The translations under genes and the position numbers were made by a program. From Linnemannia hyalina (taxonomy: Eukaryota; Mortierellomycota; Mortierellomycetes; Mortierellales; Mortierellaceae), in NCBI GenBank assembly GCA_019671135.1, contig JAHRHY010000001.1, positions 1,426,001 to 1,490,000 of the forward strand: a stretch of DNA of 64,000 bases, given 5' to 3'. Numbering within the stretch: position 1 is the stretch's first letter; each line of letters opens with the position of its first letter. The notes beneath the pieces are model-generated. The model was given only the letters and a program-made list of their open reading frames with translations. It was not told the DNA's origin and searched no databases. This document shows positions 1-64,000 of this stretch, piece by piece.

Positions 1-1237
1 GGTGGTGAGTAGAAGGTAGAAAGTAGAAAAGAAGTGTGTGTGTGTGGATATGAAGAAGGAAGACAAGAGAAGAGAAGAAGAGGTCGTTCAAGAGAAGAAA
101 AAACGTCCTTTTATGCGAACCTTGACGGATGAGGTTGGTCGTGTGTTCAGAAGGTGACTCGAACTCCCTTTCCATCAAAGTGTGGGGAAAAAATCATAGC
201 ACTGTCGCGCCAACTGATGAGAATACTACTACTCATGTACTATACTACAAGCTTACTTCCACTGCCTCCTATACTCCCAACGCAAGGCTGACCCTCGTCT
301 TCTGTCTCTTTTACTGGGAAATCCTCAGGGAAGGAGGCAAAAACGAAAAAAATGCAAGGGACAATAGACCAACCACCTGTTTGCCCCATCCCACCCTAAC
401 TTCTCTCCACACCATCCCCAATTGATCTCTTCCTCCTCCTCCTTCTCCACTACTCCTTCTTTGCTCGAACACACCTACAGACATAAAAGAGTCAACTGCC
501 ATCGGATGATACTCTTGAATTGTCTAGCCGGGTCGTTGTTGTCTTTGGTTTGCTGGCTTGCCTTTGTGGGCGCTCTCTTAATAGGAGAAACAAAGACCAC
601 TCGAAGCGATATGAGTTGGGATGGGACAGGCAAAGGAAGTAGGGGGGCGTGGGCGTTATTGTACAATCTAGTGCCATCCCTTACCTTCCATCTCTTTCCA
701 TCCCACCATCGACAAAGGTCTCTCGCTTGGGTCTTGGTCTTGGGTCTTGGTCTTTCGGTTTGTGAAAAGGAAAAATTGCCAACAACAACAACGACGAACA
801 CTTGGTGGTGTTGTGTCGTTCTTTTGTTCTTCCCCCTCTTTTGGGTCTGTGCTTCCCCAACTTCCCTGTCACCTGTCTTTGTGCGACGAGTTGCATGAAA
901 AACACATATCTTGTTATTACTCTTTTGCTTCCCACCCGACCAAAAAGTACAGCCAATTGCAAAGGTAGTCGGGAATAGGAAGGACGGAACGAAAGAAAGG
1001 CGGAAGCGACCTTTTTTGTATGTGTATGTGAGAGCAAAAATAAAAGAAAAACATGCAGCTCGAAACCGCTCCCACGCATTCGTTGCATGTTATATACAAG
1101 ATCTTTGTCGAGGTGAGACGGTGCGGAGGAAATTGCATGGGTACATACCATTTCACACGAGAGGACCACAAGGATGGCAGGTGCACACGACAATCGGTTG
1201 AACAGAGAGAATGTGTAAAAGAAAAAAAAAAGCAAGT
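1..1237. other. Intergenic, no gene recognised
   Basis: Short overlapping reading frames exist on both strands, but none shows a recognisable domain, an obvious splice structure or a convincing start. The left edge is purine rich with a short GT run near base 35-46. The segment holds the 3' flank of the SMARCC-like gene (TAA at 1238-1240) and presumably flank of a gene outside the window. Confidence 0.5.
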
Positions 1238-4200
1238 TTATGGAAGGGGCAACATGACAACTCCTTCGGCAACCTTGTCGCGACTCAGTGGTCCGACCCC
1301 TTCTCCTTGTTGTGGTGTAGGTGTTGACGCTATCGTTGATGTTGCTGATGTTGATGTTGGAAGGGCCGTGCTGCTGCTGTCGCTTTGGAAAGACATCCCT
1401 GTGCCCCCTACACCGCCAGGAGGAACTGTTACGCTTGCAAACACCTGTGGGTTGCCAGTCTGCCGTGCCAGGATCATCTTTTCCTGCATCGACATGATAC
1501 TCTTCTTCATCGCCAGTCGGTCCAAGTACAGTTGCTGCCGTTGGCGCTCGAGCTCGCCCTTCTCCATATCGAGGACGTTTTCCAGCTCCTCGAACTGCTG
1601 CAGCTTGAGTTCCAATTTCTTGAGCTGCATCTCAACTACAACTGTGACCAACCGCTGAATCTCACGCTCCTCGTAATCGGCAAGAGATTTGGCCTTGACT
1701 GCAGCTGACCCCAGGGCCGCCGCCGCCGCCTTTTCGAGAGTCGACCGAGGGATACCTGCAATATCGCCTCCAGTCACTGCACCTTCCTCCTTGACGCCCG
1801 CGGCTTTGACCATGTCTGCATCCATATCCATCGCTTCGCTTGACTCGCCTTTTTCATCCGTGGTCTTGCTCTGACGCTTACCGGCTTCCTCTGTCTTCTC
1901 TGCCTCTGTCCGTGCACTCCTGGTCGCCAACGCAAGTTCCTTCAATGCGCTCTGGGCAGCAGCAGCGGCCACACCAGGGTTGACAACGCTCGCCAAGAAA
2001 GCAACGACGCTCATGACCGGGTTCTCAGATTCACTGAACGGCACTCTGTTATGCTGAAGGGATCCAAGGTCGCGCTCCGTGTTTCCTCCAAGATAGGGAT
2101 CTTCGATGGGGAGCTGCAAAAAGTGCAGAATGCATTGCTCTCGGCCACGGGTACCGACATGTTCGGCGACTAGGTTCCAGTCTTCGTCATACAACTCTAG
2201 TCCCTCCAGCAGCAGCAAAGTCTCCTGGTCCGTCCATTGCTCATCGGAAGACTGCTTGTAGCTCTGAGACTGGAACCGAATAAAGTCCCCAGAGGACATG
2301 GTCGACGGGAAACGACCTTCCAAATAGCAGTTAGAGCAAAGCTCAAAGTTCCTAGTCTGGATGCTGTGGTATCGGTTCTTGGTACAGTCATTACCACATG
2401 TGAAGCAGCTAAACTGTTGCCTCTTCTCTGCCGTCTCATCGCTCTCTGATGCCACAGGCGTTGGCCCAGGCGTGTAGATGTTTCGACGGAGTTCGAGGTT
2501 AATGTCCACTTTCGTAGCGCCTGGTGTCGTAATGTCGGTGTTTAGCTTTGTTGTTGATGGTGAGGATGTGCTGGGTTGGAAGGGCTGGAGCCCCTTAGGT
2601 GTATCGGCTGTGACCCGGAAATGGCCAACGAATGATGGTCCGACAGTCGAAGGACGGGTATCGGGGTCAACCTGGAACACAGATTCATGCGTGCAAGAAG
2701 TACGAGATTAGGAACACGGCCCTTGAACGTTTGACAATGCAAAACAAACATAAAGAATGGCATGTACCTGGTAGTTAATAAGACCCCATTGCTCTAAGAG
2801 AGCATGTACTCTGATGATGGCACACACATCTCCTGCCAAGTTCCGTCTGCAAGCCGTAACGGTGAGGTATTCGGATGGGTTGAGGCGATAGGTGTTGACC
2901 ATAAAGTCGCGGTATTCCTTGTAAACAGACGGCGATTTGTTCCTGTTCTTCAAGGTAAAGAACTCTGGGAGCGACTTTTGCTCGATCTCGTGAATTTTGG
3001 TGAGAGAGAACCAAGCCGAGTATGAGGGGATGATGACTTCTTGCGCTTGTTGCGAGAGATAGCGGTTGGCCTCCTCCTCTAACCGAAGTCTTTCATCCTC
3101 TGCAAGCGTAGAAGCATCGGTTGATTCTGGCACGGCTGTGTCCTGTTCCAGCGACGCCGTTTCTTGTGTATCCATGTCCTTGCTCGACCCTGCCTCGTCC
3201 TTCGCATCCAGCTCCATCGGCTCTGCACCTCCACCGCCATCAATCGCAATATTCTCCGAGGACTCTGCTGTTGACGGTGCGACCAATTGATCCGACGGAT
3301 GAACTGGGATGTTGGCCAGTTCTCCTCCAACGATGGGCTCGTACTCGTTCTTCTTTGATCCTCGTCCACGAGGCGCGTTGTCCTCCAACGACACGACCTG
3401 AAGGCCTGGGTGGTCGGGCTGGATATCCATGGGCGTTAACGACGAGCTCCGCTTGACTCTCTTGGGGTGGGACTCTTCCTTTTCAGAGTTGTCGCGTTTG
3501 CCACCAAATCGCTGTGTAAAAGGTGCAGGTGATCCAGCGGCTGATTCCTGGTCGCTGTTTTGATCGGAAGATGGCTCATAGTCTTCCTCGTTCATCCACT
3601 CATTGTACTTATCACTGTCCTTGATCCAGCGTGTCGAAATGCTCCACGCTCCGGAATGCTCAGGCACTGGCTCGGGATCCATAAACTCGCTGGTGGTCTC
3701 CAGCAGCCACTCATCGTATGAATCGGGGTAGTACCAGTAGTGGACGAGGACCTTGCCATCCTTCTTCTCCAGTGTGCGCAACCATTCCTCTCCTTCGGGA
3801 CTCTCCAGCTCCTCCGACGAATGATGGACGACGTGTGTGGCGTGTCGGATGTCGTTAGTAGCAGTTCCTAGAACGAGCGAAAACGGACATTTTGGCGAAC
3901 GTTAGTCTCCGCCGCAACAGCAGACAAAGCGTATCGTGGATCTTCAATGGCATGCAAACTGGAGCTTACCTCCTAGCCGCTCAAGGGATAACTCAAGTTT
4001 CTCCCGTTCATCCTCAGGGACAGAGCTGTCAAAGGTAACAACAGGGTTCTTGATAACTCCCTCAGAGACGAGGTGATTCCGAATGTGTGCCACCAACTCT
4101 ACATTCTGTGTCTTCCTTGCCATGCTCCCGAGATCCCATCGGCGCCAACCCTGAGCGAGTCGGTATTCATAGGCAGCCTTGAGTGCCTTGTAAAGAGGCG

Positions 4201-4486
4201 ATCCTGTGGTGATAGTATCTGTGCGGAATATCTTTGCGGGAATGCGAGCAGGTCGTGCAGTGGGTAGGTATTGCGAGCTGTTGGACCCGAGGACGTCCTC
4301 CTGGAATTGTTGGAGTGCATGGATGAACTGGGCGAGGTCCTTTGCGGTGATGGTGATGTCTGATCCCAGCCTGCTCTGGTGGAGATCGCGCGAGAGGTCG
4401 TCCTTGATGCGTTCGAACTGGGCGATGGTGCTGGGGGCCTCGTAGAACTTGGGGTCGGCGCCACCGGATTTGCGACGCGCCGTCAT
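1238..4486 (-). CDS. SWI/SNF-type chromatin-remodelling subunit (SMARCC/Swi3/Rsc8 family)
   Basis: Three exons on the minus strand: 4486-3970, 3867-2768 and 2671-1238, with GT-AG introns and phases that close to 1016 aa. Exon 1 and the start of exon 2 give the N-terminal SMARCC module with the diagnostic YYPDSYDEW and NEWMNEEDYE stretches, as in animal SMARCC1/2. The end of exon 2 is a SWIRM domain (from about EVIIPSYSAWF to ALLEQWGLINYQ). Exon 3 carries a ZZ-like zinc finger (CFTCGNDC...CSNCY), a SANT domain (QWTDQETLLLLEGLELY...) and a C-terminal leucine/glutamine-rich coiled coil of the kind used for dimerisation. Known role of the family: core scaffold of SWI/SNF or RSC ATP-dependent nucleosome remodellers in the nucleus. 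The N-terminal module makes it closer to animal SMARCC than to yeast Swi3. It is divergent from the SR-protein gene and shares its promoter. Which complex it joins cannot be decided from sequence. Confidence 0.93.
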
Positions 4487-4869
4487 TTTTTTTTTGAGTA
4501 TAGGTTTGCTTTGGTTTTGTTAGATAGGGTAGATAGTAGGTGAGTGAAGACGAATACTCGAAGGAAGAAGGTGTCCCTTTCGAAATTGATACTTGTGGCT
4601 TAGCTTTGGTCTGATTTTGTATTTTTGGGAGAGGGGCGTGAGCAGACTCGTCCTCTCTTTCTCTCTCCCTCTCACTTCAAACCCATTAACACACTCACAC
4701 AAACACAATGTCTCTCCCACCCCCACCCCCACCACTGCCACCAGGTACAAATCCTTTACCCATACGCCACCCTCTGGACCATGGACAGCGGACAACGGAC
4801 ATAACAACACAACATCACTTGCGCAGCAACTAAATCTAATCCGCCCACTTGCTATTGTTTTCTCTGGAT
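4487..4869. promoter_or_regulatory. Shared divergent promoter region of SMARCC-like and SR-protein genes
   Basis: About 380 bp separate the two start codons. The segment has a T-tract directly upstream of the SMARCC ATG and CT-rich runs around 4655-4675, as is common in fungal promoters. No clear TATA box was seen. The regulatory role is inferred from position only. Confidence 0.5.
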
Positions 4870-6239
4870 ATGTTAGCCGACAGCGGTGCGCCTCCACCAG
4901 CAAGCACCCACACAACCGTCTACGTCGGACACCTCAGCCCAAGGACTGAGCGCAGAGACGTTGAGGAGCTTGTAAGTATCTTCTTTTTGTTTGTATATGA
5001 TATCTCAACGAGAAAGTTTGAACGGGTATTAACAACACATGTGTTTATTCCTTCTAATGTGTAGTTTGAGAAGTATGGTCGTGTTGTCTCGGTCGAGCTG
5101 AAGCACGGCGGATTTGCTTTTGTCGAGTACGAGGATCCTCGTGATGCGGATGATGCAGTCAGCAAGTTGAACGGATACGAGCTCGATGGAAGTAGAATCA
5201 CGGTCGAATGGTCAAGGCGCTCTGGAGGACCTGGCAGTGGATGCTTCCTTTGCAACGGAACTGGACATTGGGCCCGCGAGTGCCCCGAGGCAAGCGAAAA
5301 GGGCATGGATGTCAAGTCCGGGAAGTGCTTCAAGTGCGGTGTCAGCGGACACTTGGCCCGTTACTGGTGGGTCTCTATGATTGACCTGCGGCGCCTCCTC
5401 GGTGTTTTTTTTATCTCTTTCAATGTCAAGTGCTGACAAATTATTTAACGTCCCTTTTTGTTAGCCGTGGACCTGACACCAGACGTTCAGGACCCTCGTA
5501 TAGCGATTACCGTCGCGGACCTCCCCCACCTCCCCGTTATGGTGGTCGTGGTCGCTCTCCTGCACCCTATGGTAGGGATCCTTATGACTATGGCTACCGC
5601 GGACGTGCCTACTCCAGATCCCCTGACCGTGGTTACGGCGCCCCTGGCGGTTACCGTCAGAGGTCTCCCTACCACGGTGGATACCGTGGTCGCTCCCCTT
5701 CACCCTACTACCGTGATGGCGGCCGTGGTCGCTCTCCCAGCCCCTATGGGTAAGAACTACAGCCCTGTTTTTGTTTTTTCATCGTCTTGAATTCTGCTTT
5801 GTCTGTTGCCAATTGCGCGTTTTTTCTTTATTTCTTTTGAACAAGCACTTGTGCTTCAAGTCTTCTTCGACTTGCTTTCAATGTAGGGCATTATATGCTC
5901 CTTGTTTTAAGGCTCCTTTTTAGATGATAAAAAAATGGACAGCCATTGTTTTGTTCTTGGGAATTTGGCGCTGGAACGGTCGGATATCATGGGACAGTGG
6001 CGAAGCGAAAAGGATCAATAAGGATCAAAATGGATCAGTGGCAATGGCGAGTAGTGGGTAACACCGGAAGAAGAATGGCTGCTCGATATGACGAAAACCA
6101 ACATTGACGGATCTTTTTTCTGTTCGGGAACTGGACGTCTGTTTCGTCTTTTTTCTCTTTTCCTCGACCTTTTTATATATTTTTTTTTACAATCAGGCGC
6201 GGAGCACCACCACCACCTCCACCCCAGAGACGTGTCTAA
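4870..6239 (+). CDS. SR-type splicing factor: RRM, two zinc knuckles, RGY/SP-rich tail
   Basis: Four exons: 4870-4971, 5065-5366, 5465-5749 and 6197-6239, encoding 243 aa. The start at 4870 was chosen because it gives [10 protein letters not shown] directly before the RRM. The RRM has RNP2 (VYVGHL) and RNP1 (GGFAFVEY). Two CCHC knuckles follow, [14 protein letters not shown] and [14 protein letters not shown]; the last Cys is made by joining TG and C across intron 2, which supports that junction despite its GTGGGT donor. The tail is rich in RGY, RSP and PYG repeats. The last intron (5750-6196, 447 bp) is inferred: it uses a GTAAGA donor and a TACAATCAG acceptor and yields the short C-terminus [14 protein letters not shown]. 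Without it, translation stops at 5751-5753. The family acts in nuclear pre-mRNA splicing and mRNA export. Confidence 0.88.
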
Positions 6240-6444
6240 GCCCGACAATCGGGAGCCGAGTCGAACGCACATTTTGCAATCTTTTCCCTGGACAGCCGAG
6301 GCAACAATCGACAGGAGCCGCCACACAGGATCCGAACGAGCGCAAGGAGCAGCGTACAAGGATACTATATCAAGTCAATTATCATAGGAATAAAATATCG
6401 AACGACTTGTTATTTCTTAGAATTGTCAACTGCGTTCTGATTGA

Positions 6445-7639
6445 CTGTTGTCCGATTACAGTCCAGTGACTCGTAGTCGTATCCCTTCAACCGTTTTAGA
6501 ATCGAAATCGCCACCAGAGTTTCCCGCCAACCCCAGTACAAAATCACGCTATGCTTTGAACAATATGATTCGAAGTAACGGCTTGGAGCTGCAGGTCCTC
6601 GCCTACGACACCAAACACGAGCCACATGGAGCCCTGGATCCAGTCATGCGTATCGAAAATGTCTTGCCTGATGAGGACACTATCGCCAGGATATTCCAGG
6701 GAAAAATACCAAAGTGTCGCGGGTGGGACCCTGGGGAGTTGGTGACGGCGGCTTTATGTCTGATCGAGCACGAACGTGAGTGGAATGGAGCACCAGACCC
6801 TGGGGATCCACCTGTGACCAACCTAATGATACGTCGAGCAGCTTTATACTCTCCCACCACTGCAGCGCGATCCGAAAGAGAGAGAGTCAAAAACAGGAAG
6901 CTTCAAGTGGTGCCGGGCGAGAGTATCGATGGAGGAATTTGGGCGAGGGGTGTCGATCCAAAGGGAGCCAGGACAGACGTACAGTCCATCCAGGAGATCG
7001 AAAGTTGTTTGCCCCCAAAAGGCCAAGTAACCGTGGAGGATTTCGAGGATGCTGTTCGCGTCAGAGTGTCTACAGAGCCCTTGCTTCGGGAGTTTGAAGG
7101 CTCACTACGCATGAAAAAAGCCGCCTGGGAGGAGAAGAAAGCCGTTCGTGCCGAACTGGATATAGCTGTGGCTGCAATCCTGCGCTTTTGTGGACCGGAG
7201 CCGTGTCTTATTGCTATTGGCAACGGCAAGTTTCGAACGGGGATAAACTTGGCTTCCAAGCATGAGACATTGCAGAGTCATTTTGCCAAGAAGGTACCGT
7301 CATTATGCCGCGACAAACAATTATTTACTTGCTCAATTGTCAACGTTATGCTATGGGACCATTCAATAACCGTCAATCTTCTATCTAACGTAGGCGCGAG
7401 CACATGGCCACATTGTCGTTTTGGTTGATGAATATCTGTCCTCGACCGTTTGCCCAGCTTGCACTGCCCGAGGAGAGACCTCCAGGATGGCAAAGCCGAC
7501 TTCAAGATCTTGTGTCTGCCTCGCCTGTAGTCGATGGATCAACAGGGACTCGGTTGGAGCTCACAACATTGCACTGATCGCTGAGCAATGGCTCTTCGAT
7601 CAGTCTCGACTGATCTCTCTCCTTCGGCCCAGCGTTTAA
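6445..7639 (+). pseudogene. 5'-truncated Fanzor (TnpB-like RuvC/zinc-ribbon) copy
   Basis: Two coding segments, about 6445-7293 and 7394-7639, joined by a GT-AG intron. They read through the C-terminal half of a Fanzor nuclease: RuvC-I aspartate in GWDPGE, the GNGKFRTGINL motif, the Fanzor-type glutamate in LVDEYLSSTVC, CxxC pairs of the zinc ribbon, and the RuvC-III aspartate in NRDSVGAHN. The sequence is clearly related to the C-terminal part of the gene at 33521-38278, and the intron sits at the same codon (after AKK here, AQK there). No ATG and no N-terminal half are present; an in-frame stop at 6442-6444 precedes the homologous region. I therefore call it a truncated remnant, although the remaining frame is undamaged and might still be transcribed. 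It lies just after the SR-protein gene and may be an old insertion in its 3' flank. Confidence 0.8.
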
Positions 7640-7711
7640 CCTTCACAATTGTAAAGACCCCGAACAGGTCTTACCAAGTTATCCTTGTGACTGGCAACGG
7701 TCGAAGGGATA
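7640..7711 (+). ncRNA. Candidate Fanzor guide-RNA scaffold / element right end (copy 1)
   Basis: Directly after the stop codon there is a hairpin at 7654-7672: stem AAGACC/GGTCTT, loop CCGAACA. Then comes ACCAAGTTATC, and the segment closes with TCGAAGGGATA at 7701-7711. The larger Fanzor gene has a matching arrangement after its stop: hairpin with loop CCGAAAA at almost the same distance, ACCATTATC once the Harbinger insert is removed, and the same closing 11-mer. The two copies show no similarity beyond it. In TnpB/Fanzor systems the guide-RNA scaffold lies at the 3' end of the nuclease gene and ends at the element boundary. The RNA role is inference; no transcript data are available. Confidence 0.45.
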
Positions 7712-8181
7712 TGAGATATGACCCAGCTACCATTAAGGGCTGCACGGATTTCACATGGAGGTTTTTTTATTTTTCTTTTCCACGAAGTATCGACTGTACT
7801 TACAGGATTTCTGTCTAGTACATTTCCAGTCTTTGTTTCCTTTTCCACGAAGTGCCACGGACACAACCTTCATTCCTTCTATCTTTCTTCTTTACACTGT
7901 TCTTTGTTCTTTTCCCCTTTTTTCTTCTTCTCTTTCTCCTCCCCTCACTCACTCACCTGTCCCTTTCGGACCTCTCCCTTCCATCCTTCGGCAGTCTTGA
8001 CTCCGCATTCTTTTCCTCTTTCGGATCAATCGCTGCACCCCGCACAATCTCCCACGGCTCATCCCTTTCAACAAGTTTTGGACTCCGGCTTGGAACAAAC
8101 ATCACACCTCGTGCAATTTCTCTTCTGAAAAATACTTTCTCTCCGTCTGTCCGTCTGTAGTCTCTCTCCTTTTATTTTTTG
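7712..8181 (+). promoter_or_regulatory. Upstream region of the mitochondrial carrier gene
   Basis: A strongly pyrimidine-rich stretch (long C/T runs from about 7850 to 8180) leads up to the ATG at 8182. This pattern is common in fungal 5' flanks and leaders. No coding potential was recognised. The short frames here are low-complexity Phe/Ser/Leu readings. Confidence 0.45.
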
Positions 8182-10454
8182 ATGGCTACGTTATCCTCAA
8201 CTGGCTCTGGCTCGACCTTGAGTAGACTTCAATCTAATAACAGCCCTAGCAGCGTCCACCAACACACCACTACCACTACCAGCAACACCGTGTCCATCGC
8301 AGCGGTTGCAGGACTCGGGTCTGCCGAATCAACCGATTCGAATCCGAAGACTGCATGGAGCAAGGAATCAGGACGAGTGGCTACTACCGCTGATGAATCT
8401 GCCAACGATGCATCTCGGCACAAGAAGATCGCCGTGGTCCGGGACACAAAGTCGTTGGACTACATTGCAAGGACCATGTTTGCAGGAGGAATTGCCGGTA
8501 TCACTGTAAGCGACTTTTATTATTTTTGTTGCTGGATGTTTTTTAAAGGGAAAGAGGGGAAGAAGGAGCCGATATAATCTCAGGATGATTCACAGTTAGC
8601 AATAGGAGTATGGTACCGTTTTGTTTGTTTATTTGTGGTTGCGCAGACCAACGGATCGCTCGAAAGAAGGAAGAATTGCCCTTGCGCATTTTGCTCAACC
8701 GACAAAAAAAAGAACAAATACAGCTATTCCCCACAGGAAGTGTGACATCATTGAAACAGAAGCAGCACCTGAACAAGAGTAGTAACTGCAGGACAGGATC
8801 CAAAGTATTGTTCATATAGCAGGAGAAGGATCGATCCCACGGGGTCAACAACAATACCCAACAAAACTGTTAACCGTGGAGCACGTTTTCGTTTCCCACA
8901 TTCCATCTACTTTTCCCCCACGGCTGGTCGTTTTCCTTTTTCGGCTCGAATGTTTTCTTTTTCTTTGTTATTTTGTCACAGGTTCCGAAAGGCAGCAGCA
9001 TTAGCTGGCTCTAATAAACGAACATACATTCAAACATAGTCGCTGACTCCTCTCATTCGCTCTCTTTAAACTTGTAGGCCAAGACAGCAGTCGCTCCTCT
9101 CGATCGTGTCAAGATTCTCTTCCAGACCAGCAACCCTCAATTCGAGAAATACGCAGGTACATATCTCTTTTAGCCATGTTACTTTGACCTTTGTCATGCA
9201 CTCAGGTCCGCACTTCGAGCAACTGACAGATTCGGCTGCGGATTACACCAAGGAAATAAGAGACTCTTTGCTTTTAGACTCAACTGGGATTGTACTGTCA
9301 GGAGGAGGCACAGGGTCTGAAACCATCGCTGTTGTGGACTAATTGCAGATCCTTGGTGCTTGCCTTCGTGGGCTTGGACATAAAAGAAGGTGCCTAACCA
9401 GAGTGTAATTATTTCGATACGATAATAGGCACATGGACTGGTGTTTTTAAGGCTGGCGGGGACATCTACAAGTCAGGAGGAGTCCACGGTCTGTTTCAGG
9501 GGAACTCCGCTACTGTGCTTAGAATCTTTCCATATGCCGCCATCAAGTTTATGGCCTACGAGCAATACCGCAGTGTAAGTACTCGTGGAAACGTGAAGTC
9601 AATACTGCGTTGGCATATATATGAAAATATGAACCGAACACTAACCTGTGATGTGGCGTTTCCAGTTATTAATGCCTGCTAGAAGAGATGAGACGCCTGG
9701 CAAGAAGTTTGTGGCTGGATCCATGGCCGGTAAGAAACCAATTGCAACCGCGCACCATTTTGTCCGCCTCTAGCAAGGAAACAATTGACTGACGCACTGG
9801 TGCTTGATTTTCTTCCATATCTCGCTTCTAGGAGTTACGTCTGTATTTTTTACATACCCATTAGACTTGATCAGAGTGCGCCTTGCTTATGAGACTAAGG
9901 TCACGCCATACATTTCACTTGTCCGCAAGATTTACAACGAGCCAGCAGGACTAAACAGACCACTAAACATGAGCTGGATGCCAGCGCTCAATATTTCCAA
10001 CTTTTACCGCGGATTCTTGTGCTCGGTTGCAGGCATGATCCCTTACGCAGGAGCATCGTTCTTTACACACGATGTGATGCAAGAATTTTGTCGCGAGAAG
10101 CTCCCCTGGACACTCAAGCCCAACCAGCACAGAGGCCTGCCCGACAAGAATGGCGACTATTCTCGGCCAGAGCTCCGCACGGTGGCTGAGTTGACGTGTG
10201 GAGGTATCGCTGGAGCTGTTTCTCAGACGGCGTCATATCCGCTGGAAGTTGTCCGCCGCAAGATGCAGGTTGCCGGTGCGTTGGACTCCAAGGTGTTTGT
10301 TGGCATGTTGGAGACGGCAAGGCGTTTGTACATAGCAAAGGGAGTGCGTGGATTCTTTGTTGGATTGAGCATTGGGTACCTCAAGGTCACGCCGCTGGCA
10401 GCCATTTCGTTTACAGTCTACGAGAGGATGAAGACCGCACTTGAGATCAATTAG
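8182..10454 (+). CDS. LEU5: Mitochondrial carrier, Leu5/SLC25A16 type (coenzyme A transport)
   Basis: Five exons: 8182-8505, 9078-9156, 9429-9574, 9666-9729 and 9832-10454, encoding 411 aa with consistent phases. After a Ser/Thr-rich N-terminal extension of about 95 residues come three SLC25 repeats with the signatures [15 protein letters not shown] and YPLEVVRRK. Distinctive stretches ([58 protein letters not shown]) match yeast Leu5p and human SLC25A16 closely. Leu5p is needed for CoA accumulation in the mitochondrial matrix, in the inner membrane. The intron after exon 1 is long (572 bp), the others 63-272 bp. The start at 8182 is the first ATG in frame. Confidence 0.92.
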
Positions 10455-13241
10455 ACGCGAACATCGCCATAAACTATTACTATTGTATTCTACGCGCGTG
10501 TGTGTGTGTTCGTATTGGACGGGTGATTGTGGTGCGATGGAAGAGCGGCTCGTACGCCATAAAGCGGGTCCTGTGCGGGTAATTGTTTTGGCATGCGCTG
10601 TTTTTCTGCATTCGTCGGAGATTATTTTTTTCTAGCCACTGCACTCATGACAATATGACGAGTTATTTTTCTCGAAAAAGGTCGGTTGGACATGAAAGGA
10701 CGAAGAGGAAATACCAAGTACGACTTCAGCCCAACCTTCACGGTGTCGCTTTTTGTTTTTCTTTTGCCACGCGAGTGAAAATGTATCGCAATGCAATTGA
10801 CGAGTAAAGGCAAATAGCGCGAGCTCCAAAGGATCCAAGATCGACGCGGTACAATTGATATGTCATGGCCGAGCTGAAATTGAACTTGAAGTTGAAGCTG
10901 CGGGGTATGGAGGCAATGGAGAGAATAAAACCTCTGTTTTCGGATAAGAGGATCCCGGTGGTTTTGTGTATTCTATCCAAGTATGTATCGTATCGATGAC
11001 GGCGATCTATTTAGTCCAGGGACGTGAACTTTATCCCTCCTCACCCTTTGTTTGAGATTCGTGATTATTTTTTTGTCTGTTGCACTGTTGCACTGGGCGC
11101 AGTGGGGGAGGAAGGAGAATCACCCCACTTCTTCTATTCAGATGAGAGACATGGCTGCATGAGTGTGGGAGAGAGAAAGACAAAGTATTTTTGTTCGAGT
11201 CGGGGACCGCCTTCGATGGAGAGCTTCATGTGTTCATTTTGCTGGTAGTTGAAATAGCGATTTCGTCGTGGACGGCGGTGAGGGGCAAGCTTGGCGTGTT
11301 TATATTGTTCTTTTCTCTTCTCTTTCTCAGCTTTTTTTTTTCTCTCTCAATCTGACTGCGCATACTGATCTCCGCCGCAAGGTAAGGAAAGAGACAATGA
11401 CCTTTGACACTCGAGAAACGAGCTCTCATTTTCTCGAAAAGAGGTCGTTACTGCCATCGTTTCCTTTTTCGACGTGCTTGAGAAGAGAGCTGAGCTCTCG
11501 CTCCCTATTTATGTTTTGTTATTGTGATGGCGTTTCTGTGTTCAACCCGCGATGTCCTTCAATTGAGAAAGTAGAAAAATTGATCTGCGAAAGCGAGGGT
11601 GTTAGAGCAACCATCGGAGGATAGTCGAGAAAGAAAGAAAGAAAGCAGCAAATTGCTTTCGATTTTTCCTATCGCACCCCTTGCTCCCTTCAAAAGAAGG
11701 AAAAAAAAATGAAAAAGGGAAGAAGGAGGGGGGTTGGATGTTTTTCTAACCTGCAACGACCACACACACCCAGTTTTTATTTTCTTTTCCAATGGAAGGA
11801 CCGTTTTTATTTTTTTGTGTGCGACGCCATGTATAGTACATGTACGACCATCGACCTCAACGACGCCCAACCTTTTTGAACGGTTGTCGTGCTCTTTATT
11901 TTTTTTCTTTCCGAATGAGGAATGGAGGTTGCAAGGGCCCCTCGATGCTTGCTACTTTGGTGGCAACCGAGCCATAGCTTTAAAAAAAAACCACAGACAA
12001 GACAAAAAACGGCTCCATTGCAGGCATTTGACAACCACAACAACAACTAATGGATATCCCACATGTAGGCTGGCATTATATATTTTTCCTGGTGTTAATT
12101 GAAAACGGCAAGTTACCTGGCTGGCGGGCTGGGTGAAGTGGGCGGGGAAGCTCCCTGGTTTCCAGGGTTTGGATGATGAGTAAGACACCAATCCCTCAGG
12201 TTTCCCTTCAAGGAGAGTTTTCATACAAGAAAGAAAGCAAGTTGGTTTCTTCGTCGAGAAGCGACGAGAATGGTGGCGGCGAATGGACGTTTCTTCCATT
12301 AGTCAACTTGATTTTGTCAGCAGAAGTAAAAAGGTATCCTCAGGTGATGATGACATTTGCAATTATTCCTACCCTTCTCCAGTTTGCCTTGTGCTTGTAC
12401 TCTTTGCATGCTTGCGCAATTGTAAGGACAGGGTGAGGGTCAAGATTACATTGCACAGTTGTATTTTGTTTGATGGATCGATAAGAAGACGCCATCAAAA
12501 AGATTGCAAAGAGGTGCGGCGAAGTAGTTTTGTAGGTAGAGATGGAGCAATCAATGGTGGCATTTGGATCCACGAACCATTGCAAATCCAACACACATAC
12601 TCCTGTTTTTGTTGAACAAAAGAAAAAGTTCATGCAAAACAGGGTTGTTGTTGTCAATGATAACCGGGAGAAGGAAGAAATGGGCGGGATGACTTTACCC
12701 TTCTCTGTCTCCCTCCCTCCGGAAGCAGCTTACCCGACCAATGCAATTGAAGAAAAATGTGTCAATTTTTTTTTTCAAAGGGCGGCGAGCCAACTGGACG
12801 ATGTCATCCCTTTTTTACATGCCTCACACACACTACTAGGCACACACACACACTGACACGCCAGAACTGCCTTTCATGGTTAGCCCTTTGCTCTGACCCT
12901 CGTTCAATCCAAGAATGAACCGGACTGAACTTTGGCTGGCACTCCGCTCGAATGACTAGGATCTCTTTCTATCCTCCTCACCCGATTCACCCTCATTATT
13001 CACCGCGCAGCGTGTTCTCTATAAAAGGGCCTTCCTTTCTGCTCCCCTTTCTTCGCTTTCATTCAATCAACCTTTTTCTTCTCATCTCCCTGTTCAAACG
13101 CTTCCCCGCTCCATTCTTCTCCGTTTCTCCTCTTTACCTTTCCTCAGCATTCCTATATACCTTCGACAACTTTCATCTTCAAACCATCTATACCACCCTC
13201 TCCCTCTCAACCCAACCAATCCAACAACCTCTCTCATCGCA
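10455..13241. other. Long intergenic region, no gene recognised
   Basis: About 2.8 kb between the carrier gene and ERG6. Reading frames on both strands are short and low in complexity, and none shows a known domain or a plausible splice pattern. The last 300 bp are C/T rich and form the ERG6 promoter and leader. A noncoding RNA cannot be excluded; I saw no tRNA or rRNA. Confidence 0.5.
13020..13027 (+). promoter_or_regulatory. TATA box of ERG6
   Basis: TATAAAAG lies about 215 bp upstream of the ERG6 start codon and is followed by a long pyrimidine-rich leader. The assignment rests on consensus and position. Confidence 0.55.
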
Positions 13242-15066
13242 ATGGCCCCCTCGAGAACCTCAGTAACTTCCTTCTCAACCGCGGTAATCACCCAACGCAA
13301 CCAAGAAGACCTGGCCAAATCCAAGACCCTCCACGGCCATACCTTCCAGGACAACCACCACCAAGACTCCTTCCTCTCCAAGCTCAACAAGAAGGACCGT
13401 GATTTCCAACCCGCCGTCGTCGACAAGTACCTTGACAACTGGAAGGAGGATCGACCAGAGCTGGAGACGGAGAAGGACAAAGCTCAACGACAGACTGCTT
13501 ATAAGGCTGTGGCGAATTCGTTTTATGACCTCGCGACTGATTTCTATGAGGTAAGGAAGGAGTGTATTTTGTATTTCATTTTTTAAGTGTGGGGATGAAT
13601 GGTATGGTGTATGAGATTTAGGCGGGAATCGGGAACCCTGGACAGGACAGAGGATTTCCAGAGTTTTTTGTTATTGTGTTGGCATGGATTGCGGGATGCC
13701 ACCATCGTGGACGTCTTCTCTGGATGTGTTCAACCCCCTGATCTGACAGTAAGAGAGAGCAAGGGAAAGGAGGTGAGAGGACCCGCATCATCACGTAATG
13801 GGCCTCCCCTTGCATCTCTTCTGCAGGAGCTAGATGTATTACAACGCCCTCTTCGCTCTCTCTCTCACACACACTTTCTGTCCCTCTCTTTGTTCTTGGC
13901 ATGCCAGGGGGAGAAAGGGACAGAGGGATACAGAGGGATACAAAAAGAGCTTATGGATGTGGATGGGGTGGGATGATTTTCCACGATCAACAATCAAAAT
14001 AACGCGTAAAGACAATGACAGGGCTCTCTTTTATTTTCGAGACAAACACAACAACAACAAACAAACAAACAAACAAACAAACAAACAAACAAACAAACAA
14101 AACAAACAAAACAACGCCCAATGCGCGATTCGCAACAATCAAGATCCTAATCCTTAGTCTTCCCCTCCTTTTTAACTTTTCCCGATATAGTACGGTTGGG
14201 GAACATCGTTTCACTTTTGCAGGTTCCACCCTCGCGAGCCCTTCCACCAGGCCATCGCCCGCCATGAACACTACCTTGCCGCCAACATGGGTATCCAGCC
14301 TCACCACCGCGTCCTCGACATTGGCTGTGGAGTCGGTGGACCCGCCCGTGAGATTGGTCATTTCACCGGTGCCCACATCACCGGTCTCAACAACAACGAT
14401 TACCAGATCGCCCGTGCCAGACGCTACGCCGTCTCTGCGGGGCTTGACAAGCGCTCGGATTTCGTCAAGGGCGATTTCATGAACATGCCCATTGACGATA
14501 ACTCGTACGACGCCTGCTATGCCATCGAGGCTACCGTCCATGCCTCGACTCTTGAAGGTGTCTATGGCGAGGCTTACAGGATCCTGAAACCCGGTGGAGT
14601 CTTTGGATGCTACGAATGGGTCATGACCGACAAGTACGACCCCACCAACGCGGACCACCTCCGCATCGTCCGCGGCCTCGAAGTCGGCAACGGCATCGCC
14701 CAGATGCTCACCGTCAAGGACTGTCTCAAGGCCCTCAAAACCGTCGGCTTCACGATCGAGAGGAACGAGGACATGGGCGAGACCGACGACAATATCAAGT
14801 GGTACTACCCTCTCCAAGGCGATATCCGTCAGGCGAATGCCTTCTGGGATTACTTGACGGTCCTCCGGACCACGACCGCTGGACGTGCCGCGACAACGTA
14901 CATGGTCAGGACTTTGGAGTCGTTGGGTTTGGTCGCTCCTGGTAGTGCCAAGGTGTCGACTATCCTGCAGACTGCTGCCGATTCTGTTCTTGAGGGTGCG
15001 CTTTTGGGTATTTTCACGCCCATGTACTTTTTCGTCGCTCGCAAGCCCTTGACCGCCTCCCAATAA
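13242..15066 (+). CDS. ERG6: Sterol 24-C-methyltransferase
   Basis: Two exons, 13242-13550 and 14191-15066, encode 394 aa, close to the usual ERG6 length (about 375-385). The junction recreates FYEYGWGTSFHFCRF, the conserved sterol-binding region I. The SAM-binding motif is VLDIGCGVGGPAREI (about residues 144-158), and further family blocks IEATVHA and YEWVMTD are present. The enzyme transfers a methyl group from S-adenosylmethionine to C-24 of the sterol side chain, at the ER or lipid droplets, in the ergosterol pathway. The single intron is long (640 bp) and contains a CAAA microsatellite. The next gene, tail to tail 156 bp away, encodes another sterol enzyme (EBP type). Confidence 0.96.
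14056..14112. repeat. (CAAA)n microsatellite in the ERG6 intron
   Basis: About a dozen tandem CAAA units, with a few imperfect ones at both ends, lie inside the 640-bp intron of ERG6, about 80 bp before its acceptor. Length variation between strains is likely. Confidence 0.9.
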
Positions 15067-15222
15067 TTCTTCTCTTTTTGACTCGAGTTCACTTTTACCA
15101 TCCTATTGTAATTATCTCCTTTCCTCTTTCGACTATTATTTTCCTTCATCAATCTTAGCTTCACCATTGTCCATATCACATAATAAACGCGCTACATTTA
15201 ATATACACAACAGCAAATGTCT

Positions 15223-16050
15223 TTATTGAAGCTTCTTCGTCTTACTCTTCTCCTTCTCCCCTGCCTCAACAGCTTTCAAAAGCACACCAACAGACCCCCA
15301 CAGCAAATAAACAGGGACCAACAACCAGAACGAATTAAAGAACCAGAAATACAGGTAATTATAATAAGGATGAGGATCACCATACGGGGACCCCTCAAAG
15401 ATCGAGGTGCAGTAGTAAAGTGTACAGCCGTAGATGTGGGCCAGGGCAAGTATCAATTGGGCGATGTGGCGGGAGGGTCGGTTGTGATAGAGGGACCATG
15501 CGCAGAGCACTGACAATGGACCCCACGCCAACTAAGTAGAAGAAGAAGAAGAGAAGGAGGAGAAGGAGGTGAAAATACGCGTCAAGATCACTACTTTCCT
15601 TCGCACTTGAGACCAAAAAACCCCAAAGTTACAAAAAATCATAATCTCAAGAAGCAAGAAAAACCTTACGGTGGTAATGGCCTCAACGACCCGGACAAAA
15701 GAATTACTCGTCAAGTACCGCGAATCACTAATCGCATACTCTTTCCACACCTGAGCAACAGGACTATTATCCCCTGCCAAGGTCGCATGATAGATCCCAT
15801 AATACCCCTCAAACCCAAGATGTAGACTCGCACAGAGGATGAACCAAAAGAAGGCAAACTTTTCAGAAAGGGGTGCTAGGGTTGAGTCGCGACGAGGGTA
15901 TCCGAGAAGGATAGTGAGAACGAGAATAGCGAGGAAGCCGATAGAGACGTAGACGAGAGTGTGGAAGACAGTGTTGGTGTTTGGGACGTAGTGGTCGAGG
16001 ACGAGGTCCTGTGGGTAATATGGATGAGGCGTCCTGATTCCTGCTGCCAT
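15223..16050 (-). CDS. EBP-type sterol delta8-delta7 isomerase (emopamil-binding protein family)
   Basis: Two exons on the minus strand, 16050-15670 and 15531-15223, encode 229 aa, the size of human EBP (230 aa). Family features in order: HPYYPQDLVLDHYVPN near the N-terminus, the catalytic-site stretch LHLGFEGYY with the His and Glu used by EBP, WKEYAISDSRY, the junction sequence TTLAWGPLSVL, and YNYLYFWFFNSFWLLVPVYLLW. Four or five hydrophobic membrane spans are visible. EBP shifts the C8-C9 double bond of sterols to C7-C8 in the ER membrane. Many yeasts and moulds use the unrelated ERG2 for this step, so an animal/plant-type isomerase is informative about lineage. The start at 16050 was preferred over an upstream in-frame ATG (16104) because MAAGIRTPHPYYPQ aligns with the family start. 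Confidence 0.92.
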
Positions 16051-16371
16051 CGTGGTGAGATGATGAAGAGAGATGTGTTGACAAGGAATGAATAATGAAC
16101 ACAAATTTCAGGAACGAAAAGTGAAAGAAAAAAGAACAGGCCATCCATTCCTCTCAAACGTTTGTGACTTGCACTCTCTCTAATCGACGGCGCATCTCCC
16201 TTTTCTTCCAGTTGCTTTTCGTACGCTGTAGAGTGTAGCTGCTGCATTTTGCACATGTATAAGGGTGACTAAGCTAGAAACTACAGTGAGGATAGGGTGT
16301 AAGCAGTATGCCATGAGAGAAAAAAGGCGAGGAAATGAGCATGAGAAATGATCTGGCATGCGGGTGCTTAA
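16051..16371. other. Intergenic between EBP-type and UXS-type genes
   Basis: About 320 bp holding the promoter side of the EBP-type gene and the 3' flank of the decarboxylase gene. No coding potential or clear motif was seen. Confidence 0.5.
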
Positions 16372-17988
16372 CTAGTCAGTGTACCATGCCTGCTCGTTCT
16401 TGGTCTTCTTGAAGTACTGCACAGTCTCTCGGATACCCTGGTAGACAGAGAACTTGGGGTTCCAGCCAAGATACTTCTGAGCCCTCCCGATATCCGGTCG
16501 TCGCCTCTGGGGGTCGTCCTCGGTCGGTGGCAGACTCATAATGTCGACATCGGCATTAATCTCGCTCCGGATCATCTCTGCAAAATCGCGGATGGTGAAC
16601 TCCTCGGGGTTGCCCAAGTTGACTGGCTCCTTGTAGTTCCGGTTCATCAGCAAAATCAGTCCATCCACCAGGTCGTGGATATACTGGAACGATCGTGTCT
16701 GCTGTCCATCGCCATATATTGTCAGCTCGTCCCCTCGCAGGGCCTGCATGATAAAGTTGCTGACCACACGGCCATCGTTCTCGTTCATCCTGGGTCCAAA
16801 TGTGTTGAAGATCCTGGCAACCCGGACATCGACCTCGTCCTGCTGCATGTACGAGTAAGTTAGGGTTTCGGCAACGCGCTTTCCTTCGTCGTAGCAGGCT
16901 CTCGGTCCAATTGGGTTGACGTGGCCCCAATATGTCTCCTTTTGCGGATGTTCCTCCGGATCTCCGTACACCTCTAGAAGAAAAAGAAAAAAAAAAGTTA
17001 AAAAAAGGTTGACCGTCATCATCGTGCAGAAAAGTTAGTAAGAACATCAGAAAGAGATAAGAGGCTCCTCTCGCTCCCCCAGCGGAAATGAAAAAGAGGT
17101 CGACATGAAAAATGCTCCGCGTAAATATAAAAAGAAGACAAGGTCCCAATGCTCACCGGAGGTTGAAGTCAAGAGGAAGCGCGCCTTGGTCCGCTTGGCG
17201 AGTCCCAACATGTTAATCGTGCCCATGACAGAGGTCTTGACAGTCTTGATAGGGTTGTATTGATAGTGAGGTGGCGAGGCTGGGCAGGCGAGGTGGTAGA
17301 TCTGATCGACTTCGATCATAAAGGGATCAACCACGTCGTGGCGAATGAGCTCGAAATGCGGGTGACCAAGCCAGTGCTGGACATTCCTCTTGCTTCCTGT
17401 GAAAAAGTTGTCGAGCACAATCACCTCATGGCCCATCAGCATCAATCGGTCAACCAAGTGGGATCCGACAAACCCCGCTCCTCCTGTGACAAGAATGCGT
17501 TTCCGTTCGTGGTTGAGCAGCATCTTCACCGACGGGAAAGACGGCGAATGAGGGAACGAGAGCGTCTTGTCTTGGAGGTTGACCTTGCGGTAGGCGTCAG
17601 TCTGCTCGGGCAGGTACAGCTGCTGCAGGACACTGAGCGCGATGTCTGACCGCACAGCCTTGTCGCCCACAACCGTCACTTGGTTGGCACTTTTGGGGCT
17701 GACTTCGCCGCCGTCGCTACCGCCTACTCCCGGTCCCTGTTGACGTTGTCCCTCGCTCGCCTCGATCACCAAGCCCAAGGCAGAGGCTGTGTTGTCGGCG
17801 CTATCTCGTATCCTCAATGCATCATCCCCACTGCTGCTGTTGTTGCTGTTCGACTGGGAAGAAGGCTCGGTCGCGGCGTCAATCTCTGAGCGGATCATGG
17901 GTGTTTGGGAAGTATCTGGTACTGTGTCAAAGTTGTCTCGTGTTTTTTGTTCGTTGTTGTTCTGTTGCGGTGCTGCTGAATCTTCCAT
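16372..17988 (-). CDS. UDP-glucuronate decarboxylase (UDP-xylose synthase)
   Basis: Two exons on the minus strand, 17988-17157 and 16973-16372, encode 477 aa. After an Asn/Ser-rich, probably disordered N-terminus of about 160 residues comes an extended SDR fold: NAD-binding [55 protein letters not shown] across the intron, the catalytic YDEGKR (Tyr-x3-Lys) and [10 protein letters not shown]. These blocks are those of UXS1, which converts UDP-glucuronate to UDP-xylose with bound NAD+. UDP-xylose feeds xylosylated cell-wall or capsule polymers and glycans. There is no obvious transmembrane anchor, unlike animal UXS1. The 5' flank (17989 onward) has no overlapping gene. Confidence 0.94.
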
Positions 17989-18705
17989 TCGAAGTAAGTT
18001 GGATGCGTTTGCTCTATTGTCGTCGTTTGGTTTGTGGTTAGGTGTATGAATGTAATGGGAATGCAGGAGAGAGAAGAGTGTGTGGGTTTGGATGTGATCG
18101 AGACGACGAATAAGGAATGGGGGTGTGTCACTTTTTTTTGCAACGTAGGGGTTGGTCTAAAGGGGAGAGGGTGGAGGAGGAGAGGACGAGGGCTGAAAGT
18201 GACGGGAAGGGGGGAGAAGAAGTTGTAGAGAGGGGAAAGAGAGGAGAAAAGAAAAAGGGGATTATCAGCAGATGAGGCTCACGGATGGAATGCGCCTGAA
18301 AGGATAACTTTATCGGCTCGAAGAGTAAACGATGTGGCGCCGTCTCGTCATTATTCTCAATGCTCGTTTGCAACTATGCTCTCTTTCTCTCTCTCTCTCT
18401 GTCTTGTTCTCGACGTAAATAGATCTCGGGCACGCCGATAACGCCACTAGACCCTGTTCCCTCTTCTTGTTTTTCTTTTTCTGCCATGCTGGCCACAGTT
18501 ACCACTGGTATATTCACTTGCTCATGCGTCTTTCGTGCTCTCAACAACAATGTCGCACTGACGACTTCTTTGGAATTGCAGCAGTTTTATTATTAATTAC
18601 ATTCTTCATTATTACTTCTTCATTATTACGGAAACCTTGAAGAACTCGGCGCACAACTTGAGGAAGAAAAGAAAAAACACTCCGCCCATTCCAGGCCCTC
18701 TGCTA
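17989..18705. other. Promoter region of UXS-type gene and 3' flank of TMX2-like gene
   Basis: About 720 bp with purine-rich runs near 18160-18260 and a CT microsatellite near 18380-18400 on the plus strand. No convincing gene was found. Both neighbours are on the minus strand. Confidence 0.5.
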
Positions 18706-19967
18706 TTACACAAACGACTCTTTCCCAGTGCCGAGTTTGGCCAATTCGAATGCAGACTCGACCGAAGAAACAGATCGGTCCCAGCCGACCTTGCCCAAAA
18801 CATCGCCTCCCACTTTGGTTGCAATCTTGGGTGGGAGTTGCTTCAACGCCTTGCCGTCCTTGAACAAGATCAGTGTAGGAAGATCCAGAGTTGTTGCCGC
18901 CAAATTGATCTTGAAGCGTTCTGCAATCTCGTCGCCATCAACAAACAGATCCATGTCGATCTTGGCAAAGTGCACATTCACCCGGTCGTATCTATATTTA
19001 TAATCCAGGAAGTGAGAATTAGCTTTCAGAGGTCTAATTGCAGTCAAGCTTGTGCCAAAAAAAAAAAAAAAAAAAAAAAAAAGTTGTCAATTGACTTACT
19101 TGATGGAGCAATTGGCGTGTGATGCTTCAAAGTACCGGCAAGGAGAGCTCCAGGTCGCGTTGAAGGCAATAATCCAATAATGACTGGGGTCCAGATCGGA
19201 AGTCTTCTTCTGAAGTGGGTGAAGCAGGCCATCACCGTGATCATGGTTGCAGTGTTCACCATGTTCGTGGTGATGGCTGTGGCGACCCTGATCCTGTTCC
19301 TGTTCCTTCTCAGCTTCTTCTTCGCTATCCATGGGTTCATCGTCCTCATTCAACTCAACAATCTTTGCGCTTGGATTTCTGTTCTTCAGGTTTGACTGGT
19401 CGTCCGCGCGTCCCTTGCCCTTTGATTTCTTCTCGCTCGGTGTTGTCAGATAGTTCAATTGAGCCGAATCCAGCCAAATAACCTTGGAGGGGCCTTGATA
19501 AGGAGGTTGAGGAAGTGCAATGAACACAACTAAAAATAATAAGGAATAAGAAACGAACGCAGGTCAGACTCAACAGCCACAACTGAGATCTACACAATCA
19601 GATGTCAATTGAATAGCACACAAAAGCAATTACCTGTCCACACGAGCAGATAGAGGACAAATCGCCAATGTCCGCTCCAGTCTGAGCCCAAGAACTCGAC
19701 TGGCTCATACGAAACAGCCCAGTATCCATAGAGAGAAAAGACTTTCAGGTAAAGAGATATGACGCTGACGAGTTCTTCAGGAGACTGGGCGCCTCGGATT
19801 TTGATTGTGATCAGCGCCATGGCGGGGAGGAGGTAGCGCGAGTATGCACCGAAGCTTGCAGTGGAGAGAAGGTCGGGATGGTTGATGATCTGGTGGATGG
19901 GGTATGAGAGTGCAATAGCCGCATTGGCCAGATAGTGGGGGTGGAGAAGTCGTCCTATGAGCGACAT
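18706..19967 (-). CDS. TMX2-like thioredoxin-related transmembrane protein
   Basis: Three exons on the minus strand, 19967-19634, 19529-19100 and 18991-18706, encode 349 aa. Exon 1 carries hydrophobic segments (FVLYLLVW at its end, continued by VFIALPQPPY), exon 2 an acidic and His-rich linker (HSHHHEHGEHCNHDH), then a thioredoxin-like fold (WIIAFNATWSSPCRYFEASHANCSIKYDRVNVHFAKIDMD ends in exon 3, with LDLPTLILFKDGKAL). As in human TMX2, the classical CxxC is missing and only the second cysteine remains (SSPC). The protein is therefore unlikely to be a standard oxidoreductase. TMX2 sits in the ER membrane. The intron at 18992-19099 has a long T/A homopolymer; its acceptor was chosen because it restores phase. 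The His-rich linker could bind metal, which is inference. Confidence 0.82.
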
Positions 19968-21268
19968 TGTGTCTGTCGTTTTGTTGGTGATTGATGGGAA
20001 TGGGAGTTGGGAGTGGAGATGAAAGAAGGAGAGAAAGGAGTTGTAAGCTCAGGGCGGGCGATAAAATTGGGAAGGGAGACATCATCGCATATGCTGCAAC
20101 GCGTCCCTCTTTCGTGTCCACTCCCTCGTTCAATCGTATCGTTCCTTTTGGCTCTCTCTTCCTCCTTATTCAACGGTCACCCTTCCTTTACTTTTGATCT
20201 GTGTAAACTGTACCACAGCCAATTGATGGCATCACAACTGCGCCGACACTGCGGTAGAGGTGCAGCTACTAAAGAATGACGCCGTGGTTGTTTGTTCTCA
20301 GGGGGAAGGAATAGGAGCTAACAAGGCTGACAGCAGGAACAGACTGACAGGCTGTGGATGATTCCGAGCACAACAAGTTTCTTTGACAGGATGATGATGT
20401 TCGTTTGTAGTAGCAAAAGGAGTTCAAATAAAAAAAAAAAGGGACGGAAGTAATAATAACGAATGGGGAGGGTCATGCGGTGACGGTCAGCACCCTGCAA
20501 TAGGGGCCAATTCACTCACACGCGCTTTTTTTTCCCTCCTTTGCTGCTGCAGCCATCGTCTCACTAAGCAATACAAAGACCATTGCTCCTCCTCCTCCAC
20601 AATAACAATAGCGTCTGTTCCTTCACTGCCAGTGTGGTCTATTTTCGTCATCATTGTCAGCAAACCGCAATTGCGTTACAAGGCAACCCACTCTTGTCTA
20701 TGGCACAACAAGAACCATTTACAATGAGCTGTAGAAACAGATCAGATTGTTAGTTGCAGCCAAGAATAATGCCGATCGTTCTCCGGCAGATCCTCGCTCC
20801 GTTTCTTTGAAGAGTTGGCCATAGAGACAAGCCCTCCTCTGTCATCTGGCGCGCATTCTGGTCATGATGCAGGGGATCGGAGAAAAAGAGAGAGAGAGAG
20901 AGAGAGTCGACCAGAGGGCGGTCGACCGACGGCAACTTCCCTTGTTCACACCTTTTCGTTTTCCTTTTTTTCTTTCTCCTTTATCCCCACTCTGTCCTTT
21001 AGCCTTCCCTTCTTCCCTTCCCTTTCCGCCTTTCTTTTTCACTCAACTCTTCATCATCACAACCCTCTCTCTCCCTCTCTCACTTTCGGATACAGGAAGA
21101 GTCTAACACACCAGCATCTCCCAGCGAGAGTGCCTCACGACAACGAATCCACAGCGCGAGGAGCTCATCGTTTTCTCAACTCTTCCACCTTCTTCCCTCC
21201 ACCCACACAACCCTGTACATAATTTCCCTCCCCTCCCCTCACATATAACATATAATACTACACCAAAA
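19968..21268. promoter_or_regulatory. Divergent intergenic region between TMX2-like and arrestin genes
   Basis: About 1.3 kb between two divergent start codons. It contains a GA microsatellite near 20880-20910 and long C/T-rich runs (20950-21240) directly before the arrestin ATG. No coding region was recognised. Promoter content is inferred from position. Confidence 0.5.
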
Positions 21269-24200
21269 ATGCAGCATTATCAACAACCACAACACAACCA
21301 CCAATCCCAACCACGACTTCCCCCCATCCTACCACCCCCAGGGTCTGTGCCCGCCGAGTCAACGTCCGGGTCTGGGTTTGTTTCAGGAATCGAGGCAGCG
21401 GCGGCGTCGGCATTGACATTAGCCAACAACATTGCGTTTCGACCGATGACATCGCAACCGGCGAAATGCAGCAAGTTGAAGATTCGCATCTATTTTGACT
21501 CGACTCTTTTCCAGGCGGGAGGGACTTTGTTTGGGCGGATGGAGGTCACAGCCACGAGCTCGCGGTCCTTGAAACTGGGCGAAATTGCAGTCGAGCTTGC
21601 TGCCTATGAAGGTAGCTTCTATGCTCAATGATAAATAAGCTCTGTCACTTACACACACCAGCAAACTGCACTGATCATCTCCAATAGTACTGATCAGCTA
21701 TTATTATCCACTTTGGTTCCTGAATTATCATCGACAATAGAAATCACGTCAAAGGAGTTCACGGCAACACAGTCCTTCCTCTCATCCCGCCTCTGCTTCC
21801 AGGGCACCGGCATCCCCCCCTCAAACGCTGTCCACGGGCCGTGCGACGACGACGGCTTCTGGATGGCAAAGAAGGGCAAGACAACCTTTCCCTTTGCATT
21901 TCAGCTGCCCCTCGACTGCCCATCCAGTCTCGTCTTTGGTCAGACCGCCTCTTTGCGGTATGTTGTCACAGGGTAAGTTGTCACTCTTGTTATGTCGTAT
22001 TATGTACTGTAGGAGTGAAAAAAGTGTCATGAGTTTTCTTGAAATCAGCCAAATCCACCCCTTTTTTTGTGTTGACATAACGTTTTATTTTTCTTACTCC
22101 TCCCTTACCATACTTTTGAAATCGTATGTTGCGATGATCAGCCTAGTTCAGGTGTTCTATCATGGGAAGGATGAAACGATCCTGAAGTCCAAAGAAGCAT
22201 TTGTGGTCGAGGCCTGGGATGGATACAACCCCGACTATAGGATACCTGTCCAGGCATCCAACTCCACAAAGTTGTTCTGGGGAGGGAGTGGTACCCTCGA
22301 ATTAGAGGCATTGCTGTCAGAGAGGCTACATAGTGCAGGAGGCAATTTGACTGTCGAGGTCAAAGTCAAGAATAATACCAGCCGAAAGGTAGCCTACTTC
22401 TTCCCCTTGCAATGTCAACATTAGCGCCTACCACTTGACTTCCTTGATAATCTAACCAGTACTCTGTTTTACTCTACTATCGTAGGTGCAGGGCATTCGC
22501 ATTGGAGTGGCGCGTCGATTGGAGATGGTATCAGACAAAGCCCAGGCAGAGCTGAATCCAGGACTGACGATCGAGACTGTCAGTGTTTCTGAAGTCATTG
22601 GAACTCAGGAGTTCAAATCATCGAGCTATCTCTTTGACACAGGCGAGGAGCGCGCAATGACTGTCAACATGATTGTTCCTGGAAATGCCAGGACCATCCG
22701 AGGAACTGCTCTCTTTGAGGTGACATGTTTTGTTGTTGTTTCTATGCTCCTTGGCGCCTTCAGGTAATGTGTGTGATACCTTGAGCATATTTTTTGAGAC
22801 TTTCTCTAATTGAGACAAACGGGAATGTTTGCTAACCTCATATACTTCTGCTCAATGAATGTAGTGGTGAACTGTCTGTGGAGATCCCTGTCAAGATTTG
22901 TCATCCAGCTTCACTAACACCAGCACCAAAACCAAAACTGGATCAGAACCACTTGCCACACCAATACAACATTGTCGACGACGACTTGGACTTGGACAAT
23001 GGTGGGCCAACAAAGTCCAACAGGAGGATAGGATCGAACGCCAGTTTGGCAGTTTCGACTAGGTATGACCCTGATGGACAAGACCAACAGGATGATTTAG
23101 GAGGTGTCGGGAGACAAGGAGAATGGAACGGCGATGACCGTGGATTATCCCCTGCAAACTCGATCACATCTATCAAATCCTTGCTTGCCAGCCCCAAGCA
23201 GAAACTGAGCAAATTTGCCGACAAGATCCAACGCTCGACCAGTCCAACTTCCAGTGGGCATATCCAGCAGCACAGGAAAGATTCTGATAATCTCAGTGGG
23301 GCACCAAGTCGTCGCATGGCCAAATCGCCCCCTCTTGGACCAGCTGCCCCTGTTGCTTATGTCCCTGCAGTCGAGCGAGTTCGGTATACACCCTTTCAAC
23401 CACCACCCACAACAAAGGCCAAAGAGTTTTTAAAAGCAGCTGCACAGTACCAACAAGAGATGTCGGGCGCACTCGCTAGGTTTGGAGGAGACGACAATGT
23501 CGAATTCGACCTAGACGATAAGACGATGGCGACAGCGATTCATCAGTGGATCTCAAAGAAGGAGTCAGAGGGACGATACCGGAGTCAGGCGCCACTTCGC
23601 GCTCCGACAGCAACCAGACCCACGCCACCTATCCAGATCCCTGCGGCTTCGCCCAACCGTCGGCGCTATCCGGTTGAGCCCATCAACACCCAAGTTGGAT
23701 CGTTCACATCCCAGATCAGTCCTGGAAGCGCATCTCCACAGAGCTATTACAGTCCCGCATCGCCAGAGCCTTCTTCTCCAACAGCGGCTGCCTTCTCAAA
23801 CCAGACAACCTCAAGGTTTATTCACCATGCTCATCGACAGCCAGCAGCTCCACAGACCGGGGAATTTGGAAGTGCAGTAGAGGATTGTATGACCGACCCA
23901 CCGCTCTTTGCACGACCTCTCCCACTACCCTCTCCACCACCCACAGGATCGCCAATGCGACCCGGTTTGCCCAACCCACCTGCGCAACCACGCCCTATTT
24001 CTCCCTCCCCTGTTCCTATCCCCATCCAAACAGCTGAAAGTCTCGCCTTGGCCAGAGAGGCATATGAACGTGTCAAACGTGCCGGATCGCCTATCCCAGA
24101 TCCCCTCCAGAATGCGACAACTCCAGGAAGCAGTGCACCACATTCAGGGTTTGTTGCCTCTCCTCATCATCATCCTTCATCCTTCGACTCCAATCACCAC

Positions 24201-26924
24201 TACCAACACCCAAACATCAAGGTCCCTGCCCCAGTCAACACAGCAGCAACGCAGTCCAACATTGCGACCAGTCCCTCTGGGCTTTCGCGACTGCTAAACG
24301 ATCCCGCCTCCGCTCCCGGTCCACAACTCACCCACCATGTCAAGCATGGCCATGACGGACATCTCATCGACAATTCTCCTCCACCCACTTGCTCAAGCCC
24401 CGAACTGCGCCATATCCCACTGAATCGACCTCTTCCTGTACCTGGTCCGAAACCGCAGCACTTAAATCAAGTACAAGCACAACCTCCAGCGCAAATCCCA
24501 GTTAGGGACCCAGTCGGATCGAATCCTAACATCTTTACCAGAGAGGCAGAGGCGCGACCAAGACCAGAGCCGGCACCAAGACCTCCTATAGCAACAGCGC
24601 CTGCGGCATCAACAACAGTACCCGTGGCGGCAGCAGCAACGACAACCTCGAGCGGTCATCTGCGAGGACCACAACCAGTGATGGAGGAAGGAGCAACACG
24701 ATCGAGTCATTTGTACACCCCGAAACCAACTCCGACATTGACGGCTCGACCCCCGGCACCTGTGACGACAGTCCGAGTCGGCCAACATGCCGCTCCTACC
24801 AACAAACCTCCTACCGCTAGTGCTGCCTCAGCTTCAGCGTCAGCGTCGGCACAGACACCAGCGACAAGAGCGACAGCAGGGCATCTCAAGAAGCCAATTG
24901 CACCAACAGGAGCAGCAATGAAACCACAGGATCCGAGCAGCGGGTTCATCTACCCAAAGGCGACCCGCAAGCCTGTAGCAGGAACCAAACCTCCTACGAT
25001 TGCAGCCAAGCCCAAGAACCTGGCTTCCGCCTCGCAGCAGCATGCTCACACTACAGACCCTCCTGGTCCTGACCATACGACTTCTCGATCTGTCATGGAT
25101 GCAGCAGCTCATCGGGAGTTTGATCAGCGGCTGCGGAGGCCACTTCAAGAAGGCATTGCTATATCCAAGAGCAAGGGTGAGAGCTTAGCACCCACGGCAT
25201 CCATGAGAGCTCCACAAATGATCGCGGCGCCTTCGTCGTCGTCGTCGCCACCCTCGAAGAGTGCCGAGAGGAGGAGTGTGTCGCCTAGAGGTGACAAGGG
25301 GATGCATGTCACTCGTGGGTTTCAATCTCCAAGGGATGGCATCTTGGAAGAAGAGCCAGGACAGATGGATAAGGGCCGGTCAGCAGTAGCACGTAAACAG
25401 CGGGGACCAACGGAAGGTTCGAGAGGTGATGCCAGTGAAGATCTACGCCATCGACATCACCAGCAGCAACACCAACACCAACAACGCTACCAACAGCACA
25501 GACATGCAGAAGTACAGGGCTCTCCACAGGATGATAACAGCAACATCAGTGGACCACCACCCAGCCAGGCCCTTGATGATGAAATCGTCCAGGAGACACC
25601 CAGCGAGTTCCGAGCACACGCCATCGCAGCAGCAAACAGTTTCCGAGCCAAAGGTGCCAACTCGGGTGGGTACGTCGTCAACACCGGCAAGCTGCGGCAG
25701 GCTATCAGAAACACCGATAGCAACAACTCTGGAGGAAGCAGCGGTCAGTTGATCCAGGCATTAGCCGATGGAGCCATGAGCGCAGCATCTGCGGCTGCTT
25801 CAGGATTGGGGTGGGGTGGTCAACAGTCCTCCTCTCCTCCCTCCAAACAAGCACCCATCGCAGCTCCACGGCCATCAGCGCAATATCGAGATCGCCGATC
25901 AGGTCAGAGCCCACAGAGGTCCTCGTCACCACCGGCGGCTCAAGGACGCCCTACTCGCCCCCAACAGCAACAACAACAGTCGCCACCCAAATCACGACAT
26001 CTGGATCGAGCGGCACCTGGGCGCAGTCACCATCACCAGAGCCCTGTTGATGAGCAGGTTCACGATCTGACAATGAAAGACATTCATTTCCAGACCCTTG
26101 CTCCTGGCGAGTATGTTTTTGAGCAGCCGACGGCCGCCGCCATGTTTGACCCGCCCTTGCCAAATATCTCTCCCATCCGACCAACCTCCCCTCCGATGGC
26201 GACGCCTGAGAATGTATCAGCGGTTGCACCAACGTCTATGGCAGCAGCGCCTACGACAGCCACGACTACCATCCCTGTGACTTCTAGCCAGCATCAAGTG
26301 AAGGTGATCCAAAGAGCAGCTGCAACCACAACGACAGAAGATCACCCGCAACAAAGAGGCCCTACCCAGAGTCGATCCCAGCCAGTCTCAAAAGTCATGG
26401 ACACGCCCTCCCGGAACGATCATTTGCCACCTACACCTGTCGTCGTGGCTGTAGAAGCTCATTCAGACACTACAACAACACCCACTGCCTCAGTCATCGC
26501 TCCTCCGCGATTGGACAAGACTCTCCCCAAGATTCAGGAGCAACCCACCCCCCGGTCTCGGATCCTCGACCACCGTCCTCAACGACAACAATCTCCGCCG
26601 ACTGAGACCCCTATCAGACCCTCTGCTGCCCCAGGGTCCGCAACAGCAGCCATTTTCAACAGCAACAATATATATATCCCACCCCTTGCCAAAGCAGCAC
26701 CACCCTTGACACCCGCTCAACAACAGAGGGCGAGATACTATTATGGTCGAGCAGCCGAGTCCTCTTCCACCTCGGGTGCGACCGCCCTTGCCGCCACCGG
26801 ACCCATGGCGTCGTCGGCGTATACCTCTGCAGCTGGAGGTGGAGTTGGGGGTGTAAAGGCAATAAACCCAAAATTGCAGGAGTACATCCAAAAATATAAC
26901 CTAGCCGCCAACACGCGATCATAG
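21269..26924 (+). CDS. Alpha-arrestin family protein with a very long disordered tail
   Basis: Five exons: 21269-21611, 21741-21972, 22142-22388, 22486-22763 and 22865-26924, encoding 1719 aa. Residues from about 60 to 390 form an arrestin fold: N-lobe strands (KLKIRIYFDSTLFQAGGTLFGRMEV, KKGKTTFPFAFQLPLDCPSS) and C-lobe strands ending in the exon 4/5 junction FEVTCFVVVSMLLGAFSGELSVEIPV. The longer donor at 22763 was chosen for exon 4 because the earlier one breaks the frame. The remaining 1350 residues are Pro/Ser/Gln/Thr/Ala rich with no visible domain. Alpha-arrestins are adaptors that bring Rsp5/NEDD4-type ubiquitin ligases to membrane proteins and drive their endocytosis. I did not see a clear PPxY motif, so ligase recruitment here is open. 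Pro-rich stretches could bind SH3 domains. Confidence 0.82.
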
Positions 26925-28327
26925 TTACATAGTAATGTCTGCGGCATATATTTTATCTCTTCTCGATCTATTTGTGTCCGCCGCCATCCTTAACTTAGAG
27001 AAGAAAGACGAAGTGTACTAGCAACGTTGTGTGTTTCGCTGAATAAAAATAAAATCGGGAATGGTTTCTTTCTTACCTCGCGGCGTTACCTGGATGGTAC
27101 TTTGCATGGCGTAACATTAACGAGATGCATCAAATAAAGCCATGATTGATGATCCATTTGGCGCCGACAAAGCCCCGACCCTCTGTTGCATCTTTGTTCA
27201 TTCGCATGAACAAAAATGCGATATATATCTGTCCACAGGACTTTGTTTTTCTCTTCTTTATTTCTATGTCACTGGGGCCATTTGACAAAACCTGCCCAAG
27301 TGATGTGAGTGAAGGGTGGGTGGATTGAGGCTGTCATGGTTTTTTTGCCCTGTAAAAGAAATCGGAAGTTAAAGCTGACTTCCTGTCTCCAGTACGATCG
27401 TCCTCTCACACGCCGAGAAACTATTTCTGGCGATTGTTATGTTCTATTTCTATGCTCAAATGTTTGCAGAGACGTTTCTGTGCGTGCGCCCTCGTGAAGC
27501 AGCTGGTTGGCTGACCAGGCACCCTTTGAATTTTTTTTTATTATTTTGGCTCATTTGCATCTTTTGTGCGTGTGATGCACTGGTAAAGTTCAGGGTCGCT
27601 ACCATAGCCCTTTTCTTTCCTTTTCTTTTCTTTCCCTTCTCCCTTCTCCTTTCTTTCTCCTAGCTTACATGCATTTACTTAGTTCAACAGCCATAGATCC
27701 CAATTGATCCATTGTCAACAAAAGCATAATAAATAAACATTTAAAGCAAGTTCGGCTGTCCCCTTGTTTTCAAGGAACAGGTATTTTTTTTAAAGAGGTC
27801 CAAAAACCTCACTGAGAAAGAAAACACTTCTAAAAACAATTGTACTCGCGACATGATAAAAAAGGCATGTCATCGCAAAACAAACACGCCAGCCTAGCGT
27901 TCTCTCCCTTCTTTCCCGCCCACCTCCCCCTCCTTTTTGGCGCCGAGCGTACTGCTCTGATGAACGCATTTAAAAGCTAGCCCCTCCCCACACCACATCC
28001 ACCATGTTCCGGGCCGTAAAAAAGTTAATAACAACAGTTGGGTTATTTTTGTCTCAAAGTGCTCTCAATACCTTTTCCCGTTCAAGCGACTCTTTTTGTC
28101 AACGAAAACACGATGATATAAAGGATAGACCTTTCAGCTTTTTTTTTTTCTACTCACTAGTCCAACTCTCCTTCTTTTCTTACACAAAACCCACTCCTCG
28201 CCGCCCCTCTGTGCAACGCTTGTTTTTGTTCTGTTACCTGGCATTTGTCGCTTGTCATCCTTTCTCTACATTACCAGGGCAACCCTCCAAAAAAAGCACT
28301 CTTTTCTCTCTTCTACATACCTCAAAA
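26925..28327. other. Intergenic region upstream of the BBE-type oxidase
   Basis: About 1.4 kb. It contains the 3' flank of the arrestin gene, a CT-rich tract near 27610-27660 and AT-rich sequence toward 28000. An in-frame extension of the next gene exists upstream of 28328, but it contains low-complexity Phe-rich sequence and no signal peptide, so it is treated as leader. Confidence 0.5.
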
Positions 28328-29869
28328 ATGCACATCCCTTCCACAAGCAGCGTACTACTGCTCCTGGTCTCCTTGACCCTCAGTTCCATCGCCCCCGCCA
28401 CTGAAGCCGCCGCTGCCCCCGGCCCCTCAGCAGATTTCCTCAAATGCCTTAAACCCCTCGGCTCCTCCAAAGTCCTCACCGCAAAGGACACAGCCTACCA
28501 ACAACAGCGTTACGGCTTTGACCTTCGGTACACCTACCAGCCCTCGGTCATCATCATGGCCAAATCTGTCGGCGATGTCCAGACAGCCGTCAAATGCGCC
28601 GCCGCCGCAAAGATCGCCGTTGCCCCTCGTTCGGGAGGTCACTCCTTTGAGGGTTACTCGCTCGGTGGTCAGGATGGATCTATGGTCCTTGACCTCACTG
28701 CCTTGAACTCTGTCAAGGTCAAGGGTAACAAGGCCACCGTCGGGTCCGGCATCCGTCTCGGAAAGCTCTACCTCGACCTCTTCAACCAAGGAGGATGGAC
28801 CATCAACGCCGGTACCTGCCCCAGTGTCGGTATTGGCGGCCACGCCCTCGGTGGTGGATTCGGTCTCCTCTCGCGCAAGTACGGTCTTCTTGCCGACCGT
28901 ATTGTCGAGATCGAGATGGTTGATGCCAAGGGCAAGGTCGTCAAGGCTTCTGCCTCCTCCAACCCCGACCTCTTCTACTCCCTCCGTGGCGCTGGCGGCG
29001 GCTCCTTCGGCGTCGTCACATCCTTCACCATCCTCCCCTTCAAGGCCGCCACCAAGGCCACCTCCTTCTCTTACGAATGGAAGATCAAGGACTACGCCGC
29101 CGTCCTCAAGGCCTACACCAACTACCAATCCAAGGCCACCCGCGATATCGGTGTCGAGATGAACGTCGGCCCCTCCGGTCTTGAGCTCTACGGAATCTTC
29201 CAGGGCTCCAAGGCCGATCAAGCCAAGGCCCTCGCCCCTTTCCTCAGCGCTGTCCCCAAACCCACCTCCAACGATGTCCGTCAAGGCCGCCAGATCGACG
29301 CTCAGCTCCGCTTCGCCTTTGTCGAGGGCGGCAAGGAGGGCGACATCAACGGCCTCTCACTCAAGAGCCCCTTCCGCACCGGTGACTCCCATTACACAAA
29401 GGGCAAGTCCATCGTTTACCCCTCGGCCCTGAAGGACTCGACCATTGCCCTCCTGGGCAAGTGGGGCGCAAAGAAGCCCTCTGGTGCGACCTCAAACTAC
29501 ATCATTGTCGATCTCTGGGGCGGCGCCGTCCAGGACACCGCCGTCGACGCCACATCCTTCATCCACCGCAACGCCCACACCGTCTTTGAGTTTGTCGTCG
29601 AATGGGACCAGAGCGCAAAGCCCAAGCCCGGAAAGGCTGACTGCAAGGATTGTCTCAAGTGGATGAACGACATGTACGCCGAATTCTTGGCCGACTTCAA
29701 GTCTGCTGGTTATGCTGGCCCCCTCCGCGGTTACCAGAACTACATCGATGCAGAGATCCCCAACTGGCAGGACGCCTACTACGGCTCTGCCATGACCCGT
29801 CTCAAGAAGACCAAGGCTGCTATCGACCCCACCAACATCTTCCGTTTCCCTCAGAGCATTCCTCTGTAA
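28328..29869 (+). CDS. Secreted FAD-dependent oxidoreductase, berberine-bridge-enzyme type
   Basis: Single exon, 513 aa. The start at 28328 gives a clear secretion signal (MHIPSTSSVLLLLVSLTLSS, cleavage probably near ATEAAAA). The FAD-binding type 4 domain follows, with the two flavin-linking residues of BBE enzymes in place: His105 in RSGGHSFEGYS and Cys164 in GTCPSVGIGGHALGGGFG, indicating bicovalent FAD. The C-terminal BBE motif (RGYQNYIDAEIPNWQDAYYG...AIDPTNIFRFPQSI) is complete. Family members oxidise sugars, alcohols or alkaloid-like substrates with O2; the substrate here cannot be told. The gene is intronless and unusually rich in C at third codon positions compared with its neighbours, which suggests strong expression or a different history. 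A degenerate transposon lies about 270 bp downstream. Confidence 0.92.
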   Translation: MHIPSTSSVLLLLVSLTLSSIAPATEAAAAPGPSADFLKCLKPLGSSKVLTAKDTAYQQQRYGFDLRYTYQPSVIIMAKSVGDVQTAVKCAAAAKIAVAPRSGGHSFEGYSLGGQDGSMVLDLTALNSVKVKGNKATVGSGIRLGKLYLDLFNQGGWTINAGTCPSVGIGGHALGGGFGLLSRKYGLLADRIVEIEMVDAKGKVVKASASSNPDLFYSLRGAGGGSFGVVTSFTILPFKAATKATSFSYEWKIKDYAAVLKAYTNYQSKATRDIGVEMNVGPSGLELYGIFQGSKADQAKALAPFLSAVPKPTSNDVRQGRQIDAQLRFAFVEGGKEGDINGLSLKSPFRTGDSHYTKGKSIVYPSALKDSTIALLGKWGAKKPSGATSNYIIVDLWGGAVQDTAVDATSFIHRNAHTVFEFVVEWDQSAKPKPGKADCKDCLKWMNDMYAEFLADFKSAGYAGPLRGYQNYIDAEIPNWQDAYYGSAMTRLKKTKAAIDPTNIFRFPQSIPL

Positions 29870-30143
29870 ATATCCTTAGCATGCAAACTAGACAACAATA
29901 ATATACCTTCAACCGTGTAGAATCGAAATCGATTCCAATTTTTTTTTTTCAATTTATCAGGGTTTCCGATAAAACGGGTTGGGAAGGGTCCCGTGTCGTC
30001 TAATGAAAACAACGAGAGTTGTCGTTTCCCAGCTTGCCTCATTACCACCTTCGCTGTCAAATTCAACCTTTTTTTTCTCTCTCATTATCTCCAAAGCCTC
30101 CGTTACTGTCTCCCTCACAAAGAAAACTTCGCCCAACCTATCC

Positions 30144-31190
30144 ATGGACCCAAGCTTCGAGTTCCTACGTTCCTTTGACGTTTCTAACGGTCAAGGTACT
30201 AGCACACTCACTTCCGAGGAGACAGAGGAGCTGTCGTTTTCGGTCATTTGCCGAACTCGAGAGATTCCCAATGAGGATGATTCCGATGATGAAGAGCGAC
30301 CACCAGAAATAGAGCAACCGGGCGGAAGAGGAGGTGTCCCCTGCATCCTTAGCTCTCGCGAAAGCGAAGAGGGCTAGCAAGAAAGTCGCCCGCGAACCCA
30401 CAGAAATCCCAGCCGTCCCTGACTTCAAGGACGTCTTCAAACACCAAAAAAACAGTATGGTCAGCACAAACCAACCTTCCCCTTGCACTTCAACTCGACA
30501 GCGAACTATCCCCATTGACAATTTTCACTCTCTTCTTCTCCGACCCGGTATTGACGGATTTGGCAGACAACACTAACGCATATGCAGCATCAAAAGGAGC
30601 CGACACAGGAGAGGGATCGCGCCAATGGGTAAAGACCACACCTGACAAACTGCGCATATTTCTCGGCATCATTGTCTACATGGGCTTGTTCAGGCAGAAC
30701 TCTGTCTCTGAGTATTGGTCAACCTTCCCTGAATGTCCTCAACACAACATCACTGACTTCATGTCCCTCGTCCGCTTCAAACAACTGAAGCGTTTTTTTC
30801 ATGTCTCCAACCCCAACGAGCCTGAGCAACATTGGTTCTCAAAAGTAGAGCCTCCTTCGACCAAACTCGCTACCGACTTCGTTCGTTACTACGTTGCCTC
30901 CACCAATGTGTCCATCGACGAGATGATTGTTCGTTTTTCAGGAAGGAGTGGCTATACCATACGCATGAAGAACAAACCTATCCCAGAGGGCTACAAGATT
31001 CTCGCACTTTGTCAAGCTGGATACACCCACCCCTTCCTTTACACCTCACGCGTCCAATCCATCATCGGCATAGAAAAGATAGCATGATTGACAATGACCT
31101 CTTCAGCTGTTGTTCACCTTGCCCAAAGATGCCCGTCCGTGACGACAAATCAATTTTATTCAGGCTGTCTTAGTCCTCGTACGAGCACAC
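30144..31190 (+). pseudogene. Degenerate piggyBac-type transposase
   Basis: Pieces of one transposase are spread over three frames. From 30144 an acidic N-terminus (EDDSDDEERPPE), then a shift near 30330 to a frame with AKRASKKVAREPTEIPAVPDFKDVF. From about 30510 comes the DDE_Tnp_1_7 region: FFSDPVLTDLADNTNAYA, KLRIFLGIIVYMGLFRQNSVSEYWS, RFKQLKRFFHVSNP and DEMIVRFSGRSGYTIRMKNKPIPEGYKI. An in-frame TGA stands at 31085-31087, after which TSSAVVHLAQRCP continues the family pattern until about 31190. The C-terminal half, with the rest of the catalytic core, is missing, and a LINE remnant on the other strand starts shortly after. The element is dead. Confidence 0.85.
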
Positions 31191-31240
31191 TGTCTACCTC
31201 ACTCAGTAAGTATCCTAAACCGTACAAACGTTCAAGAGAT

Positions 31241-32712
31241 CTAGGTGCGCTCTTCCTCCAACTCCTTGATGACCATGCTGCCTCTCCTTTCCATAATATC
31301 CATGCGCCTCAGGCCCAGCAGGGTGTCGATAACTGCTTGGTCAGCCACTCGAGTATCGCTCTGCTCGCCTGGGCACCGCTGTTCCTTGTGCTCTGCTACG
31401 GCTCGTCCGCAAAGGTACTCGTCCTCTCGGAGTTTCCGCCCATAGATCTGTTGCCACCTGTGGGTCTGTGTCCACCGTGCCCTCTGGTCCTTGGTGGTGT
31501 GTGTGTGCTTCATGCTGCTGGTGATGCTGTTCTCCTCCTCCTACTTGATAGTTCTCTCGCTGCGTGTCTTCCATAACTGCTCCCTGGCCTCCTTCTCGTC
31601 ACATCGGCAAAAGAGACGGCTCACATGCTGGGTGATGCTCTCTGCTACGTCCTTGAACACCTTGCTCCATTGCGTAGCTAGAGCCTTCGTCACTAGGCCT
31701 CGGTAGATGTGGTTGACCGTCTACGCGCTCGGGATATGTTGTTCCGGTTCCTCCACCTCTTCCTCGCCTGACCGCTTGATCGCCTACCACAGCGCCTTGC
31801 GGAGCTTGCTGGTTCTTGGTATCCTCCATACGGTCTCGGGAGGGGACTGTTTTCCTGGCTTGAGCTGCTTCTGTCGCTGTTTGTTGAACTGTCGTGTGGC
31901 GATCTCTCCCCATCCGTCGACTCGGTCAAGGGCATCCTCCCACAACTCCTCTTGCGTCTCCCTGCTCTTGGAGCACGCCCAAATGTGCTCATTATCCTCC
32001 GTCTCTAGACCACAAAGTCGGCATAAGTCGTCCTTGTACAGATCTGGACGCCTGGCGCGTAAGACGTCCATGGTGGGCAACATTTCGTGGACCTTCTTTA
32101 TCCCACGGCTGCGTAGGCGTGTATCCTGCTGTGAACTGAAAAGGGTGTTGACTGGTTTGTTGATGTGTGTATGTTTGAAAGGGTACCAAGTCAGTCTGCG
32201 CCCTTGTAGTCTTGAATCGATCTTTTGGTCCTCCTCAGTGCACTCCACTCCTGGTGCCAGCATCTGGTGGTCTGCATCTTGAACACGTGTCTCGTGCCCT
32301 GATCGAGGATCACGCCAGCCATCGTCGCAGAGCATTTGATGTCGTCCTATCCATCTCCCATGCCGTACTGCCGTCTCCTTTGCTGCCATATCCGCCTTTT
32401 CGTTCCATTCGTCTCCATTGTGACCCTTGACCCACTCGACTGTTGTTGACCCCGTGCGCTCGCCGCATATTCGTGCGATCGCCGTCCACTCTGCCGCGTA
32501 ACCGCACCTCAGTTTTTCTCTCACCGACGCTGTTTCACCATTGATTGGTTGTCGAGTCGGATGCAGAGGTCCTGTGCCACGTTTAGCCCCAGGTTGCCAG
32601 GTTTAGGCAAGAGTCGGCTCTGTCCTTGTTCCATTGAACGCGTCCTGCATTTTGATCCGTCACGTGACCTCCGCCACCAACTTGATTCTTGCCACCAGTC
32701 CGGCATGAGCAC
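31241..32712 (-). pseudogene. Degenerate LINE (non-LTR) remnant: RNase H and zinc-knuckle C-terminus
   Basis: On the minus strand a series of frames reads as the 3' end of a LINE ORF2. The RNase H end is VEWVKGHNGDEWNEKADMAA, preceded by RLDNQSMVK in a different frame, so at least one frameshift lies near 32520. Then comes the cysteine/histidine motif CRLCGLETEDNEHIWAC typical of such C-termini. The tail in further frames ends at a TAG at 31241-31243. There is no reverse transcriptase or endonuclease region, so the copy is 5' truncated, as usual for LINE insertions. It borders the piggyBac remnant directly, which suggests it inserted into or next to it. Confidence 0.8.
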
Positions 32713-33253
32713 GACTGAGTTCCTTGGTTATATCCTTCTGTCCCCTTGGTCTAGGCCGGTACCTGTAAAGAGCTACTTGCCTAGAAACATTCCGTTAACC
32801 ATCTTTGCCTTTTTGCCTCATCGCCCATTTGTGTCTGTCATTCGTTTTGCCATTTGTCATTCTGTCTTTCCCAATTCCGGTTCCGTTCCAGGCCCTGTCT
32901 TGACCCCTTTCTGTTTAACCGGTTCCTAGCATAAATAGACCACCTGTTCCCCTGTCTTGTCCTTCAGCCTGCAACAACTCACTTCCATCTGTCCTTTGCC
33001 TTACTCTTTCCTTTCTCTTCATAATAAAACATAACAAAAACAATACCCATTCTTCCGAGTCCTGTCTGATCATTGCATCCTGGTCCTGTGGTGTTGCGAT
33101 GATTCCTGCGATCAATCCCATCAGTTCCGGTTTCGCCGATGATGCGAATCCCCCGGTGGTTCCCTTCACCACCGTACGATACCATCACACTGATGAGTGA
33201 GGCTCTTATGATTGCCATATGACGCTACATGTGACCATCACGCCAAAAAAAAA
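32713..33253. other. Repeat-like noncoding segment upstream of the XPG-Fanzor gene
   Basis: No gene was recognised. A TATA-like CATAAATAG (around 32930) and an AATAAAA (around 33022) are spaced as in a solo LTR, but I found no TG...CA ends or target duplication. The segment may be the edge of another old element. Confidence 0.3.
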
Positions 33254-33290
33254 TGTAGTGCAAGTTTGCACTACAGGGGGATATAAAAAG
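33254..33290 (+). promoter_or_regulatory. Perfect palindrome plus TATA box before the XPG-Fanzor gene
   Basis: A perfect inverted repeat with 10-bp arms, TGTAGTGCAA-GT-TTGCACTACA, lies at 33254-33275. Six bases later TATAAAAAG occupies 33282-33290, about 230 bp before the ATG. The arrangement fits a core promoter with a binding site for a dimeric protein, possibly the encoded nuclease or a host repressor. It might also be a structural end of the element. The function is inferred. Confidence 0.5.
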
Positions 33291-33520
33291 AGCAGGCGAG
33301 GGCGCATCTGAATAACCTCTTCCTTCTTTCCCGTCACTCACCCAATACGCCACCATCCACTCACACACACACAAAGCCTGCCTGACGATTCGAAGGTACA
33401 AAGAACAAGAGATCAGTGCATAAATTCAATGAGCAACAGCCACGTCAGCCTTGGCTCCAGAAGAGAAGGAAATGCTTATGCTAGTTGTTTTTCCAATTTT
33501 TTATGCGTCGATTTTTAGCC

Positions 33521-36500
33521 ATGGGTGTCACTAATCTCCCAAAAACACTGAAGGAATGCGGTGGTCAGGTCGAGACTCGCTTCAAGAACCCCGGCGCGAT
33601 GACACATGTTGACTTCATGTCTCGTTTCTTTCGGCTTGTGCAAGTCCGAGTATTCAACATCGTTCAAACCCGCATCAAGAACGACATCCCCTACCAGCCT
33701 GACAGCCAAAAGCCCAATCAACCCCATGACACGTACAACTTTAATGCTACCAACAAGAGACGGATCCTCGACGAACACCAGCCTCCGACAGCCGTCCCCA
33801 ACCACCACACCCATGTTCCCTATGACCCAACCCTCACCCTAGACCAGCTTATTGAATTGTCCATCCAGGAACTGGATCCGACGGCATTGTACGCACACTC
33901 TGATGGACTCTCGACATCTCCAAAGGAGGAGAACAAGTTGGTAAGATATTTTCGTTGTTTACTCTTGCCAGTGATTAACGTCATATTCTGTAATATCAGC
34001 TGCTAAGATTTTGGCTTTCTTGATATTTTCACTACAATAGGAATACCGAGCGGTTGCGTTCGTTCTGGATTCGGTACTCTCCAAGATTCTGGTGAAGGAC
34101 CAAACGGTTATTCACATTGACGGGCTGCCCTCAGAAGAGAAGCGGGAGGAGCATCGGAGAAGAAACGCAGCTCTAGGAAGGACGTTGACAAAGCTGGAAC
34201 AGGATGTGAGCAAGACAAACTGCAAGCCGGGCCGCTCACTATTGAAACGGTGCAGGAACGCATATCGAACACCGAGATCAACCATGGAGAGCGAGATCTT
34301 CCTAGGGCTCACAAGACTCGGCTGGAATCTTCACCAGTGTCTTCATCAAGCAGACACTTGCCTGGCTCGAGTGTGTCAGGTCTCCCCAGACCCAAGCCTT
34401 TTGATTCTTATCACACGAGACAGCGACATCATTGTCTACGAGGGGGTCCAGTCCATCACCTTACCGGTTGGCAAGTCCCACGAGCTCATGACCGTTACCA
34501 AGGATTCCGTCCTACGCTGCTTGGACCTACCCTCGGAACAGCACCTCCTCCTCGCGTGTATGGTGACGAGCAACGATTACGTTCGCAACATTCCATATTT
34601 TGGTTTGATGCTGAATTGTGAGATCGTTCGCAGCATGGATCTGTCAGGACTTTCTCCTCTCGGGGAGGTTTACAACAACAAGAAACGAGCCAAGGAGATT
34701 CAACACTATATCCAGCAGTACATCGAACTTGTCAACAAGCATCTATCACAACAAACACGATGGAAATCCGGGAAGGGCAGAAAAAGGCAAACGACAGTCA
34801 ACACTGGTGTCGACCACTATCGCCACGCCATCACCGCATTCGTTGAGCGAACAGAGTCGGATGTACTAAATCCTATCGAGCCCATTGACAACACCCCTCC
34901 GGCTCACGAAATTGTCGTTGCTATACTGGAAAAACTTCACCAGGCAGGCAAGCAGCAGAAACAGCATGAAGCCGACATTGCCGACACCACCACGTTCGAC
35001 AGCGTCTCATCAACGTCGGAGCGACAATATCGAGTATCGATCAAAACGGAGCCAGAGCCGACCTCTGGGACTGATCGCGAGACCTCAAAGTCCTCCACCT
35101 CATCCAGCATACCATCAGCGCTTTCGGCAGCCAATCGGCCACCAGGCAAAGCAAAAAGGAAGAGATCGTTGAGGCAGCAGGAACGACAAATGGAACGAAG
35201 GCGTCAGCACAGGAAGAAGACATCAAAGTACAGAACATGGAAAAGTTCGAAGTAAGTTTAACGAGGATTTTGTTTTCAGCTATTGCATGTAATAATATTT
35301 CTGGCTTACTAACATAGTGATACTATTTTGAACAACAATTCAGGTTCAAGTCAAGAACCGACCTGGACCAGCGGTACTCGGTGCGCAGGATTACGATTGC
35401 GGATGCCACTATGGTCGACCCTGCAGAGTTGGCCAAAATGACGCCAGCTGTACCGAAGCTCAAGAACACACCAAACAAACCCCCGTCGAATACCGGTCCA
35501 CAATCATCTTCAAGCTCGTCATCGTGCACCCCACCCTCTCACAGCACTGAGAGTGTCGCCGTCACACCTTCCACAGCCACCCCCAAGGCCACCTCCAAGA
35601 AGTCCAGAAAGAAACCTAGGAAGCCCCGCAAGCTCAAGGCACCTGCGCCCGCTCAGAAGGCCGCATTTGGTGCTGCCTTTGCAGTGTCGACGCAGAGACT
35701 CGGAAGTCTTCGAGGCTGTTTACGCCGCGCATTATTGCCAATGTCCGAGGGAGCTCAGCTACCTCTATACGCGACGGGTGATCGCAAGACTCTCGAGGAC
35801 GCAGATTTCACTGCTTTGGCCATGAGGTTGACTGATGCTGTGGACGTCATGAACCAGGCTTCAGCTGTCGTCTATCGCATGCTGGAGATCACTATCTGGG
35901 ATGAGCTTTTACGCGGTTCGAACGGCATCGCAGGTGATGGACAACCGGAGCCGGACTGTGTGATCGGGGAGGTGACGCTCTCTGGTGGGAAGGCTACCGT
36001 CGTCTCAGGAAGTTCGGAGGCAGGGAGCGAGGAGTTTGATATTCTGGATCTTCTATTGCAGAATTCAGCGGGAATGGCTCTTATCAAACACCTATACGCT
36101 CTAGCATTAAACGGCAAGATGGACAACAGAGGACCCAAGACCAAGAAATCCGCCAGCAAGGCCGTTAAGGCGATCGCTCAACGCACCTACGCTCGCCTGT
36201 TGCGGATTGTTCCCGGGTACAAGCCGACCAACACCAATCACATACAAATGGGGCGACCGATAGTTGCAGCCGCCAAACAAGTGATAGTGTGCCTCAGGAC
36301 TCACGTTCGACAAATGCCTTTCACCATTGGATCAAGGGTATGTATTTTTTACGCATCTGTACGTTCATGCATGTATGCCTATTTTTTAGAGACTGACTAT
36401 CTTTAGCTTCTTAATTTTACACAATAGATGCTAAAATGTGGATGGGTTAAGGAGACCTTGCCTGAAGGCTCCTTCAAGGATGATGAAGCGTCGGACGAGA

Positions 36501-38278
36501 TGGTGGATCCAGGAGCAGATCAGGGCGACAGTGACGTGATGGACGATGCGGACAATGATAACGATGATGACGCGGAAGTTGGGGTAGTGGACGAGGATCC
36601 CTCAACAAGTTTTTCAACAGGATACATCTATCACTGGTGGCGACAAGCAACTCACCTCCCTTCTTCGGCGCGCCCGGTCTTCTGTCTTCGGCGCCCTTTC
36701 AAGAGCTGCTTCGTCATGTTGGAGGAACGAGCCTTGCCACAGATCCTTTGGGGAACAAGCCAAAAGTTTCCGAATCCCGCTAGGGCGTCAGCCGACAAGA
36801 TCATGACCACAAAGATGGCGCACACGCTAGTGGATCAGGAGTATGGACATTTGATCAAGATACTGTTTTACGGAGACCGGCAAAGGATTCGGGATTCAAC
36901 ATCCGTGTGGCAAACCAGCTATGGAAAACGAACGTCTACAATGGACGACCTCTCCAACGCCAACAGTGGCGTCTATGGAACTGTGGCTCTTCAATCGTAT
37001 CTGTCAGCCAAGTTTGACTACATCAGCTACGCCAGCGTATGCCGCGACCAAGACCGGGCATGCGACAGGACCCCGCCGCCTCTTCCTACCGACACCAGCA
37101 CGGACCGATACGCCCTCTCGAATGTTATATTGACCAATGGGCTGCAGCTACATACACTTTGCTTCGATACATCAAAACCTTTCCGATCTCGAACGTCTTT
37201 CGCTCCTATCTACCGCATCGAGCGACAATTTCCTACGCTACAATCAATTCTGGACGCCTTTGGAGTAGATTCAGTGGAAGAACTTGACGTATGGGGGGTC
37301 GACCCGGGTGAAGTCAACTCTGCCACATTTTGTTGTCTTGAGCGTCAGATCCAGAAATCAAGCGGTGCTACGACCAACTCAAGCAAGGATACTGTGGATC
37401 GACCCGAGGACGAAGTCGACAGCCTCATCCTACCTCCCTCAGTCGTCGCGAACAATCTGGTCGTTAGCCGACTTGCGCTATACAGTCCAATAATCGCACA
37501 TCGCAACCAACTGAACAACATCAAGCAGCATCGACCGGTTCTCCTTCCAGGACAGGAGACGACTCCAGATCTTTGGGCCAAAGCAGACCTTGACCGCGAC
37601 AAGACTGGCATATCCATCCCGTCTATCAAGGATGTCGAGAACCTGGTTCTTCCCTACCAGTATGATTCCAAAGAAGACCACGAGAAGGCACTCCAACGGG
37701 CCTTTCTTGTTCGTTCCGTCTTGCAGGGCTTCTACGCCTCCGACCGGATTCGCAAGTTGAACTGGGAACTTACCAAGTGGAAGGATGCCGAGATAGATTG
37801 GGCGGTTGATGGTGTGCTGAGGAGCTGTACAAGGAAAACGCTATTCTGTTACGGCAATGGCAAGTTCAGAACGGGTCTCAACTTGGCGTCCATGCACGAG
37901 TCATTCAAGGGCCGATTTGCGCAAAAGGTGAGTGTTTTTTTATATTGTCCCCTTTCAACTTCTACTTTCGCGATTCAACAAGACTGACTTTTGTTCATTT
38001 GTATTTTTTTTATATCATAGGCAGTGGCTGCAGGGCACATTGTTGTACTGGTCGATGAAATGTTAACATCGACCATGTGCCCAACATGCGTGGAGCTCGG
38101 GGTAACCTCGCGTCTAGCCAAGCCAACCATGCGGTCATGCGCATGTTTGAGCTGCGGTCGGTGGCTGCACCGAGACATTGTCGGTGCACACAACCTGGCT
38201 ATCGTAGGGGAGACCTGGATTCGGAGCCTTACCCGCCCAGGTCCTCTTTGTCGGATGAGTCCACCTTCCATAATTTGA
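33521..38278 (+). CDS. XPG/FEN1-like 5' nuclease fused to a Fanzor (TnpB-like) RuvC nuclease
   Basis: Five exons (33521-33940, 34041-35251, 35344-36337, 36428-37927, 38021-38278) with GT-AG introns and matching phases give an uninterrupted 1460-aa protein. Residues 1-50 and 141-340 read as the XPG/FEN1 N and I regions: start MGVTNLPKTLKECGG, Asp31 (HVDFMSRF), Asp167 (VIHIDGLPSEEKREEHRRR), Asp267/Asp269 (LITRDSDIIVY) and Asp319 (TSNDYVRNI) fall on catalytic acids of FEN1. The EAEA helix reads QAD (Gln243, Asp245), so one glutamate is replaced. Lys/Arg-rich linkers follow (PGKAKRKR, SKKSRKKPRKPRK), resembling nuclear localisation signals. Residues from about 1090 onward are Fanzor: RuvC-I Asp1167 (WGVDPGE), GNGKFRTGLNL, Glu1388 (LVDEML), zinc cysteines 1395, 1398, 1417, 1420, and RuvC-III Asp1427 (HRDIVGAHN). 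Fanzors are RNA-guided DNA nucleases of eukaryotic mobile elements. The XPG fusion is not one I know. Two adjacent genes remain possible if the 36338-36427 intron is not real. Confidence 0.78.
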
Positions 38279-38318
38279 ATTAGACTAGCTTACCTGCGCC
38301 GAAAACGCAGTCACCATT
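38279..38318 (+). ncRNA. Candidate Fanzor guide-RNA scaffold (copy 2), first part, interrupted by Harbinger
   Basis: Fifteen bases after the stop codon a hairpin occupies 38294-38310: stem CTGCG/CGCAG, loop CCGAAAA. It is followed by CACCATT, where the Harbinger-like element begins. The second part lies beyond the element at 41093-41127 and ends in TCGAAGGGATA. Joined, the two parts parallel the segment after the truncated Fanzor at 7640-7711. The stem sequence differs while pairing is kept, which argues for selection on structure, although the stem is short. Confidence 0.42.
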
Positions 38319-38352
38319 AGAAAGTTTTCGCAGACCTCATATTTCCTTCGTT
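38319..38352 (+). repeat. Left terminal inverted repeat of the Harbinger-like element
   Basis: It begins AGAAAGTTTTCGCAGACC and ends TTTCCTTCGTT. It matches the reverse complement of the right end with a few substitutions and a 1-bp gap. Confidence 0.75.
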
Positions 38353-38394
38353 TCGTAGTCACAGTGGCTCATATTCAATTTATGTTGGTTGAAA

Positions 38395-38453
38395 CGAAAG
38401 AAATCCTTCCCGTTTATCCTTCGCGGAAGGAAATTTGGGAAGGATTTCTTTCG
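38395..38453. repeat. Left subterminal inverted repeat (hairpin)
   Basis: A perfect 16-bp inverted repeat, CGAAAGAAATCCTTCC at 38395-38410 and its reverse complement at 38438-38453, encloses a further CCTTCG/CGGAAGG palindrome. The AAGGAAA/TTTCCTT core is also present in the TIR and in the right subterminal hairpin, so these are plausible binding sites for the element's Myb-like protein or transposase. Confidence 0.7.
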
Positions 38454-38507
38454 TCCCAAAAAGGCCATAAGACCACTGTCTTCACTGCATCTTCAACTTC
38501 CACAGCC

Positions 38508-39482
38508 ATGGACAACATCAGTCCTCCACAGGATCTTCAACATCTACCCACACCGACAACATCAGCCAACCAGCCATCTCGGAAAAGTCCATTTCTCGGA
38601 TTCACTGACAACTCCAAACAAGACGAGTTCTTGGTCCAAGCGTTGGCGCATCACAATCCCTTCAAGGCGGATCATGGGGAGAAAGGAGCAACATGGGACC
38701 GGGTGCTTGGGTATTTGATGACTATCGACGAAGTAAGAGCTAGGCATGGTCAAGCTTCGATGTTTGCAGGTGTTACAACCAAGACCTGTCGGAGTCGTTG
38801 GGAGGCTATTTTCGCCAGGCACCAGAAGCGCATCGAGACCGTTCTCGAAAAAGCAGGAAGTGTTCCCATTGAGACTGATCATGATCGACGCGTCGACAAC
38901 CTTTATAACGACCAAGTGGAGAACGACAAAGCAAAGTCGGCATCCAAGGAGATGAATGAAAAGAAGCGGAAACGGCAGCAACAAAATAGAGCCTTAGGCG
39001 CCGCGCTACGCCGTGCCTCTCTTGATAAGGCCTGCTACCGATTCAGCCCCTCCTCAGTTGATGATGGCGGCTTCACCTCTAGCGCATCTTCACCAGCTCA
39101 GGTTGAGGGTCCTTCTACTTTTCAGCCAACTGAATCGTCTTCATCTCGATCTTCCGACCCACAGTCGTCTCACTCAGCCGGGTTTTCACAGACTGCTCGA
39201 TCGAGAACGGTGGCGACAGGCAAGGTCAGGATTGAATCCGATTACAAGAGAAGGAAACGTATTACCGAAGACGTTAAAAAAATGAGGAGCAACATCATCA
39301 AGGACGACATCAAGAGGCACGAGGATACGGAGACCAAGCGTCAGCAACAAACAGACGACATTGTCCGCACCATACAGGAAGGCAATCGAGGCTTGATCAT
39401 GGCTATGGAGGAGAATAGTGCTAAACAAAACAAAGTGCTCGACACTATGGCCATCCTCCTTCAAAAGCTGGTTGAGAAGTGA
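38508..39482 (+). CDS. Myb/SANT-like DNA-binding protein of the Harbinger-like element
   Basis: Single exon, 324 aa. The start at 38508 is the first ATG after a non-ATG extension and gives MDNISPPQDLQ. Residues about 30-120 form a trihelix/Myb-SANT-like domain: DEFLVQALAHHNPFKADHGEKG, TWDRVLGYL, TTKTCRSRWEAIFARHQKR. The middle is Ser-rich, and the C-terminus is a basic then charged helix (YKRRKRITEDVKKMRSNI, later MEENSAKQNKVLDTMAILLQKL), probably a coiled coil. In PIF/Harbinger elements a Myb-like partner binds the subterminal DNA and imports the transposase into the nucleus; that role is inferred from the pairing. The stop lies 8 bp from the transposase stop on the other strand. Confidence 0.82.
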   Translation: MDNISPPQDLQHLPTPTTSANQPSRKSPFLGFTDNSKQDEFLVQALAHHNPFKADHGEKGATWDRVLGYLMTIDEVRARHGQASMFAGVTTKTCRSRWEAIFARHQKRIETVLEKAGSVPIETDHDRRVDNLYNDQVENDKAKSASKEMNEKKRKRQQQNRALGAALRRASLDKACYRFSPSSVDDGGFTSSASSPAQVEGPSTFQPTESSSSRSSDPQSSHSAGFSQTARSRTVATGKVRIESDYKRRKRITEDVKKMRSNIIKDDIKRHEDTETKRQQQTDDIVRTIQEGNRGLIMAMEENSAKQNKVLDTMAILLQKLVEK

Positions 39483-39490
39483 GGAGACTT

Positions 39491-40879
39491 TTATTGCTCA
39501 ATAAAGCGAATAACACCTGCATTTGGCGTGAACACCTCATCGTTCAGATACTCGTCCAGAGTAGGCGGGTTAGAGCGAAAATGTGAGCTGATTTGGTTAC
39601 CATAGATGCAGGTTCGAATGTTGGTCATGAGTGCCATTACTCTGTAGTGATATTCGACGGGACTTTTGAGAAGCTGATGTTGACGCCGATAGTTAAGAGC
39701 GCTGAAATAACGAGTGATCTCGCCGAACGCCCATTCTATTGAACAACGCTGTTCACACATGACTCTATTGTATCGAGCCTCGTCATCAGACATACCCGGA
39801 TACTCGTCGTACTGGACAAGAACATGAGCCCCGAGCTGGTACGCACCGTCGCCAAAGATCGCCAATGGCCGCCCTTGAGTGTCGTATGCGTGCTCCTCCA
39901 GTATGCGATCCATTCCTGTCAGAGCAAACATCTCGATGTCGTTGTGGGTGCCGTCAAATGCCTCGCTCAAATGGATCATGATTCCGTCCGTCGCAACCAC
40001 GCTTTGATAGTTCAAGGTGTGCTGCTTCTTACGGCCATTGTATTGTCCTTCCTGTCCAACACATGGCCTGCAAATAGGACGGCAAGTTCCATCAATGAAG
40101 CCGAAAACATTGCCACATAAGCCGCGAGTCTTTAGGCTGCACCAAAGAGCGTATTCTTCCAGTTTTTCCGGAGTGAGGCGGAGCGTGTCCCAGTCAAGAA
40201 CCTTGTGCCAATGTTCCATGATCCAGAAGAGTGTGCAGTTGATAACCCTTGAGATCGTCGCGCTACTGCGATGAAAGACTGACGACATTCGACTGAGCTT
40301 GGATGGAGATGCGAATCGATAGAGCACAAGGCAAAGTGCCTCAACTGACCAAACCTTGTCTCTGGATCGAGTGACAATCAGATCTGGTAGTCGGAGGGCG
40401 ATGACGATGTCAATAATGTTGTTCCTGTAAAAGCGTAGTTGCTCCTTGGCCTCTTCATCATCCACAAGCAGTAGATTGAATCGCTCGCCGGGTAGGAATG
40501 GCCCACGAAACAATGGTGGTCGTATATCACCGTTGTCCGCCATGTCGCCATTCTCCACGTCGTCGTCTTCCACCTCTATCTCCTGCTCCTCCTCTGGTCC
40601 TGGTTCATGGCAAACCTCAAAAGCATCGTCCTCGTCCTCGTCCTCATCCTCATCCTCATCCTCGTCCTCGTCCTCATCCTCATCCTCGTCCTCGTCCTCA
40701 TCCTCATCCTCGTCCTCGTCCTCGTCCTCATCCTCATCCTCATCCTCGTCCTCATTCTCGTCTTCACCCACATCCTCATCCTCGGCCTGGCTGACATCGT
40801 CGAACAATACGTCCACATCCAGCTCTCCATTGAGAACAAGCTCCTCCAGGTATAGGTGGAATCTGAGTGCGGCCGACAT
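39491..40879 (-). CDS. PIF/Harbinger-type transposase (DDE_4 / HARBI1-like nuclease)
   Basis: Single exon on the minus strand, 462 aa from the ATG at 40879. An N-terminal acidic Asp-Glu repeat of about 45 residues precedes an HTH-like region (WSVEALCLVLYRFASPSKLSRMSSVFHRSSATISRVI). The catalytic triad of the family is intact: Asp263 in GFIDGTCRPI, Asp314 in FDGTHNDIEMF and Glu382 in CSIEWAFGEI. Other family marks are GRKKQHTLNYQSV and FGDGAYQLG. The enzyme cuts and pastes the element at 3-bp targets. The long Asp-Glu tract is unusual and comes from a GAN-GAR microsatellite. A longer start at 40915 exists but adds an unrelated peptide. Confidence 0.9.
   Translation of the reverse strand: MSAALRFHLYLEELVLNGELDVDVLFDDVSQAEDEDVGEDENEDEDEDEDEDEDEDEDEDEDEDEDEDEDEDEDEDEDEDEDEDDAFEVCHEPGPEEEQEIEVEDDDVENGDMADNGDIRPPLFRGPFLPGERFNLLLVDDEEAKEQLRFYRNNIIDIVIALRLPDLIVTRSRDKVWSVEALCLVLYRFASPSKLSRMSSVFHRSSATISRVINCTLFWIMEHWHKVLDWDTLRLTPEKLEEYALWCSLKTRGLCGNVFGFIDGTCRPICRPCVGQEGQYNGRKKQHTLNYQSVVATDGIMIHLSEAFDGTHNDIEMFALTGMDRILEEHAYDTQGRPLAIFGDGAYQLGAHVLVQYDEYPGMSDDEARYNRVMCEQRCSIEWAFGEITRYFSALNYRRQHQLLKSPVEYHYRVMALMTNIRTCIYGNQISSHFRSNPPTLDEYLNDEVFTPNAGVIRFIEQ
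40627..40758. repeat. Asp-Glu-encoding hexanucleotide microsatellite
   Basis: On the plus strand the tract alternates CTCGTC and CTCATC units for about 130 bp. On the minus strand it encodes the (ED)n run of the Harbinger transposase. Antisense frames across it (poly-Ser, poly-His-Pro) are shadows. Confidence 0.85.
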
Positions 40880-41030
40880 TTGGAGATATTGATGGGTGTT
40901 TTCAGTTATACACAAAGATTACTGACCAATGCCGCTGGCCATTTATATGCTGGGGTCAGAAGCCTATTGTCTTCTGACCGCAGCATGTACGACTGAAAAA
41001 TTCCTGCGAAACAACTCATTTTTCCTTCAA

Positions 41031-41072
41031 TCAATTTTCCTTCGTGGAGGTTATTCAACGAAGGAAAATTGA
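41031..41072. repeat. Right subterminal inverted repeat (hairpin)
   Basis: A perfect 15-bp inverted repeat: TCAATTTTCCTTCGT at 41031-41045 and ACGAAGGAAAATTGA at 41058-41072, with a 12-bp spacer. It overlaps the inner part of the right TIR and shares the TTCCTTCG core with the left end. Confidence 0.72.
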
Positions 41073-41089
41073 ATCTGCGAAAATTTTCT
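41057..41089 (-). repeat. Right terminal inverted repeat of the Harbinger-like element
   Basis: Read on the minus strand from 41089 it begins AGAAAATTTTCGCAGATTCA and continues to TTTTCCTTCGTT, pairing with the left end. Confidence 0.75.
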
Positions 41090-41092
41090 ATT

Positions 41093-41127
41093 ATCTCAGT
41101 ATTGTCTTCTTGACAATCGAAGGGATA
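41093..41127 (+). ncRNA. Candidate Fanzor scaffold (copy 2), second part
   Basis: This 35-bp piece continues the 3' flank of the XPG-Fanzor gene after the Harbinger insertion and ends in TCGAAGGGATA, identical to 7701-7711. After it the two Fanzor copies have no visible similarity. Confidence 0.42.
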
Positions 41128-41341
41128 CCTGTATATATAAAAAGTCTGAAAAAAGAAAAATAATGTTTTCTTGACAGTTTTAATGTACATGGTGAAATGT
41201 GGTGGGGGCGATAGTTGTGTGCGCGTGTGTTTTTTTTACGTGTTTTGGTAAACTTCCTGAGAAGGAATCAGTGCGCCACTGGATTTAAAAAGTAATAGAG
41301 TTCTTGAGCTTGTAGAGTGATCCAGGGAAGGAAGCCTGCCG
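41128..41341. other. Gap between transposon island and SMEK gene
   Basis: AT-rich sequence with TATATATAAAA at about 41131 and GTGTGTG runs. No coding potential was seen. It contains the 3' flank of SMEK. Confidence 0.4.
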
Positions 41342-44300
41342 TTATTCGGCGTCACTCTCATTAACCACCACTCCCGTATCTTCCTCCTCTTGCTCCTGTT
41401 CCACTGATGAATCGACGCTATCAGGCCTAGCCTGCTCCTGCTCCTCCGTCTCTGCTGATTGCTCCCCCAAAGGTAACTGAGGCTCAACCGGCGAAGCTGT
41501 GCCGCCAATCTGCTGTGGTTTCGCAGTCTCAGCCTCCTCCTCATCGTCCGACAGCTTGTAATCCCGCGCCATATCGCTCCTCAGATGAATCGCGGCCTCG
41601 GTAGGAATCTCACGGCCATCCTTGCTGGCACCCTCGCTCGAATCGTCTCCGCTGGACTCACCGTTTCCGTCGTTCGAGCCAGCCAACACAAACTTGATTC
41701 CCGTACGCGTTGCGACTGGTGGCAGCACCGAGGTAGATGCTAATGGTGAAACAGACCGTGACCGTGCATTGGGCGAGGACAGGGGCGATGGCGACCTGCC
41801 ATTCCGGCCAGAGTTGAGCTTAAACTTGATTCCTGAGCCTAGTCCAGTCTTGGCTTTGGAGGCATCCTCGGTCGCATCGGTCATTAGCTGGTCGTGCTGA
41901 TCGTCGCTATCCGAGTCGCTGTCTAGCTTGGCCTTCTTGAACGGTGGTTCTGGCGATGGCTCCGCCGATGGCTCTGATCCATTGGCCTTCTTCTCCAGCT
42001 CCCGGTCGTGTCGGTTAAATACTCCTTCGTCCTCGTCGTCATCATCCTCGCCATAGTGGACGAGTTTCCTCCTCGTGGGTGGTGTGAGTGGTGGGAGCAA
42101 GGACGCCTGCGAAGCCAAGACGGGTTCCGTGTCCATAGCAGTGACCCCTTGCTCTTCCGAGTCAGAGTCAGAGTCCGATCCTGCAACCACTCGCCTCCGG
42201 AGATCGGATGTTGGTGGGTCGTCCTCCTGTTTTCCTCCATCCGGTACCTCCAGTTCATCATCCGAGTTGTTGAAGTATGCCTCCTCGTCATCGTCCACCG
42301 TTGACGATGACCAGGCGTTGTGTTCCTGTCCACGCTTGGCCGAACTGGTCTCGCTTGCCGCCACCTCTGCAGCCTCTGCGTCAGCAATGGACGTATCGTG
42401 CTGTTGTTCGTATCGCCGTATGAGTCCTTTGAATGTCGCCACATACTCGATATCCTTGATCTGGTCGCGATAGAGGGGCACAATATGGTTGATCAACGAC
42501 TTGATGTTCTCCTAAAAACACGAACGAAACAGACAGTCTTAGTTTGCGTTACTGCCTTTCTCGCTTTATCCCATCCATGATCCGCTAATGAACCACATAT
42601 ATGAATATATGACAACTTACACTCCTGATAAAGTCAAAGAATTCGATACAGGCTGAGTTTACGAGGTTGTTCTTGTTGCCGGTTGCCAATAACATGTCCA
42701 TGATGTGCTGAACGACATTGTGTTTGATCAAGTACCGGTGGTAAAAGTCGTCGTTCAAGTGAATACATGTGCGGAAGAATTTCAATGCACCTATTGATAA
42801 ATAGGAGTGAGAGCTCATTAGTGTCAGATCCTTCATGCGAAACGCCATCAAGCCCCAATTTGAAATTCAATATAAGAACTGTCACTACGTACAAAGTCGA
42901 ATGTGCATGTCCCTATTCTTCATCAATAGGCATATCTTTGCGACGATCCCACTTGACAAGACATAGTACTTGCTCCGGAAGGTGTGGTGGCGGACCATAA
43001 ACGACAGGATCTGGCAAATGCTCTCGCACAGACTGGCAAACGTTCGATCAAATTGCGTTTTTTCTATTCGCAGTAATGAAGGTTAGATAACACCAGTTAG
43101 ACGAATAAGATTATAGTGGCAAAACCACCACATATGGTATCAAAGTACAATGAGGGTACCTTCGCTAAGTTCCAAAAGCGGCGAGACAAACTTTGAGATG
43201 TAGGGCATGTAGAACAGCTCGAGGTATTTGTCTGCATCTGGATCCGAGTTGGTTGGAACGTCAAGCGCCAATGGCATTCCCGTCTCTGTCTGGGCTGCGT
43301 TGATATCCAGTAGGCTGCGGATCACTTCTGAGAACTGCAGTCTGATTCCAACATCCTCTTCCACCAAGAACTGGTTCAGAATGATGTCCATGAGCTGCTT
43401 TGGCGGCTTCTCCTCTGACTGTCTGACAATGTACGATCTGATAAGATTCGGGTCATGTTCCATGGCAGCCAAAAACACCTCCGTTCCTGCCATCCTGATC
43501 TTAGGAAGAGGGTCTCCAAGCGCAGTTTCGAAAACATTGAAAAGACCTGTCTGACTCAACGTCCTACGAAGTACCGAAAAAGAATTATGAGTTAGAATTA
43601 GAGCTCACATCTTCAATCTGACCGCAGACCGTTTCAGGATTGATACTCCCTGAGGTGGGCAGCAGTACCTGTAAAGGCCAACTCGGGTGGGCAGTTGAGT
43701 TGCCTTGGCAATGGAACAGAACTGTTGCGTGAACAAAATTACGTCCCGCTTCCGATCGATAGTCTCCGAATCATCTTCCAGAATGCCAAACAGATCCCTT
43801 AAGAATGCTCGATCTCCATGGATATAGTTGACAATGTCGATGTTGTGGAAAAAAATGAGCGATCCCAGAATGGACGAAAGGCTTTCATCCATGTACTGCG
43901 CCAGAACCGTGTCTCTGAGATATTGGAGTCGAAACACTTGGTGGATCTTTTGTTCCACCTCGGGGTCATTGATCGGCACAATTTGCTTGTACTTGGACCG
44001 CTTCGACAAGAATTCCCGATACTCATCCTTAGATTCGCCGAGTTCAGAATCATCTAGGGTGGCAGAAATAATTGACGTTAGATGGCCCTGTGTATGTGCA
44101 TCGGCAATTCCAACAAATTTGGTGAACAAAGAACCTAAGTTATCAGATTGGTCTTACATTGCAGCATAGCCACGCAGTTAAGAATGATCTCGTCCTTGAG
44201 GATATGCTGGATTATCGCAATGTCGTTTAGCATAACTATAGGAAATGAAAATAGGCACAAAACAAATATGTCAATTAATACACGATGTGATTTCCGTCGC

Positions 44301-45736
44301 CAACACGCTCGATATGACTCTGACTAGCAACGTACTTATCCCGAGCATAATGTCGTGCAGAATGTGCAAGTCTGCATAGTTGTCCAGATCCTCGCAGGTC
44401 TCCAGGATTGGGAACAGTTTGTCAATATAGCTCTATCGAAATTGAAGTAATTGCGCATCCAAACTGTTAGTACCCATTTGAAGTTATCTCTCCGAAATCC
44501 AGAGTAGCCCGCAGGAAAAAAAAGAGAACGCGTCGAAGTAATGATACATACATCCATGATGATGAAAGCTGCAAGTTTCTCCTTTTCGTTGGCGCCCGAC
44601 TGTGTTTCCTTGATCAAGTGTTCGATCTCTGCCAAGTTGGAAATGTCGGGGTCGGGGAGAGTAATGTATTCGCCGCTGCCTGTCCCGTTGACGTCGGATG
44701 GATCGGAAAAGAGATCTTCCGCTACATGAAGAACAGGAACACAAACATTTTATAGTTAGCCACATGGGACGATTGCGCAGAATGTATCCAAGCGCGGGCG
44801 CTTGTTGGCCGTGAGATATCTTACCATAGTGTTGCTGGACTTCGTTGATGTTGTCCCTAAATAATTATGCAAACAAATGGTTCTTTTGTCAGCTGTCGTC
44901 TTTTTTCCCACCTGGCACCATATAACATTACATGTATAGTTTTTTTCCAGTGTTGTTACCAAATCTCTCCGCATCCTTCTGCTTCCTGGAAACTTAAGGC
45001 AAGATCGACGCCTTCGTCCTCTGACCACACAATGAGGGTTTCTAAATCATTTTGGTGCATAAGAAGCGACAGCCGTGTTAATCGACAACCGATTTCCCGT
45101 GTCAATTCCTTGAGATTAACAGTCATCCGCGTGATTGCGTAGCATGCAGTGTTCCTGTACCTTGCTGTCGTTGATAGAGGTCTTCACCGACTCTTATCCG
45201 AGAGCTTAGCAGGACCTTATCATCACTGTCCTCTGAGTGCACGATCAAGGTGCCTTCGGATTTGTCCTATACGAAATAAAGATATTCAACGACTTGTCAG
45301 TTGTGAAGCTTTCAGAATGTCAAAAGGTATGCGACTCTTTTTTTCTTTCGCAAGGTAATTTTCCACTATTGCAAATAGCTTTGGGGGATGATGGGCGCTC
45401 GCGTGTCCATTATCTTCTCGGCGCAGACGTGCCAAACTGTTGATTATTCATTACGGAGTGATATCCTGTCTGAACACAAGGTTGTTTGATGTTGTAAAAT
45501 ATCCTGATATCAGATATAACATATAACGGATGTGCGGGTTGACAATCCGTTCCTCTGGTACAGCTGCAGTCAAGCAGCGGTAAAGTTGGTTGGAGGCAGT
45601 GAACATAACGTCATCGGTACCGTTTGTTCTTTACCATGTTGAATTCGCACGAACAGTGGCCTGTGCCTTGATCGATCCACTGACTGCCTGCGCTGAGTCT
45701 GTAGACCTTGACGCGCATCTTTGTTGCCGAATCCAT
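41342..45736 (-). CDS. SMEK/PSY2-type regulatory subunit of protein phosphatase 4
   Basis: Twelve exons on the minus strand: 45736-45635, 45266-45161, 45041-44960, 44856-44825, 44721-44552, 44432-44336, 44235-44158, 44053-43669, 43563-43160, 43063-42893, 42790-42621 and 42511-41342. All junctions are GT-AG and in phase, giving 988 aa. The N-terminus is the EVH1/PH-like domain ([40 protein letters not shown]). It is followed by the armadillo-like SMEK core ([83 protein letters not shown]) and an acidic, Ser-rich tail with basic patches. SMEK/PSY2 targets PP4 to substrates in DNA-damage signalling, meiosis and metabolism. The first intron is 368 bp; the rest are about 95-110 bp. This is the most intron-rich gene in the window. 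Confidence 0.94.
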
Positions 45737-46332
45737 GAGCGAGAACGACGGGATGGTGGCGCCGTGTGGTCGTTGGTTAAAGTTGGTTTTGGGGATTGAG
45801 CGGGGGGATAGAGAAAGGGAAAAGGTGTGTGGTGGAGTGGCGTCAAGAAGAAGACACACGTGAGGTGTTGCTGGTGGTGCAGCAGGTGATGGCTGGGCCG
45901 GGGATGGTATTTGAGGTCTGAGAGAGTGGCTGAAGGCAAGGAAAAAGAGAGGAGGTGAGGGTGTGGCGCAATAAGTGTGGCAAAGGGGGTGATGGGAGTA
46001 AGATGCCAAAGTGTAATAAATAAGGCAAAGGAGAGAGGGAAGCACTTTGTGGTGGCAGAAGACGGCGATGAATGATTGAGCCTCGCTTTGAGTGTGAGCG
46101 TTTGCTCTGTGAGTGAAGAAGGCGCCTTCCTTTGCCTTGAAGAGAGACAGCCCGAGCTGAAGAGAGACAGTAGTCCATTCAGCATACATACACAACAATT
46201 TTTAAACCATCATGTGACTACTAAATCAAACTGTTGTTATTTTTTCTCTCTAAAAAAAAAAGAAAAAGACTTGCTTGCTTGCTTGCTCTCTCTCCATCAC
46301 CCTACATTCAACACCAAGACCAACAAACAACA
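45737..46332. promoter_or_regulatory. Divergent promoter region of SMEK and CGR1
   Basis: About 600 bp between two divergent starts. Plus-strand purine-rich stretches face SMEK, and a CT-rich run with a CTTG repeat (46269-46286) precedes CGR1. Frames read across it on the minus strand are low complexity. Confidence 0.5.
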
Positions 46333-46904
46333 ATGACCGCCAAGAAGCCCGAACCTCAGGAGCCAATGACAAGAGTCTCTGGCAAGGACTGGAAGATGGC
46401 AAAGACCGCTACCCGCAGATCGCAGATGCCCAATGCCTTGAAGCAGACCTATGCCGAGCGTATGGCCAAGACCAAGCAGCTCAACATTGCCCGTGATATG
46501 GCCAAGTCCATGACCCAGGCGAAGATCGACGACAAGCGTGTAAGTTGTTTCTGCTGTCATTGTTATTGTTGTTACACACTTGATCTCTTTCTAGATCTTT
46601 GTTCTCTACTCTCTACTCTTCCCGATCGAAGAACAATCGGGACAATGTGTTTCTTCTATCTTGATCCTGCTTCACTTCTTCCCTGCGAGGTAGAGTTGGG
46701 GCACCAGCGTTTTAATTCTCAAGAATGGCTGCTAATCCCAAGTGCTTCTGCTTCAACCATACCTAATAGCGCAAGAGAGAGATCACCGAGGAGAGGAAAA
46801 AGATCCAGGAGGAGAAGGAGAGGATTGCCAGCTTGGCAGCCAAGATGTCGGCCAACAAGCTCAAGAGACTCAAGAAGAAGGCTGGAAACCTGAAGGGTCG
46901 CTAA
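46333..46904 (+). CDS. CGR1: Cgr1-type rRNA-processing protein
   Basis: Two exons, 46333-46539 and 46770-46904, encode 113 aa. The protein has the conserved RVSGKDWKMAKTATRRSQMP block near residue 15 and then a long, highly basic coiled coil (KREITEERKKIQEEKERI...MSANKLKRLKKKAGNLKGR). This is the full Cgr1 layout. Cgr1 is a nucleolar factor needed for 60S ribosomal subunit assembly and 27S/7S pre-rRNA processing. The intron is 230 bp with a GTAAGT donor. Confidence 0.93.
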
Positions 46905-47409
46905 AGAAGGGGCAGAGGACATCACACAATACACATTCTGTCGCCGCTCACTACCAGGATCCGAAAACTAGACTCACCAGCATTGGTGCTCAATTGGGAC
47001 ATCTTTCTATCGTCTACCCTGCATGGATTGGCCAATTGCCTCGACCAAGCCATCATCATATCATCTATCCCTCTCTTTTGTTCTGTACCATATTACATGC
47101 ATATTGCTTTATTAAAGAAAAATCGTTTTAGTCGTAGACGTCTGTTCCTTACGCAAGGACCGTCCAATGTTGAGCCGGAGGAAATATTTTGGTGGCAATG
47201 CCTTGTGCCACTGTACGAACTGTGCGTGTGACGTGTTTCGAATCGTTTTTATGGAGATGCTGCCGCAGAAGTACAAAGAACAACTTTTGTTCTTTTTTCC
47301 CCTCTGCCTCCAGCTGTAATAAAACCATCGCCCACACCTCCTTCCCTTCACACTAGCCACAACTGCACAACCACTCATCCACTTTCAAGAACCCAACTCA
47401 CACACTACA
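46905..47409. other. Intergenic between CGR1 and UBC12
   Basis: About 500 bp with the CGR1 3' flank and a C/T- and CA-rich leader before the UBC12 ATG at 47410. Nothing else was recognised. Confidence 0.5.
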
Positions 47410-48824
47410 ATGATCAAGATCTGGTCTATGAAAAAGGAGAATGCAGGTGTCGACAAGAAGAAGCCCAAAGTCAGTGCCGGACAGATTCGTGTTCAAAAAG
47501 GTAAATGCCCTTGCGTGCTTCTTTATTTTTCGCTCGCCACCATCTCACCCCTCGTGAGCAAATGTTGACAAGAGGCGACATACTATGGTCACTTTTAGTC
47601 ACCCTTGTACAATAGACAAGAGTTGAAAGATAGCTTTCACTGCGTCAGACTAGCAAAATAAACTAACTTCCACTGGTTTCGTTTTGCTGCGGGTGTTGTT
47701 TTTGACAAATAGATTTGGGTGAACTGGACTTGCCACAGACGATGAAGATGACCTTCCCTGTCCCCGAGGACCTGCTCAACTTTGAGCTTGACATCTCCCC
47801 TGATGAAGGTGAGGAGACATACATCAGGAACTGTTTTCGCTTTGGACACTCTGGAGAACCTACCCACCCTACTTCAAGGAAGCTGTTAACAAACAACTGC
47901 GGTCAGTCGGTGGCGAGAATGCTGAACGCTCAGCTTTTTGTTTGAAACAACAGGAATCGGGACAGCCATGGCCCCTCGATGATTCTTCTGGAAGCTCTAC
48001 ACAACTATTTCTGGTTGTACTAGCTGACTTCCTTTTTGTCGCCATGGCAGCCTCTGAATGACAAATAACCACATGGGACAGCACAGGCGACGAAGCATTG
48101 GACAGGTCACACCTCCCTTAGACGCGGATGAGGCGGTGTTGATGACAATTTGTGGTCTGACGCCTATTTTGTGTGTTTGTCGTCTGACTTTAGGTTTCTA
48201 CGCCGGCGGTACCTTCAAGTTCTCTTTCGCTGTCAACGGAAACTACCCCCACGACGCCCCCAGTGTCAAGTGCTTGCAGAAGGTAATAATGATGTACAGA
48301 TTGCAAGAAGGAGAGACCACCCTCCCTTTCTCGTATGAGAATAGACTGAGTCTGTTACATAGACAGGGACCATTTGCCATATTGATTTGATGACCAATTG
48401 AATAACCTATGGTATCCTTCCCCTTCCTTTCCTTTCCTTCCCTTCCCTTCGCCACCTTTGTGCTTGCCACCATCTCACATGCCGCATACACACCCATCAT
48501 TCGCAACGGACAACTTATTCCATATTTTATATTTGGACGTGACCTCCTGGGTTTGATCAGATCTACCACCCCAACATTCAGGCCGACGGAAAGATCTGTC
48601 TAAACATTCTGCGTGAGGACTGGAAGCCCGTGCTGACACTAAACTCGGTCATGGTCGGACTCCAATACTTACTTCTCGAGCCCAACGCCGACGATCCGCT
48701 CAACAAAGAGGCTGCAGAGGACCTGCGCTCGAACCGTCGCAACTTTGAGTCGAATGTCCACAAGAGTATCCGCGGAGGATCCGTTAACGGCGTCCAGTAC
48801 GATAATGTCATAAGCAAGAAGTAA
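47410..48824 (+). CDS. UBC12: NEDD8-conjugating enzyme E2 (UBC12)
   Basis: Four exons, 47410-47500, 47713-47808, 48194-48282 and 48561-48824, encode 179 aa. The N-terminal [10 protein letters not shown] peptide is the E1/E3-docking extension of UBC12. The UBC fold shows [39 protein letters not shown], the HPN motif (IYHPNI) and catalytic Cys105 in [16 protein letters not shown]. The end [24 protein letters not shown] sequence is also typical. UBC12 receives NEDD8 from the NAE1-UBA3 E1 and passes it to cullins. The intron between exons 2 and 3 is long (385 bp). Confidence 0.95.
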
Positions 48825-49546
48825 AGCAAAGACTAGTGGTCCAGGATCAATACAACTACAACGACGACGGACGATGAGGATGCCAACAAACAACAATCGC
48901 GGACCCTTGGAGAATCTTCGATAATGGAGCAATTTTCACCTGATGACTTGGCAGCCAGACGGACTTAGAAGATGAAGTATATCCTAGGACCCAACAACCC
49001 CACACCCTCATACAAATTCAAATACAAAAAAGAGACAAAGTTTTAACTGTTGTGAACAAAAGGAAGAGGCACTGTGTTTTCAGGGACGCGTTTACAACTA
49101 TTGATAGTTGGCACTTTACAAACCCATCTGCTTTACTGCTCGGCATGATTTTATCCTTGGTGCCGTATTCCCTAGGCAGCCGAAGAAGATGCTGTAGTGT
49201 GGGTGGGGAAGGTCGGTGGCTGAGATGATGTGTGGAGGAGAAAGGCCACAACTCTTCTCCCCAGCCGTGTGAGCGAGAGCAGCAGAAGGTAGCCCCCTCC
49301 TTTCTTCGCCTTCGGTACAAATTATCCGGTATTTGATCGGACATGGTCGTCACATGATGCTTGTTAAAATGAACATGGAGTGAACAAACCACTTTGTTGG
49401 TTTCCTTCCCCGGCGGTTCATACAATACTTAAGTAACCAGCGTGCTTCCTTTTTTTTTTTTCTGTTTTCCATTTCACAAACCAAACACTCATCTCTCTTC
49501 CCTTTCTCTCCACTCCACCTCACTCCTCCTCACACACCTTCACAAC
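48825..49546. other. Intergenic between UBC12 and dienoyl-CoA reductase genes
   Basis: About 720 bp; no gene recognised. A minus-strand frame at 49018-49425 has no known domain. A T-tract and CT-rich leader precede the next ATG. Confidence 0.5.
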
Positions 49547-51037
49547 ATGTCCAACAACGTCGTCATTCCCACCTCCTCCATCTTCAAGGACGATATCCTC
49601 AAGGGCAAGGTTGCCTTTGTTACCGGTACGCCTCGCCCGTCCCTTCCTCACGCCTTTGTTTGTTCACTTGTTGTTAATAGTCGGACGATCATGTGCCATT
49701 GTACTCATTTTGCTTCACTTGCTCTCCTCCTCGATCTGATGGCGTATCAATGTAGGTGGTGGATCCGGTATCTGCAAGGGTATGGCTGAGGCATTGGCCC
49801 GCCACGGCGCCAAGGTCACCATCGTCAGCAGAACGTAAGGAACATAGAACTACTTTTTCCTTCCACACTCCTCCTCCTCCACACTTTTCAATCTCAACAT
49901 CTCACGGATACGGCATTGCAGAAACAACAATTCAGGATCCACTCTCAACTGACTGATCCCCCGCCCAGAGTAACAAGGAAATATACAGTCCTCTTCCACC
50001 ATTTGTTCGGCCGAGCGACCGAACCGGAGAAAGGCGCCGTTCATCTTTTTTTCTTTTTATATTTCAAACCAACCAACCAGTCAACCGATCGAGGGTGACC
50101 GCAGCGCACACAAATTCGCACAAGATTCGATCGAGAAAAATAAGGAGCATGGATCTTGGTGGAGTGGATGCATAACAAACAACCTTTTTTTTTCCTCGTA
50201 GATTCTTTTGTGCAGAGAAGAAAAATAACATGCCTCGTTCTAATGCTTCATTACAGTATCTAACCCAGTCTTGATCTAACCACCATTACTTTTATTTATT
50301 TATTTTCCAAACAAAATAGCCTCTCCAAGTTGGAGGCAGCAGCCAAGGAGATGCGCGCCTCGACCGGAGGAGAATTCCTGGCCATTGCCGCCGATGTCCG
50401 TGACCACAAGCAGGTCCAAGTCGCGGTCGACAGGCACATGGCCCACTACGGCCGCCTCGACATCCTCGTCAACGGCGCCGCCGGAAACTTCCTCTCGCTC
50501 TCCCAGCACCTCTCCTTCAACGCCTTCCGCTCCGTTATCGAGATCGATCTCATCGGAACATTCAACACCACAAAGATTTGCTTCCCTCACCTCAAGGCTT
50601 CTAAGGGGTCCATCATCAATGTCTCCGCCACTTTGCCTTACAACGGTCAGGTCTTCCAGTCACATGCCTGTGCTGCTAAGGCTGGTGTTGATGCCTTGTC
50701 CCTCGTCTGGGCTAACGAGTGGGGTCCCCTCGGCATCCGCTCCAACTGCATTGCCCCCGGCCCTATTGCCAATACCGTTGGTATGTCCAAGCTTGCCCCC
50801 GAGGGCACCGACAATGTCCGTGTCCCCATCGGTCGTCTGGGTGAGGTCCGTGATATCGAGCATGCGACTTTGTACTTGGCCTCGGAGGCTGCCTCATATG
50901 TCACTGGCCAGGTCTTGATCGTCGATGGTGGTAACTGGTTGCAGCCCTCTCTCGAATTTGGATACCCTCAGGTCTGCGAGCAGGAACTCAACATGCGTGA
51001 GATCATGGAGCCCGAGAAAGCCAAGGCCAAGCTGTAA
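49547..51037 (+). CDS. SPS19: Peroxisomal 2,4-dienoyl-CoA reductase (DECR2/SPS19 type)
   Basis: Three exons, 49547-49625, 49756-49834 and 50320-51037, encode 291 aa of the short-chain dehydrogenase fold. Cofactor motif GGGSGICKGMAEALARHGAKV is rebuilt across the first intron. NGAAGNFL follows, and the active-site region ATLPYNGQVFQSHACAAKAGVDAL has the DECR layout: a conserved Lys without the usual YxxxK tyrosine. EWGPLGIRSNCIAPGPI and VDGGNWL complete the pattern. The last three residues AKL form a type-1 peroxisomal targeting signal. The enzyme uses NADPH to reduce 2,4-dienoyl-CoA so that unsaturated fatty acids can enter beta-oxidation. Intron 2 is 485 bp. Confidence 0.93.
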
Positions 51038-51360
51038 ATTATGACCCCTTTTCGTTTCTAAACATTCTTATAAAAACAAACATTTGAACCATACGTCCTG
51101 CCCCATTGCTTTACATTAGAATGTTCTGTTTTTATTATCGAACATTGGATATCTTTTGGTCATTTCTCTTTTTTTTTTTTTTTGGGGGGGGGGAGTCAAT
51201 ACTAAGTGCTTATATGTGTGATAGAATGGGTAATGGTTGTTTGGTTTGTGTTTTGCATACAAAAATGTTCTTTTGGATGATGAGTTATTGTTGGTTCGTT
51301 CATGAAAAAAAAAAAAAATTGAATCTTCAAAACTCTGTGTTTCTTGAGGGAAGGTTGATA
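51038..51360. other. Convergent 3' flanks (dienoyl-CoA reductase / SH3 protein)
   Basis: About 320 bp between two stop codons on opposite strands. It contains a T(15)G(9)-like homopolymer stretch near 51170-51193 and an A-tract near 51305-51317. No gene was seen. Confidence 0.6.
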
Positions 51361-54300
51361 TTACCACTTGGGGCCGAACTTCTTCTTGGGCTTGACGGCA
51401 GCAGCCATCTGAGCAGTCGTCATCTGCGAGTTGGAACCAACAGATCCGCCAGCGGTAGGACTAAGAGGCTGCTGTTGCTGCTGCTGCTGGCTGTACTGGT
51501 AAGGTGCCTGACTGTACTGCTGGTACTGTGGCTGCTGTCCGGGCTGACCAGGTTGGCCAGGTTGCTGCTGGAACTGCATCATGTTTGGTGGCTGCTGGCT
51601 GAACCGGTTCTGCTGACCCGAAGTGGGCGAGAGAGGCTGGCTGCCGGGGGGTCCATAGTTCTCCTGACCAGGTTGTCCCTGTGCAAAAGGAAGACGCTGG
51701 TTCTGGTTCCTCAAGCTTGGGGGAGGCGAGATCGGAGGCTGGTTTCCTGAGGTGGGAAAGTACGTGAACACCGACGACGCCGTAGGGGACATGGCCGAGG
51801 ATCCGGGTGGTGGTGCTGGGAAGGGGGATGAAGAAGGAGGGGGTGCGGGGAAGTTTGCTCCTCCTCCTCCTCCTCCTCCTCCTCCTCCTCCTCCTCCTCC
51901 TCCTCCTGGGGCATTCGCATCTGGACCAGGGGCTGCGGCAGACGCCTGGGTTGGGATAAGTCCGGCCGCAGAGGCCGATGATGTGGCGGGTTCAAGCGAC
52001 GAAGGCTGGTAGCTTGCTCTGAATGATGCTTGCTGCTGAAGGGAGTTGGCAAATCCTGCCTGCTCTGTGGGCGAAGGTCCGACTATCGACTGGCGGACAG
52101 TGACCGAGATCTTTGGGTATGTTCCATTAACAGGAGCGTTCCTAATAACAATAATAACAACCACATTTACGTGAGTTTCCTGCTCAATTGACGGCAGTAT
52201 TTATATTGTGCCTCGCAGGGTCAAAACGAAGCAGCGCTTACAACTTTTGCACGTAGGCAGTTGGGAAGATACCCAGATCCTTCCGGAGGGTACCTCTCCA
52301 CCAGTCGTCGTTCACTACATGTTCAAAGAAAATTTTAACATTGGCGTTAGGAAGCAAGAAAGAATAACAGTGACAACCAAAACCGAGACTTATGACGAGC
52401 GAACTTACAGAACTCAATGACGTTGATGATATCGCCGACCTTAAAGGGCAAGTCACCAGGGTCCTCTCCGGGAAAGTCAAACATGGCCTGGGCACGAGCA
52501 ATGACCTCCAAGTTGCGGACCTCAGAGGCACCAGACTGGACCGAGATTCGGGAGCCAGCATCAGACAAGGGCGATCCTGGAGCTTGCTGGCGCTGTTCCT
52601 GTTGTGCTACCATAGGCTGCTGTTGCTGCTGTTGCTGTTGCAGTTGGTAAGGGCTGGTGACGGGGGAGTCCACCTTGACCTGGCCAGGCAATGAGGTGCT
52701 CGGTGTAGAAATACGAGCGGCTTGGATAGCGGCAGAAGCAGCATTAGCTGCATCAATTGTCTCAGGTTTCAACGAAGCGTTGTTGAACGAAGAGTTGGAC
52801 ACGCTGGAAAGACGTCTCATACCCTTGTCATCGTTTGCCTGTGCGCCTTGAGAATCAGGCACGGTAACTGCAGGCGCAACAGTGATTGGCGCGGCCGATG
52901 CAGGAGGCTGCTGCTGTTGCTGGAATAGCGGAGCGACTGCTGGCAGAGCTGGCTGGACAGCATTGGTGGCGTAGGGCGACTGATGCTGTTGATCCAACTG
53001 CTGCTGGTGGAACTGTTGCTGCTGGAAATGCTGCTGTTGCTGGGCCTGAGGTGTAGCAATCTGAGCAGAGGCCTCATTCTGGAACGAGTCTTGACGTCCT
53101 GGTGCTGCAAAATTGGCAGGTGCCGCTGCGGCAGCTGGGAGTGCGCCACTGCCTGGGGTCGCTCCAGCAATATTCTCACGCTGGCTTACAGGCGACGATC
53201 CAGGGGCACCAGACACTGGGTTGGCAAAGTTGGCGCCGTTGTATCCTCCTTGTCCTGGAGCCTGTCCACCAGGGAAGGGAGGCTGTTGCTGCTGGTGCTG
53301 GGGCTGGTGCTGTTGCTGTCCGTACTGCAATGAAGTGTTGCCGTATTGTCCAGGGTGGCCTTCAAACTGTTGTTGGTGTCCGAAAGGTGCCTGAGGCTGA
53401 ACAGCCGATGATGCAGGCGCGACTTGAATTTGCGAGGGGCTGTCCTGCGCCGCATGTTGGTTCTTGGCCTCCTTGGCCTCCTTGGACTCCTTCGAATCCT
53501 TCTTGGAGCCCTTGGGCATGAACGAGGTGCGAATACCAGACATCCAGCCCTTTCCTGTAGACTTGCTGGCGGCAGGCGACTCGTTGGCGGACGAGGTGGC
53601 AGAAGGAGGACCAGAGCTGCCAACGTTGCTCACTTCAGGTCCTGTGTGGATGGGTGGGTGCTGCCCTGCCCATGGCTGCTGCTGCTGTTGTTGTTGCTGT
53701 TGCTGGAAGAACAGCTGTTGTTGCTGTTGCTGTTGCATCTGCTGCTGCGCTTGGTATTGCTGCTGCAAGTGGTATTGGTGCTGGAATTGCTGTTGCTGTT
53801 GTTCAGGCGACTGATGCGCTAATCCTGGGACAGGTGTCTGCGATTGTCCCTGGGCCTGGAAAGGCGCCTGTGCCTGCTCCTGGTGTTGAGGTTGAGGTTG
53901 AGACTGAGACTGAGACTGGGGCTGAGATTGGACCGACTGCTGCTGCTGGATCTGGTTCTCGGGCTGAACTGCGGCAGCGGACACAACTGCTTCCTGTGAC
54001 TGGACCTGCTTGGGTGGCTGCCTGACCGAGGGCTTCGATTTTGGCTGATAGGGCTTTGGTTGATAGGGCTTTGGCTGGTACAGCTGGTACGCCTGCACAG
54101 GCATAGCCAATGGCTGGGGCAAAGTGGGGTCGGGCAAGGACGAAGCAGGTCCAACGGGCGCGGGCTGCGAAGCTCCCTGAACAGGCTGAGCCGATGGGGG
54201 CTGGTAAGTCACAGGCTTCTGATACTCTTCCTTGGGAGGAGGAGTAGGTGCCTGATCCGATGGCTTTCCAGAGTCCAATGAAGTCATCGAGTCCTTTCCG

Positions 54301-55941
54301 TCGTTGGAGAGGGCTGTGCTGGCAGAGGCGTCATGAAGGTGTCGCGAGTACGACTGCTCATGTCCATGCATTCCTTGAGGTGTGGCGACGTGCTCCTCAA
54401 TGACGGCGGCAGGAGTCTCTCTTAGGACTGGCTGCTGGGTCTGGGAGAGGGCTGGAGGCTGATAAACAACTGGAGCAGGGGGAGAGACGGCTTGGTTAGG
54501 GTTGTAGATCGTAGGCTGTTCTTGGGCGGGGGTGGAATAAGATGGCGAGTAAACTGAGCCGGTCGAAGTAGGGGCAGTCTGTTGGAATGTGACGGGAACA
54601 TTAACGTGGGTGGGGCCCGAGGCGGCAACAGGTGATGCTACTGGGACGGCACCATAGGCGGCTGTCGAGGCAGGGAAAGGAACAGGAGCAGGGGCAGGGG
54701 ACGCGGTAGACACGTAGGCTGGAGCAAAGTTGTGGTGTTCTGTGGCGGAATGATGTTGCTCAGATCGCTCTAAATTAGCAGAGGGAGGGGGCAGAGCAAC
54801 GGGTGTTGTTGTTGTTGTGGTGGATGTTGCTCCTGTTGAAGCCGTCGAGAAAGAGAGCGCTTCCTGGTTAGCCTGAGCTGGTGCAACAACTGTTGGGATA
54901 GATGGAGACGTGACAGCGGCGTTTGATGTTGAGTGGATAGAGCCCTGAGAAGACGGGGTGTGCGATTGTGGCAATGCTGCAGCTGCAGCAGCGTCAGAGG
55001 CAACGACAGTAAGGGGAGCGACAGCATCAGATGACTTGTTACTGGCATCCAATGTTCGCTCCTGCGCAGGGTTGTTCAATGGGGTAGAAGAAAAGTCAAA
55101 GCTGTTGGGACGAGAGTCGTAGGAATGGGTGTTCGAGAAGAGTAGTGGGGGCAGCTCAGGCTTTTGGCTTGGCGAGCTTAAAGAGCGCTCGAGCTGGACC
55201 CCAGTCTCTTCTTCCTCGTATTCGTCGTCCTCATCGGCTCCTTCCAGGACGCCGACCTCGCTTTCCTCCAAGTCGGTGGCGCTAGCAGCGACGAGGTTGT
55301 CCAATTCTCCAGTGATAATGTCAGTGTTCTGCTCCTGACGAAGGAGGCGTTCCTGGTGAGCGAGATCCGAGTCGCGAAAGTCCTCTTCGTCACTCTCGCT
55401 GTCTGCGCGGCCGATGACAGTCTGGTGGTTTAGGGTAGAGCGGTAGACGTTGTTGATGTTGCTGTTGCTGTTGCTGTTGCTATTGCTGTTGCTGGAAGGG
55501 GGTGAGGGGGTAGGCTGGCTGACAGGGACAACAGCCGACTTTGGAGGTACGACAAGCATTTGCAGTTCGGTATCAATCGAGGGGCGACTCTCCTGCGACT
55601 CGCGCTGTAGTGTCGTCAATGGTTTTGTCGAGGCATATTGGACGTTGCTGTTGCTGTCGATGTTGCTGTTGGTGTTGTCGTTGATTGAAGGCGTAGAGAT
55701 GGCCTGAAGATCGAGATTACAGAGCTCTCCCAAGATGCTATACACAATGAGCACAACCACAAAGTGAAAGTTAGAGGGAGTTGTTCGCCAACAAATACAA
55801 AGAGAGATAAAAACAAGGCGAAGTGAGTGTAAGTGGAACTTACATGGCGCGAGATTCGTCCGAGATGAGTCCCTGGTTGGCGAGGAAGATGACATGGCCC
55901 TGGAGGGACTGGAGGATGTGAGAACAAGCAGCTTCAGCCAT
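51361..55941 (-). CDS. Large Gln/Pro-rich SH3-domain protein (LSB1/PIN3-like architecture)
   Basis: Four exons on the minus strand, 55941-55844, 55737-52409, 52314-52242 and 52141-51361, encode 1426 aa. The N-terminal helix (ILQSLQGHVIFLANQGLISDES) resembles the leader of yeast Lsb1/Pin3. About 1020 residues of low-complexity sequence follow: acidic patches near residue 170-230, then Gln-, Pro- and Ala-rich stretches. Next comes one SH3 domain split by an intron (ARAQAMFDFPGEDPGDLPFKVGDIINVIEF then DDWWRGTLRKDLGIFPTAYV). The C-terminal tail has a poly-Gly run, more Q-rich sequence and ends KKKFGPKW. SH3 proteins of this kind bind Pro-rich partners of the actin and endocytic machinery. The Lsb1 link is an inference from layout. 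The Q-rich body is prion-like in composition. Confidence 0.8.
51859..51905. repeat. (TCC)n microsatellite encoding poly-Gly
   Basis: About 15 tandem CTC/TCC triplets on the plus strand encode a run of 16 glycines in the SH3 protein on the minus strand. Confidence 0.9.
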
Positions 55942-56747
55942 GGTGGGGGGGTATGGCGTTCGTTGCGAAGAATGGGAAGTGGGTCAAATAATGAAAGGGA
56001 GAGTCGTGATCAATAAGGAGCGAAGGGTCCTCTATGAAAGAACGAGTGAAGGAAGGTGGTGATATGGTCAGAGGAAGGGTGGGGCGAAGGGGAAGGAGAA
56101 GGGGAGAGAGAGGGAGAGAGAGAGAGAGAGGGCGAAATGGATTGAGAAGAGAGGAGAGGAGAAGAGGAGCGAAGGGAAGTAACAAAGGCCAATACATAAG
56201 TACATAAGATAATCAATGCCCCTGCTTCTTCCCCCCCGTTACAAACAGACGCCGCGCAGAAGATGAACGATGCACTAATTTGTTGTTGTTGACGAGAGCC
56301 CTGTTCTGTGTAATTGTGTTCTTGTGTAGGAAACGAGGGAAACCTTTCTCTCTTTTACTCTCAAATGGTCCATTGCTCAAGAAAAAAAAATGGGCGGTGC
56401 ATCTTCAAAGGGTGTATGTTGCTGGAGCATGGGCTGGGGGTGAGGAGGAGCGGAAGAACAAATACGCATGCTCTCATAGCATTCCACTAAGCAATCTTGT
56501 TGTTTGCTTAACAGCCGCTTTCTTGTGGGTAGAGAATCACATCTTTCCGTCGTTTCTCGTGGTCACCACCAAAAATGAGACGAGACGGTTGTGGACTTCA
56601 CCACATATCGACTCGCATTTGCACAAAAAAAAAAGGTCTCTGAGGTCATTCGCCAACTTCTCTTTATTCTCTGGCAACCCAGGACTCGTTAATAATAGGT
56701 AGAACAAAAAAAAATGTCAATGACACCTAAGCCGTCTCCTATCTTGT
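55942..56747. other. Promoter side of the SH3-protein gene; no gene recognised
   Basis: About 800 bp. A GA-rich tract (56085-56160, including a GA microsatellite) lies upstream of the SH3 gene. Frames on the plus strand at 56280-56702 have no known domain. The 3' flank of the next minus-strand gene ends here. Confidence 0.5.
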
Positions 56748-57479
56748 CTATATACTATGGTTCTCGGTCTCGACCCCAAGGCTGCTGTCGTCGCGATGAC
56801 GAAGGCTTTCCTCTCCCTTTCCGGCTGCTGATGCTGCATCAAGGCTTCCCTTTAACATTACACCAGTATCCTCATCATTCAGGAGACCAGGGACGTGCTT
56901 TTGCTCCTTCTTCTGATGCTCCTGTTCAGCTGGCTTTGCCTCCTCCTCCTCCGTCTCTGCTCCCTGAGCCTCGATAGTCTCGCTCACGGGCTCCTCCACA
57001 GTTTCTTTGGCCAGCTCATCATCGTTGTTGCCATTGCTAAGCGGGATATCCACCAAGTCCAAGTCCAGCTGGAGTACCTTATCCAACAAATCTTTCACAT
57101 TCAAACTCGACTCAATTTCCTTGTCCACATCATCCTCCGCATCGGCGACAACCCCTTGCACGGTCTCAGTCTGAGGTGTCTCATCACCTTGCTGTTGCTG
57201 CTGCTGCTGTTCCTTGCCTGTCACATCCTTGGCACGAGCACCACTACCGTCACCAGACTTAAAGACAGAGTCCGCAGAGGGAAGTGCAGTCGAAATGGCC
57301 TTTGGCTCTGCAAACTTGTTCAGGAGACCTGAGACCTTGGACCCTTCGGTGCGACCAAACGAGCCTTTGCGCTGATGGGTTTGAGGAACTCCCAAGACAG
57401 CGTTCTCGGTAACGGATTGCTTGGAGATGGCAGAGAAGCGACGGGCTAGGTCGTGGACCTTGGACTGGGTTGCTGGCAT
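56748..57479 (-). CDS. Acidic, probably disordered protein of unknown function
   Basis: From the ATG at 57479 the frame gives 243 aa. The N-terminal part is basic and helical (MPATQSKVHDLARRFSAISKQS...RKGSFGRTEGSKVSGLLNKFAE). It is followed by a Gln run, then a long acidic region with a likely short helix (IESSLNVKDLLDKVLQLDLDL) and an EEEEAKPAEQEHQKKEQKH stretch. I do not recognise a family. The frame is open upstream to a possible splice acceptor at 57542, so one or more 5' exons are likely. A strong donor GTAAGT lies at about 58282 on the minus strand, after an ATG-containing segment, but no phase-consistent join was found. The 5' end is therefore unresolved. Confidence 0.6.
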   Translation of the reverse strand: MPATQSKVHDLARRFSAISKQSVTENAVLGVPQTHQRKGSFGRTEGSKVSGLLNKFAEPKAISTALPSADSVFKSGDGSGARAKDVTGKEQQQQQQQGDETPQTETVQGVVADAEDDVDKEIESSLNVKDLLDKVLQLDLDLVDIPLSNGNNDDELAKETVEEPVSETIEAQGAETEEEEAKPAEQEHQKKEQKHVPGLLNDEDTGVMLKGSLDAASAAGKGEESLRHRDDSSLGVETENHSI

Positions 57480-58597
57480 GGGCTTGTGCTCGCTCAAGGC
57501 CGATGAGGTTGGGGGCGAGGATGAGAATGAAGTTGGGTTCGACCTGTGCGGTGAAGGTACAAAGGCGAAACACACTTATTGTTAAGATTTCAATTAGGCA
57601 ATAGCATGCTGAAAAGGCAAAGCTAATCTCGTGGCAAGTGGCAGGTGCATTATTCTTACATGATATGGTTTCGTGAAATAATAAAAATAAAGCTGTTTCA
57701 GTGTTGCTTGTGTTTGGAATGTGAAAAGAAAAAGAGAATGTAAAAAAAGTTGAAGAATTGAGAATGTGAATGAGTGAGTGTGTATGTGTTGAGAGAAAGA
57801 GAATGAGAAATGAGAACAGAAAAGAAATAAAACAGAAAACGCTGGATGAAGAAGAGAGCAAGCAAGGCAGTAGTATCCAGCAAGCAACTTTCTCGACGAA
57901 GAACAGAAAGATAAGGAGGCAAAGGAAAGGGGCACATTTGTATGGGAATATGAAGAAAACGGCCATACTCTTTCAACAATGACAATGACATGGACAATGG
58001 AAAATAACAAGGGCAAGGGACAATGAACAATTAAAAGAAAAGAGCAAGAGCACAGGAAGGAAGGACCCACCCCCTTCCAACTACCCATGACCCAAGACCA
58101 TTCATTAATGAGCATCAAAATGAGAATAATAGCGTAGAAAGCAGACACGGTCCCCCGGTTCAGACTAGAGATCCTGCCTAGTGTAGCCATATTCCTCGAG
58201 GCATGATGCATCGCAACGCTCTTGCTGATGGTCACTTGTGGAGAAGAAGGACTGAATGCTAAAGTAAACGCGCCTTGACTTACGCTTGGACCCCATTTGT
58301 ATTGGACCATTGGCGTCCTCATAACCTGCCTCCTCCATTCATGCAAACCCCCAACCTCTCTACAACAACAAACACACATCTATTTTGTGGCACATACACC
58401 ACCAAAGTTCTCCCTGTTTCCTCTGTTGTGTCCTCTTCATTCCTCCGAACTAAAAAACCTGTCTTTGTCATGTCAAATACTCATACGGAAATATTGCTTC
58501 CGAGAGAGCGTGTGTGTTTCTTTGTCGTGATGTTTTATTATGCTCCTGTATGGCAAAAAGGGCGCAAATATAACGAGTGAACCATCCTACTGCAGCC
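57480..58597. other. Probable 5' leader or intron of the acidic-protein gene
   Basis: About 1.1 kb with no recognised coding domain. Minus-strand frames (57594-58379) are Phe/Leu/Ser rich and without family marks. A possible exon end with a GTAAGT donor lies near 58282 on the minus strand. Confidence 0.4.
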
Positions 58598-59455
58598 TCA
58601 CAGACGAGCCCTGGCCTTTTCCGACTTTCCACGCTTCTGTTCCAGATAGGCAAGCGTCTTCTCCTGACCCTTGGCCTTCAAAAAGATTTGCTCCAGCTGC
58701 TCTGCCAACTCAATTGCTCCAGCAATCTTGATTTTTCCACTCACAATACCTCGGGATCCCTAACAGACGTATGGTAAAGTAGTAACACGAGTTTGATGGT
58801 CAGTAATGAGTGATAAAACGCACTTCCATTATTACCTTATTGACAAGTGTAAAAAAAGCACTGCGAATAAGGCGTGCGACCTTTGGATAAGGTTGAATGC
58901 CCTTCAAACTTACGGTCAATCCGCCACTCATAAAGTTGAGCAAGTCCGAGTCCTCAATCTGAAGAATGGCAACAGGGATAGGGTCTTCGTCGCGCTTTGC
59001 CTTGGGGAGGACAGGTCTCTTCTGAGAGACGACAGCTGGGGCGTCAAATCCTTGAAACAAAAGGTACCTATCATTGCAGCATGTAAGAACCACTTGTTAG
59101 TACTTGGGAGTAGCGACAAGGCTGCTTCTGAAAGAAGAACTGAGGTAATAGCGACTCCAGGGTCCTGGCTTACCATTCTGTCATGGGCACAGTCTTCTTG
59201 GTGATGTTGAAAATGAAGAAGCCGCGGATGGCAAACAAAGAAGGGTTTTCGATAATCTCTATTCAATGGAACGCGAATAATCCGAGTCGCGAGTCAGTGG
59301 GTGTTATCGAACAAGAATGAACAAAAAATTCTTGTTCTTACGACGCGTGTGTTAATGAGAGGAATGAAGACCATGGACATACCTGAGCGGATGGCCGGAA
59401 AGAGAATGGAGGCGTTGAGTTTGGCAATGGCCTTTGCGGAGGGCTTGTTGGACAT
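58598..59455 (-). CDS. SCP2 sterol-carrier domain protein, probably peroxisomal
   Basis: Four exons on the minus strand, 59455-59383, 59258-59174, 59067-58836 and 58759-58598, encode 183 aa with matching phases. The fold matches SCP2: an N-terminal helix, FAIRGFFIFNITKK as the first strands, VAILQIEDSDLLNFMSGGLT, and IVSGKIKIAGAIELAEQLEQIF, the lipid-site motif of the family, split by an intron. The C-terminus ARL fits a type-1 peroxisomal signal. SCP2 proteins bind sterols and fatty acyl-CoA and support peroxisomal lipid metabolism. A 40-residue insertion (PKAKRDEDPIP and the region around IQPYPKVARLIRSAFF) makes it longer than the minimal domain. Family membership is fairly sure, the ligand is not. 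Confidence 0.78.
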
Positions 59456-60418
59456 GGCGACAGTCGTGTATGTGTATGCGTGTGTGTATGTGTGTTTGTT
59501 ATGGGAGGGAGAGAGGAGAGGAGAGGAGAGGAAAGGAAGAAAGAAGTGAGGCGTTTGTGGAGAAGGCAAAGAAGAAATGGAAAAGGGGCGAGAATAAATA
59601 AAACGAGAGGAGGATCGTGCGTGGGGGAGGAGGGCGGATGGGTGATGTGTGTGTTTAGTTTGAGCGAGAAGAGTGTGAGAGCGAGAAGGAAGGCACGAGC
59701 ATGTGTCTGTTAGAAGTACTAGCATATGTACACAACACGGACAATGAGGAGGGTCATCAAAGAGTGATGGTAGGTCAAAGGGGGGTGCCAGGAAGGTGCC
59801 AGGAAGGTGCCAGGAAGGTGCCGAATTTTTACCAATGGAATGATGGGGAGGCTATTTGATTGTGGCTGTGCTGTCTCACAAAAGTCCACTTGCTATGACT
59901 TTATCAACATCGGAGGGAAAAGGGAAGGAGAAGCACGGTCAGGCGCATGTCGACTCGTCGATCCAATGCCCATGCTTGCCAGTGGAGAGCGACCGAGCAT
60001 GCTGACCACCAATAAGCCAGAACATTAATAGTGGCTGTGCCCTGGGGTGAATGACTAATTAGGGTTTGAGTGGCACCTACAGGGTCCCGGGTTTTTAAAT
60101 AGGCCGGGACTAGACGAGAAAGGGCTGTTTCGAGTGACAAAAATAGTTTTTCTTTCTTGGCGTTCTTTCGTTCTTTTGCGTCATATTTTTCTCAAGGTGG
60201 CCTGTGTCGCGTGGCTACAGCTTTATCGATATCTTCTTCCTTTCGTTCTTCGCTACTTTTCGTTTCTTTTCTCCTTTTCTCACACACTTTTACTCGTCCT
60301 TCAATCGCCATTCTCGACAACGCCTTTCACACACAGCAACACAACAACTCCACACTCGCCTCGCGCACACATACACATCACGGCCACCATTGCCCCCTTC
60401 TCAAGATTCACACTCAAG
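59456..60418. promoter_or_regulatory. Divergent promoter region of SCP2-like and PIL1-like genes
   Basis: About 960 bp between two divergent starts. It contains GT/GA-rich sequence near 59470-59560, an 11-bp tandem repeat (59784-59822) and a C/T-rich leader before the Pil1 ATG. No gene was recognised. Confidence 0.5.
59784..59822. repeat. Tandem repeat, 11-bp unit GGTGCCAGGAA, about 3.5 copies
   Basis: Three perfect units followed by a partial one lie in the shared intergenic region. They could be a tandem regulatory site; no factor is suggested. Confidence 0.85.
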
Positions 60419-62239
60419 ATGCAGAGCATAGGACATGACTTCAGACGAGGACTCAGCAACCTCAACCCCCTTGGGTAAATATACCCTCTGTGCATTCTTT
60501 TCAACTCTCTTGACCTCTCTCGCTCGGCCTTGACACTCTATTGTGTTCTGCGCTCCACCACATCACCTAACACATAGTTTCTTTTCTTTTTCATTCACTG
60601 CAACAGGAAAGACTACAAACACATCAACAAATGGCTTGTCGAGATGAAAAACATCGACTCTTCTCTAAAGACTCTCGACAAGGAAAGCGCAGCCGAGGCA
60701 AAACTCATTGCTACTTGGGGCTCCCATGAAGGGGATGACCTGGCTGATGTCTGTCTGCGCATGTCGCAGCTTGTGGAGGTATGGAATGAGACTACAAAAA
60801 AGAGAGTGTGTGGAATCAGCGTCGTGTGCATCATGAATATGTGAGCAGCAGTACTTTTTTTGGCCTTGCCCTTCTATTGTTACGTTCCTCGCTATTCAAC
60901 GGCTTTACTGACGAAGAAAAACTTGTATGCATCGTCTTTTAGGAGGTTGGATTGATCCAGCAGGCATATGGAATCCGACATGCTGCCTATCGCAAGACTA
61001 TCAAGTCTATCAAAACTCAGGAGATGACGCTGGACGAGGTACGCACTTTATCGATTCAGCCGGGAGGGCTGTTCTGCTGACCTCGTTTTTCCAAAGAATT
61101 GTTCTCGACTCTTTGTTTACTAACGCCCACGTCGTTTTTGTCGGAACTAAATTCATAATTAGAATCGCAAAAAGAAGCACGACCTGACAACCCAGCTTGC
61201 CAAGCTTCAAAAGTCCAACAAGGAGAACCCTATCAAAATGATGGAGTTGCAAAATGGTCTCGAAAGAGTGACAGCCGAGCTTCTGAACCAGGAACTTGAG
61301 TTGATGCAGTTCAAGCGGGTGACCCTCAAGGAAGCCTTTGACGCCAAGTTTGACGCCATGCTGGAGTACTCGGAGAAGATGGCCCTCATCGCCGGATACG
61401 GTCGCGCGATCACCTTGGTGATTGATACCGAAACTCAGGTCTCTGACAGGATGAGGATCTATACCGGAGCTGAATACACTGCTGGCGCGGTAAGCCAGGT
61501 CAAGACTGCCGTGACGCAATGGCAGCCACAGCCCCTGAGCAGCGCACCTGCGCGCTCCCACTCGGTTATGTCACAGGATGAGCTAGCCTTGTCGGCAGCA
61601 GCAATTGCATACAATACCAAGACCCCACCAACAGTCCACTCCTATGCCTCGAACCAATCACCACCCCAAGGATACCCCTCTGGGCACGACTCTTCTGACG
61701 CTGGCCAAGGCAACAACTTACAAGCACAAGCACAAGCACAAGCCTCGCCTGTCCAGGATCCAGGCTACGCCTCACCTCCTCAGAGCGACACACACGCACA
61801 GCAATTGAACCAGATTCACGACCAGCAACGCCAGCTCGAGCTCGAGCAGCAGCGCCTCTATCAACAAAACCTCGCCTCATACTCTCCTGAACGGTCTCCT
61901 TCTCAACTACACTACCAGAATGCAACAGGAGGCAACGGAGCGCCAGGACCATCCGGAGGATACACGCCAGCTATGCCTCAACGAAGCGACACTCAAGAAC
62001 TATACTCCTCTCCAGGCAATCCACCTACCTCGCAGGGCTATGGCGGATACTCCCAATACGACAACTCGACATATGCATCTGCAACCCCAACAAGGAACTA
62101 CCGGCTTGGCTTTGTAGACCCTCGTGAGCGCAGCCAGATGGACAATGCCGATATGTACAAGACCGAAGTGTCCCCTAATGCACGCCCTGCTATCCCTCCG
62201 CTCCGCTTTTCACAAAGTCCCATCATGCACGAAAAGTAA
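60419..62239 (+). CDS. PIL1: Eisosome core protein, Pil1/Lsp1 family (BAR domain)
   Basis: Four exons, 60419-60474, 60607-60778, 60943-61038 and 61163-62239, encode 466 aa. Residues 1-260 give the Pil1 BAR domain: a short amphipathic start (MQSIGHDFRRGLSNLNPLG), LIATWGSHEGDDLADVCLRM, the helical block KLQKSNKENPIKMMELQNGL, and the signature SEKMALIAGYGRAI. The remaining 200 residues are Gln/Ser/Pro rich and probably disordered, longer than in yeast Pil1 (339 aa). Pil1 assembles into furrow-like eisosomes under the plasma membrane that bind PI(4,5)P2 and respond to sphingolipid and membrane stress. Fungal eisosome proteins support the fungal assignment of the window. Confidence 0.92.
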
Positions 62240-62605
62240 ACGCTTCCTTCCCCTCATGATTACCCCTGGACGCCTTGCACAAATAACCCTGTAGTATTCT
62301 AATAAACGCATGATCTCATGTTGACAACTTGATATACAATGTCCGGCAGCAATCCGTCATTATTTTTTTGCAGGCTGATCAGTCAGGCACAAAGGGAATG
62401 TATTCTTTTATCGACCTGATCAGACCTTATGTGCAAATTGACCCAATACCTCTGAGGTGGGAGTAAGGCGAAGCAAGCTCTTTTATTAATCTGCCTAACT
62501 TTACCTCTTGCTATATCTTCTCTCATTCCTCCCACATCACCCACTCCTCCACTTCCTCCTCCTCCTCCCTCAATTCCCCTTTATATACACTTCTCATCAA
62601 AACAG
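62240..62605. other. Intergenic between PIL1-like and SPPL-like genes
   Basis: About 370 bp with an AATAAA at about 62300 shortly after the PIL1 stop, likely its poly(A) signal, and a CT-rich leader before the next ATG at 62606. TATATAC lies at about 62582, very close to the start codon. Confidence 0.5.
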
Positions 62606-64000
62606 ATGAACTTCACACAAGCCATGGCGGTTTACATACCGCACCTCGTCTCCGCACCACTCCTCCCACTCGCCCTTTTGGCCATCGCTGTCTTAGTCTT
62701 GTCAACTCATTCTGCCGCAGACACTACAGTTCAGGAACGACAGATGCAGCGACAGAAGGAGGAGAGTGGCGAGTCTGTGGCACTGACAAAAGTACATGCT
62801 ATCGGATTCGGGTTCATGGCCAGTTTAGGACTTTTAGCAATGTGGATGTGGTCGAATGTACTTGGTAAACAAAGAGTCTTTCGCATTCGTTTTTTTTTTT
62901 TGTCGGGTGGTGTAGTGAGAAGGAGAAGACGGTGAAGCAAATACTTAGAGCAGACTCAATTGCTTTCTTTCGTCGTTGATAGTGTATATGAGTCTCTTTA
63001 CGTTTGGATTAGGATCGTTTGTGAGTATCCAGCAGTCCATGCCGGACATGATGAAGAGCCTGGGATTGGGACGAGGAAATAGCTGGCACCATAATGGTGT
63101 TGCTAGCTTGCTTGTCCTGTCGTGGTTTTGGAATAGAAACTCTAGGTGAGTGAGAAGGCTTTCAGTAGATGATGCAGCAAAGTTTGAAAGAATAAGCAGA
63201 CAAATGACCGTTCTTATTCTCTCCCCGTCCCCTTTTGAATCTATCTCGTCCCCTGGATGATTAGCCATGCATGGATCTTCCAGGACATCCTAGGAGGTAT
63301 GCTGTTTCCACCACTTCTTTTAGTGTCCCTGAAACGCATTGAAACTGTCAATGCGAATGAGTTGTCTCAACTGATTATTATTTTTTCATACTGAACTTGT
63401 AGGATTCACGATATCATTGATGCTCAAGGTGTTGAAGGCTCCTTCTATGTCGTCTCCGACACTTCTCCTGCTGACGGCGTTTATCTACGATGTGTTCTTT
63501 GTCTTTGTGACGCCCTACCTGACATCAACAGGCGAGTCAATCATGGAGGCAGCAGCCACAGGAGCAGCATTGACGGTCAAGGAGACGATCCCAATGCTCT
63601 TCCGCGTACCCAGTTTCCGGCCGAATGGTGGAGAGGCGATGCTGGGGTTTGGAGATGTGGTTCTGCCTGGGATTCTAGTTACATTCCTGCGGGAATGTGA
63701 TGCCAGGTTAGAAGAAGACCTGTCGTTGTCGTCGGCGATGCTGATCGGAATGGATTCGGCCGCTGCCAGAAGAACGTCTGCGTTACTTCTTCCAGGAAGC
63801 AGCAGGAAGGAAGGGCGGCGGAGATGGAGTTATTATCTGACTGCGATCTTGGGATATGCTGTTGGGTTGGAGGTGACCTTTGTGGCGATGATGTGGAGTA
63901 ATCAAGGTCAACCTGCGTTGCTATACCTTGTGCCTTGCACTGTGATTCCTGTGGTACTTTTGGGGTCCAGGCGGCATGAGCTGTCGCTTCTATGGAATGG
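62606..64000 (+). CDS. Signal-peptide-peptidase-like intramembrane aspartyl protease (partial)
   Basis: Exons 62606-62864, 62983-63145, 63265-63296 and 63403 to the window end. The product has several membrane spans and all three marks of the SPP/presenilin family: YD in FIYDVFFVFVTP, GxGD in LGFGDVVLPGILV, and PAL in GQPALLYLVPCTVIP. The order YD-GxGD-PAL with the catalytic loop between is that of SPPL proteases, which cleave type II membrane-protein stubs. An N-terminal membrane segment precedes the core, but the large lumenal domain of animal SPPL2 is missing. The region between GxGD and PAL contains a hydrophilic insertion (SRKEGRRRWS). The C-terminus lies outside the window. Confidence 0.9.

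Follow-up and report, generated by a model that had tools for sequence, protein, structure and literature searches.

A Linnemannia transposon gene joining an XPG/Exo1-like domain to Fanzor1, with a possible role in RNA-guided cutting and homologous copy-back

Fanzors belong to a family of RNA-guided DNA cutters. XPG-type nucleases are encoded by Academ transposons, whose transposase is not known to be related to that of piggyBac, and we know of no Academ element with a Fanzor; piggyBac elements characteristically target TTAA. The Fanzor1/TnpB-like motif has been given as D-X(125,275)-[TS][TS]XX-C4-X(5,50)-RD, and the available excerpt of the same paper (Bao and Jurka, PMC3627910) names Mariner, Sola, IS4, Helitron and MuDr as Fanzor host superfamilies. 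The biological roles of Fanzors in eukaryotes are described as unknown in the available part of PMC10432273.

Our literature searches found no paper on Fanzor together with XPG, a prior mention in the survey of Jiang et al. 2023 being possible, and none on Fanzor together with Mortierella. The sole match for TnpB with XPG concerns Cas12a, and among the matches listed no title referred to a Fanzor-carrying piggyBac element or to Academ elements with XPG. Here we analyze a predicted gene of the soil fungus Linnemannia hyalina that combines the two types of domain, in a stretch of 64,000 nucleotides (the window), to whose positions all coordinates below refer.

The fusion gene and its two nuclease halves

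As a preliminary description of the locus had proposed, the five predicted exons listed in Table 1 join into one open reading frame, of 4,383 nt (1,460 codons and a stop) with no internal stops. All four introns have GT...AG borders. The intron at 36338-36427, which that description had doubted, recurs as a predicted intron: in tblastn pieces, introns near residues 544 and 876 are common to FAM0, FAM1, FAM2 and FAMC, families about 25-50% identical to the window, and the one at 1375/1376 is also present in FAM2 and FAMC. Splice models were built for FAM0, FAM1 and FAMC. The gene models P0003, P0004 and P0005 begin in the middle of the XPG domain or further on, as would be expected if two adjacent genes had been fused only in the gene model. 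However, the unbroken frame, the conserved introns within the linker, the gene models covering both halves in L. gamsii, E. parvispora, L. hyalina and M. alpina, and the near-constant XPG-to-Fanzor spacing across 59 loci all speak against such an artefact, which we consider barely credible and rejected on these grounds.

Table 1 Positions of the fusion gene, the transposon and the associated elements in the window.
Feature	Positions	Strand	Details
Whole transposon copy	29902..41127	+	5' end TATACCTTCAACCG, 3' end CGAAGGGATA; later insertions inside
piggyBac-like transposase, 5' part	29973..31126	+	Truncated, frame in two pieces; PF13843 E 3.2e-34 on 30353-31084
Exon 1	33521..33940	+	Start of XPG-type domain; D31 in HVDF motif (alignment A1)
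Exon 2	34041..35251	+	Remaining XPG-type domain and linker; D167, K174, R181, Q243, D245, D267, D269, D319
Exon 3	35344..36337	+	Linker, then start of Fanzor; Fanzor fold from about residue 655
Exon 4	36428..37927	+	Central Fanzor; RuvC aspartate D1167, codon at 37301
Exon 5	38021..38278	+	E1388, C4 zinc ribbon, D1427, stop; PF07282 E 9.2e-10
Candidate omegaRNA hairpin 1	38294..38310	+	CTGCG-CCGAAAA-CGCAG
Presumed PIF/Harbinger-type element	38320..41090		Between the two hairpins; TTA at 38317-38319 and 41091-41093
Candidate omegaRNA terminal hairpin	41092..41127	+	Flush with element end; would-be guide from 41128

The Fanzor half is complete, with the RuvC aspartates, glutamate and zinc ribbon that had been noticed earlier. 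Pfam Cas12f1-like_TNB matches the window protein above the cut-off (E 9.2e-10), D1167, E1388, the C4 ribbon and D1427 are all in place, and the arrangement D1167-X223-[TS][TS]xx-C4-RD1427, with the TS at 1391, fits the motif of Bao and Jurka. Fanzor1 was the top match of the P0003 structure model (residues 337-1085 on SpuFz1 18-633), indicating a Fanzor1 fold. Among 38 genomic sequences, the DE-[TS]S-C4-RD block is intact in 29 and changed in three (C18, C48 and C2), the remaining six having been fetched only around the XPG exon.

The XPG half was harder to place. No Pfam XPG model matched the window protein at E up to 1, and a PDB search with this protein alone returned one weak, irrelevant match. 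Because Pfam and NCBIfam miss this half, we relied on profiles searched against the PDB and on folds. A profile of nine proteins matched Exo1 (E 1.6e-4), and one of 11 members, including seven distant genomic relatives, matched RAD2 (E 1.7e-14). XPG_I matched 8 of the 11 members of alignment A6 at E up to 1 (best 3.3e-5); the XPG_I score of L097, 19 bits, lies below the gathering cut-off of 24.9. The structure models used were those of the relatives P0001 and P0003, in place of the spliced window protein, and the AlphaFold2 model of P0001 from Dissophora ornata (86% identical) matches Exo1, with a Rad2/XPG fold over residues 2-418. Fold and sequence profile thus place this half in the Rad2/XPG superfamily, and in modelled fold it is closest to Exo1/Rad2. 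The proposed XPG-type identity holds at the level of the superfamily but not for the Pfam XPG models, which leave the window protein unmatched, and the fusion itself, with both domain assignments, is supported by the profiles, the folds of relatives and the Fanzor motif.

Six of the seven active-site acids of the XPG half are in place (D31, D167, D245, D267, D269 and D319, kept in nearly all copies covered), and in the basic pair K174/R181 the lysine is near-invariant and the arginine invariant in the alignment. The exception is Q243, which aligns with the position that we take to be E150 of Exo1 and E158 of FEN1 and which replaces Glu in 30/30 copies covered in this clade. At the same position, the distant loci encode Glu in nine cases of ten and Val in one, two of the nine Glu loci being without another acid. 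With the catalytic Glu replaced by Q243 throughout the clade and kept in nine of ten distant relatives, cleavage by the XPG half appears uncertain in this clade, and the structure-nuclease activity that had been ascribed to it cannot be assumed.

The carrier transposon and a candidate guide RNA

The 5' end of the window transposon aligns to two FAM2 copies at 91-94% and also matches at C1:1455902, and its 3' end is common to other families. Its transposase is 91% identical in DNA to that of the FAM2 element, up to 31126, and covers positions 1-169 of the 349 in the DDE_Tnp_1_7 model; in the FAM2 copy L067 this model matches at E 1.7e-40, identifying a piggyBac transposase. The FAMC transposases are without the middle of the PF13843 domain, and no PF13843 match lies near the FAM1 copies in the genome list, itself a lower bound. 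The element ends read TA-TCCC...GGGA-TA, and in 22 copies with both ends no TTAA duplication was seen by eye, TA being present at both ends. The link to a mobile element, suspected from the start, is supported and involves several multi-copy families.

The element lying between the two hairpins is presumably of the PIF/Harbinger type, a label based on its DDE_Tnp_4 match (E 1.3e-17 on 39491-40918, minus strand) and TTA target; FAM0 copies are uninterrupted at this site. Both the transposon and this insert lie mostly beyond the coordinates covered by the preliminary description. The intactness claimed for the gene applies to the protein but not to its surroundings. As only a 5' portion of the transposase remains and the Harbinger insertion interrupts the candidate omegaRNA, any activity of the window copy would probably depend on RNA supplied by another copy.

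A two-hairpin structure flush with the 3' end was found in six of the seven end groups folded, and the stem of hairpin 1 varies in sequence between families while its pairing is preserved; the end-motif sequence C22_6126 folds otherwise, and the two hairpins are absent from it. Single-sequence folding z-scores of the 3' ends were modest (-1.2 to -3.7), and for four of eight 3'-end sequences, 15-26 of 200 shuffles folded equally well. The stem test was a shuffle test on pieces chosen after the hairpins had been seen. In the MAFFT alignments of the 3' ends, FAM2 and C12 were misplaced in A4 and the stems were shifted against each other in A5. The window gave no Rfam match at gathering scores. 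Judged from sequence, the structure is a candidate that resembles a Fanzor omegaRNA, for which the host flank would be the guide.

Recurrence and selection

A TNB match was found 1.5-6 kb downstream on the same strand for 62 of 80 XPG-like loci, against 2 and 2 in the controls, and chance adjacency was rejected on this basis. Conversely, for 29 of the 91 TNB matches no XPG-like locus was found upstream. All 91 TNB rows, 90 of them above the cut-off, entered the count, together with 67 of the 70 rows of one XPG-like list, three second pieces of a locus being omitted, and 43 of the 83 rows of a second list, whose other 40 were loci already in the first; the lists are lower bounds. For piggyBac (PF13843), 41 of 67 rows were used, second pieces being omitted. 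At the sequence level, the domain order recurs at dozens of loci in this genome and elsewhere in the Mortierellaceae, where gene models of L. gamsii, E. parvispora and M. alpina show it. Distant XPG pieces used as queries, in a search that needs shared words, retrieved five proteins, all named Mortierella or Linnemannia. The P0007 piece as query gave two weak matches (E 0.23 and 0.38).

In both FAM1 and FAM2, purifying selection acts on the XPG exon. A comparison of 15 pairs of FAM1 exon 4, which are not independent of one another, gave 38 synonymous and 14 non-synonymous codon differences; the dN/dS pairs in general are likewise non-independent. In FAM0 the dN/dS values were higher, one XPG pair reaching about 0.56 and one Fanzor pair 0.6, and one FAM2 XPG copy contains a stop.

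Possible function and relation to known systems

Our main reading, to which we give a probability of about 0.45, is that the fusion cuts where an RNA encoded at the element's 3' end directs it, likely trims the ends and thereby promotes homologous copy-back. Transcription of that 3' end would yield an omegaRNA in which the host flank serves as guide, and this guide would match the empty site vacated when the transposase moves the element. The Fanzor would cut that site, and the XPG/Exo1-like domain would bind the nicked or broken junction and remove 5' ends or displaced strands. Removal of the 5' ends would favour strand invasion into the element-bearing sister chromatid, so that the element would be kept or gained. 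Since Q243 replaces the catalytic Glu in this clade, the XPG step may be slow, metal-altered or limited to binding. The R-loop and end processing imagined in the preliminary description would hence be narrowed to end processing for repair-driven copy-back. A broader reading, which we hold only tentatively, is that the fusion is a natural cut-and-resect system of Mortierellaceae transposons in which a Rad2-family 5' nuclease and a Fanzor couple an RNA-addressed break to end preparation for homologous copying, and that it forms an ancient eukaryotic lineage, represented by dozens of loci in a single genome, and not a one-off.

The fixed E-to-Q change at a metal-site position, with Glu in most distant relatives, would also fit an XPG half that does not cut but binds junctions, placing the Fanzor on nicked, flapped or branched DNA with RuvC as sole cutter. 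If binding were its sole task, losses at more than one residue would be expected, yet the six aspartates and the K174/R181 pair are largely retained and selection on the XPG exon is purifying in FAM1 and FAM2, which makes this somewhat unlikely. It is decidedly less probable that the fusion is a host or inter-element defence or control factor that takes its guides from the flanks of many insertions and cuts those that are new or belong to rivals. Such a role would be favoured by the abundance, within a single genome, of XPG-Fanzor loci that are distant and low in copy number (19 of the 26 distant loci are paired) and by the finding of a piggyBac match within 12 kb upstream of only 28 of the 80 XPG-like loci; the clade studied here, however, sits on multi-copy transposons with the RNA candidate at the transposon end, and the would-be guides are insertion flanks, with no memory array. 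Nor does the gene look like a passenger hitch-hiking on the transposon without benefit to it, which we regard as more improbable still: some families with a lost or damaged transposase retain the gene, but within-family dN/dS is well below 1 in FAM1 and FAM2, the active sites are conserved, and the domain order persists across deep divergence.

The union of a Fanzor with an Exo1/XPG-type domain points to involvement in post-cut repair, which point mutants within a single chain could test. If this is true, an end-processing domain would be built into a candidate programmable nuclease, which would make the protein practically interesting for homology-directed editing. Since a Fanzor domain accompanies 62 of the 80 XPG-like loci, the fusion also offers a likely identity for dozens of genes, some named 'hypothetical' or 'PIN domain-like protein'.

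Like Fanzor1 proteins (SpuFz1, GtFz1 and PpFz1), the protein has the whole fold, the D...[TS][TS]xx-C4...RD motif and a candidate hairpin RNA at the right end, but it carries some 650 extra N-terminal residues with an XPG-type domain. It shares with the Rad2/XPG superfamily (Exo1, FEN1, RAD2/XPG and GEN1) the fold, six of seven metal-site acids and the basic pair, and differs in Q243 for Glu, in the window protein having no Pfam XPG match and in its covalent fusion to Fanzor. Its carrier resembles piggyBac in its PF13843 transposase but not in its ends or the absence, by eye, of a TTAA duplication, and a piggyBac-like element is distinct from the five hosts named in the excerpt of Bao and Jurka. 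As in the cut-and-copy systems of TnpB with IS200-IS605 and IS607, a nuclease is combined with a candidate end-encoded guide RNA and a separate transposase (FAM2), whereas here the transposase is a eukaryotic DDE enzyme and the nuclease chain includes an additional nuclease domain.

A fusion gene with many relatives in the genome

The preliminary description had proposed that an XPG/FEN1-like half and a Fanzor half are joined in one five-exon gene, and this model proved correct: the exons give 1,460 codons and a stop, with GT...AG introns and no internal stops. A protein search recovered a Dissophora ornata protein with 86% identity across the aligned part, and the relatives are named in databases as hypothetical, as "PIN domain-like" or, for two E. 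parvispora proteins, after the TNB domain (Pfam Cas12f1-like_TNB, PF07282), the zinc ribbon of the Fanzor half. A literature search that covered few subscription papers and had the 2023 Jiang survey outside its scope turned up no account of an XPG domain paired with either a Fanzor or a TnpB. The fusion is a Fanzor carrying a new built-in domain.

Searches of the Linnemannia hyalina genome returned at least 91 matches to the Fanzor exon, at least 70 to the XPG exon and at least 91 to the TNB family (90 above the cut-off). An XPG-like locus was counted as paired when a TNB match lay 1.5–6 kb downstream on the same strand. Among the matches listed, 59 of 67 loci were paired, at distances of 2.0–4.5 kb, with one each in the opposite-strand and upstream controls; 19 of the 26 most distant loci were also paired. 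Merging a second XPG query gave 62 paired loci out of 80 among the matches listed (controls 2 and 2), and for 29 of the 91 TNB matches listed in this genome no upstream XPG-like locus was found. A distant lineage (C1:605200-609330) has a canonical EAD at its XPG site, followed in order by a Fanzor RuvC exon (E 4.9e-23) and a TNB exon. XPG and Fanzor identities were correlated (r 0.87 across 28 protein pairs, which are non-independent).

Active sites and selection

Alignment with Exo1 placed the XPG-type residues at D31, D167, K174, R181, D245, D267, D269 and D319, with Q243 aligned to a Glu of Exo1. Among the genomic copies covered, D31 is kept in 19/19, D167 in 29/30 (Leu in the other), Q243 in 30/30 and each of the remaining four acids in 30/30. 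At the position of Q243, nine of ten distant loci carry Glu (two of these lack another acid) and one carries Val, so the ancestral residue was probably Glu. In the Fanzor half, RuvC D1167 is present in all 31 copies covered, and among 38 sequences the E1388-C4-D1427 block is unbroken in 29 and altered in C18, C48 and the fragment C2; the remaining six had been fetched around the XPG exon only.

In the family FAM2, mean within-family dN/dS over 28 pairs was 0.32 for the XPG exon, where one copy holds a stop, and 0.20 for the Fanzor exon; in FAM1 it was 0.29 for the XPG exon (15 pairs). FAM0 was less clear, with about 0.56 for the XPG exon (C1 versus C48) and 0.6 for the Fanzor part in one pair with few differences.

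The host transposons

The families of copies have sharp 3′ ends reading ...GGGATA. FAM2 elements are 7.4–8.5 kb long and start with TATCCCTTCAACCG; the copy on contig C22 encodes a piggyBac-like transposase (PF13843, E 1.7e-40). A related 5′ end is common to FAMC and FAM0, and an XPG-like locus lies 0.8–8 kb downstream in 28 of 39 piggyBac-domain loci among the matches listed. TTAA is the habitual piggyBac target, from which these elements differ: among the 22 copies whose two ends were both read, TA flanks either side and no longer duplication was seen by eye.

Among the FAMC copies listed, for instance C6:25364-26131, matches to the piggyBac domain cover only 8-117 and 294-349 (the first third and the last part); despite this, FAMC comprises many near-identical copies. 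The FAM0 elements L066/L065, C1:298.8k and C5:1599k are chimeric: their 5′ part resembles that of FAMC and includes a piece of a FAMC Fanzor exon, which lies upstream of the XPG exon that belongs to these elements.

The transposase of the window's copy is reduced to its 5′ part and is followed by the weak reverse-transcriptase-type stretch, the fusion gene and the Harbinger-type element, so labelled from DDE_Tnp_4 and the TTA target. The DNA of 32586-33077 is also present in two FAM1 copies.

Features of the transposon copy and its surroundings, in window positions
Feature	Position	Strand	Remarks
Ghost-like, internally deleted FAM2 element	6480-7711	+	Both ends present; Fanzor C-terminal fragment 6502-7293; two-hairpin 3′ end intact
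Long ORF	27974-29869	+	Putative FAD-linked oxidase by eye; stops just short of the element's 5′ end
Transposon copy of the fusion gene	29902-41127		
Likely retroelement remnant	31784-33077		Between transposase and fusion gene
Weak reverse-transcriptase-type matches (RNase H, zf-RVT)	31784-32602	minus	Pfam, below cut-offs
PIF/Harbinger-type element	38320-41090		Lies within the RNA end of the Fanzor transposon; minus-strand DDE_Tnp_4 gene
Second ORF of the Harbinger-type element	38508-39482		No Pfam match

Candidate guide RNA and proposed mechanism

Over their final ~75 nt, the ends of six groups (window/FAM0, C48, FAM1, FAM2, FAMC and C12) each fold into two hairpins. The terminal one has the closing stem UAUCC...GGAUA, with UAUCU in the window, and finishes flush with the element. 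The seventh end-motif sequence, located on C22, takes another fold that lacks the two hairpins. As first stem, the window and FAM0 have CTGCG/CGCAG, C48 has CTCCG/CGGAG, FAM1 and FAMC have CTATAG/CTATAG, FAM2 has AAGACC/GGTCTT and C12 has CGTTC/GAACG; in every group this stem can be read with a 7-nt loop containing GAA (the folding program favours a 5-nt loop for C12). All six upstream pieces, which were picked after the hairpins had been seen, contain a stem of 5 bp and a 7-nt loop, versus 22–109 of 2,000 shuffles each. On folding energies alone the ends stood out less, with z of −1.2 to −3.7; for four of eight sequences 15–26 of 200 shuffles folded equally well. The window copy's own candidate RNA is probably broken, because the Harbinger element sits between its two hairpins.

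The architecture, its conservation, the mobile context and the RNA-like 3′ ends are properties of the sequence itself. We propose that a guide encoded by the host flank would match the site vacated on excision, that the Fanzor would cleave this empty site, that the XPG/Exo1-like domain would hold or trim the broken ends, and that homologous repair templated on a sister copy would restore the element. Given the likeness to Exo1, 5′ resection would be the natural guess for the added domain; that it only binds DNA seems rather unlikely to us, and Q243 leaves room for such a role. The discussion of PMC10432273 suggests that TnpB works by way of a break of this kind. According to the same paper, the SpuFz1 omegaRNA has a 75-nt scaffold and a 14–15-nt guide beyond the element end, with which the candidate 3′-end RNA agrees in size and place.
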